Part shown: in pieces, positions 1 to 64,000 of the stretch
Layout: every line of letters begins with the position of its first letter
Position numbering within the stretch: position 1 is the stretch's first letter
DNA from: Microcoleus sp. FACHB-831
GTDB lineage: Bacteria > Cyanobacteriota > Cyanobacteriia > Cyanobacteriales > FACHB-T130
Assembly (NCBI RefSeq): GCF_014695585.1
Contig: NZ_JACJON010000042.1
Location: forward strand, 1 to 64,000
Direction of reading: 5' to 3'
Length of the DNA stretch: 64,000 bases
The notes under the pieces: generated by a model
What the model was told of the DNA's origin: nothing
The model's database searches: none
The model's input: only the letters and a program-made list of their open reading frames with translations
Made by a program: the position numbers and the translations under genes

Positions 1-3000
1 ACTGCTTATACCGCCGCTAGGGAATACTTAATTGCTAGCCTCGATAGTTTACCTGGTGAGATTTGGCTACAACACTATGAGCTAGCCTTTACTCTGCATA
101 AAGAACTAGCAGACGTTGAATATTTAAAAGGCAACTTTGCTCGATCAGAAGTATTAATTGAAATTACTTTATCTCAAGCAAAATCCGCCCTTGAGAAAGC
201 TGAAATTTACAATATGCTGATTGTACAATATACCCTGACTGCAAAATATTCAGAGGCTATTCAAGCAGGGCTAAAAGCTCTTAGCTTGCTAGGGATAGAC
301 TTGCCGCAAGACGACTTGCCCACAGCAGTTATGGTAGAACTTGCTGAAGCAAAAGCAAATTTAGAAAACAAAAAACTTGCTTCTTTGATTAACGGAGAAA
401 AGATGAAAGATGATGATAAAAAACTTGCCTTAAAGTTGTTAGGTAATATGGGGCCGTTGACCTTTGTTTCCTCTCAAGAACTATGGAAGTTAACGGTAGC
501 TAAAGCAATTAATCTTTCTCTTAAATATGGGTTTGTAGCAGAAGGGTCGTATGGCTACTCTTGTTATGGAATTATATTGAGCGCAATTTTGGGTGATTAT
601 AAATCGGCTTTTGAGTTTGGTAAGCTAGCTATACAACTAAGCGAAAATTCTAATAATTTATCACAGAATTGTCAAGATAATGTTATATTTGCCAATTACT
701 TGAGTTGTTGGATAAAACATATAAAAATTACTAATGCTATTAATAGCGAAGCTTATAAAGTAGGGTTGCAATCCGGAAATTTACAATGGACAGGGTACAA
801 CCGTATGTTTCAAACAATGACTTTATTCTATCAGGGAATAAATCTGGAAGATATTTTATCAGAAATATCAAATTTCATGCTAGTTTGCCAAAAAACTAAA
901 AATCAATGGGCAACTGATATTATATCGGCGAATAAGCTAGCTGTATTGAGTCTAATAGGGCAAGACGATGAAATTAGCGAAGCCCAACAGGTGGAGACTT
1001 TTTATCAGCATAAAAGCATGGCAGCTATCTGCGAATATCATGTTTTAAAAGCCCAACTTTTGTATATGTATGAAAAACCTAATGAAGCGTTGGAATGGGC
1101 TATTTTATCCTTAGACATAATTAATTACATTATGGGTCACATTTCTAGCTCTCATCATAATTTTTACTATTCACTCATTTTAACTGCGGTATATCCAACA
1201 GCTTCAGAATCACAACAAAAACAATATTTGGAGACATTGGCAGCTAATCAACAACAGATGAAGATTTGGGCGGATAATTGCACTGAAAACTTTCTCCATA
1301 AATACCTCTTAGTAGAAGCTGAAATTGCCCGCATTAATGGCAAGGATTTAGAAGCAATAGAATTGTACGATCGCGCTATTGAATCAGCCTCATCTAACGG
1401 CTTTGTTCAGAATGAAGCTTTAGGAAATGAACTAGCTGCTAAGTTCTGGCTAGGTAAAGGAAAAGAGAAGTATGCCAAAGCTCACATGACAGAAGCTTAT
1501 TATGCATACCAACGGTGGGGCGCTAAACGCAAAGTAGAAGATTTAGAAGAAAAATATCCGCACCTTATTACCCGAACATCTACATCGCTTCGCATTAAAG
1601 ACACCGGAGTTACTACTACCCATCGTTCTTCTACTGGCAGTAGTTCTAATGCGTTAGATTTAGCAACGGTAATGAAAGCTAGCGGGGCGATCGCTGGTGA
1701 AATTGTCCTGGATAAGTTACTGGCTTCTTTGATGAAAATATCAATAGAAAATGCCGGGGCACAAAAAGGTTTACTTATCTTGGCTAGAGAGGGAAAACTG
1801 CTCATAGAAGCTTCTTCATCGGTTGATTCAAAAGAGGTAGTCGTCCAGCAATCTACTCCGCTTCATGGTTGCGAAAATTTGCCCCTGACAGTAATTAATT
1901 ATGTAAAGAGAACTCACTCGGATGTAGTTCTCAGTGATGCTGGTAGCGAGGCCAGATTTGCCAATGACCCATACATTGCTTTAAATAAGTCGAAGTCTGT
2001 CTTATGCAGCCCCATACTTAATCAAGGTCAATTAGTTGCTATCCTTTACTTGGAAAATAATTTAACTGTTGGCGCGTTTACTCCCGATAGGCTAGAAGTC
2101 TTAAAACTACTTTCTGCTCAGGCAGCTATTTCTCTGGAAAATGCTCTGCTCTATGCTTCTATGGAACAGAAAGTGCAAGAGAGGACGCAAGAATTATCCC
2201 AAACCCTAAACGAACTGCAACGCACTCAGACGCGATTGATCCAGAATGAAAAAATGTCTAGCTTGGGTCAATTAGTGGCTGGTGTTGCCCACGAAATTAA
2301 TAACCCAGTTAACTTTATTTACGGCAATCTTGTCCACGTTAATGAATATACTCAAGACCTGCTAAATCTGGTGCAACTGTATGCCCAGCACTATCCCAAT
2401 CCGGTTTCTGAGATTCAAGAGGAGACTGAGGAAATTGAAATAGATTTCCTGGTTGAAGATTTGCCTAAAATACTGTCATCAATGAAGGTGGGGGCTGACA
2501 GAATACGCCAAATTGTTCTTAGCTTGAGAAACTTCTCGCGTCTTGATGAAGCAGAAATGAAAGCCGTCGATATTCACGAGGGTATAGATAGCACGTTGCT
2601 GATTCTGCAAAGTCGTTTGAAAGCTAAAACAGACAGTCCCGCTATTAAGGTAATCAAAGAGTATGGCCAATTGCCGCCAGTCGAGTGTTATGCTGGTCAG
2701 CTCAACCAAGTATTGATGAATCTCTTGGCTAATGCAATCGATACTCTCGAAGAAGTAGGTAGCGATGGAAGGGTAATGGGGAATTACCAGGCAATAGCGC
2801 AAGCATCTTGCCCGAATTTCTCAGAACGAGGTGAAGAAAGTTCTAATGGCCAATCGCGGAGTGTTGCGAACGGTAGCGAGGCAACCTCAATTATTAATTA
2901 CAAATTACCTACGATTCGGATTCGCACTTGTGTTACAGACGGAGGGCGGGTTTTAATAGGCATTGCCGATAATGGCTGCGGCATGACGGAAGAGGTGAAG

Positions 3001-3177
3001 AAACGGGTATTCGACCCTTTCTTTACAACAAAACCTATTGGTAAAGGGACGGGATTGGGCTTGGCAATTAGCTACCAGATTGTTGTGGAAAAACATGGCG
3101 GTCAGTTGCAGTGTGTCTCAACAGTTGGGGAAGGGACGGAGTTTGTTGTTGAGATTCCAATACGTCAGCAACATTAA
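1..3177 (+). CDS. TPR/GAF sensor histidine kinase, C-terminal part (5' truncated by window)
   Basis: The frame is open from the first base of the window, so the ATG at 214 is internal and the gene begins upstream. Of the visible 1058 residues, the first ~520 are helical, TPR-like repeats of the kind found in AAA/kinase hybrid sensors. A GAF domain follows at about 555-720, then a coiled coil, a HisKA domain with the H-box around H764 (AGVAHEINNP) and a HATPase domain with N-box (NLLANAID) and G-boxes (DNGCGM at about 990; GKGTGLGLAI). This is the C-terminal half of the cyanobacterial family that joins a Ser/Thr kinase, an AAA-like ATPase and a histidine kinase in 1800-2000 residues. A low-complexity insert of about 35 residues splits the ATPase domain between N- and G-boxes (about 2770-2910) and resembles repeat-derived DNA. 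No receiver domain is attached. The signal sensed is unknown. Confidence 0.9.
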   Translation, partial: TAYTAAREYLIASLDSLPGEIWLQHYELAFTLHKELADVEYLKGNFARSEVLIEITLSQAKSALEKAEIYNMLIVQYTLTAKYSEAIQAGLKALSLLGIDLPQDDLPTAVMVELAEAKANLENKKLASLINGEKMKDDDKKLALKLLGNMGPLTFVSSQELWKLTVAKAINLSLKYGFVAEGSYGYSCYGIILSAILGDYKSAFEFGKLAIQLSENSNNLSQNCQDNVIFANYLSCWIKHIKITNAINSEAYKVGLQSGNLQWTGYNRMFQTMTLFYQGINLEDILSEISNFMLVCQKTKNQWATDIISANKLAVLSLIGQDDEISEAQQVETFYQHKSMAAICEYHVLKAQLLYMYEKPNEALEWAILSLDIINYIMGHISSSHHNFYYSLILTAVYPTASESQQKQYLETLAANQQQMKIWADNCTENFLHKYLLVEAEIARINGKDLEAIELYDRAIESASSNGFVQNEALGNELAAKFWLGKGKEKYAKAHMTEAYYAYQRWGAKRKVEDLEEKYPHLITRTSTSLRIKDTGVTTTHRSSTGSSSNALDLATVMKASGAIAGEIVLDKLLASLMKISIENAGAQKGLLILAREGKLLIEASSSVDSKEVVVQQSTPLHGCENLPLTVINYVKRTHSDVVLSDAGSEARFANDPYIALNKSKSVLCSPILNQGQLVAILYLENNLTVGAFTPDRLEVLKLLSAQAAISLENALLYASMEQKVQERTQELSQTLNELQRTQTRLIQNEKMSSLGQLVAGVAHEINNPVNFIYGNLVHVNEYTQDLLNLVQLYAQHYPNPVSEIQEETEEIEIDFLVEDLPKILSSMKVGADRIRQIVLSLRNFSRLDEAEMKAVDIHEGIDSTLLILQSRLKAKTDSPAIKVIKEYGQLPPVECYAGQLNQVLMNLLANAIDTLEEVGSDGRVMGNYQAIAQASCPNFSERGEESSNGQSRSVANGSEATSIINYKLPTIRIRTCVTDGGRVLIGIADNGCGMTEEVKKRVFDPFFTTKPIGKGTGLGLAISYQIVVEKHGGQLQCVSTVGEGTEFVVEIPIRQQH

Positions 3178-3215
3178 ATATCTGCTCAAGTAGGCTTGTT
3201 TTGTTTGTGAGATAA

Positions 3216-3254
3216 AAGGCGATCGCTATTGTCAATAATTTTAGCGATCGCCTT
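3216..3254. terminator. HIP1-based hairpin between convergent genes
   Basis: A perfect 13-bp stem (AAGGCGATCGCTA at 3216-3228 paired with 3242-3254) around a 13-nt loop. Each arm contains a HIP1 octamer. Read on the minus strand it is followed by TTTTATC, so it suits termination of the minus-strand WYL gene and may also stop the plus-strand kinase. Confidence 0.6.
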
Positions 3255-3266
3255 GATGCCCCGCTA

Positions 3267-4136
3267 CTAATCCCGGACTTCCAGAGCGTACTGAGAACAG
3301 AGCGATCGCACTTCTTGTCTCATGCGATCGCGCACGCTTTCTGGGGACACGACAACACAATCTTTCCCATACCTCAACACTTCTCGGAAAAACCAGAAGG
3401 TATTGGAAATCTGCCGAACTACCTGTCGAACTTTTGGTTGGTCTCTCAACCAGTCATTCTTGATATCCGCAGGTTTGGCTTTATAGGCGAAGGCTAAGCC
3501 ACCAAAAAGATGCATCTCAATTTCGAGCTGACTTAGACCAGAACGCCACTGTCCTTCCACAGGTACGATCGCAGCCCCTGGCGGAATGCGATCCAAGCGG
3601 AGGCACCAGTTGTGATGCAGTTCTGGTAAGTCTTGATTTCCTTCTGTTTCATCGCACCAACAGTCTAGATATTCCCGTTTTTCGTGGAAGGTAATCTGGG
3701 CGTGGCGAATTGTGAAACTCCAGGGGCGGTCGGCGGCATCGCGGTAGACAAGTTGAAAAGGCTGCTGGCGGCGGATGTAGGGTTCGATTTCTAATCGCCA
3801 AGCTGCGGGCGGGGTCTTTAGGAAGTCTTCTATTTGTTTTCTTAGAGGAATAGATAGTTCACTGCGTTCGAGTAGCAAACTCGCAATTTTTGTAGCTTCC
3901 TCAATTTGTCCAGCATCAGTCAAGCTGTGGACAGCCTGTGCAAGTGCTTGAATACGAGTTTCTGACCAGTCGTTGTTTGGCGCAACTAAGAATTGCTGAC
4001 GAGCGATCGCTTCCACTAATCCAGAGATATTGGGGCGATCGCCCCGCATCATGCCCAATTCACGAGCGATCGCTTCTAGTTGGGCTTTGTCTTGGTCGGA
4101 GATGGACAAAGTAATCGACTGACCTTTTCGGCTCAC
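3267..4136 (-). CDS. WYL-domain transcriptional regulator of the type I-D locus
   Basis: This 289-residue protein starts with a short segment (about residues 1-35, KGQSITLSISDQDKAQLEAIA) resembling a ribbon-helix-helix DNA-binding region. A helical middle and a WYL-type ligand-binding domain follow (about 125-215, with FQLVYRDAADRPWSFTIRHAQ), then a C-terminal extension. WYL proteins beside cas operons are often regulators; Sll7009, beside the I-D locus of Synechocystis 6803, was described as a negative regulator of that locus. The gene is divergent from cas3', and the 125 bp between them carry repeated GGACAAA boxes, so repression of the cas operon and of itself is the natural inference. The RHH assignment is by pattern only. 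Confidence 0.82.
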   Translation of the reverse strand: MSRKGQSITLSISDQDKAQLEAIARELGMMRGDRPNISGLVEAIARQQFLVAPNNDWSETRIQALAQAVHSLTDAGQIEEATKIASLLLERSELSIPLRKQIEDFLKTPPAAWRLEIEPYIRRQQPFQLVYRDAADRPWSFTIRHAQITFHEKREYLDCWCDETEGNQDLPELHHNWCLRLDRIPPGAAIVPVEGQWRSGLSQLEIEMHLFGGLAFAYKAKPADIKNDWLRDQPKVRQVVRQISNTFWFFREVLRYGKDCVVVSPESVRDRMRQEVRSLCSQYALEVRD

Positions 4137-4156
4137 TAGCTCTCCTCTCTCAATTT

Positions 4157-4258
4157 GATACGGACAAATTTAGATTTTGTCCTTGCTAATTTCTATTTTG
4201 TCTGCCATAGTGTAATAGTCCAACAAACACGGACAAATAAATTTTAGATACGGACAAA
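4157..4258. promoter_or_regulatory. GGACAAA-box operator region between WYL regulator and cas3'
   Basis: GGACAAA occurs at 4162-4168, 4231-4237 and 4252-4258. Its reverse complement TTTGTCC is at 4176-4182 and a near copy TTTGTCT at 4197-4203. The boxes at 4162 and 4176 form an inverted repeat with a 7-nt centre. The pairs 4176/4197 and 4231/4252 are each offset by exactly 21 nt, two helical turns. GATACGGACAAA is exactly repeated at 4157 and 4247. The last box ends three bases before the cas3' ATG. This is the expected layout for cooperative dimer binding, probably by the neighbouring regulator (inference). Confidence 0.6.
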
Positions 4259-4261
4259 CAG

Positions 4262-6442
4262 ATGACATCCGTATATTCCATAACTCTTAGACCGATTTAT
4301 TCTTACCCTGCTGATGAACAGCCTTTGGGCGTGAAGCTGCCAGATGGCTGGTCACTTTCCTGGCATCAGGTAGCAACGTTGAAAGCACTGCGCGCTCCAG
4401 AAATTGATGTGGTGTCCAATACAGCCGTGACTGGCGATGGCAAAAGTTTGGCAGCTTATCTGGAGACATTACAAGGCAATATTTCGGCGATCGCGCTGTA
4501 TCCCACTAACGAACTTGCCCGCGATCAGGAGACTCAAATTAAGGGCTACGTTAAGCAATTTCAGCCACCTAATGAGCCGCGTGTTGTGCGACTTAGCGGG
4601 CAAGATTTAGAAATCTACGCCGCGCAGGAGGGCTTAAAAAAAGCTGCTGCGATCGCTAGTCGGTCGGGGCAATCTGAAATTTTGCTAACTAATCCAGATA
4701 TTTTTCACTATCTGCATCGAGGTGTTTATCTAAACCCCAAAGATAGTCCGGACAAACTGTGGGGGCGAATAGACAAGGATTTTGACTTATTCATTTTTGA
4801 TGAATTTCACGTTTTTGCTGCCCCCCAGATTGCTAGCGTCATCAACACAATGCTGTTAATACGCCATACTAACAGGCGCAAAAAGTTTCTTTTTCTGTCA
4901 GCGACGCCGAACGAACAGCTTATTGAGCGATTGCAACTAGCGGGGTTTCGTTGCCGACAAATTAATCCAATTGAAGAAAATAAATACCAATTTCCAGATA
5001 CTCAAAAGCAATGTAAGGAGTTGCAATTGCAAGGATGGCGACAGGTATCGCGGGAAATTATTCTTGAGTTTGTTCCCTTGTCACCAACTTCTAAGGCTTC
5101 TGAAACTTGGCTGAAAGAAAACAGCGATCGCATCCTGGCTCATTTTCAACAATATCCTGGTAGCAAAGGAGCAATTATCCTCAACTCGATTGCAGCGGTG
5201 AAGCGTCTTACGCCCTTTTTTAGAGAATTGTTGCAGCCGTATGGTTTGGTAGTTGGGGAGAATACGGGATTATCTGGGAAAGAAGAGAAAGAGCGATCGC
5301 TACAAGCAGATCTAGTTTTCGGAACCAGCACAATCGATGTGGGGGTTGATTTTAAGATAAATTTTTTAATCTTTGAATCAGCAGATGCAGGGAACTTCAT
5401 CCAGCGTTTAGGAAGATTAGGACGGCATGATGATTATGAGCGTCATGGGAAAAAGGTTACTTTCGAGAAATTTACAGCTTACGCATTAACTCCCAACTTT
5501 TTAGTAGAAAGACTGTTTCTCGGTGAATCTCCACCCCTAGAGTCAGAGGGTATTTACGATCGTCCTTTTTTTCACGCCCAAATTAGTGAGAAATATCGAC
5601 AAATTAATGATTTTCGAGGATATTACTCTCGCTGGGGAGCAGTGCAGTCAGTTAGTCTGTGCTGTAAATTAGGGCATCCTACGATTAAACAACAGTATGC
5701 AGGCAGTCAGGAGGCATTTCGGGCAGGGTGTCAGCTAGTATTTAAAACTAGCTTGGGTAAAGTTGCAGGTGAAGTTAAGAAGTGGGGGAATGAGTGGCAA
5801 CAACTGTCAGGGAAAAAAGGAAACCTTATTGCGGAAGATGCTTATAGTTTCCGAGGTTCTAATCCTCTCCAGTGTGGTATTTACGATCTAACAGAGGCAA
5901 AGGAGGGAGACAGATTTAAAACCTACGATTTACCGGGAATTTTGAGCAATCTGGAAATCGAGGTGATGACTAAAGAGGGGTTTATGCGATCGCTCCTCCA
6001 AACTGCTGAACGCACAGAACATCCTATTGCTAAGGGGAGGTTTGATTACTGTCTTGCATTTATGAAGTTGCGTTCTTATCGCGAGGAGCGTTTGAACTGG
6101 AAATTTACCTATTCAGGTAATTTGGATGCGATCGCAGATGCTTGGAAGGTTCAGGTTTTGGCTGGGATTGAGGTTTGGCAACCTGAGAATTATTGGATTG
6201 GTGAAATTAACAAGCAGCTGAAGAACCAAGGTTTAGTCAGTTATGTGCTACGTCGTCCCGTCGCGGAAGTGCGATCGCGCTTGCGTCTCCCCATGCACTT
6301 TGCAATTTATCCCATTAGCGATCGTTACAGTTTTCACGATGCAACTGCACCTTATTCTATTGCCTTTGGTCAATCAGCTTTGCTGGTAGATACGCTCACA
6401 TACTGGCTCAAGAGCAAGGGAGGTGAAGCATGGTTCGCCTAG
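4262..6442 (+). CDS. cas3: type I-D CRISPR-associated helicase Cas3'
   Basis: A 726-residue superfamily 2 helicase. Visible motifs are Walker A-like TGDGKS (about 57-62), the DEAD-box variant DEFH (180-183), SAT (213-215) and motif VI QRLGRLGR (381-388). No HD nuclease domain is present, as usual for type I-D, where the HD domain sits on Cas10d. It unwinds target DNA after recruitment by the I-D Cascade. It is the first gene of the operon and starts just after the GGACAAA boxes. The stop codon TAG (6440-6442) abuts the first CRISPR-repeat-like unit, and the next ORF starts inside its 3' end. Confidence 0.93.
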   Translation: MTSVYSITLRPIYSYPADEQPLGVKLPDGWSLSWHQVATLKALRAPEIDVVSNTAVTGDGKSLAAYLETLQGNISAIALYPTNELARDQETQIKGYVKQFQPPNEPRVVRLSGQDLEIYAAQEGLKKAAAIASRSGQSEILLTNPDIFHYLHRGVYLNPKDSPDKLWGRIDKDFDLFIFDEFHVFAAPQIASVINTMLLIRHTNRRKKFLFLSATPNEQLIERLQLAGFRCRQINPIEENKYQFPDTQKQCKELQLQGWRQVSREIILEFVPLSPTSKASETWLKENSDRILAHFQQYPGSKGAIILNSIAAVKRLTPFFRELLQPYGLVVGENTGLSGKEEKERSLQADLVFGTSTIDVGVDFKINFLIFESADAGNFIQRLGRLGRHDDYERHGKKVTFEKFTAYALTPNFLVERLFLGESPPLESEGIYDRPFFHAQISEKYRQINDFRGYYSRWGAVQSVSLCCKLGHPTIKQQYAGSQEAFRAGCQLVFKTSLGKVAGEVKKWGNEWQQLSGKKGNLIAEDAYSFRGSNPLQCGIYDLTEAKEGDRFKTYDLPGILSNLEIEVMTKEGFMRSLLQTAERTEHPIAKGRFDYCLAFMKLRSYREERLNWKFTYSGNLDAIADAWKVQVLAGIEVWQPENYWIGEINKQLKNQGLVSYVLRRPVAEVRSRLRLPMHFAIYPISDRYSFHDATAPYSIAFGQSALLVDTLTYWLKSKGGEAWFA

Positions 6443-7005
6443 TTTCAATCCCTGATAGGGATTTTGGTTACTGGTTTACAGCGAGGGGGCATCAGCCCAT
6501 AAATTCAGTGGCGGAAATTTCAATCCCTGATAGGGATTTTCGGTGGATCGAAGATCGGAAGGCGACATTGAATTTGCCCGCTTATTTTGAGCTTACACCA
6601 ACTTGGCGTAAGTTAGTCAATAAATTTAGAGTATATTACTGTCTTCCGAAACTGTATTTATTTACAGCAGTGCTACCATCTAAGCAGTGGCATCAGCCCT
6701 TAAGTACAGAGACGGAAATTCGTTGGACGGCATTTGTGCCCTTTTCTGACGCTTCCATGCCCTTCTTAAGCGAGAAGTCACAATTCACAAAAAATGAATG
6801 GAGGTTCCGCTACATGGGCAACTATGAGCAGCTGGAACTCTTCGATCTGCGTGCTTACACATCTGAGCAGCCTACTGCAAGTGATGGTGAGGAAAAGCCG
6901 TTCGAGGAGATTCAGCAAAGTATCGATTGTGAACAGCTAGAACTCGATTTGTTTCCGCAGCAGCCTTACAAGACTCCTAGAGAGCTGATGAGATTAGCTG
7001 CATAA
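6430..7005 (+). CDS. hypothetical protein between cas3' and cas10d, N-terminus invaded by CRISPR-like units
   Basis: A 191-residue ORF of no family I recognise. Its first ~40 codons overlap the cas3' end and read twice through a 21-nt CRISPR-repeat-derived unit as SIPDRDF. The stretch from FTARGHQP to EI...RW is a degraded copy of a downstream part of the same ORF (FTAVLPSKQWHQP to EIRW). The genuine protein may therefore start further down, for example at the ATG at 6757 (MPFLSEK) or in a region lacking a good start. The C-terminal half is acidic and has two clamp-motif-like strings, QLELFDL and QLELDLF. It is co-directional with cas3' and cas10d. It could be a remnant of an I-D accessory gene; no function is assigned. 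Confidence 0.5.
   Translation: MVRLVSIPDRDFGYWFTARGHQPINSVAEISIPDRDFRWIEDRKATLNLPAYFELTPTWRKLVNKFRVYYCLPKLYLFTAVLPSKQWHQPLSTETEIRWTAFVPFSDASMPFLSEKSQFTKNEWRFRYMGNYEQLELFDLRAYTSEQPTASDGEEKPFEEIQQSIDCEQLELDLFPQQPYKTPRELMRLAA
6442..6465 (-). repeat. CRISPR-repeat-like unit 1 (reverse orientation)
   Basis: These 24 bases equal the reverse complement of the 3' two-thirds of the array repeat (AAAATCCC...ATTGAAAC). The hairpin CCCTATCAGGG and the 3' handle are intact; the 5' 13 bases of the full repeat (GTGCTAATTCATC) are absent. It lies directly at the cas3' stop codon. Confidence 0.85.
6517..6540 (-). repeat. CRISPR-repeat-like unit 2 (reverse orientation)
   Basis: A second copy, 75 bp from the first, a distance similar to the 70-78 bp period of the array. 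The hairpin and handle are retained and only the last repeat base differs (T for C). In the reading frame of the surrounding ORF it looks like a clean 21-nt insertion in a sequence otherwise similar to 6689-6727. Confidence 0.85.
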
Positions 7006-7485
7006 CTCTTAGCTAAACGGGGGCTGAAAATTAATCAATTCAAAAGCCCCCTCTTTGTCAAGATTTAAGCAATTAGAACATAAACCGCAATGAATACACT
7101 ATCACTATAAGAATTAAAAGCACTTTCTCCACAACTTGCTGAGAAAGTTCCTTATCTAAAACTGGTAGTTCTCTTCGGTTTCCGGGCCACAGGTCATATC
7201 AATGCCAAAAGTAACTGGTGTTTTCCTGCACTCTACGATGAATAAATCCGTCATAAGGCAGTTTTAAAAAAAAATAAAAATAGCTCCCCCAGGAAGTAAC
7301 TATGAAACCTTTATAGAGGTTAGTCGTTGGGGAATAATTACAAGGCAGTTTGTAAAATCGCCTGGTTCACCTTTACGAAGAAATAGACACAGTACAAGTT
7401 TACGCAGCAAGTCAGATAATTATGCAAAATTATCCGATTTATTAAAGGCAAGCGCTCGATTACTTATATTCATTAGAGGCTGAGA
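7006..7485. other. 480-bp gap inside the cas operon
   Basis: No gene is visible. At 7019-7051 there is a stem GGGGGCT/AGCCCCC with a 19-nt A/T-rich loop followed by TCTTT, a possible weak terminator or attenuator after the hypothetical gene. The rest is A/T-rich and carries no repeat I recognise; it may hold a separate promoter for cas10d. Only very short ORFs occur. Confidence 0.5.
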
Positions 7486-10400
7486 ATGGCTAATAAACAT
7501 AAACATTCTGATGAACAAGAAAAACAGCTATCTCTATTTGATGCAGAACGTTATGTTAATTGTTGTGAATCATCAGATTCACAAGAAGATTGGTTGCAAG
7601 ATGATGATTTAGGTTCCAGCTTTGAAAGCAGCGATCGCACCATCGAACCTAAACAGAGCGAGTTACTAACACTCAAACTATTGCGAGAGGCGATTCAGAC
7701 TCAGAATCCAGGCGATCGCGTAATGAGTGACTTCGCGGAGTATGTCTTACCAAATTTGCTGCGGGTGGCAATTGGCGTTACTGCAAAAGGTGGTAAGTTT
7801 TTTGATGAACTCGATCGCAAAAATGAAGCAGAAGGAAAAGATAGAGTTCGACGGGACAATGCAGGCGATCAATCGCTCAATACCCATTTACTCAATGGAC
7901 TGTTTCCAGCTAACTTAATAGAGCAACGGCTGGAAAAACTCAACACTACCGTGCGGCGGGTGGTGGGTGAACTGGAACGAAGGCTGGTAATTGCTGGGTT
8001 TATTTTGCATGACTTTGAAAAATTCCCTGATGTGCCAGGTGATTGTCGCAAATTACCGCTAGAAAAGCATCGTCAAATTATTGATGAAAAAGTGCGTCAA
8101 TTGGGTTTAGATCGCTTCATCAATCCTGACAACTTGGAAGCATATCGGGAGTATATAGATGATTTACTGTGTTTAGCTTATAATGCCCAGCGGCGTTATG
8201 ATACTAATTGGAATTTTTCCGAGTTTGGGTTAAATCCAGTATTGCGCGATCGCACTCTCCGCTGTCTTGCTGACTTAACTTGTCTAGCAGATTCTTTGGC
8301 TTCAATTGTCAAACATCCCCAAGATGCAGAAGATACAAAGCTAAACGAGTTAATCCATAGTCTCAGTGATGGACAATTAAAATTCACTTACCACAGAATT
8401 TCTGAAAACCGAGGCGTACTAACAAACGTAGTAAATAACGCTTGTATGGAGGCTCACATCAGCCTTAATACCGACGATTGCACCTACTACGAACCGCTGC
8501 TATATCTACCAACAGGAGTAATCTACTTAGCAAGACGGGATGCTCCATCAGTTCCAGTTGAAGATTTACCAGAACGAGTTGTTAGCAAGATTAAAAACCT
8601 GTGCGCCAGTCAGTTGCGATCGCGGCAAACTGGCTTTGGTAGAGATGGCAAAGGCATGAAATATGCTGATTATTACACGCTGTTTTTTGATGCGCCAGGT
8701 TTGATGCAAGTCGCACTCAGCGCAACACTGAGGATTCTAAATCCGGGTAAAATTTCTGTTGCTAAAAGCCGCAGCGATAACTTGATAAAATATCAGCGCC
8801 AGGAAATTTTATCAGCGGATTACAATTTTAGTTTTACAGACGATATGCGGATTGACCAGATTGCTGAATTCGGCGATCTGATCGGTCGCAAGATTTGGGG
8901 AGAACAAGTTAATCAAATCGAAATTGAACGCAAGAAAGATAAAAAAATCCCTGCATTACCCCATCTCGATATTGTCGAAGAAATTGCTAAATTATGGAAT
9001 TTGTCGGAGTATCTGCCAGCAATCAAAGAAATTCAGCGAATTAATGAAAGTCTCAAGGAACACAAGCTTAAAGGTAACACTGGTGGCGTTCCCTATGAGT
9101 GGTATTATTTGGCTGCAAAGTATCTAGAATTTCATCCAGGAGTTGAGGATGTACGCGAGATTTGTGAAGGCGCGATCGCTCACATTTCCCAACTAATTCA
9201 ACCCATTATCGCTCAATACAAATTGCCCGATGGTTGGGATGATTTGCGGCTTTGGGTAACGCGAGTTGTCATGCTACCAGGAAAAACGCCATCTACGACA
9301 GCAGATCCCTCTGAAGTATTCTTAGACGAGTTAGAACGCTACCAGCTAGCCAAGAAACAGGGACGAGGAAGACAACTAATTTGCTCTATTTCCCATTCTG
9401 CTTACACGGTGACAGAGCAAATGGAGTCAGCCGTTTTATTCACGCCTCAAGTTTATACCAATAAACAGATGTTGGGAGGTTCTAATGCCAAACGCAACAT
9501 CTCTAGTATTGCTGGAATTGAGATAATGTTGCGGCAAATCTTGATGAATCAAACTCAAGCTGTAGGTAAGAGATTTGAAGATGGCAAATATCGCTATCTC
9601 TATTTTTATCCTACTTATTACTTCACGCCAGAAACTAACAATTTTCTGCAAAAGGCGTACAGCGGTATTGCTCAAACTCGCTTTGATACTAGCATCCGCG
9701 ACCACTTTATCAGTAAGGATTTGCAAGCGAACTTTGAGCGCGATCGCTATCAAAGTGTAGATGCTTTCCTAATTGATGAAAACATCGAACCAGGGAAAGA
9801 TCGTACCTTCAAGCTCTCCTACCCAGAAGACCAGCCTTTGACATTCTACTTCATGGCATTACCTCCAGGACGAGATGGGACGGATACGGAATCTTGGGTA
9901 ATGCCTACCTGGTTAGCTTTTGCTTTCCCGATGATTCTGGATGTCAAAACAGTGGTTTCAGAGTCTCCCATACCACCATTTAATGATGGGGCAGAGTTTG
10001 AGGAAAGCGTATTTATTGATAGTGCGCCGCAAGCTTTTAGAGTTTTGACAAAGCGCGATCGCTTCCGGCTCGACTACATCTTAGAAGGCTGGAATGAAAA
10101 TGGCAAGTCTTATCCCGCGCCACTCAATGTATTAACAGCAGCTTATGCCATTCATCTTGATGTTAATGCACGACAAGGAAAAACTGGTTATGACTCCAAC
10201 TGGGGAAAATTTACCGAACTAGCGAAAGATTTTGAAACAAATTCGCTATACGTGTTCGCTTACTTAAATAAGTGGATTCGCCGTCAAAAAATCGATGCAC
10301 CTAGAATTGATAAGGTAAAACTCTATGCCTATCATTTCTATCCCTGCTTCGATCCTTATGCAAGATATAATCCAGAAACGGAGGAATTGATAGTGGGAGA

Positions 10401-10863
10401 AGAATCAAGTCTAAATCATCCCAAAAAGCTGACGGAATTGTATCGCAAGTTTTACAGAGCAAATAAGCGATATAACCCTAAAGCAAATGCTGTGTTGAAA
10501 CCTATTGATATTGCGTCTAAAACAATTCTTGAAGCCGATCCAAGTTTTCAGGGTGAAGCCTTAGTTGCTGTTGTTGCTGCTGAAGTTTCTAAGTTGTTGG
10601 ATCGAGTGCATTCCTCCACCGCTGAAGGACGCTGGATATTCAAAAAGCGAGAGGAAGAACGAGAAGCAATTTTAGATTTTGCTCGGTACTTTGTTGAAGA
10701 GGTATTTGAAAAGTCTTTTGCAGGCGATCGCGCTCGTTTAGCAGGGCGTCAAATTAACCTAATTCGAGATACTTGCGAATTTTTATATCGCCTCGAAGAT
10801 GACAAAGAAAGTCGGGCTAGAGATGAAATATCTCGTGATGATTCACAGGATGAAGAAGATTAA
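7486..10863 (+). CDS. cas10d: type I-D CRISPR large subunit Cas10d (Csc3) with HD nuclease
   Basis: 1125 residues, the size of the family. The N-terminal third holds the HD nuclease region, with H134 (NTHLLNG) and the HD pair 175-176 (FILHDFEKF). The middle is the degenerate palm/Cas10-like body, and the C-terminal ~156 residues form the helical small-subunit region. Cas10d is the large subunit of the I-D Cascade and supplies the DNA-cutting HD activity that I-D Cas3' lacks. QLSLF near the N-terminus (14-18) resembles a sliding-clamp binding motif. An in-frame GTG at 10393 behind a strong Shine-Dalgarno should allow separate production of Cas11d. A MITE-like element separates it from csc2. 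Confidence 0.93.
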   Translation: MANKHKHSDEQEKQLSLFDAERYVNCCESSDSQEDWLQDDDLGSSFESSDRTIEPKQSELLTLKLLREAIQTQNPGDRVMSDFAEYVLPNLLRVAIGVTAKGGKFFDELDRKNEAEGKDRVRRDNAGDQSLNTHLLNGLFPANLIEQRLEKLNTTVRRVVGELERRLVIAGFILHDFEKFPDVPGDCRKLPLEKHRQIIDEKVRQLGLDRFINPDNLEAYREYIDDLLCLAYNAQRRYDTNWNFSEFGLNPVLRDRTLRCLADLTCLADSLASIVKHPQDAEDTKLNELIHSLSDGQLKFTYHRISENRGVLTNVVNNACMEAHISLNTDDCTYYEPLLYLPTGVIYLARRDAPSVPVEDLPERVVSKIKNLCASQLRSRQTGFGRDGKGMKYADYYTLFFDAPGLMQVALSATLRILNPGKISVAKSRSDNLIKYQRQEILSADYNFSFTDDMRIDQIAEFGDLIGRKIWGEQVNQIEIERKKDKKIPALPHLDIVEEIAKLWNLSEYLPAIKEIQRINESLKEHKLKGNTGGVPYEWYYLAAKYLEFHPGVEDVREICEGAIAHISQLIQPIIAQYKLPDGWDDLRLWVTRVVMLPGKTPSTTADPSEVFLDELERYQLAKKQGRGRQLICSISHSAYTVTEQMESAVLFTPQVYTNKQMLGGSNAKRNISSIAGIEIMLRQILMNQTQAVGKRFEDGKYRYLYFYPTYYFTPETNNFLQKAYSGIAQTRFDTSIRDHFISKDLQANFERDRYQSVDAFLIDENIEPGKDRTFKLSYPEDQPLTFYFMALPPGRDGTDTESWVMPTWLAFAFPMILDVKTVVSESPIPPFNDGAEFEESVFIDSAPQAFRVLTKRDRFRLDYILEGWNENGKSYPAPLNVLTAAYAIHLDVNARQGKTGYDSNWGKFTELAKDFETNSLYVFAYLNKWIRRQKIDAPRIDKVKLYAYHFYPCFDPYARYNPETEELIVGEESSLNHPKKLTELYRKFYRANKRYNPKANAVLKPIDIASKTILEADPSFQGEALVAVVAAEVSKLLDRVHSSTAEGRWIFKKREEEREAILDFARYFVEEVFEKSFAGDRARLAGRQINLIRDTCEFLYRLEDDKESRARDEISRDDSQDEED
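10393..10863 (+). CDS. cas11d: Cas11d small subunit from an internal start within cas10d (predicted)
   Basis: In type I-D systems the small subunit Cas11d has been shown to be translated from an internal start in cas10d. Here GGAGGAA (10380-10386) lies 6 nt before an in-frame GTG at 10393, which would give about 156 residues covering the helical C-terminus and ending at the same stop. The placement and size match what is expected for Cas11d. The alternative TTG at 10387 sits too close to the Shine-Dalgarno. That the start is used is inference. Confidence 0.65.
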   Translation: MGEESSLNHPKKLTELYRKFYRANKRYNPKANAVLKPIDIASKTILEADPSFQGEALVAVVAAEVSKLLDRVHSSTAEGRWIFKKREEEREAILDFARYFVEEVFEKSFAGDRARLAGRQINLIRDTCEFLYRLEDDKESRARDEISRDDSQDEED

Positions 10864-10876
10864 TTTCTCGGTTAAT

Positions 10877-10994
10877 TTCTCGTTACCAGGCTGGAGCCTG
10901 GTAACGAAAGAGTAGAGGCTCTGCCTCTTTTGATTAAGCTGGAGGCTCCTGCCTCCAAAAGAAGCATTCCCAGGCTCCAGCCTGGTAACGAGAA
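10877..10994. mobile_element. 118-bp MITE-like palindromic element
   Basis: The two ends are perfect 25-bp inverted repeats (10877-10901 and 10970-10994; outer bases TTCTCGTTACC). Each end is itself a small palindrome (CCAGGCTGGAGCCTGG). The inside has two further hairpins (GAGGCTCTGCCTC and GGAGGCTCCTGCCTCC). It has no coding capacity. Relatives lie at 33410-33528, 41831-41945, 45546-45652 and, shortened, 52173-52203. Confidence 0.8.
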
Positions 10995-11020
10995 AATAAG
11001 AAATATCTGGAGACAAAACT

Positions 11021-12055
11021 ATGAGTTTTCTGAAAAGTGTTGACGCTAAGTTCTTTCACGCCGAAATTCCCTACAAGCCTATGGGTAAGTATGTTCACTT
11101 CCTCACACTGCGGATCACCGAATCCTATCCCTTATTTCAAACAGATGGAGAACTCAACAAGGCACGGGTGCGATCTGGTATAAAAGACCAAAAACCTATC
11201 AGCCGTCTGACTATGTTTAAACGCAAACAATCCACTCCAGAACGTTTAGTCGGTCGGGAATTGCTGCGAAACTATGGACTAATGACTGCTGAGGATTGCG
11301 AATATAACGTCAAGTTCGCAATGAATAATCCTGACTGTATTATCTATGGATTTGCTATTAGCGATTCTGGTTCGGAAAAATCCAAAGTAGTAGTCGATAC
11401 AGCATTTTCAATTACATCTTTTGATGAATCTCACGAAACTTTCACCCTCAATGCTCCCTATGAAAACGGCACAATGGCATCAAAGGGTGAGGCAGATTCT
11501 AAACTAGGTGAAATTACCAGCCGAATTAACCAGCAAGACCACATTAAACCACAAGTTTTTTTTCCTAGTATCGTCACCTTAAAAGACCCAACAGAGGCTG
11601 GCTTTTTGTATGTTTTAAACAACATCCTCAGAACGCGACACTACGGCGCACAAACTACGCGCACTGGTCGAGTCAGGAATGAGTTAGTAGGTGTAGTATT
11701 CGCAGATGGAGAAATTACCAGTAACCTGCGGTGGACGCAAGCTATATACGACAAACTGCAAGCCGACAATAAAATAAACTCCCGCGATCCGCTGAATGAA
11801 GATGATGCGATCGCGGCTGCTAAAAGTGCCATTGAAATGTTAATGTCTGAAGAGTTTATTGTGCATACAGATTTTGTCGGCGATCGCTTTACTTCTCTGT
11901 TAACTGAGGTAAAATCTCTGACAGGAAGTGAAGATGGTATTAAGCAAATTTTGCAGCAGGCTGATAGCGAAGCTAAAGCCTATGCTAAAAAGCATATCAA
12001 ACTGAAGCCTGAAGGTGAAAAAGCTAAGGCTGGAAAATCTGCAAAGGCAGGGTAA
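11021..12055 (+). CDS. csc2: type I-D Cascade backbone protein Csc2 (Cas7d)
   Basis: A 344-residue Csc2/Cas7 family protein recognised from its start (FLKSVDAKFFHAEIPYKPMGKY) and overall length. Several copies coat the crRNA and form the backbone of the I-D complex. The body contains the RRM-like RAMP fold region with HYGAQTTRTGRVRNELVG around residues 206-225, and the C-terminus is a Lys/Ala-rich tail. The ATG at 11021 is preceded by CTGGAGAC as Shine-Dalgarno. Only 5 bases separate its stop from the csc1 ATG, so the two are probably co-translated. Confidence 0.92.
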   Translation: MSFLKSVDAKFFHAEIPYKPMGKYVHFLTLRITESYPLFQTDGELNKARVRSGIKDQKPISRLTMFKRKQSTPERLVGRELLRNYGLMTAEDCEYNVKFAMNNPDCIIYGFAISDSGSEKSKVVVDTAFSITSFDESHETFTLNAPYENGTMASKGEADSKLGEITSRINQQDHIKPQVFFPSIVTLKDPTEAGFLYVLNNILRTRHYGAQTTRTGRVRNELVGVVFADGEITSNLRWTQAIYDKLQADNKINSRDPLNEDDAIAAAKSAIEMLMSEEFIVHTDFVGDRFTSLLTEVKSLTGSEDGIKQILQQADSEAKAYAKKHIKLKPEGEKAKAGKSAKAG

Positions 12056-12060
12056 CATTG

Positions 12061-12765
12061 ATGACAATAATTCATCGCTGCCAGTTAGAGTTGCACGATA
12101 GCCTCTATTATGCCACGAGGGAGATCGGGCGACTCTACGAAACTGAGCCAGTTATTCACAACTACGCTCTCTGTTATGCGCTAGGGTTGGTGGATAGCGA
12201 AGTCTACTCCACCAATGTTACCGAAGAACACTCCTATCGCTACTTTTGTCGCGAACAAATACCCAAATATGAGGAGCATTTAACGCCGCTAAATCAACAG
12301 GGAATTTATTTAACACCAGCGCGATCGCTCTCCCACTCAACTACGCTCAATACTTGGAAATACGCTAACAATAACTACCACGTTGAGATGGAAAAAACTC
12401 AGAAAAATATCCCCAGTTTTGGCAGAGCCAAAGAGATTGCCCCCGAAAGCAAATTTGAGTTTTTTGCCATTGCCCAAAAGTCTCTTGCACTGCCCCGCTG
12501 GATTCGTCTGGGTAAATGGATGAGCAAAGCACATATAGAGATTGTTGAAACGCAGGAAGTTAAGCCATCCAATAACGAGCAACAGTTTACTTTTCCATAC
12601 CCGCTCAACCCTCTAGATGTGATGTTTACGCATCAGGTGTTTAGCTACGATGTCATAAATATGCCACCAGTTAGCCTAATTCAAAATGTAAAAATACAAG
12701 GAGAATTCTATCAATTTGGTAAGCTAAAAATTCCCGCACGAATGCACTATCGCTTTAAGGGGTGA
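12061..12765 (+). CDS. csc1: type I-D Cascade protein Csc1 (Cas5d)
   Basis: About 234 residues of the Csc1/Cas5 family, recognised from RCQLELHDSLYYATREIGRLYETEPVIHN... in short segments, the usual length and its position after csc2. It caps the 5' handle end of the crRNA in the I-D Cascade. A TTG at 12058 would add one residue; the ATG at 12061 is preferred. The next gene, cas6, starts 44 bp downstream. Confidence 0.9.
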   Translation: MTIIHRCQLELHDSLYYATREIGRLYETEPVIHNYALCYALGLVDSEVYSTNVTEEHSYRYFCREQIPKYEEHLTPLNQQGIYLTPARSLSHSTTLNTWKYANNNYHVEMEKTQKNIPSFGRAKEIAPESKFEFFAIAQKSLALPRWIRLGKWMSKAHIEIVETQEVKPSNNEQQFTFPYPLNPLDVMFTHQVFSYDVINMPPVSLIQNVKIQGEFYQFGKLKIPARMHYRFKG

Positions 12766-12809
12766 CAATTACTTTGACTTTTTGAGCTGCTATATAGGAG
12801 TATATAAAT

Positions 12810-13649
12810 ATGCCTCATAGCCTAGTTCTTAACCTACTTCCCCAATCGCCAATTCCTCCACAGTTTTTGACGGGGAGGCATTTACACGCCCTTTTCTTAA
12901 CTCTCGTTAGTTCGGTGGACAGAACGTTGGGCGAACGCTTGCACGATGCAGCTGCTGATAAAGCTTTCACCCTCAGTCCTTTGCAAGCGTGCAAACAGCC
13001 CAAGCGCATTATCGGAAAAAACCATAACTTGCAATGGGAACATCAACTAGCAATCCCTGGTGGCACTCCTTGCTGGTGGCGCATCTCTTTGTTAGATGAC
13101 ACTTTATTTAGCCAACTTACTCATCTGTGGCTCAATCTTAACCCCAGTCACCCTTGGCATCTCGGTCCCGCTGACTTATATATTACTAGCATTCAGGGAA
13201 CACCCCAATCTACTCAACCTTGGGCAAATGCTATTACTTATGCTCAATTGTACGAGCAGGCGTCTGATAGCGATCGCACTATTCCTTTCTCTTTTGCCAC
13301 TCCTACTGCTTTCCGACAGGGGCAGTACGATACTACTCTCCCTACGCGAGAATGCGTGTTTAATAGTCTCTTGAATCGATGGCACAAATACAGCGGCATT
13401 GAATTATCTAATATCCCAATTGAGGCAGTTTTTCCTAATTTTGTTGATATCCGCACCGAAATTACTGCTGACTCGCGCAGCAAGTTTATCGGCATTGTAG
13501 GAGAAGTTAGCTATCGTTTGCTGGGAGATGTTGAACCAATTGCAATTAAGCAGATTAATGCTTTGGCTGATTTTGCTCTCTACAGCGGCGTTGGCAGAAA
13601 GACACCGATGGGCATGGGTATGCTACGACGGCTGCATTATTCTAGATAG
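12810..13649 (+). CDS. cas6: CRISPR pre-crRNA processing endoribonuclease Cas6
   Basis: A 279-residue RAMP protein. Candidate catalytic histidines lie near the N-terminus (H24/H26 in LTGRHLHALFL). The C-terminus has the glycine-rich loop typical of Cas6 (YSGVGRKTPMGMGML). It cuts the repeat at the base of the CCCTATCAGGG hairpin to leave an 8-nt 5' handle, here ATTGAAAC. AGGAG lies a suitable distance before the ATG. It follows csc1 in the operon. Confidence 0.9.
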   Translation: MPHSLVLNLLPQSPIPPQFLTGRHLHALFLTLVSSVDRTLGERLHDAAADKAFTLSPLQACKQPKRIIGKNHNLQWEHQLAIPGGTPCWWRISLLDDTLFSQLTHLWLNLNPSHPWHLGPADLYITSIQGTPQSTQPWANAITYAQLYEQASDSDRTIPFSFATPTAFRQGQYDTTLPTRECVFNSLLNRWHKYSGIELSNIPIEAVFPNFVDIRTEITADSRSKFIGIVGEVSYRLLGDVEPIAIKQINALADFALYSGVGRKTPMGMGMLRRLHYSR

Positions 13650-13756
13650 TAATTAATTCTTTTCAATACATACTATAAATTTCAAGCGGATGACCGCATA
13701 TATTTACTTGCAAAAAATCACATTCTTTGTCTAAATCTAGTGAGTTGCAAAAATAT

Positions 13757-14350
13757 ATGAATGACTTGGAATATATCCCCATCGCTGCATTGAACCAATA
13801 TTCTTACTGTCCGCATCGCTGCTGGCGGATGTTCTGTGCTGGTGAATTTACCGAAAACCAATATACGATAGAAGGCACAAGTTTGCACGATCGCGTACAC
13901 AGTTTTGGTGAAGGAAATCGCGAGGAAGTTTGGCAAGTTCGGGCAATTTGGCTTAAATCAGAAAAATACAAGCTTATTGGTAAATCAGATTTGATTGAAT
14001 GCCAATCAGGTCAGTTGTATCCAGTGGAATACAAGCGCGGTTTTCGGGGAGAATGGGATAACGATGAGTTGCAAGTTTGCGCCCAAGCGTTATGTCTTGA
14101 AGAGATGACGGGGCAAACTATTACTACTGGCTATGTTTATTATGCGCGATCGCACCAACGTCAAAGGGTAGAAATTTCTAGCGATTTGCGACAAAGCGCG
14201 ATCGCTACAATTCAAGCTGTATTAACTTTGCTGCAAACAGGAGAAATGCCTAAGCCTGTTTACGACAAACGCTGTAAAGGATGCAGTCTTTACTCGCAAT
14301 GTTTGCCTGGGGCAGTTGACAAAGTTGCGCGTTATCAAGAAGTGAGTTAG
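13757..14350 (+). CDS. cas4: CRISPR adaptation exonuclease Cas4
   Basis: About 197 residues of the RecB-like Cas4 family. The N-terminal cysteine region is YSYCPHRC (C18, C22) and the C-terminal cluster is KRCKGCSLYSQC, which together would hold an Fe-S cluster. The nuclease motifs include IGKSDLIE and PVEYKRG. Cas4 trims prespacers and selects the PAM. An upstream TTG at 13727 could add 10 residues; the ATG at 13757 fits the family start (YIPIAALNQY) better. It is followed by cas1 and cas2, forming an adaptation cassette. Confidence 0.9.
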   Translation: MNDLEYIPIAALNQYSYCPHRCWRMFCAGEFTENQYTIEGTSLHDRVHSFGEGNREEVWQVRAIWLKSEKYKLIGKSDLIECQSGQLYPVEYKRGFRGEWDNDELQVCAQALCLEEMTGQTITTGYVYYARSHQRQRVEISSDLRQSAIATIQAVLTLLQTGEMPKPVYDKRCKGCSLYSQCLPGAVDKVARYQEVS

Positions 14351-14451
14351 TAAAATTTTGTATTGCGAAAACTGCTGGTTGTAGGTAGTTCGATAAATTT
14401 AGTTTTTTCAGTGTAAAGGCAACTTGTAGAAGTTGTGAAGGAGAATGTATC

Positions 14452-15456
14452 ATGGGAACAGTTTACGTTACGCAAGCTGATGCTTTTATCGGCAAAATAG
14501 ATGAACGATTGAGTGTTAAAGCTAATAAAGAAACGCTCTTGGATGTACCGCTACTTAAGGTTGAGGGCGTTGTGGTGTTAGGTCGGGCTACGGTCTCGCC
14601 TGCTGTAGTGACAGAGCTTTTAGAACGCCACATTCCTTTAAGTTTTCTGACTCAGAACGGTCGCTATTTGGGGCGGTTGGAACCGGAAGTTACTAAAAAT
14701 ATTTTTGTGCGAAAAGCGCAGTGGCAAGCGGCGGGAGAATCTTCACGAGCAGTTCATGTGGTGCGGGGTTTCGTGAGGGGGAAATTGAAGAATTACCGCA
14801 ATAGTTTATTGCGGAAAGAACGGGAATCTCCTAATATTAATTTATCGGCAGAAATCGCCAGATTAGATGCTGCGATCGCTCCCATCGACCGCACTGCTAG
14901 TATTGATTCTCTCAGAGGTTTGGAAGGGGCTGGCAGTGCTGCCTATTTTGGTTGTTTCGACCAATTGATCAAAGGTTCGTTATTTCAGTTTGAAGCGAGA
15001 CGCCGCCGCCCTCCAACCGATCCGGTTAATGCTTTACTTAGCTTTGGCTATTCGTTACTGCGCCACGATGTTCAGGGTGCGGTTAATATTGTTGGCTTCG
15101 ATCCTTATTTAGGATATTTGCACGTAGAACGTTATGGCAGACCTTCTTTAGCTTTGGATTTGATGGAGGAGTTTCGCCCCCTAGTGGTGGATGCGGTCGT
15201 GCTATCGCTAATAAACAAGCGATCGCTCGCGCCTGATGATTTTACTACGGAACCGATTTCGGGTGCTGTTTCTTTAGCGAAGGAGGGATTGCATACATTT
15301 TTAAGGGCTTATGAAGTGAAGAAACAATCGAAGTTTAAACATCCAGTTATGGGGCGTCAATGCACTTACCAAGAAGCCTTTGAAATTCAATCCCGGTTAC
15401 TGGCAAAGTATCTGATGGGTGAAATAGATAAATATCCACCGTTGGTGTTGAAATAA
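14452..15456 (+). CDS. cas1: CRISPR integrase Cas1
   Basis: 334 residues with the Cas1 catalytic layout: E158 (GLEGAGSAAYF), H224 (YLHVERYGRPS) and D236 (LALDLMEEFRP). It forms the integrase complex with Cas2. GAAGGAG stands before the ATG, and a small hairpin CAACTT-GTAG-AAGTTG lies just upstream at about 14421-14436. cas4 is 101 bp upstream and cas2 starts about 20 bp downstream. Confidence 0.95.
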   Translation: MGTVYVTQADAFIGKIDERLSVKANKETLLDVPLLKVEGVVVLGRATVSPAVVTELLERHIPLSFLTQNGRYLGRLEPEVTKNIFVRKAQWQAAGESSRAVHVVRGFVRGKLKNYRNSLLRKERESPNINLSAEIARLDAAIAPIDRTASIDSLRGLEGAGSAAYFGCFDQLIKGSLFQFEARRRRPPTDPVNALLSFGYSLLRHDVQGAVNIVGFDPYLGYLHVERYGRPSLALDLMEEFRPLVVDAVVLSLINKRSLAPDDFTTEPISGAVSLAKEGLHTFLRAYEVKKQSKFKHPVMGRQCTYQEAFEIQSRLLAKYLMGEIDKYPPLVLK

Positions 15457-15475
15457 GGAGTTGTTGTTATTTATT

Positions 15476-15751
15476 ATGCATGTTGTTGTCAGTTACGACA
15501 TTCCAGAGGATAAGCGTCGTACTAAGATTCATTCGATACTCAAGTCTTATGGAGAGTGGGTGCAGTTGAGCGTATTTGAGTGTCGGGAATTGACGGAGAC
15601 TCAGTATGCCAAGTTGCGATCGCGTTTAGCTAAACTAATTAAATCTGACACTGATAGCGTTCGCTTTTACTTTCTTTGTGGCTGTTGTCAGGGTAAGGTG
15701 GAACGCATCGGCGGCGAACAACTACGCGATGACACGATGTTTTTATGTTGA
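15476..15751 (+). CDS. cas2: CRISPR adaptation protein Cas2
   Basis: About 91 residues with the Cas2 ferredoxin-like start MHVVVSYDIPEDKRR, including the conserved Asp (D8). It is the structural partner of Cas1 in spacer integration. The first possible start, TTG at 15461, touches the AAGGAG Shine-Dalgarno (15455-15460) and is unlikely, so the ATG at 15476 matching the family N-terminus is used. It is the last cas gene before the leader and array. Confidence 0.93.
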   Translation: MHVVVSYDIPEDKRRTKIHSILKSYGEWVQLSVFECRELTETQYAKLRSRLAKLIKSDTDSVRFYFLCGCCQGKVERIGGEQLRDDTMFLC

Positions 15752-16003
15752 AGTGCGCGGGTGGGTAGGTGTTGAGGAGAAGGGTTTCTAGAAATGCGAG
15801 CGAATTAATTGCCTGCTAAGGGTTTCGTGTTATAGACGCCCTAAGAAGATCCGCGCAACGACTGTAATGCTTGATAATCTGAGGTTTACCGGAAAAATTC
15901 TCAAGGGTGCTATTAGGAGCTGTAGTCTCTGTGTTATGATCGCTCTTGATTCGCGCAATCGTACCTTGAAAACTAAATATAACTGGCTTTTCAGTTTCGC
16001 GCG
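15752..16003 (+). promoter_or_regulatory. CRISPR leader
   Basis: A 252-bp non-coding stretch between cas2 and the first repeat, in the orientation expected for a leader. TATGAT at 15935-15940 is a candidate -10 element about 60 bp before the array; no clear -35 is seen. New spacers should enter at 16041. Confidence 0.7.
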
Positions 16004-19000
16004 GTGCTAATTCATCAAAATCCCTATCAGGGATTGAAACTGAATTTCTTCTACTGGATAGCCAATCTTAATAGTGCTAATTCATCAAAATCCCTATCAG
16101 GGATTGAAACCACCAACTCAGCAAGCGGCAACAGCGATCGCGTCCGTGCTAATTCATCAAAATCCCTATCAGGGATTGAAACGCATTACTGCTTGGTCGA
16201 TACGTTGCACCACTTGTGCTAATTCATCAAAATCCCTATCAGGGATTGAAACACAGCTTCAGGCTTAGCAATTCCCATCCACGATTGTGCTAATTCATCA
16301 AAATCCCTATCAGGGATTGAAACTATTTGTGAGTAAACCCCCGAAGGGGCGGGAATAGTGCTAATTCATCAAAATCCCTATCAGGGATTGAAACCTGAAG
16401 AGAACTCGGTTACTCCAATCAAAGAACAGTGCTAATTCATCAAAATCCCTATCAGGGATTGAAACAACTGCTGCCTCGATCCAGTCTGACACCTCTAGCG
16501 TGCTAATTCATCAAAATCCCTATCAGGGATTGAAACGAATGCTGCCACGAAAGGTTACGGTGTGGAATTCTGTGCTAATTCATCAAAATCCCTATCAGGG
16601 ATTGAAACGTTTAGCTGTAACGGGCGCGGCGCGGGAAAACAGGTGCTAATTCATCAAAATCCCTATCAGGGATTGAAACTACACGCTGAAAGTTGCCGCC
16701 CTTGCTGGCATTGATGAGTGCTAATTCATCAAAATCCCTATCAGGGATTGAAACGAGGTAATTTAGCTTCCAACTTGGGTAGACAAAAGGCCAGTGCTAA
16801 TTCATCAAAATCCCTATCAGGGATTGAAACCAGTGAAAGAGCAATTATAAGCAGCCATCATTCCATGTGCTAATTCATCAAAATCCCTATCAGGGATTGA
16901 AACAGTTCCATCTCGCGGATCGCAAATTGCTACCCATGCTACAGGTGCTAATTCATCAAAATCCCTATCAGGGATTGAAACAATTAGAGCTATTTGAATC
17001 TGAAGCTCAACACCTGTGCTAATTCATCAAAATCCCTATCAGGGATTGAAACCTAGCCATAAATTACTAGGATCAATAGTAATAGAAGCTGTGCTAATTC
17101 ATCAAAATCCCTATCAGGGATTGAAACTTGTAGTTTCATGGCTCTAGGTAGTAACTATGTAGTGCTAATTCATCAAAATCCCTATCAGGGATTGAAACCA
17201 GAGGCATATCGTAGCCATGATGTTGATTTAGCCCGTGCTAATTCATCAAAATCCCTATCAGGGATTGAAACAGGCGTAAAAGCTTTAATGCTTTCAAATA
17301 ATTCCGTGTGCTAATTCATCAAAATCCCTATCAGGGATTGAAACATCAGTTACAACGCCTATCCGCAAGGCGTTGTGAGTGCTAATTCATCAAAATCCCT
17401 ATCAGGGATTGAAACTGCTTCAAAGCTTGCTTGCCTTGTTGCCCACCTAGTGCTAATTCATCAAAATCCCTATCAGGGATTGAAACTAAATGCTGATGAT
17501 GCTATAGAAACCTTTTTTCTAGTGCTAATTCATCAAAATCCCTATCAGGGATTGAAACTTAGGAGGAAAGCAGGGCAGGGAAGCATTAAAGAGTGCTAAT
17601 TCATCAAAATCCCTATCAGGGATTGAAACTAAATCTGTAGCGGCTTCCGGGAGGAAGATTATTGTGCTAATTCATCAAAATCCCTATCAGGGATTGAAAC
17701 AGCGAGGCAATAGGGAAGCAAGTATAGGAAATGCGTGCTAATTCATCAAAATCCCTATCAGGGATTGAAACTAATCACCCCAAAGGATACCATTACATCT
17801 GTATCGTGCTAATTCATCAAAATCCCTATCAGGGATTGAAACTTATACAGAGTTAGACAGGGGATATCAATTTCAGGGTGCTAATTCATCAAAATCCCTA
17901 TCAGGGATTGAAACGGCAGATTAGTCGCGATCGCAGGCATCGCTTTAACGTGCTAATTCATCAAAATCCCTATCAGGGATTGAAACGCCATCAGTTGCAG
18001 CGTTGCTTTTAGCTCTGCCTCAAGTGCTAATTCATCAAAATCCCTATCAGGGATTGAAACGGATTAATCTCCCTCCTCTCTCTAGTGGATTGCTCGTGCT
18101 AATTCATCAAAATCCCTATCAGGGATTGAAACCTTTACCTACGACGCCAGGAGCGTCTATGTTTCCGTGCTAATTCATCAAAATCCCTATCAGGGATTGA
18201 AACGGTGCAGGGCAAGCCAGTTGATGGTGTATCACCAGACGTGCTAATTCATCAAAATCCCTATCAGGGATTGAAACCAATCGCGGGAGCCGGAAACAGA
18301 CTCAGACTCACGTGCTAATTCATCAAAATCCCTATCAGGGATTGAAACCTTGGCGGGATCTCTGCTGGGTAATATCTCTGAATCGTGCTAATTCATCAAA
18401 ATCCCTATCAGGGATTGAAACCTTGGCGGGATCTCGCTGCCAAATATCGTGATAAAGTGCTAATTCATCAAAATCCCTATCAGGGATTGAAACGGGTTCA
18501 GAAGTTGTCGTAGGCCGCAGACTCGTTATGTGGTAATTCATCAAAATCCCTATCAGGGATTGAAACTCATCCATGATTCTTACTAAATAAACAACATCAA
18601 GTGCTAATTCATCAAAATCCCTATCAGGGATTGAAACTATTACTTTTCACGGCATAGGCTAAAAAGTATGTTGTGCTAATTCATCAAAATCCCTATCAGG
18701 GATTGAAACGTCGCCATTGATGGCGAGGGTGTGAGTTTCTAGGAGTGCTAATTCATCAAAATCCCTATCAGGGATTGAAACATTAGATTTAGAATCAAAA
18801 GCGCGAAAAAACACATCCGTGCTAATTCATCAAAATCCCTATCAGGGATTGAAACTAGATCTACAAATCTGGGTTAAGACTTCCACCATTGTGCTAATTC
18901 ATCAAAATCCCTATCAGGGATTGAAACGCTAAGGCTATTGCTGGATGCCAGAATGATTTACCGTGCTAATTCATCAAAATCCCTATCAGGGATTGAAACA

Positions 19001-20568
19001 AAACGAATCACAAGTTGATGTCTTTATTAGGAAGTGCTAATTCATCAAAATCCCTATCAGGGATTGAAACTGCCTTAAACGCCCTCCTTGCAACTTGAGG
19101 AGTAGTGCTAATTCATCAAAATCCCTATCAGGGATTGAAACCAATCTGCCGTGAAAGTACATAAAATTGCTCTCTGGTGCTAATTCATCAAAATCCCTAT
19201 CAGGGATTGAAACCAAAGTTGATGAAGAAAAGATCGTCAACAGATCTGTGCTAATTCATCAAAATCCCTATCAGGGATTGAAACGCGCTGTAGCAGGTCT
19301 AAGCGCGAGCTATGCTTCCGTGCTAATTCATCAAAATCCCTATCAGGGATTGAAACGGCGCCCTAGCCTCTGAGACTGGCATAAGCTCGCGTGCTAATTC
19401 ATCAAAATCCCTATCAGGGATTGAAACTTTTTTCGGTAAAGCTCAACTAAATCATCAACTTCCGTGCTAATTCATCAAAATCCCTATCAGGGATTGAAAC
19501 TTTTATCTAAGTAATAAGCAATGATCTTGCCTTGTGCTAATTCATCAAAATCCCTATCAGGGATTGAAACGCAGAGCAAACGAATCAGGGGCGAAGTGCA
19601 GCAAGTGCTAATTCATCAAAATCCCTATCAGGGATTGAAACTCGCCCATCTGGAAGGATTGCTCGTCGAGCGGAAGTGCTAATTCATCAAAATCCCTATC
19701 AGGGATTGAAACGAGATTGTTTCTCTATCTGGGCTGTGTAGTTAGCGTGCTAATTCATCAAAATCCCTATCAGGGATTGAAACTTCCAGATTCCCAGTTA
19801 CTAATCGTTGGTACCGTGTGCTAATTCATCAAAATCCCTATCAGGGATTGAAACCGGGAATTGATTACTGAAGCACTCCACGTACTAAGTGCTAATTCAT
19901 CAAAATCCCTATCAGGGATTGAAACAAGATATTGACCTGCTTTCGCATCAAAAGGCAGAAGTGCTAATTCATCAAAATCCCTATCAGGGATTGAAACCTC
20001 ATACTCGGCCTCGGACTGGATGCTGTCTCCAGTGCTAATTCATCAAAATCCCTATCAGGGATTGAAACGCACTCGCTGCCGCTGCCGCTAAACCCAACGC
20101 GAGTGCTAATTCATCAAAATCCCTATCAGGGATTGAAACAAAGCTATAGATGGCACTAGAGTGATGGTGCGATCGTGCTAATTCATCAAAATCCCTATCA
20201 GGGATTGAAACTTGGAAGATTTCGCTAATCTCCTCTGCACTAAAGCGTGCTAATTCATCAAAATCCCTATCAGGGATTGAAACATTAAGTCGGTGAGCTT
20301 CCCTTGCTTATGTAGTTCGTGCTAATTCATCAAAATCCCTATCAGGGATTGAAACAAACAGGGCTAGTTGGTTGGGCGAGGGTTGGTTGGTGCTAATTCA
20401 TCAAAATCCCTATCAGGGATTGAAACATCGACAACTCGATCGCCAGCGCTGAATTTACAAGTGCTAATTCATCAAAATCCCTATCAGGGATTGAAACTTT
20501 TCTGTCCGCTCTGGGGCCGTCGTTTCGTAGCGTGCTAATTCATCAAAATCCCTATCAGGGATTGAAAC
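16004..20568 (+). CRISPR. type I-D CRISPR array, 64 repeats and 63 spacers
   Basis: The 37-nt repeat begins GTGCTAATTCATC and ends AGGGATTGAAAC, with an inner hairpin CCCT-ATC-AGGG. By eye I count 64 repeats from 16004 to the last at 20532-20568, with periods of 70-78 nt and spacers of 33-41 nt. All repeats appear identical except number 36 at 18530, which has G for C at position 4. The last, leader-distal repeat is intact. cas genes and leader lie upstream on the same strand, giving the transcription direction. Two spacers contain full HIP1 octamers (16134-16141 and 17927-17934). Neighbouring spacers at 18349 and 18422 share their first 14 bases. I found no spacer with an obvious match inside this window. 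Confidence 0.98.
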
Positions 20569-20589
20569 TAATAACCGATAACTGATAAC

Positions 20590-21627
20590 TTAATTTTTAA
20601 CTTTAATTTGACGCTCAATTGCAAAACTTATCGCAATGAATAAAACAGTTAACCCCTGGATGGCGTAAACGACAGTAACAGGAACATTGGCGCTGCGCTG
20701 CATGACATTGGCGCCGCTGCGGAGGACGCCGAAGAATAGAGAAGTAAGCAGGATACCAGCTAAATTACCACGACTGAGAAGCGCGATCGCGATCGCGTCA
20801 AATCCATATCCAGGTGAAAAGCGATCGAATAATCGATATTTCAAACCCATCACTTCACCCGCACCAGCTAACCCCGCTAAACCTCCAGCTAGCGCCATCA
20901 CAATTATAATCGTGCGTTCAACCGACATCCCCGCGTAACGCGCCGCAGTTGGATTTAAACCTACCGCTTCGATTTGGTATCCTAGAGGCGATCGCGCTAA
21001 TATCCACAGCAATCCCGCAGCAATTAACCCGATAAAAATACCCGCATGCGCTTGAGTTTGGGGCATAATAATAGGCAACTGAGCAGATTGTGCTATTAGC
21101 CCTGAATAAGCACTCGGCGCACCCGGTTCCTTCAAAGGATTACTAACCAAATATCCTATAAAATTCAGCGCCACATAATTAAGTAAAAGCGTAGTAATCA
21201 CTTCATTTACACCGCGCACGGCTTTAAGATAACCCGGAATTACACCCCAAATTGCGCCTAAAAAAAATCCTCCCAAGAGTGCAAGTGGCAGATGAATAAA
21301 TCCGGGTAATCCCTTTAAATACAATCCTACTAAGGCGCTACCCAGCCCACCCATATAAATTTGCCCTTCGCCGCCAATATTGAACAAACCCGCACGCAAA
21401 GCTAGCTGTACTCCCAGACTTGCTAACAGTAACGGCGCGGTTTTGGCGATAGTATTTCCAAAGCCGTAGTAGTTGGCGAGAGATTCTTGAAACAGAATGC
21501 TATAAGCAGAAATGGGGTTAGCTTTTGCCAGCCAAATTAAGATAGCACCGACGAGTAGAGCAAGCGCGATCGCTACTAGGGGCGATATAACAGGCAACAA
21601 AACAGGTTTAATTCGATTAACTTGCAT
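20590..21627 (-). CDS. BMP-type nucleoside/nucleobase ABC importer, permease 1
   Basis: 345 residues with about 8-9 hydrophobic segments, and the family signature LRAGLFNIGGEGQIYMGG near residue 80 followed by GVNEVITTLLLNYVALNFIGYL. It belongs to the BPD_transp_2 (YufP/NupB-like) family, inner-membrane permeases that work with BMP lipoproteins to import nucleosides. Its partners are the ATPase at 24207, the lipoprotein at 26239 and a second permease at 38863. Its stop codon lies only 22 bp from the last CRISPR repeat. A diguanylate cyclase gene separates it from the ATPase, an unusual break in such an operon. Confidence 0.87.
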   Translation of the reverse strand: MQVNRIKPVLLPVISPLVAIALALLVGAILIWLAKANPISAYSILFQESLANYYGFGNTIAKTAPLLLASLGVQLALRAGLFNIGGEGQIYMGGLGSALVGLYLKGLPGFIHLPLALLGGFFLGAIWGVIPGYLKAVRGVNEVITTLLLNYVALNFIGYLVSNPLKEPGAPSAYSGLIAQSAQLPIIMPQTQAHAGIFIGLIAAGLLWILARSPLGYQIEAVGLNPTAARYAGMSVERTIIIVMALAGGLAGLAGAGEVMGLKYRLFDRFSPGYGFDAIAIALLSRGNLAGILLTSLFFGVLRSGANVMQRSANVPVTVVYAIQGLTVLFIAISFAIERQIKVKN

Positions 21628-21691
21628 AATTACTGAAGATTAGCAGTTCCCCTGCGATCGCCCTCTACTCAATCCAAAATCCCAAATCGTA

Positions 21692-23890
21692 TTACTCCGC
21701 ACCTAAGACGCGATTCCGTCCTGCTGCTTTCGCTTGATAAAGCACTTGATCTGCTCTTTTATATAGAGATTGCAAATCATCGCCATCTTCAAGATACTGA
21801 ACTACGCCAGCACTAAAAGTAACATGAAACTTTTTGCCCTCTGTATAAGCAAACTCCTCTTCGCGTAACTTTGCTAATACCTGACTCAGCCGCTTCACCG
21901 CCGCAGCCTTAGTTATGCTATACAGACCAACCACAAACTCCTCGCCACCCCAACGAGCCACAACATCATGGCTGCGGAAACTTTTTAGCAACAATTTCCC
22001 CAATCGCTGCAACACTTTATCCCCAGCAGCATGACCGTACTGGTCGTTGATTTGCTTAAACAGATCTAAATCTAAAATTGCAAAACACAAGGGATGCTTG
22101 TGACGCTTAGACATACTCAAACACCGCTCTAAATCGGCAGTTGACTTGCGCCGATTCGATACTCCAGTCAAAAGATCGGTTTCTGCAATACTCCGCAAGA
22201 CTCGGATTCGCTCCAAGCGGTTGAAAATGCGCGTCACCAATTCTGGCCCTGCAATCGGCTTGTTTACAAAATCATCAGCACCTACATGAAACACCCGCTG
22301 CACTGTTGCTGGGTCGGTGTGACTGGAAAGAAAAAGCACGGGCAGACTGCTCCATTTTGGGTCGTTGCGGATGACCTGACACAGTTCTATACCGTTGGCG
22401 TGGGGCATATCCACATCCAAAACTAGGAGATCTGGTGTCGCTGCTTCCAAGGTATGCCACAGCCGTCGCGGGTCGTCGAGGGTCGTCAGGTTCAGTCCCC
22501 AAGGCTGCAATAAAATTTTGATAGTGGCGAGTATCTGGGGGTCGTCGTCCACCACCACTAGGTTGAACTCCTCTGTGGGATCGTGCTTTAATACCTGCGT
22601 AACTGCCTCCATTACTTGAGCTGGAGACACTGGCTTCTGTAAAAAAGCACATCCGCCCAGTTTGGCGACTTCTAGTTGGTTGATTAAAGTATCTTGGTAT
22701 GCCAAAACTATGACTGGTAAGGGCGGAGTTTGGCAGGAGAGTTCTTTAAGTAGTTTCAGCCTCTCTTCGGTGGCGTCGGACAATATCAAGTCAAGCAACA
22801 CTAGATCGGGCTGTGCGTTGGGAATTATTTCTCTAGCGGTTGATAAATTGTAAACGCTGTCGGCGTGCATTCCCCAAGAAACCGCCTCCATAACTAAGCG
22901 TTGAGCTAGTTCTGTATCATCTTCTACTATTAATAATCGGGGCTGCTTATTTCCCACACGGGTTGGCGAGCGATCGCTACTTTCTTCAGACGCTTCTATA
23001 GCTGGAGTATCCTCTAATTCCAAATATAAAGCCGCCACAAGTTCAGCCAGACGCCCTCCTTGAGCTTGTCCGGGAGTAACTTTAAGTCGCAGTAATTGTT
23101 CTATATCCCGTGCTAGACAGCAACCCTGAAAAAAGCCAAAAGTCCCTAAAGAACCCGCTAATTTATGAGCCTCATCTACCGCAAGACTCAGCAATTCATC
23201 ATTAAGAGCGCCTGCAATTATAGCATTTGCCGCTTTTTCTAAAACGGCGACTCGAAGCAGTATTTTATCTTTAAAAGTTTCCCAAAGTCCTGCGATTTCC
23301 GCCTGGAGAGAAGTTTCGATTGTGGATTGTGGATTGTGGAGTTCGGATTGCAGATTATTAGTTTGCTCATCAGGAATGCATATTTTTTTGTTTTCCTCCT
23401 TAGAACTCAATGTTAAATCAAGCGATTCGACTACAGACAATTTGATTGGAGATTGCAAATTATTAGTTTGCTCATCATTAACCGATATTTCTTGGTTTTC
23501 ACCATTAGAAATCAATCCCAAATCAAGTGATGCGGATAAAGACAAACTTAGAATTTCTGCTACAACGCCAGCTAGTTCTTCCCAGTCTAAAGGGTGGAAA
23601 AGAATTTGACCGACTAGCTTTCTGGGTAAATTACAACTTAAATTCTTTTCCAGACAGTACACTACCGATCGTTCGCCTTGCCTGAGTGGAGAATAAGCGT
23701 CTTCTAACAATTTTGCAACAGTCGGACTGATGACGCTACCATCGAGGAGCAGCAACTCCCAGCTACCTGCGTTTAGTTCATCCAGGGTTTGTTCGCAACT
23801 GTGGCTTACTTGCACAGACACGACACCCAAGCGCTGCTGCAACCAGTATGGCAGTTCTGGAGGCAAGCCAGCAGCTACAATGTGGGGCAT
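21692..23890 (-). CDS. Hpt/REC/REC-GGDEF diguanylate cyclase response regulator
   Basis: 732 residues. Order: a degenerate receiver-like region (about 1-110), a linker, an Hpt domain (DEAHKLAGSLGTFGF), REC1 (LLIVEDDTELA... LLDLILSD), REC2 (LVVVDDDPQI... LDVDMPHANG) and a C-terminal GGDEF domain with GGEEF at about 648-652, so probably active in making c-di-GMP. The linker contains a twofold repeat (DEQTNNLQS twice) encoded by DNA with heptamer repeats of the GATTGTG type around 23318-23345. The gene lies within the importer gene run but has no known link to transport. Confidence 0.9.
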   Translation of the reverse strand: MPHIVAAGLPPELPYWLQQRLGVVSVQVSHSCEQTLDELNAGSWELLLLDGSVISPTVAKLLEDAYSPLRQGERSVVYCLEKNLSCNLPRKLVGQILFHPLDWEELAGVVAEILSLSLSASLDLGLISNGENQEISVNDEQTNNLQSPIKLSVVESLDLTLSSKEENKKICIPDEQTNNLQSELHNPQSTIETSLQAEIAGLWETFKDKILLRVAVLEKAANAIIAGALNDELLSLAVDEAHKLAGSLGTFGFFQGCCLARDIEQLLRLKVTPGQAQGGRLAELVAALYLELEDTPAIEASEESSDRSPTRVGNKQPRLLIVEDDTELAQRLVMEAVSWGMHADSVYNLSTAREIIPNAQPDLVLLDLILSDATEERLKLLKELSCQTPPLPVIVLAYQDTLINQLEVAKLGGCAFLQKPVSPAQVMEAVTQVLKHDPTEEFNLVVVDDDPQILATIKILLQPWGLNLTTLDDPRRLWHTLEAATPDLLVLDVDMPHANGIELCQVIRNDPKWSSLPVLFLSSHTDPATVQRVFHVGADDFVNKPIAGPELVTRIFNRLERIRVLRSIAETDLLTGVSNRRKSTADLERCLSMSKRHKHPLCFAILDLDLFKQINDQYGHAAGDKVLQRLGKLLLKSFRSHDVVARWGGEEFVVGLYSITKAAAVKRLSQVLAKLREEEFAYTEGKKFHVTFSAGVVQYLEDGDDLQSLYKRADQVLYQAKAAGRNRVLGAE

Positions 23891-24206
23891 ATTCGGTTCT
23901 TGTTCCTATGCGTATGGTGGTTTGAGGCGAACAACGTAAGTCGTCGCGCTTGCGCTTCGCCTTTAGGTTAAACTGTCTCTCTCAAACCCCTTCGATAACG
24001 CAGTAGATAACCCCACAATTGTAATAATTCACTCTCAGACGACTTGGAGAAGAGGAGACTTACTTGTAGTTTATCAGCCAATAGGGTTCGCTTAGGGCTA
24101 AAAAACTAAAACCCGTGTAAGTTAGATTGAGGAACTAAAGCAAATTATTATAAACATTTGTTAAATTTCACGCTCGTGAAAACTATCCTGAAAATATATA
24201 TAAAAC
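23891..24206. other. intergenic 316 bp, no gene seen
   Basis: Upstream region of the diguanylate cyclase and downstream of the ABC ATPase. It contains a small palindromic stretch around 23930-23965 (GGCGAA...TTCGCC type, with CGTCGCGCTTGCG). No promoter motif or small ORF could be supported. Confidence 0.4.
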
Positions 24207-25703
24207 TTAATTTGGCGTGGTTGCTGAGAGTTTACCACCTGTCATCAAGTAACCGACTTGTTCTACAGTGGCGGTGGCTGCATCCAGGATATCAAGGAAT
24301 TGACCTTCGTACATTACAGCAATGCGATCGCTCATTGCCATCACTTCTTCTAATTCAGTAGAAATATACAAAATTGCCGCACCTCTATCTCGTTCAGCTA
24401 ACAAGCGTTGCTGCACGTATTCTGTCGCACCCACATCTAAACCGCGTGTAGGTTGCATCGCTACAATTAAAGTAGGTTCGCCAGAAAGTTCTCGCGCTAA
24501 AACTACTTTTTGTTGATTTCCACCCGACAATTGACTAACTTTAATAGATGGATTTTCGGCGCGAATATCAAAGTTTTGTATCGCTGTCTTTGCACGCTCG
24601 TTAATTACCCCATACTGTAAAATCCAGTTACGGCAAAATGGGATAAATTTAAAAGCTTTGAGGATTAGATTCCTAGCAATACTAAACCCCATCACTAAAC
24701 CCATTTTTTGCCTATCCTCTGGAATATAACCTATCGTTTTTGTCTCCCCTGTTTTTAAGGGGGATTTGCGAATTATCCCCGCAGCTACAGGACGCAACCC
24801 CGCGATCGCATCTGCTAATTCTCGCTGTCCGTTACCATCAACACCCGCTACACCCAAAATCTCGCCTGAACGAAGTTGAAAAGATAAATCTTTTACAACT
24901 GGAAGTTTTCTTTCATCAAGCACTCGTAATTTGTTGACTTCCAGTACTACTTCCCCAGACTCACGAGGAGATTTATCCAGCTTCAGCAACACGTCTCTAC
25001 CTACCATCAATCGTGCTAATTCTTGACGATTTGTATCGGCTGTTTTTGTTGTCGCCACTACTGCACCGCGTCGCAAAACGGTGACTGTATCGCAGAGATT
25101 CATTACCTCTTCTAGCTTGTGACTGATAAAAATAATTGTGCGTCCATCTTTCGCAAGTTGCCGCAATATAGCAGCTAAAACTTTTGCTTCTGGGGGAGTG
25201 AGGACGGCTGTAGGTTCATCTAATATTAACAGTTGTGCTTGGCGGTAAAGTGCTTTGAGAATCTCTACTCTTTGCTGAACTCCTACGGGTAAATCTCCGA
25301 CTTTAGCGTTAGGATCTACATCAAGATTGTAGGAGCGAGACATAGATGCGATCGCTCTATTTTTATCTGGTAAATTCAGCCGCAAATCTAAACCCAATCC
25401 AAGTATAATATTTTCTGTCACCGACAGTTGCGGCACTAGCATAAAATGCTGATGAATCATGCCAATACCATGCGCGATCGCCCCACCTGGAGATGAAATT
25501 TTTACAGGCTTATTTTCTAAATAAATTTGACCCGCATCTGGCTGATAAAGTCCGCATAAAATATTCATTAATGTAGTTTTACCCGCGCCATTTTCACCCA
25601 AGATCGCATGGATGCTACCGCGACTAACGCTCATACTAATATTGTCATTGGCAATAAAGTTGCCAAAACGCTTAGTAATACCTTCAAGACGTAAATATGT
25701 CAT
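24207..25703 (-). CDS. BMP-type nucleoside ABC importer, double ATPase subunit
   Basis: 498 residues with two ABC domains (YufO/NupA-like). The first has Walker A GENGAGKTT (36-44), the signature region VGVQQRVE and Walker B LLILDEPTA. The second begins around 255 with VAGVDGNGQRELADAIAG and has the signature LSGGNQQKVVLARE. It powers nucleobase/nucleoside import with the permeases at 20590 and 38863. A short C-rich palindromic insert is read in frame as RKSPLKTGETKT in the second domain (near 24745-24770). Confidence 0.9.
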   Translation of the reverse strand: MTYLRLEGITKRFGNFIANDNISMSVSRGSIHAILGENGAGKTTLMNILCGLYQPDAGQIYLENKPVKISSPGGAIAHGIGMIHQHFMLVPQLSVTENIILGLGLDLRLNLPDKNRAIASMSRSYNLDVDPNAKVGDLPVGVQQRVEILKALYRQAQLLILDEPTAVLTPPEAKVLAAILRQLAKDGRTIIFISHKLEEVMNLCDTVTVLRRGAVVATTKTADTNRQELARLMVGRDVLLKLDKSPRESGEVVLEVNKLRVLDERKLPVVKDLSFQLRSGEILGVAGVDGNGQRELADAIAGLRPVAAGIIRKSPLKTGETKTIGYIPEDRQKMGLVMGFSIARNLILKAFKFIPFCRNWILQYGVINERAKTAIQNFDIRAENPSIKVSQLSGGNQQKVVLARELSGEPTLIVAMQPTRGLDVGATEYVQQRLLAERDRGAAILYISTELEEVMAMSDRIAVMYEGQFLDILDAATATVEQVGYLMTGGKLSATTPN

Positions 25704-25704
25704 T

Positions 25705-26237
25705 TATAAAAATTTTGAGTTTTGAGTTTTAAGTTTTGAATTGAGGATAGTTTTTTAGTTTGTTACTCTCATAGGTTCTCACTGGTTGTCTTGACGATTG
25801 AAGTTAAAATATTAATGAGTTCATTTACCTGTTTTAGTTCATTTGTCAAGTCAATATCTAAAAGGTTGGACTTTTGCAGCAGTTTTAGCAAATACTTAGT
25901 TTCCCTAGCTTCCTTGGAAGCGATAGACATTTTCGCAAGGAAATCCCTTCGACTTTGACCTGCGCTTGCTTCCTCGACATTCGCACCAATACTCGTCCCG
26001 CTACGCAGCAATTGTTTGGACAGTACATACTCCCTTCGGTCTTGAAGTTCTTGATATAGTCGAATAATTTCTAACGCAAACTCAAAACTTTTCTTCTGAA
26101 TAATGCTTTCTGGCATACAGTCACTTGCTACTCAAAACTTTATCCTACAATCATAACTAAACCCTCAAAGCTCAAAAGTCAGACGCGAACGATCGCGTCT
26201 CTATAACTCAAAACTCAAAATTCAAAACTCAAAACTT
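25705..26237. repeat. heptamer repeats (TTTTGAG/CTCAAAA) flanking the four-helix gene
   Basis: Tandem copies of TTTTGAG lie just after the ATPase gene start (about 25707-25737), and the complementary CTCAAAA copies lie at about 26203-26237, with single copies between. They bracket the gene at 25769-26116, so the bracketed segment may have been inserted into the importer operon. Confidence 0.6.
25769..26116 (-). CDS. four-helix-bundle protein (S23 / 23S rRNA intervening-sequence family)
   Basis: 115 residues with the family pattern: KSFEFALEIIRLYQEL in helix 1, LSKQLLRSGTSIGANVEEA in helix 2 and FLAKMSIASKEARETKYLLKLL in helix 3 (each cited in short form). Homologues are encoded in 23S rRNA intervening sequences or as solitary genes in many bacteria, and their function is unknown. 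It sits between the importer ATPase and lipoprotein genes, flanked by heptamer repeats, which suggests an insertion rather than a role in transport. Confidence 0.85.
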   Translation of the reverse strand: MPESIIQKKSFEFALEIIRLYQELQDRREYVLSKQLLRSGTSIGANVEEASAGQSRRDFLAKMSIASKEARETKYLLKLLQKSNLLDIDLTNELKQVNELINILTSIVKTTSENL

Positions 26238-26238
26238 T

Positions 26239-27327
26239 TTAGGCTTGCTTCACGCACCTTGTATCTTTTCCCGCATCTTTGCAAGCTTCAAACGTGACTT
26301 TTTTAGCTAATATTGCATCTTTAGTTTGCAGCGCCTTTGCTTGCACGTCTTTGGAAACCATTGCGCCAAATTTTCCAAGATAAAGGATCTCTGGTTTTTC
26401 AAAGCCAATCGTGTAAATATCACCTTTAAGATTGCCTTGCATAGCTAGATCTACTAAATATGCGATCGCTAAGTCAATCCGTTTCACCGCACTGGTTAAA
26501 ACCGCTTTGGGTGCAACATCCAACTGATCTGCCGTGTTGCCAAAAGCGAAAACACCCTCAGATGCAGCCGTTTGCAACACAGCAGGAGAAGCATTATCAA
26601 GCCACTGGTAAATCACATCTACGCCAGAAGAAATCAAGGCTTGCGTCGCTTCTTTTGCTTTAGCTGCATCATTCCAGTCGCCAGTATAACTAGGCGTAAC
26701 CTTAATATCAGGTTTTACCGACTTAGCACCTAACTCAAATCCCCGTAATTCTTCATCTGTTGCTTGAAAAGATTGAGCCGCTAAATAAGCCAATTTATTT
26801 GATTTTGTCATGGAAGCGCCAATGATGCCGCAGACATAACTTGCTTGCAGGTGATCTATCCGCAAAGATGCCATATTCGCACCTTTCACCGCACCATTGA
26901 CACCCACAAAAAACGTCTTGGGAAATTGCGCCGCCACCTGCTGAATTGCTGCGTCAAATTGGCCGCCGTGAGCATATATTAAGTTATATCCTCTACGCGC
27001 AAAGTCTGATAAAGCTTCTGCCTGATCTGCTTGCGCTACCTTCTCGACATAAGCAGTTTCAACTCCCAGCTTACTTTTAGCTGTTGTCACCCCTTCATAG
27101 CCAACCTGGTTCCAAGCTTTATCGGTAATAATCCCCGGTAGGACAATTGCTACCTTGAAATTTTTGGCAGCTTGGGGCGCAGGACTTCCCGACGCTGTTG
27201 TTGCAGTGTTGCCTGTCGTGGGTGTTGTGGAAGTCGGACTGCTACCGCAAGCTTTCAGCAGTAAACTTGTAGCGAGGGCAGCCGATCCATAAAGCAGAAA
27301 TTCACGTCTATGATAGTTTCGAGACAT
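26239..27327 (-). CDS. BMP-family nucleoside-binding lipoprotein
   Basis: 362 residues. The N-terminus has a twin-arginine-like motif (HRREFL, residues 6-11) and a lipobox ending at C27 (LLLKAC), then a Ser/Thr/Pro linker and the BMP fold (FKVAIVLPGIITDKAWNQVGYEG). BMP proteins bind nucleosides or purines outside the inner membrane and pass them to a YufPQ-type permease pair. It should be the first gene of the minus-strand importer run. An exact NtcA-type box lies about 145 bp before its start. Confidence 0.9.
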   Translation of the reverse strand: MSRNYHRREFLLYGSAALATSLLLKACGSSPTSTTPTTGNTATTASGSPAPQAAKNFKVAIVLPGIITDKAWNQVGYEGVTTAKSKLGVETAYVEKVAQADQAEALSDFARRGYNLIYAHGGQFDAAIQQVAAQFPKTFFVGVNGAVKGANMASLRIDHLQASYVCGIIGASMTKSNKLAYLAAQSFQATDEELRGFELGAKSVKPDIKVTPSYTGDWNDAAKAKEATQALISSGVDVIYQWLDNASPAVLQTAASEGVFAFGNTADQLDVAPKAVLTSAVKRIDLAIAYLVDLAMQGNLKGDIYTIGFEKPEILYLGKFGAMVSKDVQAKALQTKDAILAKKVTFEACKDAGKDTRCVKQA

Positions 27328-27471
27328 ACAGTTTTTAACCCTTAATTGAGTTGCAGCGATCTGGTTAACCCAACGTATACTGATTTCTGCCGCCTTGCAC
27401 GAATTGCCACTCTTTGACTAGGAGAGGACAATATTTATGTACATAAATAAATGTTTCTGGCGTGGCAAATA

Positions 27472-27485
27472 GTATCCTTAGATAC
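27472..27485. promoter_or_regulatory. ntcA box: NtcA-type box GTA-N8-TAC
   Basis: GTATCCTTAGATAC matches the NtcA palindrome consensus exactly. It lies in the divergent region between the BMP lipoprotein gene (start codon at 27327, minus) and the ureidoglycolate-lyase-like gene (ATG 27518). It is only 32 bp before the latter, so activation of the BMP gene is the likelier role. A/T-rich -10-like sequence lies about 22 bp away in the minus direction. Confidence 0.6.
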
Positions 27486-27517
27486 AGCTAAAAAATATAT
27501 TTACTCAATCCGATCAA

Positions 27518-28015
27518 ATGAGTCAATCAATCTTATTGAGACAATTACAGGCTGAGTGGATTACACCAGAAAGATTCCGGCCTTACGGTCAGCTAATCTC
27601 TGCAAGTGTTGACGGCAAGATCTACGATGCAGAGGATGCCCAGTTAAATCTCCATAATGGGATTCCGCGTTTCTATATTATGCGGTTGCACCACAAAGGC
27701 CGCAAGTTCCACGCAATAACGCGCCATATCCAATGCACTCAATGTCTGGGTTCTCTGGAAGGCAAAGACTGGTTAATTGCGGTTGCACCTCCTAATAAGG
27801 ATAGTGACCAACCGGAGTTAGAGGAAATTGCAGCTTTCCGCATTCCGGGGAATTGCTTTATTAAGTTAGAGGCTGGTACTTGGCACGCTGGGCCATATTT
27901 CGAGCATGACTTTGTGGATTTCTACAATCTGGAACTCAGCGATACGAATGTGGTTGACCATTTCACGCACAATTTTCGTAAAAGCCATCAGCTAGAGTTC
28001 GAGATTTTCAGCTAA
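27518..28015 (+). CDS. ureidoglycolate lyase-like protein (AllA family)
   Basis: 165 residues with the AllA/ureidoglycolate lyase pattern: AEWITPERFRPYGQLI at the start, a central FHAITRHIQCTQC-LGSLEG region and AGTWHAGPYFE near residue 125. The family splits ureidoglycolate to glyoxylate and urea at the end of purine breakdown, though cyanobacterial members may act on related ureido acids. It is divergent from the nucleoside importer lipoprotein gene, and an NtcA-type box lies between them. Confidence 0.75.
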   Translation: MSQSILLRQLQAEWITPERFRPYGQLISASVDGKIYDAEDAQLNLHNGIPRFYIMRLHHKGRKFHAITRHIQCTQCLGSLEGKDWLIAVAPPNKDSDQPELEEIAAFRIPGNCFIKLEAGTWHAGPYFEHDFVDFYNLELSDTNVVDHFTHNFRKSHQLEFEIFS

Positions 28016-28099
28016 GTTCTAATGCGCGTGGGGTTGTCGTAGCGCTTGTTCTATAAATATAGCGGTTCTCCCGACGCGATCGCACAGCCGGGTTAATTG

Positions 28100-28131
28100 T
28101 AGGGTGCTAGGATAAGCACCCTAGAGTTTTT
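28100..28131 (+). terminator. Rho-independent terminator
   Basis: Stem TAGGGTGCT (28100-28108) pairs with AGCACCCTA (28115-28123) around a 6-nt loop and is followed by GAG and TTTTT. It ends the ureidoglycolate-lyase-like gene; OCP converges from the other side. Confidence 0.75.
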
Positions 28132-28186
28132 GTTGCTAAGCCGATTATTTGTGGCTTACCTTATCTCAGCAACTGTACTTAACTTT

Positions 28187-29146
28187 CTACTGACGAGTTA
28201 GGTTTAGTAGTTCTTTGGGGGATGCCAGTAAGTCAACCGCCACGAAGAAAATTTTGCCTTGGGGATCTAGTAAGAACCGCCACGCAATGTTCATCCCAAC
28301 GCTGGCACCGAACCAAGGTGTTTCTACTTTACCTGTAACTTTATGCTGCGTATAGCCATCTTCTATGTTCTCAGATACACCCTTCTGTGGCATCATCTTG
28401 AGTCCCTGGCATTCTTCGCGCATATATGCAGAAATAGCTTCACGACCGACAATTGGCTTCTGGAAGGGCGGTTGCAATGCTCCCTTTTCAGCAAAGAGAT
28501 CCACAGCAGCCTCAAAGTCAAATGCATTCATGTTTTGAATATAGTTCAGCACCGTAGGCGCACTGATACCATCAATGCTGACCTTAGCACGAGAAGCTAG
28601 ATCCGTTGGTGTCATCAAAGGATCTTCGGGTTTTGCGTAATCGTTGAGAGCGGGATCGAATCCCATGTTGACGACGGTATTCCGCAAAACTGTGATTTGC
28701 TGACCCGGATCGAGTTTCTTGATAGTTTCTAGAACTGCTGCGGCTTCAGGAGTCATTTGATAGCCAGGGGGGATGGGAGCGACGACTCCCTGTGCCATCA
28801 ATTCTCCTAACTCATACCAAAAACCTAACTTGGTGTTGACACTGAAAGAGGAATAGGAACGGCTGATAGGAGTGTCGGCATGGTTAGCAAGATCCTCCAT
28901 AACTTTCGTTTGGGCGGCAGGAGGCATCTGCTTAATTTGGGCTAGTAAACCTTCCGCTAATACCATGCGCGCGGCTCCTGTGGCGGCGCGAGTAATTGAA
29001 ATACCCATTTCGGTGTAGGCAAACCAGAGTAATGCCAGTTGATCGTCAACACTGAGCTTATCGAAAGCTTCCGTGGTAGCTGGAACTACATTAGCAACCT
29101 GAGTTCCAGGGAAAATCCCTTGTGCGGACTCAATCGTATAAGTCAT
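28187..29146 (-). CDS. ocp: orange carotenoid protein (OCP)
   Basis: 319 residues from MTYTIESAQG, which matches the family start; the longer frame back to 29233 adds 29 unlikely residues. The N-terminal helical carotenoid domain has Y44, W110 and R155; the C-terminal NTF2-like domain has Y202 and W289, equivalent to Y201 and W288 of Synechocystis OCP. It binds a ketocarotenoid, is switched by blue light and quenches the phycobilisome. No fluorescence recovery protein gene lies nearby. It is not obviously tied to the nitrogen genes around it. Confidence 0.95.
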   Translation of the reverse strand: MTYTIESAQGIFPGTQVANVVPATTEAFDKLSVDDQLALLWFAYTEMGISITRAATGAARMVLAEGLLAQIKQMPPAAQTKVMEDLANHADTPISRSYSSFSVNTKLGFWYELGELMAQGVVAPIPPGYQMTPEAAAVLETIKKLDPGQQITVLRNTVVNMGFDPALNDYAKPEDPLMTPTDLASRAKVSIDGISAPTVLNYIQNMNAFDFEAAVDLFAEKGALQPPFQKPIVGREAISAYMREECQGLKMMPQKGVSENIEDGYTQHKVTGKVETPWFGASVGMNIAWRFLLDPQGKIFFVAVDLLASPKELLNLTRQ

Positions 29147-29645
29147 ATATGCATTATTTAGATTCGTTAAAATTATTAATCCAAAACCTTCTGGATTACG
29201 AATCTTGGTCTCCTGTCTTAAAATATATAACAAAAATTTATAAATGTAAAGTTTTCTTTACATTAGGCCATACAGCGATCGCGCCATCAAGGACTGCCAC
29301 GAATAGGCTTTTTTCCATACAGGGCGTCGCAACTGGGATGTACTTTGCTTTAAATGTTAATCATCGATCTTGTGTATCTCCCCTGCGTGATTAACTTCAG
29401 CCACAATCCCTGACAACGCCGGGGTTTTCCACCAGGCTTGCTTCTTCTTACTTCTTCCGCCTCAATTTACCAGCAGTAAAGCTAAATTAGTCAAACTTTG
29501 TATTCCTTGTTACATTTATTTATTATTTTTATACATTACTTTAGAGAGAAGACAAATTGAAAGTATAATAATATTGTTACAAGCAAACAATTTTAGAAGC
29601 GCTAAAACAACCTACTTATAACAAGTCAATTTCAGGATTAACTTT
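29147..29645. other. intergenic 499 bp upstream of OCP and the DUF1816 gene
   Basis: Divergent promoter space. It contains one HIP1-like site at about 29277 and long A/T-rich stretches around 29510-29600. No gene, repeat or exact regulator box could be supported. Confidence 0.4.
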
Positions 29646-29915
29646 ATGGCAGAGGTGGCAATGCAAATAAAAAATGTAATTAACAGTTTTTTTAAGGGCA
29701 TTTTTAAAAACTCAACTTTTGCTTGGTGGGTAAAGATTGATACTGCTAATCCCCCTTGTGTTTACTACTTTGGCCCTTTTGATAGTTCCAAAGAAGCTAG
29801 GCTTACTCAAGATGGCTATATTGAGGATTTAGAAGAGGAAAAAAGCAAAATAGTTAGCGTTGAAATTAAATATTGCAAGCCAAAAGAGCTAACTATTTGT
29901 CAGGAAGAAGTCTAA
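29646..29915 (+). CDS. DUF1816 domain-containing protein
   Basis: 89 residues with the DUF1816 pattern FAWWVKIDTANPPCVYYFGPF followed by SSKEARLTQDGYIEDLEEE (each in part). This small family occurs mainly in cyanobacteria and is often found near phycobilisome or stress genes; its role is unknown. The ATG at 29646 or the one at 29661 could be the start. It is alone in this transcription direction until the AtzG-like gene 150 bp downstream. Confidence 0.75.
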   Translation: MAEVAMQIKNVINSFFKGIFKNSTFAWWVKIDTANPPCVYYFGPFDSSKEARLTQDGYIEDLEEEKSKIVSVEIKYCKPKELTICQEEV

Positions 29916-30062
29916 GGGTTTTCTAGTAGCTGCGGTGCTTCAATTCGCTACGAGTAGTTTTCTTCATTTTTAGGCAAAAGTTGCACAAGCTGCCTGTTGA
30001 CGCGGGGTAGCTCTTCGAGCCAGTATGGAAGCGGCAAAGTTGTAACTCCAATCTTTTGACTT

Positions 30063-30245
30063 ATGACCGATGACCAAATCGCTGAATATGTCGATCTAAT
30101 GGCAAACTTAATCGATTTGCCACTAGATCCAGAATACCGTCCCGGTGTTGTGGCGAATATGGTTAGAATTGCCCAAATTGCTCAAGTCGTAACAGAATTT
30201 TCTATACCCAACGAAATTGAAGCTGCACCTGTATTTGAGCCATAA
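30063..30245 (+). CDS. AtzG-like small subunit (DUF4089, HpxX-like)
   Basis: 60 residues (MTDDQIAEYVDLMANLIDLP...), the size and pattern of DUF4089/AtzG proteins. AtzG pairs with the amidase AtzE in a complex that hydrolyses 1-carboxybiuret, and HpxX is the equivalent in oxalurate breakdown. Its stop is 3 bp before the ATG of the AtzE-like gene, so the two are co-translated and should form one enzyme. Confidence 0.8.
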   Translation: MTDDQIAEYVDLMANLIDLPLDPEYRPGVVANMVRIAQIAQVVTEFSIPNEIEAAPVFEP

Positions 30246-30248
30246 AAA

Positions 30249-31679
30249 ATGGACTTACAACAAGCCGACGCGGTTGCTATTGCTGCTGCGATTAAAGCGG
30301 GTGAAATTAGCGCCAAAGCTGTTTGTACTGAGTTTTTAGAAAAAATTGCTGCGGCAAAGCATCTCAATTGTTTTACTGCTGTAACCGCAGAGACGGCGAT
30401 CGCATCTGCTGAGAAAATAGATAACGCGATCGCGCAAGGCAACGATCCTGGCATCTTGGCTGGCGTCCCATTTGCAGTTAAAAATTTATTCGATATCGCT
30501 GGTTTAACTACCCTAGCGGGTTCAAAAATCAACGCCGAAAATCCGCCAGCAACTAAAGATGCAACTGCTGTAGCCAGACTCAAACAAGCAGGCGCCATCC
30601 TAGTCGGTGCGCTGAATATGGACGAGTACGCCTACGGCTTCGTTACCGAAAACAGCCACTACGGTGCTACACTCAACCCCCGCGACACAACGAGGGTTGC
30701 TGGTGGTTCCTCTGGGGGTTCTGCTGCGGCGATCGCGGCTGGATTAGTGCCTATTACTCTCGGTTCCGACACTAACGGTTCGATCCGCGTACCCGCCGCG
30801 CTGTGCGGGATCTTTGGCTTAAAGCCTACCTATGGTCGTTTATCACGATCCGGCGCTGTATTATTTTCCAGCAGCTTTGACCATATCGGGCCTTTTGCTC
30901 GTTCCGTGCGAGATATTGCCACAGTTTTTGATGTCCTTCAGGGTGCGGATTCTACAGATCCAGTTTGTACCAATCGTCACCCAGTAGAGACGCGATCGCT
31001 CCTATCTCTACAAGATGTTGAGGGATTGAGAATTGCTGTTGCTGATGGCTATTTTGCTAAGGGTGCAGAACCTGAAGCTTTGGAAGCAGTAGCAAAAGTT
31101 GCTCGTGCTTTAAAAGATCCCCCCAACCCCCCTTACCAAGGGGGGCTAGGGGGGATCGCGACTGTAACGATACCGGAACCGCACAGGGCAAGGGCGGCGG
31201 CTTATATAATTACAGCGGCTGAAGGTGCTAATTTACACAGGAAAAATTTGCGATCGCGCCCCCAAGATTTTGACCCGGCGACACGCGATCGCTTCCTGGC
31301 TGGTGCGCTAATTCCGGCAGAGTGGTATATTCAAGCACAAAGGTTTAGGCAGTGGTATCGCGATCGCGTCCGGGAAATTTTCCGCGATGTTGATATAATT
31401 CTTGCCCCTACGACTCCCTGCGTTGCGCCCCTGCTTGGACAAGAGAAGATGGTCATAGCTGGCGAAGAGGTGCTAGTACGTCCAAACCTGGGACTCTTCA
31501 CGCAACCCCTTTCCTTCATTGGTTTACCCGTCATCTCAGTCCCCGTTCAGCGTCCCAATGCCTTGCCACTGGGGGTGCAAATAATTGCCGCACCTTATAA
31601 TGAAGCGTTAATTTTACAAGTGGCGGCATTCCTGGAAGCGCAAGGAATAGTTACATCCCCAGTTGCTGATATAGGTTAA
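30249..31679 (+). CDS. atzE: AtzE-family amidase (amidase-signature hydrolase)
   Basis: 476 residues of the amidase-signature family. The Lys of the triad is K78 (VPFAVKNLFD), the Gly/Ser loop is GGSSGGSAA (from about 152) with the cis-Ser, and the nucleophile lies in DTNGSIRVPA at about 179. Coupled to the AtzG-like gene, it probably removes an amide or carboxamide from a small ureido compound (1-carboxybiuret, oxalurate or a relative). A C-rich palindrome (31120-31158) is read in frame as DPPNPPYQGGLGG between the two halves. A hairpin terminator follows. Confidence 0.85.
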   Translation: MDLQQADAVAIAAAIKAGEISAKAVCTEFLEKIAAAKHLNCFTAVTAETAIASAEKIDNAIAQGNDPGILAGVPFAVKNLFDIAGLTTLAGSKINAENPPATKDATAVARLKQAGAILVGALNMDEYAYGFVTENSHYGATLNPRDTTRVAGGSSGGSAAAIAAGLVPITLGSDTNGSIRVPAALCGIFGLKPTYGRLSRSGAVLFSSSFDHIGPFARSVRDIATVFDVLQGADSTDPVCTNRHPVETRSLLSLQDVEGLRIAVADGYFAKGAEPEALEAVAKVARALKDPPNPPYQGGLGGIATVTIPEPHRARAAAYIITAAEGANLHRKNLRSRPQDFDPATRDRFLAGALIPAEWYIQAQRFRQWYRDRVREIFRDVDIILAPTTPCVAPLLGQEKMVIAGEEVLVRPNLGLFTQPLSFIGLPVISVPVQRPNALPLGVQIIAAPYNEALILQVAAFLEAQGIVTSPVADIG

Positions 31680-31694
31680 TATCTCCAAATTCCT

Positions 31695-31721
31695 CCCCTC
31701 CCCGTATCGAAGAGGGGTTTT
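31695..31721 (+). terminator. Rho-independent terminator after the AtzGE genes
   Basis: CCCCTC (31695-31700) pairs with GAGGGG (31712-31717) around an 11-nt loop and is followed by TTTT. Confidence 0.65.
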
Positions 31722-31743
31722 ATCTTGAATTTGGTTTATCTAA

Positions 31744-32118
31744 TTAATCCGCAGATCCAGTAACCTGAGAGGCAGCATTTTTCACAGCGTCTTGCGTACC
31801 CTGAACTGCATCGCTAGCTGAGTCTTGAACATCGCTGAGAAACTCTTTTGTAGCGGGGGGGACTGGTTCGTTAAGGTTGAGCTTTTCTACGATATTATCA
31901 ATAAAACTGTTACCCCCATCTTTCGCATCGCTGCCATTACTATCAGTATTGTCAACTTGGTAAGACTTAGCTTCTGGGGTAACTGCTTCAGCCAATGCTT
32001 GATTCATATTACCGAAATTACCCAAACCGCTGCTGAAAAGCAAGGTAATTCCTAGCAGGAAAGCAGTTAAAAGCTGGCGCAGACGAATACTTTGCACCCA
32101 AGAAGTTACTCGATTCAT
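31744..32118 (-). CDS. secreted or membrane-anchored hypothetical protein
   Basis: 124 residues. An N-terminal hydrophobic segment (about 15-32, LLTAFLLGITLLFSSGLG) ends near ALAEA, a likely signal-peptidase site around residue 44. The mature part is acidic with an alanine-rich amphipathic end (SASDAVQGTQDAVKNAASQV), similar in style to small cyanobacterial stress or low-temperature-induced proteins. It is monocistronic and convergent with the AtzE gene. No function is assigned. Confidence 0.65.
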   Translation of the reverse strand: MNRVTSWVQSIRLRQLLTAFLLGITLLFSSGLGNFGNMNQALAEAVTPEAKSYQVDNTDSNGSDAKDGGNSFIDNIVEKLNLNEPVPPATKEFLSDVQDSASDAVQGTQDAVKNAASQVTGSAD

Positions 32119-32446
32119 AGAAATACTCCAGTTTTGTTTGTTAATGATTTGAGAACTTAGCCATATACAGGCTTTTTCTCTTAATTATTGATGGCAAATT
32201 AGGCAAAAGATTGTGCTGTTAAACTAAACTACAGCCAATATCGCCTTGACATCTCTCACACTTTTATTCTGTGAGCCAAGTTACAATTATTCAGCTTTTA
32301 GGGTTGATGCACATCAGTCTGGCGATATAGACTCAGATGAGTAGTCTGGCATTGCCCAGCAACTGTCTTCAGCCTATTATGTAAGCGTGATATAAACTAA
32401 GATAAAATTTACCAGGCAAGCCAAATTAGTTAAATTTATATAAGGG
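32119..32446. other. intergenic 328 bp with a near-consensus NtcA box
   Basis: Divergent promoter region between the secreted hypothetical protein and the 2OG-Fe oxygenase. GTGAGCCAAGTTAC at 32271-32284 departs from GTA-N8-TAC in one base. No correctly spaced -10 element was found, so the box is weak evidence. AAGGG before 32447 serves as the oxygenase ribosome site. Confidence 0.35.
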
Positions 32447-33391
32447 ATGGAAATGGTTGATATTCCCGTTATCGATTTGGGTTGTTTCGTCAGCGGTGAT
32501 GCGTATTTGTGCCAAAATGTCGCCCAGGAAATTTATCAAGCTTGCCATGAAATTGGGTTTATGTACCTGAATAATTCGGGTATATCCCCAACTTTGATAG
32601 AAGAAATTTTTATTGAAATGAAGCAGTTTTTTAAGCTTCCCTTTGAGGTTAAAAACAAAGTTGCGTGGTCTGATGCAGTGAGTAACAGGGGATATGTTGG
32701 TGTTGAACGAGAACGCCTCGATCCGGATAAACCAGGCGATCTGAAAGAGGCATTTAATGTTGGGAAAGAAGACAATTTTACGGGAGATAATTCTTCTATA
32801 ATTTTAAATCGCTGGCCTGCTGGACAAGACAAATTTCGCGAGACAGTTTTGGAGTTTTACCAAGCTTGTAGTAAAGTAGCCGACACAATTTTACAAGCAT
32901 TTGCGATCGCTCTCCAATTGCCAGAGTCTTTTTTTACTCTAAATCATACCGAGCAAAACCACACTCTGCGCCTGCTGCACTATCCCCCACTCAATCAAAT
33001 ACCCCTACCGGGACAAGTGCGTGCGGGCGAACATACCGACTATGGTACTATCACCCTGTTGTTTCAAGATGACGTAGGAGGTTTGGAAGTTTGTACCGCA
33101 GAGGGTGAGTGGATTGCTGCACCCAGCATTCCCGGTACTATTGTTGTGAATACGGGTGATTTAATGCAGAGGTGGACTAACCATATATTTTGCTCGACAA
33201 AGCATAGAGTAATGGTTCCTGGGGATGGAAAAAAAGAGCGATCGCGGTATTCTATTGCCTTTTTTTGTCATCCTAATAACGATACGCAAATTAGCTGTTT
33301 AGAAAGTTGCCAAAACGCAGATTTTTCTCAACTTTATCCACCAATTTCAGCTGGTGATTATTTGCTCAGTCGATTGCAAGCAACATATTAA
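32447..33391 (+). CDS. 2-oxoglutarate/Fe(II) oxygenase, isopenicillin N synthase family
   Basis: 314 residues. The DIOX_N region (VDIPVIDLG...) is followed by the jelly-roll core with iron ligands H196 and D198 (HTDYGTITLL) and H253 (STKHRV), and the co-substrate Arg in the RSRYSIAFF motif. Family members oxidise many small molecules. The position among nucleobase and amide catabolism genes suggests a hydroxylase for a purine or pyrimidine derivative, but that is only context. It starts 22 bp after a TATAA-rich stretch. Confidence 0.85.
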   Translation: MEMVDIPVIDLGCFVSGDAYLCQNVAQEIYQACHEIGFMYLNNSGISPTLIEEIFIEMKQFFKLPFEVKNKVAWSDAVSNRGYVGVERERLDPDKPGDLKEAFNVGKEDNFTGDNSSIILNRWPAGQDKFRETVLEFYQACSKVADTILQAFAIALQLPESFFTLNHTEQNHTLRLLHYPPLNQIPLPGQVRAGEHTDYGTITLLFQDDVGGLEVCTAEGEWIAAPSIPGTIVVNTGDLMQRWTNHIFCSTKHRVMVPGDGKKERSRYSIAFFCHPNNDTQISCLESCQNADFSQLYPPISAGDYLLSRLQATY

Positions 33392-33409
33392 GTTAAAATC
33401 TTTTCGTCT

Positions 33410-33528
33410 TCTCGTTATCAACCTCCATGCTTGGAACGCCTAGTGAGAGGGCTGCTGCCTCATTTTTATGCATAAAAGGAGGCAGCAGCCTCCCGATGGA
33501 CATTCCCAGGCAGAGCCTGGGAACGAGA
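33410..33528. mobile_element. 119-bp MITE-like palindromic element
   Basis: Outer ends TCTCGTT (33410-33416) and AACGAGA (33522-33528). Inner hairpin arms GAGGGCTGCTGCCTC and GGAGGCAGCAGCC flank a short A/T loop, and the right end holds CCCAGGCAGAGCCTGGG. It matches the size and design of the element at 10877-10994, with a more degraded left end. It lies directly before the oxidase start codon and creates a false longer ORF from 33468. Confidence 0.7.
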
Positions 33529-33554
33529 TATACAAAATTCACTTTTCTTTGGTT

Positions 33555-34721
33555 ATGAAAAACTACGATTGGATTGTCATTGGCGGCGGAATTACGGGCG
33601 CGGCGCTGGGTTATGAACTAGCAAAAAAAGACTTTTCGGTTCTATTATTAGAACAACAAAACATAAGGGAAAATGCTACGCGCTATAGTTATGGGGGACT
33701 TGCCTATTGGTCAGGTACAACAGGCTTAACGCGACAGCTTTGTGATGAGGGAATTGCACGCCACCGAATTTTATCTGAGGAATTAGACAGCGATACCGAG
33801 TTCCGGGAATTGGATTTATTATTGACTATTCCAACTCAAGATAATCCAGAGGAAGTAGCAGCTAGTTACGCTCGTTTTGCAATTAAGCCTCGGCTAGTCA
33901 GCGTTGAGGAAGCTTGTGAGATAGAACCGCTGCTGAATAAGGATGCGATCGCGGGTGCTTTAGTTTATCGTCACGGTCATATTCAACCAGAAAAAACAGC
34001 AGAAGGATACGTTAAAGCGTTCCGCCGTGCTGGAGGCGAAATTAAAATCGAGCGCGTAATTGAATTGTTACGTGAAGGTACAAAAATTCAAGGAGTAAAA
34101 ACAGCGACGGAAACATATCGCGCAGCCAATACTGTTGTTTGTGCTGGTGGTTTCAGCCGCGCTTTACTTAAGGCATCTGGCATTCCCATGAGGGTGTATT
34201 TTACCCATGCTGAAATGATAGAAACTCCACCAGTAGATCTTAAGTTGCGATCGCTAGTGATGCCAGCCGATACGACACGCTTTCAACTAGAAGCCGAGGC
34301 AAGTACAGATAAAGTTGATGCGTTATGGGATGAGCCAGGTAATGAGCCAGTTCCGCCGATTTTAGATGCTGGTGCAATACAGTTTAAAGACGGCAGTTTA
34401 CGCATCGGTCAAATTAGCCGAGTTCTCACCGACCCTAATGCTAAAGTAGATGCGAGTGAAAGTGAAGCCAATCTTCGCGCCGCAATAGGAAAAATCTTAC
34501 CTGCGCTAGGGAATTTATCAGGAAATTGGCACGAATGCTTAGTTGCTTTTAGTAGCGATCGCCTTCCGCTTGTTGGAGCGATCGCTAACATGGAAGGAGT
34601 ATATATATTCTCTGGATTCTCTAATCCGTTGGTCTTCGTTCCATCCATAGCCCAGCGCTTTGCGAGTTGGGCAGCAGGGCAACAAGACGAGATTATAGCT
34701 CAACTTTCTCCACAACGTTAG
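33555..34721 (+). CDS. FAD-dependent oxidoreductase, DAO family
   Basis: 388 residues from the ATG at 33555. The N-terminus is the classic dinucleotide-binding fold DWIVIGGGITGAALGYELAK (GxGxxG), and the C-terminal part has the DAO pattern WHECLVAFSSDRLPLVG. Such enzymes deaminate or demethylate D-amino acids, sarcosine-like amines or related compounds, delivering ammonia or an imine. The frame extends to 33468 only because a repeat element is open there. Neighbours are amide and nucleobase catabolism genes. Confidence 0.83.
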   Translation: MKNYDWIVIGGGITGAALGYELAKKDFSVLLLEQQNIRENATRYSYGGLAYWSGTTGLTRQLCDEGIARHRILSEELDSDTEFRELDLLLTIPTQDNPEEVAASYARFAIKPRLVSVEEACEIEPLLNKDAIAGALVYRHGHIQPEKTAEGYVKAFRRAGGEIKIERVIELLREGTKIQGVKTATETYRAANTVVCAGGFSRALLKASGIPMRVYFTHAEMIETPPVDLKLRSLVMPADTTRFQLEAEASTDKVDALWDEPGNEPVPPILDAGAIQFKDGSLRIGQISRVLTDPNAKVDASESEANLRAAIGKILPALGNLSGNWHECLVAFSSDRLPLVGAIANMEGVYIFSGFSNPLVFVPSIAQRFASWAAGQQDEIIAQLSPQR

Positions 34722-34877
34722 CTATGTAAGGTTGGTAGCGATCGCGTATTGCTAAACACAACATTCCAACACACATTTGTATTTAAAATAACCCTTCTGG
34801 TCTAATCTGTTGGAGAGATGAATTAGCTTCTTAGAGTGAGGCAACGTTGTGGTGTAATCATTGCAGAGGCAAAATTT

Positions 34878-35111
34878 ATGTCTACTAGCGAAAATGGAAA
34901 CGTCCTCAGCGATCTGGAGTACGATTTGCTGACAGTATTGCAGAATAAGTCTGAAGCGCTTAAAGCTTACGAAACTTATATGCAAGACGCGCAGGAAACT
35001 GGATCTCAACCCTGTGTGGAACTATTCCAGAAGTTGAAGCAGGCAGATATGCAGCACGCACAAGAAATCCGCCAGCATCTGCAAGAAGTAATGCAGAAAG
35101 GCAAGATGTAG
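34878..35111 (+). CDS. small helical hypothetical protein
   Basis: 77 residues from MSTSENG. It is predicted all-helical and acidic, with a spaced pattern of Q, E and L (YDLLTVLQNKSEALKAYE; LKQADMQHAQEIRQHLQE) that resembles a ferritin-like or coiled-coil bundle half. I recognise no family. The longer frame from 34836 has no ATG. A palindrome of TTCATGG/CCATGAA repeats follows at about 35125-35160. Confidence 0.5.
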   Translation: MSTSENGNVLSDLEYDLLTVLQNKSEALKAYETYMQDAQETGSQPCVELFQKLKQADMQHAQEIRQHLQEVMQKGKM

Positions 35112-35165
35112 CTTGGTAATTTGTTCATGGTTCATGGCAATGAGCAATGAACCATGAATCTTCTG

Positions 35166-35934
35166 TTAGAAACTAAATTGAGTTCGCAAGTTACCCACAT
35201 AAATACCGGGATTGTTGCTAAAGTTGTTCGCGTAGCAGATAAAATAAAACTCTGGAACCATAGCAATGTTATTAGTCAGCGGATAAAAATAAGTTGCTTC
35301 AATTTTGTATTGACTGCCGCCATTCCCACCCCCAGCAACAAGGAACTTGCGGCCATTTAAAACATCAAACGGTATCAAAAATGATAGCGTTCCCATCGCT
35401 CTTTTTTACCCAAGTCAGGGAAGCCCAAGCCAAACTGTATTGATTGAGCATTAACATCGCCACTAGCTCGACCTAGAGTTTTGGGATCGACATGGGTAGT
35501 GCCGTAGGTATAGCGTCCAAAAACACCAAAGCGGCTGGAAATTAGCAAATCAAAATTAAACACAAAAGTATCAGACTGGGCAACCCTTAGTGAGCCACCA
35601 AAACCATCATCAGCTACTCCATAAATTGGCTCTCCAGTAGCACCGCCACTCGTTCCAAAAATTGGTTGAATAGTCGAACGGTAAGACATCCACAGGAGCG
35701 GCGCGATCTTGCGCTACAGTGGTTTGAATCTCGGTTTCATCGTGCTTTTCCCCCCTCTGGTAGGCTCAACGGTTCCTCTGATGCGCTGACAACAGCCGCG
35801 TCCTGCGGGGATCGCTGAATTTCATTGGCGGGCGATCGCACAAACTCTATTGCAGCACCCCAAACTGCCAGACACACCCATAAAGTTGTCGCACCTGTCC
35901 GCACAGCCTTCGAGGTAGTTGCAAGCTTAACCAT
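35166..35934 (-). pseudogene. decayed outer-membrane porin gene (iron-uptake porin/OprB type)
   Basis: Three minus-strand pieces are visible. 35737-35934 looks like a signal-peptide start; 35375-35689 and 35166-35396 are adjoining parts of the C-terminal beta-barrel (RFGVFGRYTYG, GLGFPDLGKK, LSFLIPFDVLNGRKFLVAGGG, FYPLTNNIAMVPEFY, ending in Phe). The latter two are in different frames and join if one base is added to the A run near 35402-35407. The large S-layer-homology and central part expected in these porins is missing. This is either a real pseudogene or a remnant plus a homopolymer sequencing error. Confidence 0.55.
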
Positions 35935-36099
35935 AAATCCTTATACCGATACTTATAGCCCCTGGATGTTATCAACTACACCTTTTACTAGATGTAATTA
36001 TGTCAACATTTCTTGACTGTCGGTTAACGTTTTGTCATCCAGCGATGACATTTTGCCTATAAATTGTCTGTTGAACCCACGCCTACAATCCCAAACAAT

Positions 36100-37065
36100 A
36101 TGGCCGATCGGATTCTCAAAGCCTCCTGTCAAACCGTGCATCTAGGCGGTTTTTCCCATAAGCTAGAACCAGCATTGATAATTGACTCAGGCGATCGCAT
36201 TGATGTTGAAACATACACTGGTTTCTATATCTATGACAAAGCGCCCAAAGAATTCCTTACCCCAGAATTTCTTGATATTTGTCACCATCTACCACCAGAG
36301 CGTAAAGTAGGGCCGGGGGCGCATTTGCTAACAGGGCCAATTTACATCCGGGATGCAGAACCAGGAGATGTTTTAGAAGTAAAACTTGAGAGTATTTCCC
36401 CGCGTCTCTCAGTAGGATTTAATGCCATTCGTACTGGATGGGGCGCTTTACCGCAACAGTTTGCAGAACCAAGATTGCGCTTTATTCCATTAGATTTAGA
36501 TAAACAAATTGCTGAATTTCCGACAGGAAGCGGCATTAATATTCCCTTACGCCCGTTTTTTGGTATTCTCGGAGTTGCCACGCCTGAAACAAACCGTTCT
36601 TCAATTCCCCCCGGCGGCTACGGCGGCAATATCGATAACAGAGAACTGCAAGCAGGATCGCGGATATTTTTGCCCGTTTTTGTTCCCGGAGCCTTATTTT
36701 CAATTGGTGACGGCCATTCAGCACAGGGAGATGGGGAAATTAATGTCACCGCCATTGAAACTTCGATGAACGGCACTATTGAAATAAAGTTGCGTAAGGA
36801 TTTGAAACTGACAGCACCAATAGCTGAAACGCCAACTGATATTATCACAATGGGATTTGGCAAAACATTGGATGAGGCATTTGAATTTGCCCTCAAACAG
36901 ATGATTGAGTGGCTAGAAAATTTTGCCAAATTGAGCGCAGAAGATGCCTATGTTTTGTGTAGTTTAGCAGTAAACTTTCGCATTACTCAAGTAGTGAACA
37001 GTCCTCAAAAAGGCGTTCATGGTATGCTACCCAAGTCAATCTTGCCTATGGCGATCGCGCTATGA
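36100..37065 (+). CDS. acetamidase/formamidase family protein
   Basis: About 321 residues (from the ATG at 36100; a TTG at 36064 would add 12). Family features are the start MADRILKASCQTVHLGG, GPIYIRDAEPGDVLEVKL and GDGHSAQGDGE. The family hydrolyses formamide or short amides to ammonia and the acid. Formamide can arise from ring opening in nucleobase or histidine breakdown. A TauE/SafE exporter gene follows 40 bp downstream on the same strand and may export the acid product (inference). Confidence 0.87.
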   Translation: MADRILKASCQTVHLGGFSHKLEPALIIDSGDRIDVETYTGFYIYDKAPKEFLTPEFLDICHHLPPERKVGPGAHLLTGPIYIRDAEPGDVLEVKLESISPRLSVGFNAIRTGWGALPQQFAEPRLRFIPLDLDKQIAEFPTGSGINIPLRPFFGILGVATPETNRSSIPPGGYGGNIDNRELQAGSRIFLPVFVPGALFSIGDGHSAQGDGEINVTAIETSMNGTIEIKLRKDLKLTAPIAETPTDIITMGFGKTLDEAFEFALKQMIEWLENFAKLSAEDAYVLCSLAVNFRITQVVNSPQKGVHGMLPKSILPMAIAL

Positions 37066-37105
37066 CGACCACAATTAACCTAATAATTTCAAAGTCAAAC
37101 TTGAT

Positions 37106-37942
37106 ATGACACCCACCAGTTTATTGATTTTTGCTGCCGCTGGATTAGTTTCGGGAATCCTCGCTGGATTTTTAGGCATTGGTGGTGGAACTGTTCTCGT
37201 GCCGTTATTAGTAGCGTTGAAATACACTCCCGTGCAAGCAGTTGGCACAAGCAGCCTAGCAATTTTAATTACAGCAATTTCTGGCAGCGTGCAGAACTGG
37301 CGCATGGGTTTTTTCAGCTTCAAACGAGTACTTGCTATCGGCTTCCCTGCTGTAGTGACAGCGCAATTTGGTGCTTATTTAGCCAGCAATATTCGCCCCT
37401 ATTACCTGTTAGGAGCGTTTGGGTTGCTGCTACTTTTAAACGTCTATTTGGTTGAACTACGCAAGCAGCTAACTGCTAAGAAGAAGGCACAAGAGGAGTA
37501 TCTTGTAGAGACGCCCATTGAGGGCGTTTCGGAGCCAAAAATATCAGGATTAAAAGCAAATATTTCCAGAGTTGCCACAGGGGGTGCAGCTGGTATACTG
37601 GCAGGCTTATTTGGTGTTGGTGGCGGCGTAATTATGGTGCCGCTGCAAATACTATTGTTAGGAGAAACCATCAAAGTCGCGATCCAGACAAGTTTAGGCG
37701 TTATTGTTATTACAGCCATATCTGCTTCGGCGGGGCACGCTTTAAGAGGCAATGTTTTGTTATTGGAAGCGCTTCTCTTGGGAGGTGGTGGCTTGCTGGG
37801 AGCGCAGATTAGTACGCGGTTTCTGCCAAAATTGTCAGATGAAGTTATTAGTTTAGCCTTTCGCACCCTATTAGCAGTTCTATCAATTTATATTTTCTGG
37901 CAAGCATGGCAAAGCTACAACAGTTTCAATTTTAACCAGTAA
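37106..37942 (+). CDS. TauE/SafE family anion transporter
   Basis: 278 residues, about 8 hydrophobic segments, with two GFLGIGGG / GLFGVGGG-type motifs at the start of each half (around residues 25 and 170), the mark of TauE/SafE proteins. The family exports sulfite, sulfonates or organic acids. It is close behind the formamidase, so formate or another carboxylate is a candidate substrate, but sulfite or an unrelated anion cannot be excluded. Confidence 0.87.
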   Translation: MTPTSLLIFAAAGLVSGILAGFLGIGGGTVLVPLLVALKYTPVQAVGTSSLAILITAISGSVQNWRMGFFSFKRVLAIGFPAVVTAQFGAYLASNIRPYYLLGAFGLLLLLNVYLVELRKQLTAKKKAQEEYLVETPIEGVSEPKISGLKANISRVATGGAAGILAGLFGVGGGVIMVPLQILLLGETIKVAIQTSLGVIVITAISASAGHALRGNVLLLEALLLGGGGLLGAQISTRFLPKLSDEVISLAFRTLLAVLSIYIFWQAWQSYNSFNFNQ

Positions 37943-38229
37943 AAGCTTTGGTTTTTATTGTTTATGGCTCGTTGGCTACACAAGATTTATATTAACGGAA
38001 AAAGCTCTTAGAACCGCTTACAAAGCCCCGGCTACGCCTTGAGCCACAATAGGCTAGGCAATAGAACGCTAACATCTCAATTAAGAAGTAAGAAAATGTC
38101 TATCGATATAAACTATCAAAAGTCGGATGCAAATTTTATCCCGATAGCAAGGTTGGGTCGCCGTACCTTGTAAGTTAGCGCATTATTTATTGTCGGTTTC
38201 TACCGCACCTAAACAAAGGGTAATAACCA

Positions 38230-38790
38230 ATGAAATCCGAGCAACCTAGCCTGACACCTATCGTAGTCGGATTGATTTTACTGGCTGGTATAAATACACT
38301 CCCAGCTAAAGGCGATCGCCAACACAGAAAAGTTGAAGAATATAACGCTATCCAAGAAACAACTATTGTCAATCATCGCGTAGCTTTCGCGCAAAAAGGT
38401 AAACCCATAAATTCAGTCCAGCAAAATAATCAGCGTGCAGATAAAGATTATGCACTTGCACTATCTACGGCCAATCGTTTTTTATCTGCATGGCGAGATA
38501 GGGATGCAGATAAGGGGCTTCCTTTATTATCATCGCGTCTGAAAAAACAGCGATCGACTGATGAACTATTAAACTATATTTCTGGAACTTCTAATCCCTC
38601 CCATACAGCTTATGAAGTCGGAAGAGGACAACGACTTAAGGATGGGCGATATGCTTTTGAAGTAAAACTCTATGAATGCGTAACTTTCCCTAAAGAGTGT
38701 TTTAAGGGTGCATATAGTTCACGAATTGTTGTTGTTGAGGAAAGCAAAGGAAACGGTTACTGGTTGGTTGATGAACTGCCCAAAAAGTAA
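38230..38790 (+). CDS. hypothetical protein with N-terminal hydrophobic segment
   Basis: 186 residues. A hydrophobic stretch at about 10-24 (IVVGLILLAGINTLP) could be a signal peptide. The mature part contains a NTF2-like pattern (ALALSTANRFLSAWRDRDADKGL, in part) ending with GYWLVDELPKK, as in DUF4864-type lipoprotein-like domains. Location is probably periplasmic. It is followed after 72 bp by a permease gene but has no evident link with it. Confidence 0.65.
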   Translation: MKSEQPSLTPIVVGLILLAGINTLPAKGDRQHRKVEEYNAIQETTIVNHRVAFAQKGKPINSVQQNNQRADKDYALALSTANRFLSAWRDRDADKGLPLLSSRLKKQRSTDELLNYISGTSNPSHTAYEVGRGQRLKDGRYAFEVKLYECVTFPKECFKGAYSSRIVVVEESKGNGYWLVDELPKK

Positions 38791-38862
38791 GAAGCTAATT
38801 ATAATTTTGCGTAGCTGTTAAGTGCTGTAAAATATTGCTAACGCGCTAGCGAACATTAATGG

Positions 38863-39798
38863 ATGAATAATATCAACTTTTTTACAGATTATTTATTAGC
38901 CAGCTTGCGTCTTTCAGTCCCCTTAGCATTTGCAGCCCTTGGCGGACTTTGGTCGGAACGTTCGGGAGTGCTGAATATTGGATTAGAGGGAATGTTATTA
39001 GCCGGGGCGTTTGCTAGCGCCGCTGGGGCATTTTTTAGTGGCAATGTTTGGGTGGGAATGTTGTTAGCGATCGCCGTCGGCGGAATAGTGGGAATACTTC
39101 ATGCTTATCTGTGCGTAACTTTGCGAGTTGACCAATTAGTATCTGGGCTTGCCATCAATCTAACAGTTGCGGGATTAACTTCGTTCTGGTCGCGCATCTT
39201 ATTTAACAGCGGTCAGGCGCAAACCTTACCAAGCATTAATACTATCGGCATTCCCTTCTTGCAAGACATACCAATTATAGGTTTTCTCATTTTCAAGCAA
39301 GACCCGTTGGTATACTTGTTATTCTTATTAGTTCCGCTGAGTACATATTTATTATTTCGCACCAGTTTGGGATTGTCGCTAAGGGCAGTTGGCGAATATC
39401 CCCGCGCCGCTGATACTGCCGGAGTTTCTGTCGCTTTAGTTCGCTATATTGCAGTTACGCTCAGTGGTTGTCTTGCCGCATTAGGAGGAGCTTATCTAAG
39501 TTTAGTTCATGTCAAATTCTTTGTAGAAGATATGAGTGCAGGCAAAGGTTTTATTGCGCTTGCTGCATTAATTTTTGGCAGATGGCATCCCGTCAGCACA
39601 GTTTTAGCTTGTTTATTATTCGGTGCTACAGAAGCTTTGCAACTAAGAATCCAAGCATTTAATCTGAATATTCCCTATCAATTTTTGGTGATGTTGCCTT
39701 ATATTATTGCTCTGTTGGCGCTAGTAGGATTGGCGGGTAAATCGACACCACCCGCCGCGCTTGGCATTCCTTATATTCCAGAAAGCCGCGATAATTAA
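38863..39798 (+). CDS. BMP-type nucleoside ABC importer, permease 2
   Basis: 311 residues with about 8 hydrophobic segments and the YufQ-like signature ERSGVLNIGLEGMLLAGAF near residue 30, plus VDQLVSGLAINLTVAGL. In most bacteria this permease gene lies next to its partner. Here the partner (20590), the ATPase and the lipoprotein lie 11-18 kb away on the other strand. The substrate should be nucleosides or nucleobases, which fits the upp and URC genes that follow in convergent orientation. Confidence 0.87.
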   Translation: MNNINFFTDYLLASLRLSVPLAFAALGGLWSERSGVLNIGLEGMLLAGAFASAAGAFFSGNVWVGMLLAIAVGGIVGILHAYLCVTLRVDQLVSGLAINLTVAGLTSFWSRILFNSGQAQTLPSINTIGIPFLQDIPIIGFLIFKQDPLVYLLFLLVPLSTYLLFRTSLGLSLRAVGEYPRAADTAGVSVALVRYIAVTLSGCLAALGGAYLSLVHVKFFVEDMSAGKGFIALAALIFGRWHPVSTVLACLLFGATEALQLRIQAFNLNIPYQFLVMLPYIIALLALVGLAGKSTPPAALGIPYIPESRDN

Positions 39799-39817
39799 AA
39801 AACATCTTATCCAATCT

Positions 39818-39859
39818 CTTTTAGATTTTAGATTTTTTCTTTAATCTAAAATCTAAAAG
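39818..39859. terminator. bidirectional hairpin of AAAATCT heptamers
   Basis: A perfect 17-bp stem (39818-39834 with 39843-39859) around an 8-nt loop, built from the cyanobacterial heptamer AAAATCT and flanked by T-rich sequence. It separates the convergent permease and upp genes. Confidence 0.65.
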
Positions 39860-39863
39860 TTAT

Positions 39864-40499
39864 CTACTTGGTTCCGTACAAGCGATCGCCTGCATCCCCA
39901 AGTCCAGGCAAAATATAACCGTGTTCGTCCAAGCAATTGTCAATTGCAGCAGTGTAAATAGGTACATCCGGGTGCTGCTCGTGAAAATGTGCAATTCCCT
40001 CTGGTGCTGCTAGCAAGCATAAAACCTTTATTGACAAAGGACTAACTTCCTTAAGTCTGTCTATAGCTGCTACTGCTGAATTTCCAGTTGCAAGCATCGG
40101 ATCGACAACCAAAACATCTCGATGTTCAATATCATGGGGAACCTTGAAATAATACTCAATTGCCACCTGGGTTGTAGGCTCGCGATATAAACCGATATGC
40201 CCCACTCTTGCTGAAGGAATTAGTTCTAAAATTCCATCCAAAATGCCCTGCCCCGCCCGCATAATCGAGATAATTACCATCTTCTTTTCTGCGGCAATCA
40301 TAGGAGCTAACATTGTCGTGAGCGGTGTTTTAATTTCTTCATACTTAAGGGGCAAATCCCGCGTCACCTCATAGGCTAATAGCATTCCAATTTCTTTTAG
40401 CAAGTTGCGAAATTTCGCCGTACTGGTTTGTGTTTGCCGCATCAGTGTCAATTTATGCTGTATCAAAGGGTGGTCGATTACATTAACTTCAGCAGCCAT
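39864..40499 (-). CDS. upp: uracil phosphoribosyltransferase
   Basis: About 211 residues from [17 protein letters not shown] (the frame continues to 40541 without good reason). Motifs: [26 protein letters not shown] (PRPP loop) and the C-terminal uracil site [17 protein letters not shown]. It converts uracil and PRPP to UMP. A upp homologue (URC6) also belongs to the URC uracil-catabolism route of yeasts and bacteria, and here it lies directly next to the URC4 and URC1 homologues on the same strand, so a catabolic role is likely besides salvage. Confidence 0.93.
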
Positions 40500-40577
40500 A
40501 TTTTGATTTGGTAATTTAGTAGGACGGGCACTGTCCACCAATTGATTTAAGTGGGGACAGTGCTACATTAATTTGCT

Positions 40578-41828
40578 CTAAAAAACTGTTCCATCACTCT
40601 GAATTTGTATCGGGGGAACTCCGCTTTGTCTTAATTCTGCGGCAATTCTTCGCCCAGCACTCCAAGTTCCTCCTTGTAAAACTTTGACAAGCGGTAATTC
40701 AGCGGGCGCGATGAATCGCCTATCTACCAAACTCAGCTTTTTTCTAATAGTTGCGGCAATTTTATCTAATAAGCTGACAGTTAGCGCCCGCCACTCTACA
40801 ATTACCTCAGAATCAACTTGGTGAAGTTTATGCAATATATCGGGTTCTTTGACCTGTAGCAGCCCAATATCTAAACACAAACCACCATTACGATACTCTG
40901 GTAGCCCGGTAAGATCGTCTAATCCAGTAATTTCTAAATCGAGTTCTTGGAGTGGTTCTAAAAGAGAGTAAGTTAACCACTGGGAAAGTTTGTGAAACGG
41001 CACATAGCGATCGCTTTCGTTTTCTCCCCCTAAAGCTGAATGAATCCAAACATCCCCTAAGTTTACTCCAGCGATCGCTAATCGTCCCGGCCAAATTTCC
41101 CCTAATCCCTCTAATACTGCATTCAATACCGTACTGGCGGATAGTTGATTATTTCCCTTATCAAGCAAGTAATTAACTAGATTACCAGGACGCGGTTTTT
41201 CTGAGCCAAAAAAAGTGGCCTGTTGACTTAGCACTTGTCCCAAACGTTGTAGCAGCTTAAGACGCCCTTCCAGACCAACGAGGGGATTTGTTTCACTTAC
41301 TTGAAAACCCTGTAATAATGCTTTTTCTGTTAAGTTTTGCAAGCCGAGGGCGTCTGCTTGTAATTGCGATTTCGGGTTACTAGAAAAAACGCCCTGACAA
41401 AACATTCGGAAACTGGCAACTGCTAACCCTTCAGAACGATGGAATACCTGTCCTGTTTCTTGTTCGTGATATTGCCAATCTGCACCCGCGCCAGCATCTA
41501 GCAGCACGCTGGTAATTGCTAAGTCAAACTTAACTTTAGCTTTTTCTAGGGGTGAAAATTCTGCCAAAATTACATCTAGTTCTGCAAGGCGCGAGACATT
41601 CCCAACCTCAAAATGTTGCCATCGACTGTGGAAGGGAATTTCTAGAGTAGGATAGTTATCGCGCATTATTTGGATGACATAATCAGCGCATTTATCTAGC
41701 TGGGTTAGATCGACTCGAAAGTTAGGGAGTTTGTCTTCGCAGCCTAAATTAAAGATGCGATCGCACCTCTCTCTAATCGCCGCCGGACTTCTCAAATACG
41801 CGATAGTTTCTGGTTGAAAATTGCTCAT
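40578..41828 (-). CDS. URC4: URC4-like protein (DUF1688)
   Basis: 416 residues. It starts MSNFQPETIAYLRSPAAIRERC and carries family strings such as HSRWQHFEVGNVSRL and LLDAGAGADWQYHE. URC4/DUF1688 proteins are required for uracil use as nitrogen source in the URC pathway, although their exact reaction is unsettled. upp lies 78 bp downstream and URC1 115-120 bp upstream on the same strand. The in-frame extension to 41861 is encoded by a repeat element and was not used. Confidence 0.88.
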   Translation of the reverse strand: MSNFQPETIAYLRSPAAIRERCDRIFNLGCEDKLPNFRVDLTQLDKCADYVIQIMRDNYPTLEIPFHSRWQHFEVGNVSRLAELDVILAEFSPLEKAKVKFDLAITSVLLDAGAGADWQYHEQETGQVFHRSEGLAVASFRMFCQGVFSSNPKSQLQADALGLQNLTEKALLQGFQVSETNPLVGLEGRLKLLQRLGQVLSQQATFFGSEKPRPGNLVNYLLDKGNNQLSASTVLNAVLEGLGEIWPGRLAIAGVNLGDVWIHSALGGENESDRYVPFHKLSQWLTYSLLEPLQELDLEITGLDDLTGLPEYRNGGLCLDIGLLQVKEPDILHKLHQVDSEVIVEWRALTVSLLDKIAATIRKKLSLVDRRFIAPAELPLVKVLQGGTWSAGRRIAAELRQSGVPPIQIQSDGTVF

Positions 41829-41830
41829 AT

Positions 41831-41945
41831 TCTCGCTCCCTGGCAGAGCCAGGGAATGCATATTCAGAGGCTCTGCCTCACTTTATCTCGGTACTTGGGA
41901 GGCAGATCCTCTCTATAGACCTTCCCAGGCTCACCCTGGGAAGGA
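41831..41945. mobile_element. 115-bp MITE-like palindromic element between URC1 and URC4
   Basis: Left end TCTCGCTCCCTGG...CCAGGGAATG (41831-41858) and right end CTTCCCAGGCTCACCCTGGGAAG, with inner GAGGCTCTGCCTC and GGAGGCAGATCCTC hairpins. Same family as the element at 10877-10994. It touches the start region of URC4 and the stop of URC1, so mRNA hairpins between the two genes are expected. Confidence 0.7.
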
Positions 41946-41950
41946 TAATA

Positions 41951-43213
41951 TTAGTCCAAGTTCCTTCCTTTAATTTCAGCAAGCGCGATCGCATCTGGCA
42001 CTTCTCCTGGCGTGTAATAACCAGCAGCTTGCTTGGCGGCAATTTCTACCTGTGCATCTTCTGGAATCCAATCATCTGGAATTGCGATGCGCTGAACAAC
42101 TTCAATTCCGGAATTTGTAATTGCGTTGTACTTCATATCGCTCATAGAAACTAATCTGTCAATACGAGTAATTCCTAGCCAATGCAACACATCAGGCATT
42201 AGTTCTTGAAAGCGCATATCTTGAACTCCCGCCACACATTCAGTACGGGCGAAATAGGCATCAGCGCGATCGCCTCCTTCCTGTCGTTTTCGCGCATTGT
42301 AAACTAGAAATTTCGTAACTTCGCCCAAGGCGCGGCCTTCTTTGCGGAAGTATACCATTACACCCGCGCCGCCCTCTTGTGCAGTTTGGACGCAAACTTC
42401 AATTCCATGCACTAGATAAGGGCGACAGGTGCAAATATCGGAACTAAAGACATCCGATCCGTTGCATTCATCGTGTACCCGCACGGCAAGAAGCTTGTTA
42501 GGGTCTGCGATCGCTTCTATATCTCCAATTAGATAAACTGTAATTCCACCAATCGGCGGTAAAAATACGTGTAAGTCTGGGCGCGTCACCAATTCCGGAA
42601 ACATCCCACCAGTTTGTTGGAAAAGAATGCGCCGCAAATCGCTTTCTTTAACCTTAAGTCGCTGGGCAATTCCTGGCAGATACCAGACTGGATCTATGGC
42701 TACCTTAGTTACTACTAAACTGCCATTACTTTTCAATATCTTTCCATCAATTTGTAAGCGTCCCTTCGCTACTCCATCTTGCAGCTCTGGCATACTTATG
42801 TGAGCTTTTGTAATCGCAATCGTGGGGCGAATATCGTATCCCTGCTCCAAAAAAGATGTATAAACTTCACCTACTATTGCACCAAATGGATCGAGGGCAA
42901 CAATTTTGCTAGGATCTGACCAACTGGGGTGCGGCCCGATATGAACAACAGGCGATGTATTTGTTAAGTCGGCGCGGTGATTTGCCTTTAGTGCGCCACT
43001 AGCGATCGCCAGTGCCCGATAAACTGCATAAGAGCCAGAGTGGGTACCAATTACATTGCGGTGAGTCTGGTTTGCTAATGTTCCAATAATCGGCCCCCGT
43101 TTAATTGGGTCGCTTCCTCCCCAATTTATTGGCACTGATTTTTTGCCATGTCTGCCGGGATGCGATGTCAAAACAATATGTTTGTGCTTAGATTCTGATG
43201 AAGACTTTTCCAT
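41951..43213 (-). CDS. URC1: GTP cyclohydrolase II-like protein, URC1 type
   Basis: About 420 residues, much longer than riboflavin-pathway RibA, with a long N-terminal extension (to about residue 215). The GTP cyclohydrolase II core has the zinc cysteines in DECNGSDVFSSDICTC and the catalytic region VYFRKEGRALGEVTKF. URC1 proteins carry out an early step in uracil catabolism, probably ring opening of uridine nucleotide toward ribosylurea. It leads the minus-strand run URC1-URC4-upp. An exact NtcA-type box lies about 146 bp upstream. Confidence 0.88.
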   Translation of the reverse strand: MEKSSSESKHKHIVLTSHPGRHGKKSVPINWGGSDPIKRGPIIGTLANQTHRNVIGTHSGSYAVYRALAIASGALKANHRADLTNTSPVVHIGPHPSWSDPSKIVALDPFGAIVGEVYTSFLEQGYDIRPTIAITKAHISMPELQDGVAKGRLQIDGKILKSNGSLVVTKVAIDPVWYLPGIAQRLKVKESDLRRILFQQTGGMFPELVTRPDLHVFLPPIGGITVYLIGDIEAIADPNKLLAVRVHDECNGSDVFSSDICTCRPYLVHGIEVCVQTAQEGGAGVMVYFRKEGRALGEVTKFLVYNARKRQEGGDRADAYFARTECVAGVQDMRFQELMPDVLHWLGITRIDRLVSMSDMKYNAITNSGIEVVQRIAIPDDWIPEDAQVEIAAKQAAGYYTPGEVPDAIALAEIKGRNLD

Positions 43214-43537
43214 ACATTTTCTCACTTTACCGGGTTTAGGTTCGTAGAGGGATGTCTAGATGATTGGGGGAAATAAACTTAGATCATAGCAACTGAATTT
43301 TGTGTATTGGAATATCCTCAAAAGCAAAATCAATTTTCTGTTTCTATCTCTTTATTCAGTATCAGCGGCTACAATATTGAATTAAGATATAATTCTTAAA
43401 TTGATTTGAAGGAAGTTTAACTTTAAATAAACCCGCTTTATCCCACCTTCCGGGTTGACATTAGCCTTTGCATATCCTTAGTTTTACATCGCCTTGCCAG
43501 TAATAGTAAGCCTTGCTTTATGAGTGGAATTTATCCC
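43214..43537. other. 324-bp divergent promoter region, URC genes versus NMT1-type importer
   Basis: Contains the NtcA-type box at 43359-43372 and -10-like sequences TATAAT (43388) and TAAATT (43397). A small AACCCG...CGGGTT hairpin lies at about 43431-43458. No ORF is visible. Confidence 0.5.
43359..43372. promoter_or_regulatory. ntcA box: NtcA-type box GTA-N8-TAC
   Basis: GTATCAGCGGCTAC matches the NtcA consensus exactly. A TAN3T -10 (TAAATT, 43397-43402) lies 24 nt downstream in the plus direction, close to the usual 20-24 nt of NtcA-activated promoters. It would activate the NMT1-type importer and possibly the divergent URC1-URC4-upp run under nitrogen limitation. Confidence 0.65.
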
Positions 43538-44587
43538 ATGAATCGCCGCAAGTTCATCCAATACAGTTCGCTGACCCTTGGCAGTGGTATACTCGCCGCT
43601 TGTACCAGTAATAGCGCAAAGCCACCTGCATCCCAAAGTTCTTCAACTACGACTGAAGCTGGCAAACTCGATAAAGTCAGTTATGGGACTAACTGGTTTG
43701 CTCAAGCTGAACATGGCGGCTTCTATCAAGCAGTTGCGACGGGAATCTATCAACAATATGGGTTAGATGTCACGATAAAAGTGGGTGGCCCTCAAGTCAA
43801 TGGCACTCAGTTGTTGATGGGAAATGCTGTTGATTTCTTTATGGGTTACGGTGCTGATGCCATCAAAGCAATAGAAGAAGGTATTCCTAAAATTACAGTA
43901 GCGGCAATCTTCCAAAAAGACCCGCAAGTGCTAATTACTCATCCTGGAGCGGGGAATGACAACCTAGAGAGACTCAAAGGTAAACCAATTCTAATTTCAG
44001 CCGCAGCCAACACAACATTCTGGCCATTCCTCAAGGCAAAATATGGTTTTACAGACGACCAAAAGCGCCCTTATAACTTTAATCCTGCTCCCTTTATTGC
44101 CGATAAAAATTCAGCCCAACAGGGATATGTGACTTCTGAACCTTTAGCAGTTCAAAAGCAGGGGGGGTTCAATCCGATAATCCATTTATTAGCTGACAAT
44201 GGTTATACTCCCTATTCAACAACAATTGAGACTAAAAGAGAACTTGTTGAGAAAAATCCTGATTTAGTGCAGCGTTTTGTTGATGCATCTATCAAAGGTT
44301 GGTACAGCTATTTAGAAAACCCCGCCCCTGGAAATGAACTAATTAGAAAAGATAACCCGCAAATGAACGATGAGCAACTTGCTTTTAGTTTGGTAAACCT
44401 CAAAAAGTACGGCATTATCATCTCTGGTGATGCCGAACAGCAAGGAATTGGAGCTATGACAGACGATCGCTGGAGATATTTCTTTGAGGGGATGGCAAAA
44501 GCTGGAGTTTTTAAACCAGGCACTAAATACCAAGATGCTTTCACTTTAAAGTTTGTCAATAAGGGGGTACAAGCTTATAAGAGCTAA
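43538..44587 (+). CDS. NMT1/ThiY-like ABC importer, substrate-binding lipoprotein
   Basis: About 349 residues from MNRRKFIQ (an ATG at 43520 adds six). The signal has a twin-arginine-like RRKF and a lipobox ending at C22 (GILAAC). The mature protein matches the NMT1/SsuA-like fold: VSYGTNWFAQAEHGGFYQAV, then GGPQVNGTQLLMGNAVDFFMGYG. Relatives bind pyrimidines (thiamin precursors), riboflavin, taurine or nitrate. With the URC genes alongside and an NtcA box upstream, a pyrimidine or other N-heterocycle is the best guess. Confidence 0.85.
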   Translation: MNRRKFIQYSSLTLGSGILAACTSNSAKPPASQSSSTTTEAGKLDKVSYGTNWFAQAEHGGFYQAVATGIYQQYGLDVTIKVGGPQVNGTQLLMGNAVDFFMGYGADAIKAIEEGIPKITVAAIFQKDPQVLITHPGAGNDNLERLKGKPILISAAANTTFWPFLKAKYGFTDDQKRPYNFNPAPFIADKNSAQQGYVTSEPLAVQKQGGFNPIIHLLADNGYTPYSTTIETKRELVEKNPDLVQRFVDASIKGWYSYLENPAPGNELIRKDNPQMNDEQLAFSLVNLKKYGIIISGDAEQQGIGAMTDDRWRYFFEGMAKAGVFKPGTKYQDAFTLKFVNKGVQAYKS

Positions 44588-44789
44588 ATCTAATTAATTC
44601 ATATCATTTTGAGCGCTTTTGTAGAGATACAACGCATTGCGTCTTGCAACAACCTTATAGTAGAGCGATCGCCAGACACTCAGCCTCGCAGGTTCCATCG
44701 ATCTAAAATAAATAGCCGCTTTTTTGTGCTGTTGAGTATGCAAGCGTACCCTTAAGATAGATACAAATAATCCCAAATCTAAAATTAAT

Positions 44790-45623
44790 ATGAATCCCTG
44801 CCCTGCAATTACCCTAAGTCATGTAAGCAAAGCTTACTCTAATGGAACTGTAGCCTTGCAAGACATGAATTTAACTATCGCCGAAAGTCAATTTGTTAGT
44901 CTTGTTGGTCCTTCTGGGTGCGGTAAAAGCACGGCATTGCGGATTATGGCTGGACTGGGAAAAATGAGTTCTGGCACTATTGAATGGGGCGAACATGAAC
45001 CCCAACGCGAATTAGCATTCGTTTTTCAAGAAGCAGCACTAATGCCTTGGGCTAATGTATTTGATAACGTGCGTTTGCCCTTAAAGTTGGCTGGTGTATC
45101 TAAGCAAAAGTCTCGTGCTGCGGTGCAAGAGGCCATCTATTTAGTGGGGCTGAATGGGTTTGAAAAATCATATCCTCGCGAACTATCTGGCGGGATGAAG
45201 ATGCGGGTTTCTATTGCTAGGGCATTAGTAACTCAGCCAAAAATATTGCTGATGGATGAACCTTTTGGCGCTTTGGATGAGATGACGCGCAGTAAATTGA
45301 ACAGCGATTTACTCGCATTGTGGCAAGAAAAACGCTGGACTGTTGTGTTTGTCACTCACAATATTTATGAAGCTGTGTATTTGTCGAATCGGGTAGTTGT
45401 GATGGCGGCGCGTCCTGGCCGAGTGGTGGCTGATGTGAAAATTGATGCAGCTTACCCCCGCACTGAAGAATTCCGCACTTCAAAATTGTGTAATGAATAT
45501 TGTCGAGAAGTTTCTGCCCGTTTAACAGAAACTATCTCTGATTTGTCTCGTTCCTCGGCTCTGCCTGGAAATGCCCTTCATGAGGCTCCAGCCTCCATAA
45601 CGAGAGGCTCTTCCTCTCTATAG
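44790..45623 (+). CDS. NMT1-type ABC importer, ATPase
   Basis: 277 residues of the SsuB/TauB/NitD group. Walker A is GPSGCGKST (about 41-49), the signature LSGGMKMRVSIARAL and Walker B ILLMDEPFGALDEMT. It powers the permease encoded 85 bp downstream. The last ~20 codons (RSSALPGNALHEAP...) are encoded by the interspersed palindromic element at 45546-45652, so the original C-terminus has been replaced or extended by repeat DNA. Confidence 0.9.
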   Translation: MNPCPAITLSHVSKAYSNGTVALQDMNLTIAESQFVSLVGPSGCGKSTALRIMAGLGKMSSGTIEWGEHEPQRELAFVFQEAALMPWANVFDNVRLPLKLAGVSKQKSRAAVQEAIYLVGLNGFEKSYPRELSGGMKMRVSIARALVTQPKILLMDEPFGALDEMTRSKLNSDLLALWQEKRWTVVFVTHNIYEAVYLSNRVVVMAARPGRVVADVKIDAAYPRTEEFRTSKLCNEYCREVSARLTETISDLSRSSALPGNALHEAPASITRGSSSL

Positions 45624-45652
45624 GTGTTCCCAACCTGGAGCATTGAAACGAT
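45546..45652. mobile_element. MITE-like element overlapping the ATPase 3' end
   Basis: Begins TCTCGTTCC, holds GAGGCTCCAGCCTC and GAGAGGCTCTTCCTCTC hairpins and ends near CCTGGAGCATTGAAACG. It is a degraded member of the 115-119 bp family. It supplies the stop codon and final codons of the ATPase gene. Confidence 0.6.
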
Positions 45653-45707
45653 AAATTTGAATGCCATAATTTGCCGTTATAAAAAACACTGATACTCACT
45701 TAAAAAT

Positions 45708-46556
45708 ATGACAAAAATTATAGAGCGCAATGGATCTTTAGCCCAGCAAAAGATGGTTAATTTACTCAATAAGTTAATATCAATTGATTTCATCGCCCCC
45801 GCTATAGTTGGTATAGTGGTGTTATTAGTATGGGCGATTTTTGTGCGGGTTACTGGTGTACCTCCGTATATTCTTCCTGGCCCTTGGCTGGTGTTAAAAA
45901 CGCTAATTAGTGAGTGGAATGAGCTGTTTCCATCACTGATGATTACTTTGCAAATTACAATGGCGGCTTTTGTTGCGGCTGTTGTTTCGGGATTGTTGGT
46001 GTCTATCTTGTTTACTCAAAGTAAGTGGATAGAACGCAGTTTGTTTCCTTATGCGGTAATATTGCAGACAACGCCAATTGTAGCGATCGCTCCTCTCATT
46101 ATCATCTGGCTGAAAAACAATACCTTCGCCGCTTTAGTCGTTTGCGCCTGGCTTGTAGCATTTTTTCCCATTGTCTCTAATACGACGTTAGGACTCAATA
46201 GCATTGACCACAACTTAGCTAATGTATTTCAACTCTACAGAGCATCCCGCTGGCAAACTTTGCTTTATCTCCGCTTACCAAGCGCCTTACCCTATTTCTT
46301 GGGTGGTTTGCGAATTAGCGGCGGCTTGGCGTTGATTGGTGCGGTTGTGGCTGAATTTGTAGCGGGTACTGGGGGAGCTAAGTCGGGAATTGCCTACCAA
46401 ATATTGATGTCTAGCTACAATTTGCAAATTCCCCGAATGTTTGCAGCTTTAATTATGACTACAAGCTTGGGAATTATCATCTTTATTGTGTTAACTATTC
46501 TGTCTGATTTCCTGTTAAGCAACTGGCATGAAAGCGCTGTCCAACGGGAAAATTAA
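45708..46556 (+). CDS. NMT1-type ABC importer, permease
   Basis: 282 residues with six hydrophobic segments and the binding-protein-dependent permease loop near residue 195 (RLPSALPYFLGGLRISGGLALIGAVVAEF, cited as EAA-type region). It belongs to the SsuC/TauC family and forms the channel for the lipoprotein and ATPase encoded just upstream. An A/T-rich spacer of about 230 bp follows. Confidence 0.9.
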   Translation: MTKIIERNGSLAQQKMVNLLNKLISIDFIAPAIVGIVVLLVWAIFVRVTGVPPYILPGPWLVLKTLISEWNELFPSLMITLQITMAAFVAAVVSGLLVSILFTQSKWIERSLFPYAVILQTTPIVAIAPLIIIWLKNNTFAALVVCAWLVAFFPIVSNTTLGLNSIDHNLANVFQLYRASRWQTLLYLRLPSALPYFLGGLRISGGLALIGAVVAEFVAGTGGAKSGIAYQILMSSYNLQIPRMFAALIMTTSLGIIIFIVLTILSDFLLSNWHESAVQREN

Positions 46557-46785
46557 GCTATATATATAATTTTTAATATAGTAGACCCATTAATATAGCA
46601 GACCTTTAATTTATCTACATCATCCGTTTGACAGAAATAATTTGATACATATTTTTGTCAATTAATCCAGTTAATCCAAGATAGATAATCTTGGTGAAAA
46701 ATGTTCATGTTGCACCAAACCATAGGTAGAGGGCAGGCCAAGTAAGAAGAAGTTAAATTATGTAAAGTTGTTTTTTAATAATTTT

Positions 46786-47502
46786 ATGCTTCTTACCTCG
46801 AAACCAGTAAAAGAGATCTTTTGTTGCCCAGAAGAATCTAATTTTTATTCACATTCACTAGAAAGTTTAGTTTTAAATAATTGCACTCGTTCGGATGTTG
46901 TAGTTGAGTTTGGTTCAGGAGATGGAAGCCCAGTAATTAATTCATTAACAAGAACCAAATTTGATGGTGTAATACATGGATTTGATTTAAGCAAGGAAGC
47001 TTGTCAAGTTGCTAATTCAAAAATAAAAGAATCTAAATTAAGTAGTAAATATATAATCCATAATTCATCTTTTTTTGACGCTTCTAAACCGGATGCTGAC
47101 TATCTGATATCAAACCCACCCTATCTTCCAGCATGGGATAACGATCTTTATCAACCACTGTTACATGGCGGTGTAGATGGCAATGCAATTTCCAAGCAGC
47201 TTTTATCCTTAGATTATGAAAATGTAATGCTGATGGTATCTAGCTATTGCGATCCCAAGGGGATGATTAGTTATGCAAAAGCTAAAGGATACTACGTTCC
47301 TAGTTTTGTAGTTTCCCCACTAGAGTTTGGCTATTATAGCTCTGAACCAAAAGTTAAAAAACGCATCGAAGAACTGCGAAAAGAAAATAGGGCATTTTAT
47401 TCTAAAAACATCTATCTATTAGCAGGGGTTGTGTTTAAGAAGCGGCATAGCTTAATGATAGATTTGTCTGAAGATCTAGCTAAAATAATGACATCGTTGT
47501 GA
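46786..47502 (+). CDS. SAM-dependent methyltransferase with NPPY motif
   Basis: About 238 residues from the ATG at 46786 (an in-frame TTG lies at 46768). It has motif I VVEFGSGDGSPV, the acidic motif DLSKEA and the catalytic ISNPPYLPAWDN. The NPPY motif marks methylation of a planar amine (Gln, adenine or similar), as in HemK/PrmC and N6-adenine enzymes, but no target-recognition domain is present. It is clearly more A/T-rich than its neighbours and lacks HIP1 sites, suggesting transfer from elsewhere. Substrate unknown. Confidence 0.72.
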   Translation: MLLTSKPVKEIFCCPEESNFYSHSLESLVLNNCTRSDVVVEFGSGDGSPVINSLTRTKFDGVIHGFDLSKEACQVANSKIKESKLSSKYIIHNSSFFDASKPDADYLISNPPYLPAWDNDLYQPLLHGGVDGNAISKQLLSLDYENVMLMVSSYCDPKGMISYAKAKGYYVPSFVVSPLEFGYYSSEPKVKKRIEELRKENRAFYSKNIYLLAGVVFKKRHSLMIDLSEDLAKIMTSL

Positions 47503-47782
47503 GAGGTGGAACATAAGTATCCTGAAGGCAAAACGGATAAAAAGCAGGATAGTTAGATGTTGTTCTTTTTAACGAAGGGTATTTTATCTTGGAATCCGCG
47601 AATGGCGCTTTGCTCAAGTATTTACCTATCGATGCAACTAGGGTAGATTCGGTTGAGGTAAAGCTGCCATTAAATACTGGTTAGACATATATTCCAACGA
47701 ACCTTTGTTTGCCAACCATTCACGAACTGTGTAGATGCTCCAAGATTTTAAAAAATTGTACGAGAAGGAAGAAAATTATATG

Positions 47783-48886
47783 CAGAGCAACGTTTTTAGT
47801 TTACCAAGAATTTCGTCTGAGGCAAAAAATAAGCCAAACTATACTGAGGCGGAGCAGGAATTTATACAACTGCTCGATATGGAGGATCTAGATAAGAAGG
47901 TTCAGGCAGATCCAACCATAGCGGCTAATTTTGAAAGCGCGATCGCAGCCGCAATTGAGGAAGCTTACGAGTCAGGTGCTGGGGATGCAGAAGCACACCG
48001 ATTTTTACAGCGGATACTTTATCGCATTAATCGGCTAAAGCTATTTTGGTATGACGATTTGCGGCATTATACAAACGAGCGATCGCTTTATTTGCAAACC
48101 GTTTTAGTCAAAATTGAGGAAGCTTGGCAACAGTGGGAATTCTCTCAAGTTGACGTGGAAGCACTTCAAAAATTATATGTTAAGGAAGCATTAAAAGAAC
48201 GCGCTGCCGCAGATCTCGATCCTGCTTTGTCTGCTGATAGTCGCTACTTGCAAGAGGAAATGACTGAAGCTGGCTACCGCCGAGTGTTGGCGATTGGTTC
48301 TTTTGATGGTTTAGTTGAAGGAAGTCGCCTTTCGCGCATTTTGGGTGGTGCTGCTAATGAGGTGCAGGCAACGCTAACAAAGGTGTTGCTTGAAGAGTAC
48401 GGTAACGGTCGTTTAACTCGCAAGCATTCTACTTATTTTGCTCAAATGCTTGATGAGTTTGGGATGAATACGGAACCAGAGGCGTACTTTGATATAGTGC
48501 CTTGGGAAGTGCTGGCTTGTGCTAATCATAATTTCATGCTGACGGAGTGGAAGCGTCATTATTTGCGCTACAACGGCGGATTAGCGTATTTTGAAATAGC
48601 AGGCCCTGCGGCTTACAGAAATTATCTAGCGGCGGCGCAGCGGTTGGGGTTATCGCAGGCGGCGATGGGTTATTGGGAGTTGCATATTAGGGAAGACGAA
48701 CGGCACGGACAGTGGATGTTGGATGATGTAGCTTTGCCACTGGCGGATATGTATCCGGATCGTGCGTGGGAATTGGTGCTGGGATATGACCAAGAGAAGT
48801 TGATGGGCGATCGCGCTGGTGCTGCTATTGTGCTGTCGGCGAAAGAGGCAGAACGGGAAGCGTTGGAGGCGATCGCGGCACGTTGA
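47783..48886 (+). CDS. iron-containing redox enzyme, haem-oxygenase-like fold
   Basis: About 367 residues. An ATG at 47735 would add 16; the ATG at 47783 has a better ribosome site (GAAGGAAG). The C-terminal two-thirds carry the haem-oxygenase-like helical pattern with acidic/His strings typical of the Haem_oxygenas_2 family: EYGNGRLTRKHSTYFAQML, PWEVLACANHNFML and GYWELHIREDERHGQW (cited in part). Such proteins bind a di-iron centre and oxidise amine, fatty-acid or ring substrates. Nearby genes concern nitrogen compounds; the substrate is unknown. Confidence 0.72.
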   Translation, partial: QSNVFSLPRISSEAKNKPNYTEAEQEFIQLLDMEDLDKKVQADPTIAANFESAIAAAIEEAYESGAGDAEAHRFLQRILYRINRLKLFWYDDLRHYTNERSLYLQTVLVKIEEAWQQWEFSQVDVEALQKLYVKEALKERAAADLDPALSADSRYLQEEMTEAGYRRVLAIGSFDGLVEGSRLSRILGGAANEVQATLTKVLLEEYGNGRLTRKHSTYFAQMLDEFGMNTEPEAYFDIVPWEVLACANHNFMLTEWKRHYLRYNGGLAYFEIAGPAAYRNYLAAAQRLGLSQAAMGYWELHIREDERHGQWMLDDVALPLADMYPDRAWELVLGYDQEKLMGDRAGAAIVLSAKEAEREALEAIAAR

Positions 48887-49319
48887 GCGAGACTCTCGCC
48901 CTAAGTTTAGATCCTTCTACATTTAAGCCCGAAAAACCCGTAATTGGGGGGTCTCCCCCCAAACCCCCCGTTGGGGGACGGGGTGCGTCCCCCAAGCCCC
49001 CTCCACATTAAAGTTGTGCCCCCGTTGAGGCTTTGGGGGTCGCGTTGCTTGGGATAGAAGTTGCGATCGCTCTATACCCCTAAAGAAGGCTTGTGCTTAC
49101 GCATATATCTAGAAAGAACGAGCTTATACTATTTGGGTTTAGGATTGTGGGGTTGAAGTAGAGACGCTTCCAAAATCTAAAATCCAAAATCCAAAATGCT
49201 ATTAGCGGGCTTTTATAAAAACTACGCCGCTAAAATTGCTGAAATTGAGTTAAGGGTGGGTAAGTCTTAAACAATGTTATAGTTTGGTGCAATATGAGTG
49301 AAAATGGACGATCGCTACG
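48887..49319. other. intergenic 433 bp with C-rich palindrome and heptamer repeats
   Basis: Contains a C-rich imperfect palindrome (about 48944-49012, CCCCCCGTTGGGGGACGGGG) and tandem heptamers of the CAAAATC type at 49170-49197. No gene or recognised operator was found. Confidence 0.5.
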
Positions 49320-50669
49320 ATGCAATCAGTTGATTGGGACGCCATTGTTACTGCTTTAGCCGGGGTCGAAGTCATCACCGACGCTACTCAAGTCGCCAAA
49401 CTTTCGCAAGACTATCATACTTTCAGCCCCGTTCTGGTTCCCCTCCTGAGTGGGAAAACTGGGGACTTGGTTGCTCGTCCTGCTACTGAGGAGCAAGTAA
49501 TACAGGTTGCAAAAACCTGCGTTAAGTATAAAGTGCCGCTTACGGTGCGTGGTGCGGGAACTGGAAATTACGGCCAGTGCGTGCCTTTGCATGGTGGGGT
49601 TATTTTGGATACCACGCGATTGAATGCAATTCGCTGGGTGAAGCCAGGTTTAGCGTGCGTTCAAGCAGGGGTGAAACTGGCGGCGCTGGATAAACAAGCG
49701 CGGGAGATTGGTTGGGAAATGCGGATGGCTCCTTCAACTTATCGCACGGCGACAATTGGGGGATTTATTGGTGGAGGGAGTGGTGGAATTGGTTCGATTA
49801 CTTACGGACAATTGCGCGATCGCGGCAATCTTCACGCCCTCCGAGTTATTACTATGGAAGACGAACCGCGTGTTATTGAATTGCGCGGCGATGATGTCCA
49901 TAAGGTGAATCATGCGTGGGGCGTAAATGGCATCATCACGGAATTAGAAATTCCTTTGGGGCCAGCTTATCCTTGGGCAGAATTAATTGTTGCCTTTAAT
50001 GATTTTATGGCAGCGGCTAAGTTTGGTCAAGCATTGGGGGATGCTGATGGATTAATTAAGAAGTTAATCTGCATTTGTGCATCTCCAATTCCTTCTTACT
50101 TTGCTGCTTTTAAGAATCAGATTCCTGAAGATCGTCCCTGTGCTTTATTAATGATAGCGGAATCCTGTTTAGAACCATTACAGGGATTAATTTCACAGTA
50201 CGGCGGCAGTATTTGTTATCAAAAATCCGCCCAAGAAGCCAGCAAAGGCACGTCTTTAGCGGAATTTACTTGGAATCATACGACTTTACACGCTCGTAAT
50301 GTAGATCCATCGCTGACTTATTTGCAAACTCTGTTTCCAAATGATAAGGATTTAAAGCTAGTCGAGCATATGTATCATCATTTTAGGGATGAAGTGATGA
50401 TGCACCTGGAATTTATTAGGGTGAATGGTGCAGCAATTCCAGCAGCATTGCAACTCGTTCGCTACACAACAGAAGAGCGTCTTAACGAGATTATGCGCTA
50501 TCACGAAGACCAAGGCGCGTTTATTGCTAATCCTCACACTTATATTATTGAAGATGGAGGACGCAAGCATATGGACCCGCAGCAAGTGCAATTTAAGGAA
50601 ATGGTCGATCCTTATGGGCTGATGAATCCGGGTAAGATGAAAACTTTGGTAAAAAGTAAGGCACAATGA
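49320..50669 (+). CDS. FAD-binding oxidase, PCMH/GlcD-type
   Basis: 449 residues. The PCMH flavin-binding domain has VARPATEEQVIQVAKTC, VRGAGTGNYGQCVPLHGGV and IGGFIGGGSGGIGS, and the C-terminus DPYGLMNPGKMK is typical of lactate/glycolate-type oxidases. It dehydrogenates a 2-hydroxy acid or a related compound. Its stop overlaps the start of the creatininase homologue (ATGA at 50666-50669), so the two are translationally coupled and should act in one pathway. Confidence 0.87.
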   Translation: MQSVDWDAIVTALAGVEVITDATQVAKLSQDYHTFSPVLVPLLSGKTGDLVARPATEEQVIQVAKTCVKYKVPLTVRGAGTGNYGQCVPLHGGVILDTTRLNAIRWVKPGLACVQAGVKLAALDKQAREIGWEMRMAPSTYRTATIGGFIGGGSGGIGSITYGQLRDRGNLHALRVITMEDEPRVIELRGDDVHKVNHAWGVNGIITELEIPLGPAYPWAELIVAFNDFMAAAKFGQALGDADGLIKKLICICASPIPSYFAAFKNQIPEDRPCALLMIAESCLEPLQGLISQYGGSICYQKSAQEASKGTSLAEFTWNHTTLHARNVDPSLTYLQTLFPNDKDLKLVEHMYHHFRDEVMMHLEFIRVNGAAIPAALQLVRYTTEERLNEIMRYHEDQGAFIANPHTYIIEDGGRKHMDPQQVQFKEMVDPYGLMNPGKMKTLVKSKAQ

Positions 50670-51478
50670 TGCACAGTTTTATTCCCCCAGAACGGTTTTT
50701 TCCTTATCTAACTTGGACTGATATCCAAGCGATGCCAGATAAGGAAAATGTGGTAATTATTCAGCCTGTGGGTGCAATTGAACAACATGGCCCGCATTTG
50801 CCTATAATTGTAGATTCGGCTATTGGTGTGGGTGTTATTGGCAAGGCTTTAGCCAAGCTAGATGCGAATGTACCAGCATACGTCTTGCCGCCTTTGTATT
50901 ACGGGAAATCTAACGAGCATTGGCATTTTCCGGGTACAATTAGTTTAAGCGTGCCGACGCTTTTGGCAGTTTTAACTGAAACGGCTGAGAGTATTTATCG
51001 GGCTGGTTTTCGCAAATTCGTGTTGATGAATTCGCACGGTGGGCAACCGCAGGTAATGGAAATTGTCGCGCGGGATTTGCGCCAGAAGTATGATGATTTT
51101 GTGGTATTTCCGTTGTTTACTTGGCGGGTTCCTCACATTGCCAAGGAATTGATTGCGCCAAAAGAAATGGAATTGGGTATCCATGCTGGCGATGCAGAAA
51201 CGAGTATCATGCTATCGCTTTTGCCGGAACAAGTGAAGATGGAAAAAGCTGTTGCGGAATATCCGCAAGGTTTGCCGGAAGATAGTCTTTTGAGTATGGA
51301 AGGTAAGTTACCGTTTGCGTGGTTGACGCGAGATTTATCTCAGAGTGGCGTTATTGGCGATCCAACGGTGGCGACTAAAGAAAAGGGCGATCGCTTGTTA
51401 GAATCTGTCTCCGATGGTTGGGTTCAAGTCATCAAAGATATCTACAAATTCCGTCAGCCTCAAGCTTGGAAGCCGTGA
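50666..51478 (+). CDS. creatininase-family amidohydrolase
   Basis: 270 residues with the metal-binding pattern IIQPVGAIEQHGPHLP near residue 35, LMNSHGGQ and the downstream HAGDAETSIML. The family cleaves cyclic or formyl amides (creatinine, FAPy compounds in the ArfB-type, mycofactocin peptides). Coupling to the FAD oxidase and the URC1 (GTP cyclohydrolase-like) gene in the same region make a formamide of a pyrimidine a possible substrate (inference). Confidence 0.87.
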   Translation: MMHSFIPPERFFPYLTWTDIQAMPDKENVVIIQPVGAIEQHGPHLPIIVDSAIGVGVIGKALAKLDANVPAYVLPPLYYGKSNEHWHFPGTISLSVPTLLAVLTETAESIYRAGFRKFVLMNSHGGQPQVMEIVARDLRQKYDDFVVFPLFTWRVPHIAKELIAPKEMELGIHAGDAETSIMLSLLPEQVKMEKAVAEYPQGLPEDSLLSMEGKLPFAWLTRDLSQSGVIGDPTVATKEKGDRLLESVSDGWVQVIKDIYKFRQPQAWKP

Positions 51479-51544
51479 AACTTATCATTTTTAAGTTAGT
51501 ATAAGTTTATGAAGGCTGTCGAATTCCTATTCAGGTTCTAAAAA

Positions 51545-51685
51545 ATGGATATTTCAGATGACCGCAAAAGGCGAATAATGGAGCATCTCGGCAGAACTAA
51601 ACCTAGCAATCAACCGAGTGCGCCAGCTAATTCAGAGCAACGCAACCAGCAGATTAGGGATCATGTAAAGAGAACGAGAAAGTAG
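51545..51685 (+). CDS. 46-residue basic small protein
   Basis: A short ORF too small for usual ORF searches. It begins MDISDDRKRRIMEHLGRTK and ends RNQQIRDHVKRTRK, so the two ends carry a loosely repeated basic helix pattern (R..I..H..RT) seen in small cyanobacterial proteins. It lies 66 bp after the creatininase gene on the same strand. The ribosome site is weak. No function is assigned. Confidence 0.45.
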   Translation: MDISDDRKRRIMEHLGRTKPSNQPSAPANSEQRNQQIRDHVKRTRK

Positions 51686-51702
51686 GATAAATTATCTTCC
51701 AA

Positions 51703-52086
51703 TTAGTCGGGCGAAGCTAATAAGGAAACATGGGCGCTAACGATGCGCCAACCCTGTTCGGTTCGCATCCAAGTTTGGCTTTGTCGTCCAGTTTTATTAG
51801 AGGTTTTGCGCTGAAATTCTGTCGTGGCTGTGGCGAAATCTCTGCCGTAAGTAGTGATAACTGTATTAATAAGAATTCTATCTAAATTAACAGGCGATCG
51901 CTGGCTGCGAAAAGCAGCTATTTCATCATAACCATACAGATTTTCAGTGACTCCAAACCGCACCGTCTGCGGGCTGTTCCAAAATAGTTCGTCAAGTACG
52001 GCGACATCGTTGCTAATCAAAGCTTTTTCGTAACGCTGAAAGGCTGCTGTTACTTCAGCTACTACTTCGGGAATGTTGATATCCAT
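51703..52086 (-). CDS. hpxZ: HpxZ/AtzH-like protein (DUF3225, NTF2 fold)
   Basis: 127 residues: [21 protein letters not shown] at the start, then [16 protein letters not shown] and [11 protein letters not shown] (in short form). HpxZ and AtzH proteins go with AtzG/AtzE-type amidases in oxalurate and s-triazine breakdown, where AtzH is thought to help remove a carboxyl or amide product. Its AtzGE partners here are 20 kb away at 30063-31679. The next gene on the strand is the amidohydrolase at 52244. Confidence 0.83.
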
Positions 52087-52172
52087 TAAAAACTTCCGAT
52101 TGTTAGGGTTAATCTCGGATTTTGAAACGCAGATAATGCGGAGTAATGCAGATATTTAACTTCTCTTAGCTT

Positions 52173-52203
52173 CCCTCGTTCAGGTGAAGCCTGGGAACGA
52201 GGG
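52173..52203. repeat. short hairpin related to the MITE-like family
   Basis: CCCTCGTTCAGG and its near complement CCTGGGAACGAGGG enclose a 5-nt loop. It resembles one end of the 115-119 bp elements and may be a solo end. Confidence 0.55.
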
Positions 52204-52243
52204 AAGTCGGGGAGCAAAAAGTAGTAAGGTGGCCAGCGCCAAC

Positions 52244-53668
52244 CTAAGAGTAACCTTTAGCGGCTCGTTCTGGCAATCCCATCACGCTTCGGTAGTGGGA
52301 TTCAATTTCGCTAATTGATTTAGATTGCCGCTTTGTAACCCACTGACTGCGCTCAAACAATTCTTTTTTCAAATCATCTACGTTAATGGTTGTTACGTTA
52401 CCATTGGCAACAATTTGTTTCCCATTCACCCAAGCGCTATCTACTGCCTGAGTGGGGCGTCCCCATATTAGCAAACCAATGGGATCTGTTCGGGGTAGAA
52501 GGGATAAATTAGTAAGGTCGTAAAGTACCAAATCTGCTTTTTTACCTACAGTCAGCGAACCAAGTTCATCGCCGAGGTTTAATCCCTTCGCGCCGCCTAA
52601 AGCTGCCATTTCTACAGATTCGCGGGGCGAAATCCATTGGTGGTAATCTAAATCTGTGACGTTGTGTAAAATTGAGCCGATTTTAATTGCTTCTAGTAAG
52701 TCTTGCGAGTCGTTGCTAGAAGCGCCATCGCATCCAAAAGAGACGTTTACTCCAGCTTGACGATATTTCAAAATAGGCGCAATGCCGCTTCCTAAGCGCA
52801 GGTTGCTGAGGGGATTGTGTACTACGGTTGATTGAGTTTCGGCTAAGATGGCGATATCGTCATCGTTTAACCAGACGCAGTGGGCTAAAGAAGTTTTGGA
52901 ACTGAGATAATTTATGCGCTTTAGGTGTTCGACGGCGCTACAACCGTATTTTTCTTGCGCTAGCAACTGTTGAGCTTTGGTTTCTAGTAAGTGGGAATGG
53001 CGACAAATATTGTAGCGATCGCTCAATTCTATGCATCCTTCAAACAAAGCATCGCTGCACAGTTGAATCCCCGTTGGTGCAACTAGGAAATATATCCCCT
53101 CTTCTGGGTTGTGAAATTTGTCAATAGCTTCCTGCATCAGTTGTAAAGATGCAGCAGTTGAGCGAAGATACGCTTTGTGTTCCCTTTCTGTACCAGCGGA
53201 GGGAATGCCAGCATTGAGAGATTCATCTTGAATCAGCGGTGCAATAAAAGCGCGGATTCCTATTTCTTTGTAGCCGCGAACAGCAGCTTCAATGGTTTCT
53301 AGTTCTTTACCCGGAATTAAAACTAAGTGATCGACAACGCTTGTACCCCCTGAAAGTAAAGTTTCTACTGCCGTGCCTAAAGCACTGATATATACCTGTT
53401 CTGGTTCGAGGGGTGCAAATTCGTAAAGTTCCGCCAGCCACAATTCTAGAGGAACAGGGGGAATAATACCCCGCTGCCACATCTCGGAAGAGTGGGTGTG
53501 CGCGTTGAAGAAACCGGGGAGTAGAAGTTTGTTCGTACCATCGACGGCTGTACCGACGACATCTAGATTGGGTGCAATGGCGCTAATGTGCGAGTCTGCA
53601 ATTTGCACATCGACAGTGCCGTAACCGTCATCAACCGGAACTAAAACTTGCTGAAGGGTAAAACTCAC
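52244..53668 (-). CDS. amidohydrolase, TrzN/guanine-deaminase-like
   Basis: 474 residues of the metal-dependent amidohydrolase superfamily. HxH at 57/59 (FNAHTHSSE), then a C-terminal CDGASSNDSQDL-type Asp motif, SLAHCVWLNDDD and the ring-hydrolase pattern VVHNPLSNLRLGSG. The closest characterised types deaminate or dehalogenate N-heterocycles (8-oxoguanine deaminase, atrazine chlorohydrolase, cytosine/guanine deaminase). It is divergent from the isochorismatase-like hydrolase, with a possible NtcA box at 53717-53730 between them. Confidence 0.85.
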   Translation of the reverse strand: MSFTLQQVLVPVDDGYGTVDVQIADSHISAIAPNLDVVGTAVDGTNKLLLPGFFNAHTHSSEMWQRGIIPPVPLELWLAELYEFAPLEPEQVYISALGTAVETLLSGGTSVVDHLVLIPGKELETIEAAVRGYKEIGIRAFIAPLIQDESLNAGIPSAGTEREHKAYLRSTAASLQLMQEAIDKFHNPEEGIYFLVAPTGIQLCSDALFEGCIELSDRYNICRHSHLLETKAQQLLAQEKYGCSAVEHLKRINYLSSKTSLAHCVWLNDDDIAILAETQSTVVHNPLSNLRLGSGIAPILKYRQAGVNVSFGCDGASSNDSQDLLEAIKIGSILHNVTDLDYHQWISPRESVEMAALGGAKGLNLGDELGSLTVGKKADLVLYDLTNLSLLPRTDPIGLLIWGRPTQAVDSAWVNGKQIVANGNVTTINVDDLKKELFERSQWVTKRQSKSISEIESHYRSVMGLPERAAKGYS

Positions 53669-53716
53669 AAATTTGACCTTTTACTTAAAAATTACAGAAC
53701 TCTATCAGTCTTGGTG

Positions 53717-53730
53717 GTAAATAGTGGTAT
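53717..53730. promoter_or_regulatory. near-consensus NtcA box (GTA-N8-TAT)
   Basis: GTAAATAGTGGTAT differs from GTA-N8-TAC in the last base. It lies in the 103-bp divergent region between the amidohydrolase and the isochorismatase-like hydrolase. This is a weak site taken alone. Confidence 0.3.
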
Positions 53731-53771
53731 TCAAGACATCATGTTGATTTCTCTAATTCACAATTTTAATT

Positions 53772-54551
53772 ATGAATCGATCGCTCCGTACCTTGGGTGT
53801 AGCGCCAAATGCTTGGGCAGTTGATGAGAAAATTGCCGACATCACCCGTCCACCCCTCAAACCCGAACCTGTCACCCTAACAACAGCAACTAAGACGCTG
53901 CGCGTGGATTTGGCAAAAGCCGCCATATTGGTGATAGATATGCAGAACGATTTCTGTCATCCTGATGGCTGGCTAGCTCATATTGGCGTAGACGTGACAC
54001 CCGCACGCACGCCCATCAATCCTTTGAAAAATGTGCTGCCAAAATTGCGGAGTGCAAACCTGCCTGTAATTTGGATAAACTGGGGCAACCGTCCCGATTT
54101 AATGAATATCAGCGCGGGAGCGCGTCACGTTTACAATCCTACAGGCGATGGTGTGGGTTTGGGCGACCCTCTGCCAGCCAATGGCGCACCCGTTTTGATG
54201 GCTGGTAGTTGGGCGGCGGCGGTGGTAGATGAGCTGGAACAAAAGCCGGAAGATATCCGCGTTGACAAGTACCGGATGAGCGGTTTTTGGGATACTCCCT
54301 TGGATAGTATCCTGCGGAATCTAGGAAGAACTACTTTGTTTTTTGCAGGAGTCAACGCCGATCAATGCGTGATGGCAACATTGCAAGATGCCAATTTCCT
54401 CGGCTATGACTGCATTTTGGTTACTGATTGTAGTGCAACTACATCTCCCGAGTATTGCTGGCAAGCAACTCTTTATAACATCAATCAGTGTTTTGGTTTC
54501 GTTACAGATTCTCAAGCTATCGTAGAAGCAATTAGCAATGGGGAATTTTAG
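53772..54551 (+). CDS. isochorismatase-like cysteine hydrolase (biuret/ureido amidohydrolase type)
   Basis: 259 residues. The catalytic triad is visible: D56 (LVIDMQNDF), K166 (RVDKYRMSGF) and C199 (GVNADQCVMAT). The N-terminal extension before the fold and the FWDTPLD segment are as in biuret hydrolase and RutB-like N-carbamoyl hydrolases. It would release ammonia from a small ureido compound such as biuret or ureidoacrylate. A hairpin follows and then the cupin gene. Confidence 0.87.
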   Translation: MNRSLRTLGVAPNAWAVDEKIADITRPPLKPEPVTLTTATKTLRVDLAKAAILVIDMQNDFCHPDGWLAHIGVDVTPARTPINPLKNVLPKLRSANLPVIWINWGNRPDLMNISAGARHVYNPTGDGVGLGDPLPANGAPVLMAGSWAAAVVDELEQKPEDIRVDKYRMSGFWDTPLDSILRNLGRTTLFFAGVNADQCVMATLQDANFLGYDCILVTDCSATTSPEYCWQATLYNINQCFGFVTDSQAIVEAISNGEF

Positions 54552-54572
54552 ATTTTAAGGTAAATCTAAAAT
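54545..54572. terminator. AAATCT hairpin after the cysteine hydrolase
   Basis: A perfect 11-bp stem (54545-54555 with 54562-54572) around a 6-nt loop. It overlaps the stop codon region and belongs to the same heptamer type as 39818-39859. There is no strong T tract, so termination is possible but not certain. Confidence 0.45.
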
Positions 54573-54639
54573 CATCTCGGCGGACTTTCTCCGCCTGGGC
54601 AAAATTGTCGGGCTAACAGCTAAACTGAAGGAAACCCAA

Positions 54640-55095
54640 ATGGATGCTGCTCGTTGCGTTATTCCTGTCCTCAAATCTCCTAAAGACTATCAAGCATATC
54701 GGATTAGTGCTAATGATAGTAACCGTTTAGCAATTGTATTCGATCCGAAGACGGCGAATATCTCATTAAGTTTTTGTGTAGAAATATTCGATGTTGGGGG
54801 GCAAACACCGCCGAATCGACATCAAATGGCTGTAGAGATGTTTTTCGTCCTTAAAGGAGAAGGGCAAGCCACTTGTGATGGAAAGACTGTACCAATTCGC
54901 CCTGGAGACAGTATTTTAGTGCCCCCGACGGGCATTCATAAACTTGAAAATACGGGATCTGGTCGCTTGTATACACTGTGTATCATGGTTCCCAATGAAG
55001 ATTTTGTAGAACTAATTCGCAGTGGCATTCCTGTTGAATTGGATGAAGAGGATTTAAAAGTCCTCGGTCGTTCAGATTCTTTGGTTACACTTTAA
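54640..55095 (+). CDS. cupin-domain protein
   Basis: 151 residues. The central cupin barrel has RHQMAVEMFFVLKGEGQATCDGKTVPIRPGDSILVPPTGIHKLENTG (cited here as the metal-binding H.M..E pattern and the PGDSILVPPTGIH motif). Single-domain cupins can be isomerases, dioxygenases or small-molecule sensors. It lies between two hydrolases of the nitrogen-compound cluster on the same strand. No specific reaction is assigned. Confidence 0.83.
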   Translation: MDAARCVIPVLKSPKDYQAYRISANDSNRLAIVFDPKTANISLSFCVEIFDVGGQTPPNRHQMAVEMFFVLKGEGQATCDGKTVPIRPGDSILVPPTGIHKLENTGSGRLYTLCIMVPNEDFVELIRSGIPVELDEEDLKVLGRSDSLVTL

Positions 55096-55152
55096 AAATT
55101 GGAAATGGGGAATCGGTTTATCTCTGTAGCAATGAACCATGAACCATGAACT

Positions 55153-56826
55153 ATGAACAAAGAAACAGTTTCAATGCACGCCAGAGATGGGGTGCGGCTA
55201 GATGCGGATATTTATCGCCCTGATGATAACGGTACTTATCCAGTATTGCTGATGCGGCAACCATATGGAAGAGCGATCGCATCTACTGTAGTCTACGCCC
55301 ACCCCGCTTGGTATGCCGCCCAAGGCTATATTGTAGTTATTCAAGATGTCCGAGGGCGGGGCACTTCTGAAGGTGAATTTAAACTGTTTGCCCACGAGAT
55401 TGAAGATGGTTTTGATACCGTAAACTGGGCGGCTAATTTACCAGGAAGTACGGGCGATGTCGGAATGTATGGGTTTTCTTACCAGGGGATGACTCAGCTT
55501 TACGCCGCCGCCGAACATCCACCCGCCTTGAAAGCTATTTGCCCCTCTATGATTGGCTACGATTTGTATGCAGATTGGGCTTATGAAGGCGGGGCATTTT
55601 GTTTGCAAGCTAATTTGGGATGGGCAATTCAATTAGCAACAGAAACAGCTAGGTTGCGGGGAGATGAGAAGGCGTATCAAGCGCTTTTTAATGCTTCTCG
55701 CAATTTACCTTTATATGACACAATTCCTGCTAATCCAGAAATATTAAAAAACTTAGCGCCTGACTCTTTTTATCACGACTGGTTAAACCATCCCGAAACT
55801 GATGAATATTGGGCAAACCTGTCACCTTCGCGCTTCATGCTGGAAGTTGATCTGCCAATGCTGCACGTTGGGGGATGGTTCGATACCTACCTGCGCGGTA
55901 CTCTGAATTTATACAAGAAAATATCAGTTAGCAGCGCTTTCCCTCAGCATTTAGTAATTGGCCCTTGGGCGCATTTGCCTTGGGGTCGCAAAGTCGGTGC
56001 GGTTGATTATGGTGCAGAGGCGGCTAGCCCAATTGACTGGCTGCAAGTGCGTTGGTTTAATCAATTTCTCAAAGGTATTGATACGGGAATATTAGATGAA
56101 CCGCCCGTTTATTTGTTTGAAATGGGTAGTAATGAATGGCGTTTTTTTGATAGTTGGCCTAGCGATAATAATAAATCCTATTTTCTGGAAAGTTCGGGTT
56201 TAGCCAGTATGCGGGAGTATGCTGGCAAGTTAGTTAAGCAAGAGGAAGAATCTAATAATCCAAAATACGATCCCCCCCTACCCCCCCTTAAAAAAGGGGG
56301 GGGTGAAAATCCAAAATCGATGGATGTGTTTGTCCACGATCCTTGGCGACCTGTTCCAGCTTTGGGGGGACACGCTGCAATTCCTGCTGGTTCTTTTGAC
56401 CGTTCTAGCATCGATTGTCGCACGGATGTTTTAACTTATACTTCTGCACCGCTAGAGGCGGATTTATATATCGCTGGGGATGTAGCTGTAGAAGTTTATT
56501 GCACGGCTGATAAGCCAACTTTTGATTTATGTGCTGTCTTGTCTGAGGTGCGAAGTAATGGCAGCGTCTACAATTTTACTCAGGGTTATTTGCGCGTGAA
56601 TCCCGGTGGGGAAACGACTCCGCTACAAATTAAACTTCAGCCGACTTGTATAAAGATTGCGTCTGGTAATGCCTTACGTTTGAGTTTAAGTGCTGCTTGT
56701 TTTCCTGCTTATCCAGTGAATCCGGGAACGAGATCTCTTCCTGCTGAAACTCGTTTGATTGAGGCTGAAATTATTACTTTGACCGTGCTAGCTGGAGGCG
56801 ATTGTCCTTCGAGAATCTTACTTTAG
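55153..56826 (+). CDS. CocE/NonD-family hydrolase (X-Pro dipeptidyl-peptidase-like)
   Basis: 557 residues. The alpha/beta-hydrolase core has the nucleophile S109 in GFSYQGM, IQDVRGRGTSEGEF for the oxyanion region and VIGPWAHLPWG; the C-terminal jelly-roll domain is as in CocE and PepX. It cleaves an ester or amide. A C-rich palindrome (about 56268-56305) is read in frame as DPPLPPLKKGGGE. The reading frame is otherwise intact. Confidence 0.87.
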   Translation: MNKETVSMHARDGVRLDADIYRPDDNGTYPVLLMRQPYGRAIASTVVYAHPAWYAAQGYIVVIQDVRGRGTSEGEFKLFAHEIEDGFDTVNWAANLPGSTGDVGMYGFSYQGMTQLYAAAEHPPALKAICPSMIGYDLYADWAYEGGAFCLQANLGWAIQLATETARLRGDEKAYQALFNASRNLPLYDTIPANPEILKNLAPDSFYHDWLNHPETDEYWANLSPSRFMLEVDLPMLHVGGWFDTYLRGTLNLYKKISVSSAFPQHLVIGPWAHLPWGRKVGAVDYGAEAASPIDWLQVRWFNQFLKGIDTGILDEPPVYLFEMGSNEWRFFDSWPSDNNKSYFLESSGLASMREYAGKLVKQEEESNNPKYDPPLPPLKKGGGENPKSMDVFVHDPWRPVPALGGHAAIPAGSFDRSSIDCRTDVLTYTSAPLEADLYIAGDVAVEVYCTADKPTFDLCAVLSEVRSNGSVYNFTQGYLRVNPGGETTPLQIKLQPTCIKIASGNALRLSLSAACFPAYPVNPGTRSLPAETRLIEAEIITLTVLAGGDCPSRILL

Positions 56827-56961
56827 AGCGATCGCACAGATCCCCCCAACCCCGCTTTTTAAAGGGGGCTATGCGTAAGTACCTATCAAATCTGTATTCT
56901 GACGGATGCTGGCTTTTGTGTAGTTTTATTAATTTAAAAGGCAGCGATTGTAGGAAAACTA

Positions 56962-58005
56962 ATGCCGGAAGGACCAGAAGTAAGGCGGTTTGCAGATTCG
57001 CTTTGCAAAGCGCTTGAAGGTAAAGAAATAATTTCATTAATGGCACGCACGCGGGGCGCAAAGGCTTGGCTGTTAGAGCATCCAGGTGTTTTAATCAACC
57101 GCCGAATTGAACGAGTGCGATCGCGCGGTAAGCACCTTTATTGTTTGATTGAGGGCGGCTACTATTTCCATTCTCACCTAATGATGTGGGGGAGATGGGC
57201 GGTGGAAAGTGAAGTACCTCTAGAGATAGATCGTCGGGAAAGAGCGCGAATTGTTGTGCCAGATGCGATCGCTATTCTCTACTCAGCACCAATTTTTGAA
57301 ATAGGTGCAGGCGATCCTTTTGAACTTGTCGAAAATCTACGCACTCTTGGCCCCGATATCTTACCTTATCCCGAAGAAGGATTATTTGATACTGTAAAGT
57401 TTAAAGAACGGTTGCTAACACCTGAAAACAGCGATCGCGCTATTGGTGCGGCGTTACTCGATCAACAAATCTTAGCCGGAATTGGTAATTATTTGAGAGC
57501 GGAAATTTTGTTTGATTGTCGCCTCGACCCTTGGAAATTGGTTGGCGAGTTGACAACAAATGAACTGGAACGATTGTGCGAGTCAATTGTTAAACTAGCG
57601 CTGCGAGCCGATGAGAAGGGCGGGGTTACTGTTTCTGATGAAGAGCGATCGCGCATGAAAACTGATTCTACGCTAGTTTATCAACTCGGACGCGAGTATG
57701 GGAATCGGCACTATGTTTTTCGTCGCACCAATTTACCTTGTTTGAGATGTAACGACACAATTCGCCAATTGCGTCAAGTGACAAGAGCGGATGAAGAAGG
57801 CGAGAAAAGTAGGATTATCTACTTTTGTCCTAGTTGTCAGGGGACGACGGTAGAGCTTAAGAAATCAAAAAGCAAGTCTTCTAAAGTTGCGGCTGAGGGA
57901 AATAAAAATGATGCAGAGATTGCCTCAAGTTCTATTAAAAAGACGGGGAAGCGATCGCGTCCTCCCGTCGATAATAGCGAAAATATTAATCAGGTGAATG
58001 TATGA
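56962..58005 (+). CDS. Fpg/Nei-family DNA glycosylase
   Basis: 347 residues. N-terminus MPEGPEVRRFADSL gives the catalytic Pro2 and Glu3. The middle has the helix-two-turn-helix region ILAGIGNYLRAEILF, and the C-terminal zinc finger has two Cys pairs (CLRC and CPSC), followed by a Lys/Ser-rich tail of about 50 residues. It removes oxidised bases and cuts the strand by AP-lyase action. The wide sequence divergence from cyanobacterial MutM suggests a Nei-like second enzyme. It overlaps the ligase gene by ATGA, so the two form an operon. Confidence 0.88.
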   Translation: MPEGPEVRRFADSLCKALEGKEIISLMARTRGAKAWLLEHPGVLINRRIERVRSRGKHLYCLIEGGYYFHSHLMMWGRWAVESEVPLEIDRRERARIVVPDAIAILYSAPIFEIGAGDPFELVENLRTLGPDILPYPEEGLFDTVKFKERLLTPENSDRAIGAALLDQQILAGIGNYLRAEILFDCRLDPWKLVGELTTNELERLCESIVKLALRADEKGGVTVSDEERSRMKTDSTLVYQLGREYGNRHYVFRRTNLPCLRCNDTIRQLRQVTRADEEGEKSRIIYFCPSCQGTTVELKKSKSKSSKVAAEGNKNDAEIASSSIKKTGKRSRPPVDNSENINQVNV

Positions 58006-60923
58006 TTAACTCCGCCAAGTTAAACATAGAGGAAAATACTGGAGCGTTGAGCCGTTTTGCCAGCGTTGCCGAACAAGTTGCAGCAACAACTAAGCGGACA
58101 GAAAAAGCAGCATTTTTGGGAAACTATTTCACCTCTCTATCTGATGATGATTTGTCTCATGCTGCGCGATACTTTGCCGGATATATATTTCCCCTGCGAG
58201 ATCAGCGCACAATTAATATTGGTGGGGCGGCATTGCTAACAGCAATAACGGCTGTTAGCGGAGAAGAGAAATCGGCATTACAAACAAGATTAGTAACGCT
58301 TGGCGATCCTGGGGATGTAGCAGAAGAAGCTTTTAATAAAAATGTAAATATTGATGGCGATAACCAGAGTCTTACACTTTCTGAATTATCAAATAAACTT
58401 GAAAAATTAGCAGCGACAACAGGAAGCAAACGTAAAACTGAGCTTGTCACAGAATTGCTTAAGGTGGCAACGCCAGTTGAAGCGAAATATATAGTTAAGC
58501 TATTAGCAGGCGATTTAAGAATTGGGCTTAAAGAAGGTGCAGTTGAAGATGCGATCGCTCGCCTTTTCAAGACAAATGTTTCTAAAGTTCAGTGGGCAAA
58601 TATGCTAACTGGCGATATTGGCGAAACTGCTTTACTAGCGCGTCACCAAAGACTTGATGACGCGCGGATGCGGCTATTCCATCCTATTAAATTTATGCTC
58701 GCTAGTCCCGCCGCAGATTTAACAGAAGTCGCGAAACAAATGCCTTCAGGATTTGCCGTTGAAGACAAGTATGATGGAATTCGCGCTCAAATTCACCTTG
58801 CACCAGCCGAGGAAGATAACTCGATTCTTCACGGTAATATCCATAATGGTAGGCGCGTTGCCCTCTTTTCAAGAACGCTTGACGAAATTACCCAAAGCTT
58901 TCCAGATTTAATCGATCCAATTGCTGGAATTATATCAAGTGAAGCCGCAAAGGGTGAAGAGGGTGGTTTAATTTTGGACGGGGAAATTGTGCCCGTTAGG
59001 GATAATGAAATTTTACCTTTTCAAGAATTGCAAAAGCGACTTGGACGCAAGAAAGTTTCAGAGGAATTACTTGCCGCTGTCCCTGTTGGATTTATTGCCT
59101 ACGATGTGTTGTACGCTCAAGGGCAAGTGTTAATTAATCAGCCCTTTTCCCAGAGGCGGAAGATTTTAGAATCTCTACATTTTGACACTCTAAGGGTACG
59201 TTGTGCTGCTTCAAAACAAGTCCCAGATATTTCCCAATTAGATGAAGAATTTGCCGCAGCGCGAGCCAGGGGAAATGAAGGCTTGATGGTGAAAGATTTG
59301 GATTCTACCTATAAACCTGGTAGGAGAGGACGAGATTGGCTGAAAATTAAACGCGCACTGGCAACGCTTGATGTTGTTGTGACAGCAGCCGAGGTAGGAA
59401 ATGGCAAACGGCATCGCTTTTTGTCTGACTATACTTTTGCCGTGCGAAAGAGCGAAACAGATCCAACACTTTTAAATATTGGTAAGGCTTATTCAGGGTT
59501 AACAGATGCAGAGATAACTGAGCTTTCCGAGTGGTTTCGCGCTCATACTTTGCAAGAGTTAGCGCATGGTAAAGTGTGTTTGGTGGAACCGCGCATCGTC
59601 CTTGAAGTGACTTTCGATCTCGTGCAAGCTTCGACGCGACATGAAAGCGGTTATGCGCTAAGATTTCCGCGCATTTTGCGGGTGAGGAATGATAAGCCTG
59701 CTGAAGAAATTGATACGCTTGAAACTGTGCGTCGTTTGGCGGAAACTGCACCTTCTGAACCTGCAACTGATAAACAGGAATCTTTTGTTGATGCTGCTGC
59801 TAAATTGAATATCCCTCCACCCCCCCTTGGAGGCAATAGTGAATCTGGTATTTTTCAGTTAGAAAATGATATAAACCAAACCCCAAATATTGAAGCAGCG
59901 CACGAGGCTTTTAAAGCTTTTATTGATAGCAGCGATCGCTCTAAATCTATAGCAATACTGCACGACTCAGACGCCGATGGCGTGACTGCTGGGGTTGTAT
60001 TGCAGCTAGCCTTGCAACGCGCTGGATTTGAGAAAGTAACCCGCGTTATACCCGATCGCGATCGCAATGCGTGGACGCCTGCAAACCGCGCTCGCGTCTC
60101 TGCTGTTACACCCGATCGTTTATTTGTACTCGATCTCGGTAGCCAATCGGAACCAGTAATTAATAATGTTCCTACTTGCTTTATCGATCACCACCGTCCT
60201 GAAGGTGTCCCGTCTAATGATACGCTGATTAGCGCTTACACTTGGGAGCCAATTCCTAACACCTCGCTGATAGTTTGGGAACTCTGTCAAGAAATTATAG
60301 ATGTATCAGATTTAGATTGGATTGCAGCTATCGGGACAATGAGCGATTTAGGTGAAAAGGCTCCTTTTGAAATGTTGGCAGTTGCTAAAACTAAGTACAC
60401 AGCAAAATATTTAAAGGAAGCTTCTGCCTTAATTAATGCAGCGCGGCGTGCTTCCCACTACAATCCAGAAGTAGCAGCGCAGGCGTTGCTTACGCATAAA
60501 GATCCGCGATCGCTCGTTAATTCAAACAACCCCGAAGTTGAGCAACTTCGATTAGCTAAGGCGGAAGTTAATACAGCACTTCAAGAGGGAAAAAAAGCAG
60601 CACCAATTTTTGCTGGAAATGTCGCTTTAGTGCGTGTAAATTCACCTTGTCAAATTCATCCGCTAATCGCACAAAGTTGGCGCACGCGATTACCAAAATA
60701 TGTGGTTATTGTAGCGAATGAGGGATATATTCCCGGTCGGATTAACTTTAGCGCCAGAACGTCATCGGGGGTCAATGTCCTTGACTTGTTACGCGGTATA
60801 GAATTATCAGAAGGTGAGGGTAGCTACGGACACGGACACGATAGCGCATCTGGAGGAAGTTTGCCACGCGATCGCTGGAATGAGTTGCTGATCAAACTGG
60901 GGTTTAATATCACCGAAAATTAA
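58002..60923 (+). CDS. ATP-dependent DNA ligase fused to DHH/DHHA1 phosphoesterase
   Basis: 973 residues. The first ~590 residues form an archaeal-type ATP-dependent DNA ligase: a DNA-binding domain, the adenylation motif EDKYDGIRAQIH with K256, GLMVKDLDSTYKPG, DWLKIKR and an OB fold. After a repeat-derived linker (IPPPPLGGNS), a DHH domain follows with HDSDADG (654-660) and DHH (729-731), then a DHHA1-like end (GHGHDSASGG). Cyanobacteria normally rely on NAD-dependent LigA, so this is an extra ligase. Together with the glycosylase it gives base removal, nicking, end trimming and sealing. Confidence 0.9.
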   Translation: MINSAKLNIEENTGALSRFASVAEQVAATTKRTEKAAFLGNYFTSLSDDDLSHAARYFAGYIFPLRDQRTINIGGAALLTAITAVSGEEKSALQTRLVTLGDPGDVAEEAFNKNVNIDGDNQSLTLSELSNKLEKLAATTGSKRKTELVTELLKVATPVEAKYIVKLLAGDLRIGLKEGAVEDAIARLFKTNVSKVQWANMLTGDIGETALLARHQRLDDARMRLFHPIKFMLASPAADLTEVAKQMPSGFAVEDKYDGIRAQIHLAPAEEDNSILHGNIHNGRRVALFSRTLDEITQSFPDLIDPIAGIISSEAAKGEEGGLILDGEIVPVRDNEILPFQELQKRLGRKKVSEELLAAVPVGFIAYDVLYAQGQVLINQPFSQRRKILESLHFDTLRVRCAASKQVPDISQLDEEFAAARARGNEGLMVKDLDSTYKPGRRGRDWLKIKRALATLDVVVTAAEVGNGKRHRFLSDYTFAVRKSETDPTLLNIGKAYSGLTDAEITELSEWFRAHTLQELAHGKVCLVEPRIVLEVTFDLVQASTRHESGYALRFPRILRVRNDKPAEEIDTLETVRRLAETAPSEPATDKQESFVDAAAKLNIPPPPLGGNSESGIFQLENDINQTPNIEAAHEAFKAFIDSSDRSKSIAILHDSDADGVTAGVVLQLALQRAGFEKVTRVIPDRDRNAWTPANRARVSAVTPDRLFVLDLGSQSEPVINNVPTCFIDHHRPEGVPSNDTLISAYTWEPIPNTSLIVWELCQEIIDVSDLDWIAAIGTMSDLGEKAPFEMLAVAKTKYTAKYLKEASALINAARRASHYNPEVAAQALLTHKDPRSLVNSNNPEVEQLRLAKAEVNTALQEGKKAAPIFAGNVALVRVNSPCQIHPLIAQSWRTRLPKYVVIVANEGYIPGRINFSARTSSGVNVLDLLRGIELSEGEGSYGHGHDSASGGSLPRDRWNELLIKLGFNITEN

Positions 60924-60961
60924 TAAATAGGGAATGGGTTCTTAGCCAACCCTTCTCCCCA

Positions 60962-60995
60962 GACTCCGGACTCCGGACTCCGGACTCCGGACTCG
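60962..60995. repeat. tandem heptamer GACTCCG, about 4.7 copies
   Basis: Four perfect copies of GACTCCG (60962-60989) and a partial fifth stand between the ligase gene and the nucleoside hydrolase. This is a short tandem repeat of the cyanobacterial STRR type. Confidence 0.85.
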
Positions 60996-61013
60996 AATGA
61001 ACGATTACCAAAG

Positions 61014-61874
61014 ATGATTGATGTAGTTTGGGACATGGAAACTGGCGATCCGGATGATTTTTTAACGCTATTGTTGTTAATTGGACACCCAGAAGTTAAC
61101 CTCAAAGCTGTTACAATCACCCCCGGAACGCCAGATCAAATCGGACTGGTGAGATATGCGATCGCGGAATTTAATTTAGATATCCCTGTCGGCGCTTACA
61201 ACATCGAACATCCCAAGCAATGCGTCTCTAAATGGCACTACGATACTTATGGCAACATTCCCCCCTCCCGCGATGCAGAACCTGGGGGAGAAATTTTGCT
61301 GCGCTATTGCGATGAAAATACAACGCTAATTACAGGATGTCCCCTCAAGAATGTGGGAAGCGCTATGAAGTTAAATTTCAAAGTGGGGCGTTTGTTTGCC
61401 CAAGGTGGATTTGCAGGCGAGGGTGTAGTTCCATCAGAAAAACAATTAGATAAGTTTAAAGGGATGGTGACTTGCCCTACTTACAACCTCAACGGCGATT
61501 CAAAATCTGCTCTCGCTGCGCTTTCTTATTCCGGCATTAATATTAGACGATTTGTGTCTAAAAATGTCTGTCATGGAGTTTATTACGACCAAAATATGCA
61601 CGAATATTTTGCAGCAGTTAAAGCCAAAAGTAAGTCTCTTGCATGGATTTGGCAGGGGATGGATGTTTACCTGCGATCGCACCAAAGCGGGAAGAAATTC
61701 CACGATCCTTTAGCAGCTTGCTGTGCTATTGATGAATCTATCGCTACTTGGGCAGAGGTAGAGTTGTACCGCGAAAAAGGTCAGTGGGGGTCGAGATTAT
61801 CTCCTGGTTCTGGGACGTGGATTATTATCGATTACGATAGCGAGAAGTTTATCTCTACCTTGACAGCATATTGA
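61014..61874 (+). CDS. nucleoside hydrolase (IUNH family)
   Basis: 286 residues. The metal/ribose motif is DMETGDPDDFLTLL (residues 7-20), a variant of the usual DTDPGxDD, and the C-terminal Asp lies in KKFHDPLAACCAID. The middle has GGFAGEGVVPSEKQ in place of the usual GG(A/N)...N.AE. It splits N-ribosyl bonds to ribose and a base. The deviations suggest a substrate other than common nucleosides. In this cluster ribosylurea, the URC-pathway intermediate, is an attractive guess (inference). Confidence 0.82.
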   Translation: MIDVVWDMETGDPDDFLTLLLLIGHPEVNLKAVTITPGTPDQIGLVRYAIAEFNLDIPVGAYNIEHPKQCVSKWHYDTYGNIPPSRDAEPGGEILLRYCDENTTLITGCPLKNVGSAMKLNFKVGRLFAQGGFAGEGVVPSEKQLDKFKGMVTCPTYNLNGDSKSALAALSYSGINIRRFVSKNVCHGVYYDQNMHEYFAAVKAKSKSLAWIWQGMDVYLRSHQSGKKFHDPLAACCAIDESIATWAEVELYREKGQWGSRLSPGSGTWIIIDYDSEKFISTLTAY

Positions 61875-61882
61875 GAAATAAC

Positions 61883-63622
61883 CTACGGACTTAATGACTG
61901 CGATCGCCCCGCCAACCTCTTATTGCTAATTAGCAGCTTTTCAAACTCAGCCGCTGGTATGGGACGGCTGAAAAAATAGCCCTGCATCGTGTCGCATTGC
62001 TGTTCGCAGAGAAAATTTAGTTCAGCTTCTGTTTCTACACCTTCAGCCGTAACTTTTAGATTCAGGTTGTGAGCTAATTGAATCACGGCGTTCATAATAG
62101 CTGTATTTTGCGAATCGCTCGTAACATTGTGGACGAAGGAGCGATCGATTTTTAAAGTGTCAAAGGGAAATTGTTTCAGATAGCTCAAAGAAGCATAACC
62201 AGTGCCAAAATCATCGATTGCTATATGAATTCCCAACTTTTTCAATTCATTTAAGGTAGCGATCGCGCCATCAGCATTTTCCACAAGGCTGCTTTCAGTA
62301 AGCTCTAATTCTAAAGCCGATGGATGCAGATTTATGTTTTCTAATATTTGCACTATCTTCTGGCTCAGATTCGGTTGAGAAAATTGACGCGCCGACAAAT
62401 TAACGGATATCCGCGAAAAAGAAAAACCAGCATCTTGCCATATTTTCGTTTGGGTGCAAGCAGTTTGCAACACCCACTCGCCAATCGGAACAATTAAGCC
62501 TGTTTCTTCTGCTAAGGGAATAAATTCAGCAGGTGAAACCATTCCTCGTGTGGGGGAAAGCCAACGCACTAAGGCTTCAGCACCGACGATATTACCAGAT
62601 GAAAGCTCCACCAGCGGTTGATAGTAAACATGAAATTCGTTTCGTTCTACTGCACGCCGCAAACTTGTCTCAAGGACGAGTGCTTCAGCAGAGTTTACAT
62701 CTATGTTTCCGGTGTAAAATTGATAATTATTCCCCCCCAGCTTTTGAGTGGAAAACATCGCCGCCGCCGCCCTCTTCATCAAATTCTCTATGTTCTCTCC
62801 TTCGCTGGGATAGAAGGCAATACCAATACTAGCCGTGACAAAAAATTGACCGCAATCTAAGTTGAATGGTTCATTAAGATATAACAAAATACTATGGGCG
62901 ACACTGGCTACCGTTTGTCTTTGGCCTAGAGTTGCTAGAATTACGACAAATTGATCGGCATTCAACCGAGCCACAGTGTCTTGCATGCTGAGAGTTTCAC
63001 TTATGCGTTCGGCGATTTGTTTGATTAAGCGATCGCTATCTTGATTTCGCAAACTGTCGGTGATGCGGCTGAACCGATCCAATCCTAGAAATAAAAGAGC
63101 GACGGAATTTTCTTGCCTATCGCTAATTATTTGAGCGAACCGTTCTCGCAATAGCAGGCGATTGGGAAGGTTAGTAACGCTGTCGTAATGGAGTAAGTGA
63201 TTTAGTCTTTCTTCTGCCTGCCTGAGTGCTTGTGTATAAGGTTTAGTAATGTTGGTTTGTCTTTTCAGTCGCGCTGCGATCGCCTTGAGCAGTTCAGTTG
63301 GCGTACAAGGCTTAGTTACATAGTCGTCTGCTCCCGACTCCATTGCTTGGCGTAAATCAGCTCTTTCAGCCTTTGCAGTCAGGAAAATAAATGGAATTGC
63401 CGCTGTCACCGGATCTTGCCGCAATGCTGTTAAAACGCCATAACCATCGAGATCTGGCATCATCACGTCGCAAATTATTAAATCCGGTAATATTTCCCTC
63501 GCTATAGATACGCCCACTAAACCATTTTCTGCACCAGCAGCCTCGAAATCTTCTGCTGCTAGCAATTCTAAAATGTTTTCGCGGATGGGTTCTTCATCTT
63601 CAATAACTAAAATCTTTGTCAT
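61883..63622 (-). CDS. response regulator with degenerate GGDEF and intact EAL domain
   Basis: 579 residues. REC domain at about 1-120 (KILVIEDEEPIREN, phospho-Asp in LIICDVMMPD), then GGDEF at about 140-310 whose active site is RLNADQFV, so it is unlikely to make c-di-GMP, then EAL at about 325-570 with VGAEALVRW, DDFGTGYASL and LKIDRSFV, so probably an active c-di-GMP phosphodiesterase. The partial histidine kinase upstream on the same strand is a likely partner. Its role would oppose that of the diguanylate cyclase at 21692. Confidence 0.92.
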   Translation of the reverse strand: MTKILVIEDEEPIRENILELLAAEDFEAAGAENGLVGVSIAREILPDLIICDVMMPDLDGYGVLTALRQDPVTAAIPFIFLTAKAERADLRQAMESGADDYVTKPCTPTELLKAIAARLKRQTNITKPYTQALRQAEERLNHLLHYDSVTNLPNRLLLRERFAQIISDRQENSVALLFLGLDRFSRITDSLRNQDSDRLIKQIAERISETLSMQDTVARLNADQFVVILATLGQRQTVASVAHSILLYLNEPFNLDCGQFFVTASIGIAFYPSEGENIENLMKRAAAAMFSTQKLGGNNYQFYTGNIDVNSAEALVLETSLRRAVERNEFHVYYQPLVELSSGNIVGAEALVRWLSPTRGMVSPAEFIPLAEETGLIVPIGEWVLQTACTQTKIWQDAGFSFSRISVNLSARQFSQPNLSQKIVQILENINLHPSALELELTESSLVENADGAIATLNELKKLGIHIAIDDFGTGYASLSYLKQFPFDTLKIDRSFVHNVTSDSQNTAIMNAVIQLAHNLNLKVTAEGVETEAELNFLCEQQCDTMQGYFFSRPIPAAEFEKLLISNKRLAGRSQSLSP

Positions 63623-63666
63623 TATTTTTACTTATTACTTGCTGATTGTTCTATTACTTATATTAA

Positions 63667-64000
63667 CTATGCTTGCGGGTGCAATGGCAAGTTAACAATA
63701 AATGTTGTGCCCACACCGACCCGACTCTCTAGCATAATTTCTCCTCCATGCAAGTCAATAAAGTTTTTGATTATGGCTAATCCTAAGCCAGTGCCCGGAA
63801 TTGTGCCCACATTAGTAGCCCGATGGAATGTTTCAAATAATCGCGGTTGGTCTTCGGCGGGAATGCCAATTCCTTGGTCTTTAATTCGGAAGATAGCTTT
63901 ATTTTTTTCGCAGGAAAGTTCGCATTCAATCCGACCGCCATTAGGTGAATATTTAATAGCATTAGATAGCAAATTGGTGAGAATGTGGTGCAATAGTTTT
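63667..64000 (-). CDS. sensor histidine kinase, C-terminal fragment (cut by window edge)
   Basis: The last ~111 codons of a HATPase domain: N-box ILTNLLSNAIKYSPNGG, G1 IKDQGIGIPAEDQ, F-box and G2 GTGLGLAIIKNFIDLHGG. The frame continues through position 64000, so the gene extends beyond the window and the TTG at 63993 is not a start. It ends 45 bp before the REC-GGDEF-EAL gene on the same strand, which suggests a cognate two-component pair. Confidence 0.88.
   Translation of the reverse strand, partial: KLLHHILTNLLSNAIKYSPNGGRIECELSCEKNKAIFRIKDQGIGIPAEDQPRLFETFHRATNVGTIPGTGLGLAIIKNFIDLHGGEIMLESRVGVGTTFIVNLPLHPQA

Follow-up and report, generated by a model that had tools for sequence, protein, structure and literature searches.

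The question raised by this locus of Microcoleus sp. FACHB-831 is why two truncated CRISPR repeats, reversed in orientation, should stand outside the array between cas3' and cas10d of a type I-D system, and whether they do anything there. We consider it very probable that the interval is a conserved regulatory mini-CRISPR of type I-D, with a guide directed at the promoter of a small gene. The window (the whole stretch of 64,000 nucleotides that was analysed) holds a complete type I-D locus, with cas3', cas10d, csc2, csc1, cas6, cas4, cas1, cas2 and an array from about 16004, and the features that frame the repeats are these:

3267-4136, minus strand: WYL-family regulator gene
4262..6442, plus strand: cas3' of the type I-D system (NCBIfam TIGR03158, 417 bits)
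6442-6465, minus strand: downstream repeat-like unit, 24 nt, with hairpin and handle; found at +3 to +5 after cas3' in relatives
6466..6516, minus strand: guide (spacer) of the mini-CRISPR, guide position 1 being 6516
6517-6540, minus strand: upstream repeat-like unit (unit 2), supplying the 5' handle ATTGAAAT, with its last base changed from C to T
7486..10863, plus strand: cas10d (NCBIfam TIGR03174, 1085 bits)
16004..20568, plus strand: CRISPR array with matching 37-nt repeat

An earlier note on this DNA had described two reverse-oriented truncated repeats 75 bp apart after cas3', and this was confirmed by the sequence (GTTTCAATCCCTGATAGGGATTTT at 6442-6465 and ATTTCAATCCCTGATAGGGATTTT at 6517-6540, as read on the plus strand) and by the Rfam CRISPR-DR5 model, which gives the two minus-strand hits 38.9 and 33.5 bits, slightly below its cut-off of 40. 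On that strand both units correspond to the final 24 nt, at the 3' end, of GTGCTAATTCATCAAAATCCCTATCAGGGATTGAAAC, the repeat of the local array, save that the upstream one ends in T, not C, and folding gave the Cas6-type hairpin stem that had been claimed for them. The downstream unit shares one base with the stop codon of cas3', and the 13 nt of the guide region that adjoin it occupy the place that the missing 5' part would take in a complete repeat.

The hairpin in itself is no rarity in this genome, which has about 17 single copies outside the arrays, and for that reason the pair of units would on its own be weak evidence; it is the conserved relations between guide and targets, described below, that carry the case. 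The dispersed copies that were looked at are single, except for two on C58. Their abundance is what speaks for taking the units to be ordinary dispersed palindromes (small dispersed repeats) or what is left of an old array, but we regard this as very improbable, as pair, place and strand are conserved in many loci, the hairpin tracks the local array and there are two guide-site relations to be accounted for. Small dispersed repeats, reportedly described by Elhai 2008, are said to be single mobile copies in unrelated places, whereas the pair here is fixed in place across genomes; the other hairpin copies in this genome may be small dispersed repeats.

To see the same interval elsewhere, as the earlier note had proposed, cas3' was searched for in 388 genomes of the class, of which 97 had a match at E 1e-60, and 75 loci were fetched (set 1), leaving out remote homologues (mostly 30-44% identity) and fragments. 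Set 2 comprised 86 new loci and 2 named plasmid records (88 loci), the weakest places being left out, and was scored with frozen rules on other genomes, sister species included. This arrangement is common to many cyanobacterial I-D loci: of the closer ones, most carry one unit +3 to +5 and another some +66 to +95 after cas3', and others have a single unit at about +44 to +52. Unit 2 was present in 57 of the 88 set 2 loci, 31 failing the unit-2 rule. No units were found in loci L085, L134 and L135, where cas10d starts at most 175 bp after cas3', and the I-D system of Synechocystis PCC 6803 has no such interval and no room for units. Unit 2 fitted its own array repeat better than the mean of other arrays in 32 of 33 loci, and the unit hairpins follow each genome's own repeat, CCCGGCAACGGGA types included.

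The units lie within a long open reading frame, and the earlier note had offered, as one reading, that the upstream unit is an in-frame insertion (SIPDRDF) in a coding duplication. The coding features of the interval are:

6430..7005, plus strand: long open reading frame of 191 aa that crosses the units, judged fortuitous upstream of 6814
6800..6804, plus strand: Shine-Dalgarno-like GGAGG, nine bases upstream of the small gene
6814..7005, plus strand: small gene, 63 aa, with motifs QLELF and QLELDLF and ending in AA; 16 relatives at the same place
7019..7051, plus strand: hairpin 3' of the small gene, a possible terminator or processing signal (z -2.96 for 7006-7066)

A coding insertion was rejected, since the spacing of the units varies by single bases and the upstream frame contains stops in several relatives. 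Relatives match the 191-aa frame in pieces only, its last 63 aa recur in them with a start codon of their own, and the true start of the gene is at 6814. The observation that clean removal of the unit leaves CGGTGGA against CGTTGGA stands in so far as 6 of 7 bases match, but it was not seen to recur, the flanks being different in L103 (one locus examined). The small gene itself matched no Pfam, NCBIfam or PADLOC family, and a first protein search of the genome contigs returned no match. Three families of small gene follow the target in relatives: in class A, to which the window and 16 others belong, the product is some 63 aa long and carries the motifs QLxLFD and QLEL(D/N)LF; in class B it is a small HTH protein that matches the PADLOC model HTH; and in class C it forms a coiled coil. 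Automatic sorting put 50 of 117 loci, the window included, under "other", many of which are A, B or C by eye. The QLxLF motif of the class A protein presumably resembles beta-clamp binding peptides, and no solved structural relatives were found for the class A and B proteins. Since 480 bp and a hairpin separate the small gene from cas10d in the window, cas10d may have its own promoter there.

The first of the two guide-site relations concerns the promoter of this small gene, where we found a PAM-flanked match to the start of the guide:

6641-6643, plus strand: GTC PAM of the promoter target
6644-6659, plus strand: DNA target in the promoter, in agreement with the guide at positions 1-5, 8-11 and 13-16 (13 of 14 scored positions)
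6671..6679, plus strand: predicted extended -10 element TGC-TACCAT of the small gene, inferred from the class A comparison

The target in the window (TTCCGAAACTGTATTT at 6644-6659, with mismatches at 6, 7 and 12) is the only GTN-flanked match with at most 1 mismatch in the 6.42 Mb genome, and GTN is the PAM given for type I-D (PMC10212523). A GTN-flanked match was found in nearly every locus, mostly 140-220 bp after cas3'. For scoring, 14 guide positions (1-5, 7-11, 13-16) were used, a GTN PAM was required and at least 11 matches qualified. By this rule 50 of 59 loci qualified in set 1 (one of 5900 shuffled guides reached 12, and reversed regions gave at most 10) and 44 of 57 in set 2 (none of 2850 shuffled guides reached 12); the set 1 count is not independent of the rule, which was fixed after the first guide-site comparison, whereas that of set 2 is. 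Together, 94 of the 116 loci with unit 2 have a qualifying site and 22 lack one. The suggestion in the earlier note of a minimal CRISPR akin to CreA/CreR was right in kind. In a few set 2 loci (e.g. L205, L215, L254) the guide start seems to have been misread, and these were kept as failures. Guides paired with foreign regions reached at least 11 in 40 of 2678 cases, which indicates that related promoters resemble each other.

When the PAM requirement was dropped, the best sites (at least 12 matches) still had GT at -3,-2 in 46 of 48 cases in set 1 and 37 of 40 in set 2. Among the 31 qualifying pairs from 43 seeds less than 70% identical, positions 1-5 matched in 97-100%, position 6 in 32% and position 12 in 26%; positions 6 and 12 thus match near chance, and pairing fades beyond 16. 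Such free positions at the promoter site appear to fit, as expected, the way in which a Cascade would read it. Measured rightward from the target's left edge, a -10-like TA...T peaks at 20-31 nt (94 loci, with 42 counts in the peak and about 5 per 4 nt elsewhere), so that the target overlaps the -35 region. A simple promoter scan did not have the TGC-TACCAT promoter of the window among its predictions. An ordinary self-targeting spacer was considered as well and rejected, as the PAM-flanked site matches only to about 16 and the long match described below is PAM-less.

CreR RNAs, reported by Liu et al. 2023, are cas-regulating RNAs from mini-CRISPRs (PMC13131331, PMC12737573). The likeness extends to a mini-CRISPR outside the array with repeats related to it, and to a limited, PAM-flanked complementarity of the spacer to a promoter in the cas locus, seen here in the window and in both sets of loci; two degenerate repeats, a PAM and no full-length match also agree with CreR. 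The effector here is I-D, whereas PMC13131331 names I-B, I-E and V-A; the promoter targeted belongs to a small gene that precedes cas10d, and the guide has a further site, full-length and PAM-less, in the transcript sense. With CreTA the element shares degenerate repeats, a partial promoter match that leaves positions free (6, 11 and 18 in CreTA) and a small gene downstream (PMC9458426, PMC10097628), as would be looked for in CreTA or CrePA, where a guide matches the promoter of such a gene; it differs in that its small genes code for proteins some 60-110 aa long. Whether by CreR-like restraint of cas expression or by CreTA/CrePA-like guarding of a toxic gene, the module could act in either way.

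The second of these possibilities, an addiction or guard module in which a harmful small gene is kept silent by the guide and would be set free if Cascade were lost or inhibited, is one we hold as a less likely but serious alternative, and the idea that its real output would be the small gene and not cas is, likewise, a tentative one. It would explain why unrelated families (the 63-aa protein with two QLxLF motifs, HTH, coiled-coil) stand at the same place, as expected of exchangeable toxins, and toxin-antitoxin-like genes (DUF433, PIN-like, MNT, HEPN) occupy the same interval in relatives; in Acinetobacter an I-F CreTA sits in the cas3-csy1 interval, which is the equivalent place between cas3 and the large-subunit gene (PMC10097628). 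Some loci, however, have no separate small gene (in L124 cas10d is the next open reading frame after the target, and in L131 a small one overlaps the cas10d start), and the class B protein, with its PADLOC HTH match, would be equally apt as a regulator. The CreP of CrePA typically has a KilA-N domain (PMC12737573), and three small proteins scanned in Pfam, NCBIfam and PADLOC matched neither a toxin family nor KilA-N. On present evidence the output of the mini-CRISPR would be mainly a CreR-like feedback on the small gene and cas10d operon; the feedback on cas10d would be direct in L124 and coupled in L131, and it is a possibility for the window, where a small gene and a hairpin intervene.

The second relation involves the duplicated sequence that the earlier note had seen downstream of the units:

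6688..6717, plus strand: PAM-less site complementary to guide positions 1-30 (24 of 30), at the predicted mRNA 5' end

The identity reported for it, 27 of 32 positions between 6488-6519 and 6689-6720, was reproduced (the best of 1000 shuffled queries run over that interval scored 22), and the site occurs nowhere else in the genome except in the guide. As a DNA target it was rejected, GT at -3,-2 being found in 0 of 68 such sites. The earlier note was therefore correct that its site has no PAM, but the objection which it drew from this against a CreA/CreR-like element falls, because the DNA target is at 6641-6659 with a GTC PAM.

Second sites were scored over guide positions 4-29 (26 positions) in loci with long guides (48 in set 1 and 53 in set 2). 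In set 1 a minus-strand match of at least 17/26 was present in 35 of 48, a level reached by 1.7% of shuffles, and in 10 of 48 on the plus strand, which holds many of the promoter sites; in set 2 a match of at least 18/26 (0.2% of shuffles) was found in 33 of 53 on the minus strand versus 2 of 53 on the plus strand. Locus L099, in which a GC-rich repeat was mistaken for the guide, is included in the 35 and the 68 and was removed from the covariation and divergent-pair analyses. Mismatches follow a rhythm of six: positions 6, 12, 18 and 24 mismatch in 67% (set 1) and 77% (set 2) and position 30 in 82% and 91%, whereas the rest of 4-29 averages 12% (set 1) or, phase by phase, 2-24% (set 2), with positions 1-3 also often mismatched. 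The rhythm holds in 15 pairs whose guides are less than 70% identical (72% at these positions vs 5-25%). Flipped bases are said in PMC10212523 to begin at position one, whereas the sites here are free at 6, 12, 18, 24 and 30, a discrepancy that counts against the Cascade reading. Across 63 distinct pairs of guide and second site the non-flipped positions matched at 0.873 with their own site and 0.619 with swapped sites, the own site beating the swapped mean in 63 of 63, while flipped positions matched at 0.278 and 0.249 respectively. It follows from this own-site fit that the distal half of the guide, which is unused at the promoter, is kept to fit the second site.

These observations bear upon the reading that the second site is an old spacer duplication or conversion, or a relic repeat-spacer unit, with no present function. 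Site and guide do share an orientation, the class B flank TTGAGACT resembles the handle TTGAAAC plus one base, and class A and B guides look homologous, but mismatches at every sixth position, together with covariation of guide and site at all positions but those, make this improbable, as conversion or decay would not follow the rhythm of a Cascade. The class B site moreover lies inside a stem that itself covaries: in 41 of 46 its own arms pair better than swapped arms do on average.

In both classes plus-strand RNA would be complementary to the guide. In class A the second site lies about 8-11 nt after the -10 element in 7 of 8 set 1 loci as judged by eye (21 in L084), and in class B it is 3' of the HTH gene and upstream of cas10d or inserted genes, within the region closed by the long stem, in which a scan of 20 loci found no known RNA family apart from CRISPR repeats. 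I-D Cascade binds ssRNA whatever the flank, with no PAM needed, while its binding to a duplex flanked by AAC was below detection (PMC9123187; PMC10212523). An RNA target is thus the simplest reading of a PAM-less second site, and we infer that it looks like one. The authors of PMC10097628 hold type I effectors to be theoretically unable to bind a complementary transcript, a limit which need not hold for I-D. G-U-type mismatches (57 of 176 at the second site vs 39 of 133 at the DNA site) do not discriminate RNA from DNA pairing and were dropped as proof of the former.

Type III effectors target RNA without a PAM, and one co-resident in the cell might borrow the guide and read the RNA site in place of I-D Cascade. 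They are present in many of these genomes, but matches to Cmr2 and Csm1 (E 1e-10) are missing in 14 of 34 genomes with the second site, that of the window included, and similarly in 11 of 24 without it, III-D-like Cas10 being outside these models; no association of the second site with type III was seen using the Cmr2 and Csm1 models. Type III effectors are thus not needed for the site, and we think this reading unlikely to be correct.

We lean slightly towards one natural guide that directs I-D Cascade to two kinds of target within one regulatory circuit, pairing partially with promoter DNA as licensed by a PAM and along its full length with a PAM-less transcript; that the RNA pairing would fall at the mRNA 5' end in class A, or in a structured intergenic RNA in class B, is a placement we judge, on balance, slightly favoured. 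The letters themselves show the conserved anatomy, both guide-site relations, a GTN PAM at one site only, the six-base mismatch rhythm and the covariation; expression, processing, repression and RNA binding are proposed to run as follows. Minus-strand RNA from the pair of degenerate repeats would yield, on cleavage by Cas6, one crRNA-like guide, which in I-D Cascade would pair over about 16 nt, skipping 6 and 12, with the GTN-flanked site over the -35 region. As pairing stops at about 16 nt, Cascade would probably sit there and block transcription instead of recruiting Cas3' for cutting, for which CreA/CreR are a precedent. The distal half of the guide would be preserved for the almost full-length PAM-less site in the plus-strand transcript, and the same complex may bind that transcript, silencing those that escape or being titrated by them. 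Plentiful ordinary crRNAs or Cascade inhibitors would relieve the repression, as has been described for CreR (PMC12737573).

How I-D Cascade chooses among ssRNA, ssDNA and dsDNA is given as an open question in PMC9123187. In this element a single guide seems to have been fitted by selection both to a PAM-flanked DNA site of 16 nt and to a PAM-less RNA-sense site of 26 nt, which could be switched off separately by point changes; if true, this would put the ssRNA binding reported for I-D in vitro to natural use in regulation. The mismatch at every sixth base offers a sequence-only test for sites read by Cascade, and the mini-CRISPR may be a control element relevant to genome editing and phage work in cyanobacterial I-D hosts, as well as pointing to small genes of unassigned function that would depend on Cascade.

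Shmakov et al. 2023 (cited in PMC10651486) reportedly surveyed crRNA-like elements, said to include stand-alone repeats and mini-arrays matching the promoters of cas or cargo genes; to our knowledge a second RNA-sense site is not among the content of that survey. A full-text literature search, with Liu 2023 and Shmakov 2023 outside it, found no such guide for I-D. Searching viral contigs with two exact patterns gave no phage copies of class A or B guides. Racr, a phage RNA anti-CRISPR (PMC10651486), resembles the units in being a repeat outside arrays that is bound by Cas6, but it is described there as a single guide-less repeat on phage genomes, whereas the element here is a cas-locus unit with a conserved guide.

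Across the relatives' loci compared (L071-L145), the interval between cas3' and cas10d was found to be a hot spot of toxin-antitoxin-like genes, including DUF433 with a PIN-like partner and MNT/HEPN pairs, and its largest ORF cluster lies on the plus strand throughout. In the loci encoding a small HTH protein (class B), a conserved stretch of roughly 150 nt is found at about +500 to +850 downstream of cas3' (L105 and L097 are examples). A stem with covarying arms, AGAGGGAAGC/GCTTCCCTCT, closes this stretch, and because Rfam returned only CRISPR repeats for it in the loci scanned, it may represent a new structured RNA. Class B promoters often carry, near the small-gene promoter target upstream of cas10d, two guide-like sites which face each other with their PAMs in the middle (L074, L075, L079, L086, L087 and L096), reading AAGTCCTGACTTATTT-AAC-GGTT-AAATAAGTCTTAACTT in L086; in their sequence layout, these paired sites resemble a double operator.

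A QLSLFD motif, which we take to be a beta-clamp-like peptide, stands at the start of Cas10d (window 7486-7560), and motifs of this type are present at the N-termini of many other Cas10d proteins; the small protein of the class A loci, the window included, contains two of the same kind. The I-D locus of the window also holds the following features, the first in an arrangement also seen in other I-D loci:

3267-4136, minus strand: WYL-family regulator (WCX domain match), divergent from and adjoining cas3'
10883-10914 and 10967-10998, between cas10d and csc2: a palindrome resembling CCAGGCTGGAGCCTGG, present twice in similar form (family D8)

Elsewhere in the same genome, repeat-related sequences were found as follows:

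G000:C28:73801-74896 (L146): second CRISPR array
Contigs C32, C39, C45, C46, C48, C58, C67, C73, C81 and others (L147-L163): CRISPR-repeat hairpins present as single copies outside any array

The repeat of the second array has the 3' stem in common with the window-type repeat and differs in its 5' half. The single hairpin copies (approximately 17) are mostly intergenic, often with TA before them, and look like small dispersed repeats whose stem is common to the CRISPR repeat.

Follow-up and report, generated by a model that had tools for sequence, protein, structure and literature searches.

A Nei-like glycosylase gene overlapping an ATP-dependent DNA ligase–RecJ-core fusion gene in Microcoleus sp. 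FACHB-831: a candidate cassette for long-patch base excision repair

Introduction

In base excision repair (BER), RecJ clears 5' flaps in the long-patch route; the Deinococcus radiodurans enzyme takes part in long-patch BER in vitro with PolA and LigA, its deletion leads to H2O2 and MMS sensitivity and to the accumulation of AP sites, and it requires a free 5' single-stranded DNA tail (PMC7515722). RecJ is active in recombination as well (PMC4846377). Bacterial ATP-dependent ligases of the LigB type are described from a cluster with the helicase Lhr, MPE and a ligase-associated exonuclease (TIGR04120-04123; Ejaz & Shuman, cited by PMC10140301), and fusions of an RMMBL nuclease to LigB are known from Opitutus terrae and Dry Valley metagenomes (PMC10140301).

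Here we describe a pair of genes, found in a window of 64,000 nucleotides of the cyanobacterium Microcoleus sp. FACHB-831, that joins a RecJ-like nuclease core to an ATP-dependent ligase on one polypeptide, next to a glycosylase of the Fpg/Nei superfamily. A literature search, with subscription papers largely outside its reach, found no description of such a ligase-DHH fusion.

Results

Layout and conservation of the gene pair

An earlier note on this DNA had read the locus as an Fpg/Nei-type glycosylase gene overlapping a ligase-DHH gene by ATGA, and the open reading frames, the overlap and the Pfam domains all agree with that reading (Table 1). The same overlap is present in a second, plasmid-like copy of the pair in this host and in the homologous loci L006, L001 and L015. 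For the glycosylase, ligase and DHH parts, dN/dS lies at about 0.05-0.25 in every computable pair, which indicates purifying selection and argues that the reading frame is not due to chance. The motif upstream of the glycosylase gene is common to the window, the plasmid-like copy, L006, L001 and L008, and it is a possible promoter or regulatory element; scans for promoters and terminators gave counts no higher than in shuffled sequences. Loss of the ligase or DHH catalytic residues in alignments had been named as grounds for rejecting the repair reading. All three active sites, that of the glycosylase included, are instead kept and under purifying selection, and the two residues singled out as catalytic, K256 and D729, are indeed the ligase motif I lysine and the first residue of the DHH motif.

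Table 1. Features of the gene pair, in positions of the window
Feature	Positions	Strand	Basis or remark
Conserved upstream motif TAY-N4-GAMGGATG	56894..56908	+	50-70 nt ahead of glycosylase start
Gene for a 347-aa Nei-like DNA glycosylase/AP-lyase (Fpg/Nei superfamily) with a Lys-rich C-terminal tail	56962..58005	+	Pfam Fapy_DNA_glyco and H2TH
Glycosylase zinc finger (C260-C292)	57739..57837	+	Four Cys invariant in 9 homologues
ATGA stop/start overlap of the two genes	58002..58005	+	4 shared bases; translational coupling expected
ATP-dependent DNA ligase–RecJ-core (DHH/DHHA1) fusion protein gene, 973 aa	58002..60923	+	ORF, Pfam, AlphaFold2
Ligase DNA-binding domain, aa 17-186	58050..58559	+	Pfam PF04675
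Ligase adenylation domain, aa 232-450	58695..59351	+	Pfam PF01068
K256, nucleotidyl lysine of the adenylation domain	58767-58769	+	Invariant among aligned homologues
Ligase OB domain, aa 472-565	59415..59696	+	Pfam PF04679
Disordered linker, ligase to DHH, aa 584-627	59751..59882	+	AlphaFold2 pLDDT < 50
RecJ-like DHH/DHHA1 nuclease core, aa 630-973	59889..60920	+	Pfam, structure superposition, RecJ alignment

The glycosylase and the ligase

The glycosylase has the features of the Fpg/Nei superfamily, namely an N-terminal Pro-Glu (P2, E3), a catalytic-domain lysine (K57), an H2TH domain and a C-terminal zinc finger (C260/C263/C289/C292), and the start, the lysine and the four cysteines are invariant in 9 homologues. 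It shares all of these with endonuclease VIII (Nei), whose model PRK10445 is the closest; however, its score of 151.4 bits lies below the NCBIfam cut-off of 252 bits for that equivalog; it is a distinct subfamily, and its gene overlaps a ligase gene.

The DNA_ligase_A_N/M/C domains span aa 17-565 of the fusion. Its place in the ATP-dependent DNA ligase superfamily (TIGR00574/dnl1) is given by a score of 285.5 bits against a cut-off of 217.8 together with the invariant K256, the KxDG lysine of motif I (EDKYDG), and the ligase part is of the archaeal/LigB type. The match to TIGR04120, the 'ligase-associated' LigB family, is good at 346.9 bits but stays below the cut-off of 400. As in the Lhr-MPE-Exo-LigB cluster the ligase is joined to a nuclease, whereas here it has a RecJ core and a Nei glycosylase as partners. 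Genes for Lhr, MPE or the exonuclease were not found around the window locus, the genomes searched gave no match to these three above the family cut-off, and the host genome gave at most generic helicase or beta-CASP matches. The host locus was thus not assigned to that cluster. A weaker TIGR04122-like exonuclease adjoins the DHH gene in genome G600 and the ligase gene in G608, and in G624 Lhr lies about 4 kb from the ligase-DHH genes. The RMMBL fusions likewise join a nuclease to a LigB-type ligase in a single polypeptide, although theirs is an N-terminal metallo-beta-lactamase-fold nuclease and ours a C-terminal DHH/RecJ core. The LigD/Ku end-joining system also has an ATP ligase and a nuclease function on one chain; unlike LigD, the fusion matches the NHEJ_ligase_lig models weakly (128 bits against a cut-off of 228), and a Pfam search of the 973-aa protein found neither the LigD polymerase nor the LigD phosphoesterase domain, which places it outside the LigD/NHEJ family.

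The statement that ATP-dependent ligases are unusual in cyanobacteria needs qualification, as such an enzyme occurs in 46 of the 386 cyanobacteria sampled; the majority are a different, unfused ligase of one picocyanobacterial family. The tree did not favour the idea that the fusion ligase is an ordinary picocyanobacterial LigB.

The DHH half is a RecJ core

Pfam places DHH at aa 650-764, and DHHA1 scores under the Pfam cut-off (20.2 against 25.9 bits); the predicted structure superposes over both the DHH and the DHHA1 domains of RecJ. The DHH part is modelled at pLDDT 90, and its best structural match is D. radiodurans RecJ (Z 30.7 over 318 residues, 2.8 A), with 19% identity in the structural alignment. 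In a motif comparison with the RecJ proteins of the host and its relatives, using residue roles from PMC4846377, the fusion has counterparts for the RecJ metal ligands, the IPxR arginine, the S-x-R motif and the late histidine. The key residues are D655/D657/D659, R686, D711, D729-H730-H731, D782, S917, R919 and H946, and the metal ligands of RecJ motifs I-IV and the DHH triad are all present. In the 5'-phosphate pocket, R686, S917 and R919 align with R109, S371 and R373, and R280 of motif V is without a confidently placed counterpart. Like bacterial RecJ (D. radiodurans 5f55, 6lrd), the DHH half has the DHH-DHHA1 core, the metal-ligand motifs and what appears to be most of the 5'-phosphate pocket, but it is without the RecJ OB and C-terminal domains and is joined to a ligase. 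The protein ends after DHHA1 and reaches 42.7 bits on the RecJ equivalog TIGR00644, against a cut-off of 396.9.

The earlier note had proposed that the DHH nuclease may clean blocked 5' or 3' ends left by beta,delta-elimination. In such a short-patch scheme, it would act as a 3'-phosphatase or 3'-end cleaner on the Nei products, in the manner of pAp phosphatase or NrnA-type DHH enzymes. Ranked by E-value, the first Foldseek match is to a PAP phosphatase from an archaeon (TM 0.70/0.77), the domain is as short as the NrnA-type proteins, and the cassette offers no other candidate for the 3'-phosphate. The VIA-align scores, however, put RecJ (30.7) above PAP phosphatase (27.5) and the NrnA/PDE types (about 18-20), and the pocket arginine of RecJ is retained, with IPHR becoming IPDR. 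We consider this scheme improbable. Because the predicted fold and the metal ligands are those of a RecJ core, and most of the 5'-phosphate pocket appears to be so as well, 5'-end trimming during long-patch repair is likelier than the clean-up of 3' or beta,delta-elimination ends.

Distribution of the fusion and its linkage to the glycosylase

At least seven further cyanobacterial genomes carry the fusion in intact or nearly intact form, and it is restricted to one cyanobacterial clade; it is the rare architecture that it had been taken to be. Absence of the glycosylase from the locus in all relatives would have weakened the case for a functional pair, and this is not what was found: the linkage recurs in five cyanobacterial copies and in at least three Armatimonadota loci, so that glycosylase-ligase adjacency is seen in two phyla. 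Armatimonadota and Acidobacteriota have the same ligase and DHH as separate adjoining genes, and glycosylase-ligase pairs are seen as well. Ligase and DHH genes adjoin in Pyrinomonadaceae, Capsulimonas and G624, and in G600 all three genes share a strand and fall within a stretch of about 16 kb. When the DHH profile was run across the phylum Acidobacteriota, 2 of 396 genomes were positive. In the split cases L171, L004 and L009, ligase and DHH share a frame and are parted by a stop codon, so that removal of this single codon could create the fusion. The parts are also separable, since Calothrix L012 has lost the DHH and keeps an open ligase; some genomes with the glycosylase and the ligase (G601, G602) have a divergent DHH or none.

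Perhaps, then, the fusion is a general end-processing and ligation enzyme that trims and seals nicks and breaks of any source (desiccation, recombination, replication), with the glycosylase as an occasional neighbour. The glycosylase linkage is absent in the Nostocales and Pyrinomonadaceae examined, with the fusion standing without the glycosylase in every one of these Nostocales (L002, L003, L005, L007, L010), and ligase and DHH occur without a glycosylase orthologue in G591, G596 and G605. In G824 the genes for a RecJ-like DHH and an ATP ligase overlap by ATGA in the opposite order, beside an AddB-like gene, and the role of RecJ in recombination would fit as well. Against this stand the adjacency in two phyla and the joint transfer of the two genes in three genomes; moreover, blunt breaks would need a helicase, because RecJ requires a free 5' tail. 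We regard this explanation as rather unlikely.

A second copy and horizontal transfer

The host carries the second copy of the pair on a 62-kb circular contig. The ends of this contig overlap by exactly 113 bases and its 4-mer profile falls between those of the host and Symplocastrum, which favours a plasmid over a contaminant contig; it is probably a plasmid, and may be a foreign one within the assembly. The second copy is 91% identical in DNA to copies in two other cyanobacteria. This identity runs from about 78 bp upstream of the glycosylase gene to near the end of the ligase-DHH gene, with none beyond, and because similarity is lost at the borders of the gene pair we conclude that the two genes form a horizontally transferred cassette, which moved as one unit in three genomes. 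Viral contigs held no relative of the DHH domain. Phages and plasmids (PLSDB) gave distant ligase matches only, none at 80% query coverage or above 60% identity, and therefore no described phage or plasmid in those collections carries the fusion.

On one side of the second copy is a Cap4-nuclease/NB-ARC (Cap4-NLR) gene and on the other a long pAgo with its Aga_Helical-REase partner, and a type I restriction-modification system is on the same contig; a HEC-01A-like gene lies upstream in L001 and an AAA/OLD-like gene in L006. These neighbours could point to a defence-island module that travels with anti-phage systems and either mends nuclease-damaged self-DNA or attacks modified invader DNA by base excision, restriction by base-excising glycosylases being an established principle (PMC10273834). 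Only one recently transferred subclade sits in such islands, however, and the window copy and those of the Calothrix clade lie among housekeeping genes. PADLOC matched no anti-phage model to either protein of the window pair, a ligase and a RecJ core suggest mending over attack, and the island location may merely reflect mobility, all of which makes a defence module very unlikely. It would be a long shot, too, that the pair is a portable repair unit of plasmids and defence islands which mends self-DNA damaged by the nucleases of defence systems (pAgo together with its partner nuclease, Cap4, restriction) and was later domesticated for the repair of chromosomal oxidative damage; if true, it would be a dedicated damage-repair partner of immunity.

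Discussion

On balance, we think it probable that the locus is a two-gene, horizontally transmissible repair cassette, in which a trim-and-seal enzyme of long-patch BER is coupled to its own starter glycosylase. Judging from its family and intact residues, the Nei-like protein would remove an oxidised or fragmented base and nick the strand. Fpg/Nei beta,delta-elimination leaves a clean 5'-phosphate and a 3'-phosphate. Host enzymes would take off the 3'-phosphate, and a host polymerase would extend from the cleaned 3' end and displace the downstream strand. The RecJ-like half, to judge by its fold and pocket residues, would degrade the displaced 5'-phosphorylated strand in the 5' to 3' direction, and the ligase half, given its domains and catalytic lysine, would seal the nick with ATP on the same flexible chain. 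Because the 5'-phosphate of the Nei product needs no trimming, a role for the RecJ part would be confined to 5'-dRP ends or to the stage that follows strand displacement. The earlier suggestion that the two proteins could carry out base removal, strand cleavage, trimming and sealing therefore stands in part: a glycosylase, an ATP ligase and a DHH nuclease with intact sites are predicted, but the two genes are not a complete pathway alone, since they include neither a polymerase nor an obvious 3'-phosphatase.

If the long-patch reading is true, one polypeptide carries out both closing DNA-processing steps of long-patch BER, 5' trimming and sealing, and its genetic coupling to the enzyme that starts BER would make it a natural channelled repair machine. 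A bacterial ATP ligase, of a kind whose role is usually unknown, would gain a concrete pathway and testable partners. The series from split operon to fusion that runs through Armatimonadota, Acidobacteriota and cyanobacteria illustrates a way in which such a machine could arise, and the defence-island setting of the probable plasmid copy points to a link between repair and immunity that can be tested.

Structure of the cassette

The pair of overlapping genes described in the earlier note, for a glycosylase and for an ATP-dependent ligase joined to a DHH/DHHA1 phosphoesterase, was confirmed by domain search, and of the residues named there, K256 is the lysine of the ligase and D729 begins DHH.

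Genes of the cassette in the window
Gene	Position	Strand	Description
GLY (Nei-like glycosylase)	56962-58005	+	347 aa; Fapy_DNA_glyco and H2TH domains
LIG-DHH (ligase-DHH fusion)	58002-60923	+	973 aa; overlaps the GLY gene by ATGA

GLY is an Fpg/Nei glycosylase whose nearest family is endonuclease VIII, with a score far under that family's cut-off, and nine homologues all keep its P2, E3, K57 and the four cysteines of its zinc finger. For GLY, LIG and DHH, dN/dS is about 0.05-0.25 in every pair allowing computation. The upstream neighbour is a peptidase gene. Upstream of GLY (56894-56908), the motif TAY-N4-GAMGGATG is kept in five copies, while the remaining leader diverges. A heptamer tandem repeat (GACTCCG x4.7; 60962-60994) lies just 3' of the operon, and about 90 bp past the operon, on the same strand, is a distant relative of inosine-uridine nucleoside hydrolases (61014-61874; Pfam, 40.7 bits), which is not conserved beside other cassette copies.

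The ligase part (aa 17-565) comprises N-terminal DNA-binding, adenylation and OB domains and is followed by the DHH domain. Its best matches of known structure are the archaeal ligases 3gde and 4eq5, and its best family matches (PRK09247, LigA_Halo and TIGR04120) are all under the equivalog cut-off; it scores above the dnl1 superfamily cut-off. In a tree with weakly resolved deeper forks, a single clade (100/100) holds the ten such ligases of cyanobacteria; it groups with Armatimonadota ligases (15 rows, 91/100) and next with those of Pyrinomonadaceae (17 rows, 91/99); the unfused LigB of other cyanobacteria is separate, on a long branch. The simplest reading of these sequences is acquisition of the cyanobacterial ligase by transfer from an Armatimonadota-like donor.

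Pfam places DHH over its cut-off and DHHA1 under. The AlphaFold2 model of this part (pLDDT 90) was placed with RecJ by Foldseek and VIA-align, the top VIA-align match being D. radiodurans RecJ with DNA (Z 30.7, 318 residues, 2.8 A), followed by archaeal RecJ (28), PAP phosphatase (27.5) and NrnA/PDE types (18-20). When aligned with RecJ proteins of the host and relatives, the DHH motif and metal ligands D655/D657/D659, D711, H730 and D782 have counterparts, as do R686 (the arginine past the third strand, IPHR -> IPDR), S917-x-R919 and H946, with roles taken from work on drRecJ (PMC4846377; PMC7515722); the same alignment gave no placement for the counterpart of RecJ R280 (motif V). In the full-length model (pTM 0.51) both enzymes are folded and aa 584-627 are disordered, suggesting that the linker is a tether rather than part of a fixed complex.

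Distribution and transfer

A search with the 973-aa query found the full fusion in Coleofasciculus, Symplocastrum, Nostoc (two), Dulcicalothrix and Calothrix; in surveys it occurred in 1 of 386 sampled cyanobacteria (the host) and in 5 of 293 genomes of the host's order. The Aliterella ligase frame is broken at a palindromic insertion (palindromic/tandem 24-bp repeat, L008:8917-8975), Calothrix PCC 7716 and FI2-JRJ7 have lost DHH partly or wholly, and in genome G413 a truncated GLY is joined to a ligase without its first third. In the Calothrix relatives at L012:7983-9749 and L011:7986-10070, DHH is gone entirely or mostly and the ligase frame is still open.

Outside cyanobacteria, each part has a gene of its own. 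DHH comes after LIG in Pyrinomonadaceae (L004, L175), Capsulimonas (L009) and genome G624 (L171), the two sharing one frame with a stop between them in L004, L009 and L171; Armatimonadota loci L014, L015 and L179 carry GLY-LIG pairs, and in genome G600 a stretch of about 16 kb holds all three on the same strand. GLY orthologues above 55% identity were found only in genomes having LIG. The order is reversed in genome G824 (L180:3390-6283), where a distant DHH gene shares ATGA with a distant ATP ligase gene near an AddB-like gene; this association of an ATP ligase and a RecJ-like DHH is either independent or very ancient.

A further complete copy, which also has the ATGA overlap, lies on contig C11 of the host. 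Its fusion protein is 78% identical to that of the window, whereas the C11 copy matches Symplocastrum and Coleofasciculus at 91-94% protein and 91% DNA identity; two genes compared between host and Symplocastrum, recA and xseA, gave 81% and 68% protein identity. Since high similarity begins about 78 bp upstream of GLY and ends near the LIG-DHH end in both comparisons, the unit transferred seems to have comprised both genes plus their own upstream region. C11 (62,128 bases; loci L178, L200, L201, L212, L213) carries genes for a ParA-like ATPase, a serine recombinase and a methylase-ParB protein, and its ends are identical over 113 bases, so it is probably a plasmid, a defence-rich cyanobacterial one: a long Argonaute with an Aga_Helical-REase partner lies on one side of the cassette and a Cap4-nuclease/NB-ARC gene on the other, and a type I RM system is also present. 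Defence-like ATPase genes lie upstream of the cassette in Symplocastrum (L006) and another cyanobacterial copy (L001). About 9 nt past the Symplocastrum fusion gene, on the same strand, is a 1221-aa open frame (L006:10883-14545) with no Pfam or PADLOC match. Anatomy, conservation, linkage, transfer and predicted fold are what the analysis shows.

A possible repair route

Beta,delta-elimination by Fpg/Nei enzymes leaves 5'- and 3'-phosphates, so the role proposed earlier for DHH, cleaning of blocked ends, would need 3'-phosphatase activity, which the RecJ-like features of sequence and model do not favour. The earlier interpretation is sound in its outline; its role for DHH is probably wrong, and the scheme is incomplete as a pathway. 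In D. radiodurans, long-patch repair involves strand displacement by PolA, flap degradation by RecJ, which is not a canonical dRP lyase, and sealing by ligase (PMC7515722). The anatomy of the cassette, in which a ligase carries a tethered RecJ core and the fusion is coupled to a Nei glycosylase, fits such a route; all activities, their order and substrates we infer.

LigB is usually accompanied by Lhr, a phosphoesterase and a metallo-beta-lactamase nuclease (PMC10140301). In contrast to that cluster, the host genome has no match at cut-off for the ligase-associated exonuclease, Lhr or MPE, and membership of its cassette was rejected. Some Armatimonadota show a bridge to the cluster: in G600 the genes for DHH and a TIGR04122-like exonuclease are divergent, in G608 such an exonuclease adjoins LIG, and in G624 about 4 kb separate an Lhr from LIG-DHH. 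Fusions of LigB to a nuclease, with the RMMBL domain at the N terminus, are already known (PMC10140301), and the present fusion is another variant of this class of nuclease-ligase repair fusions; the cassette gives it an unusual, testable link to mobile defence islands.
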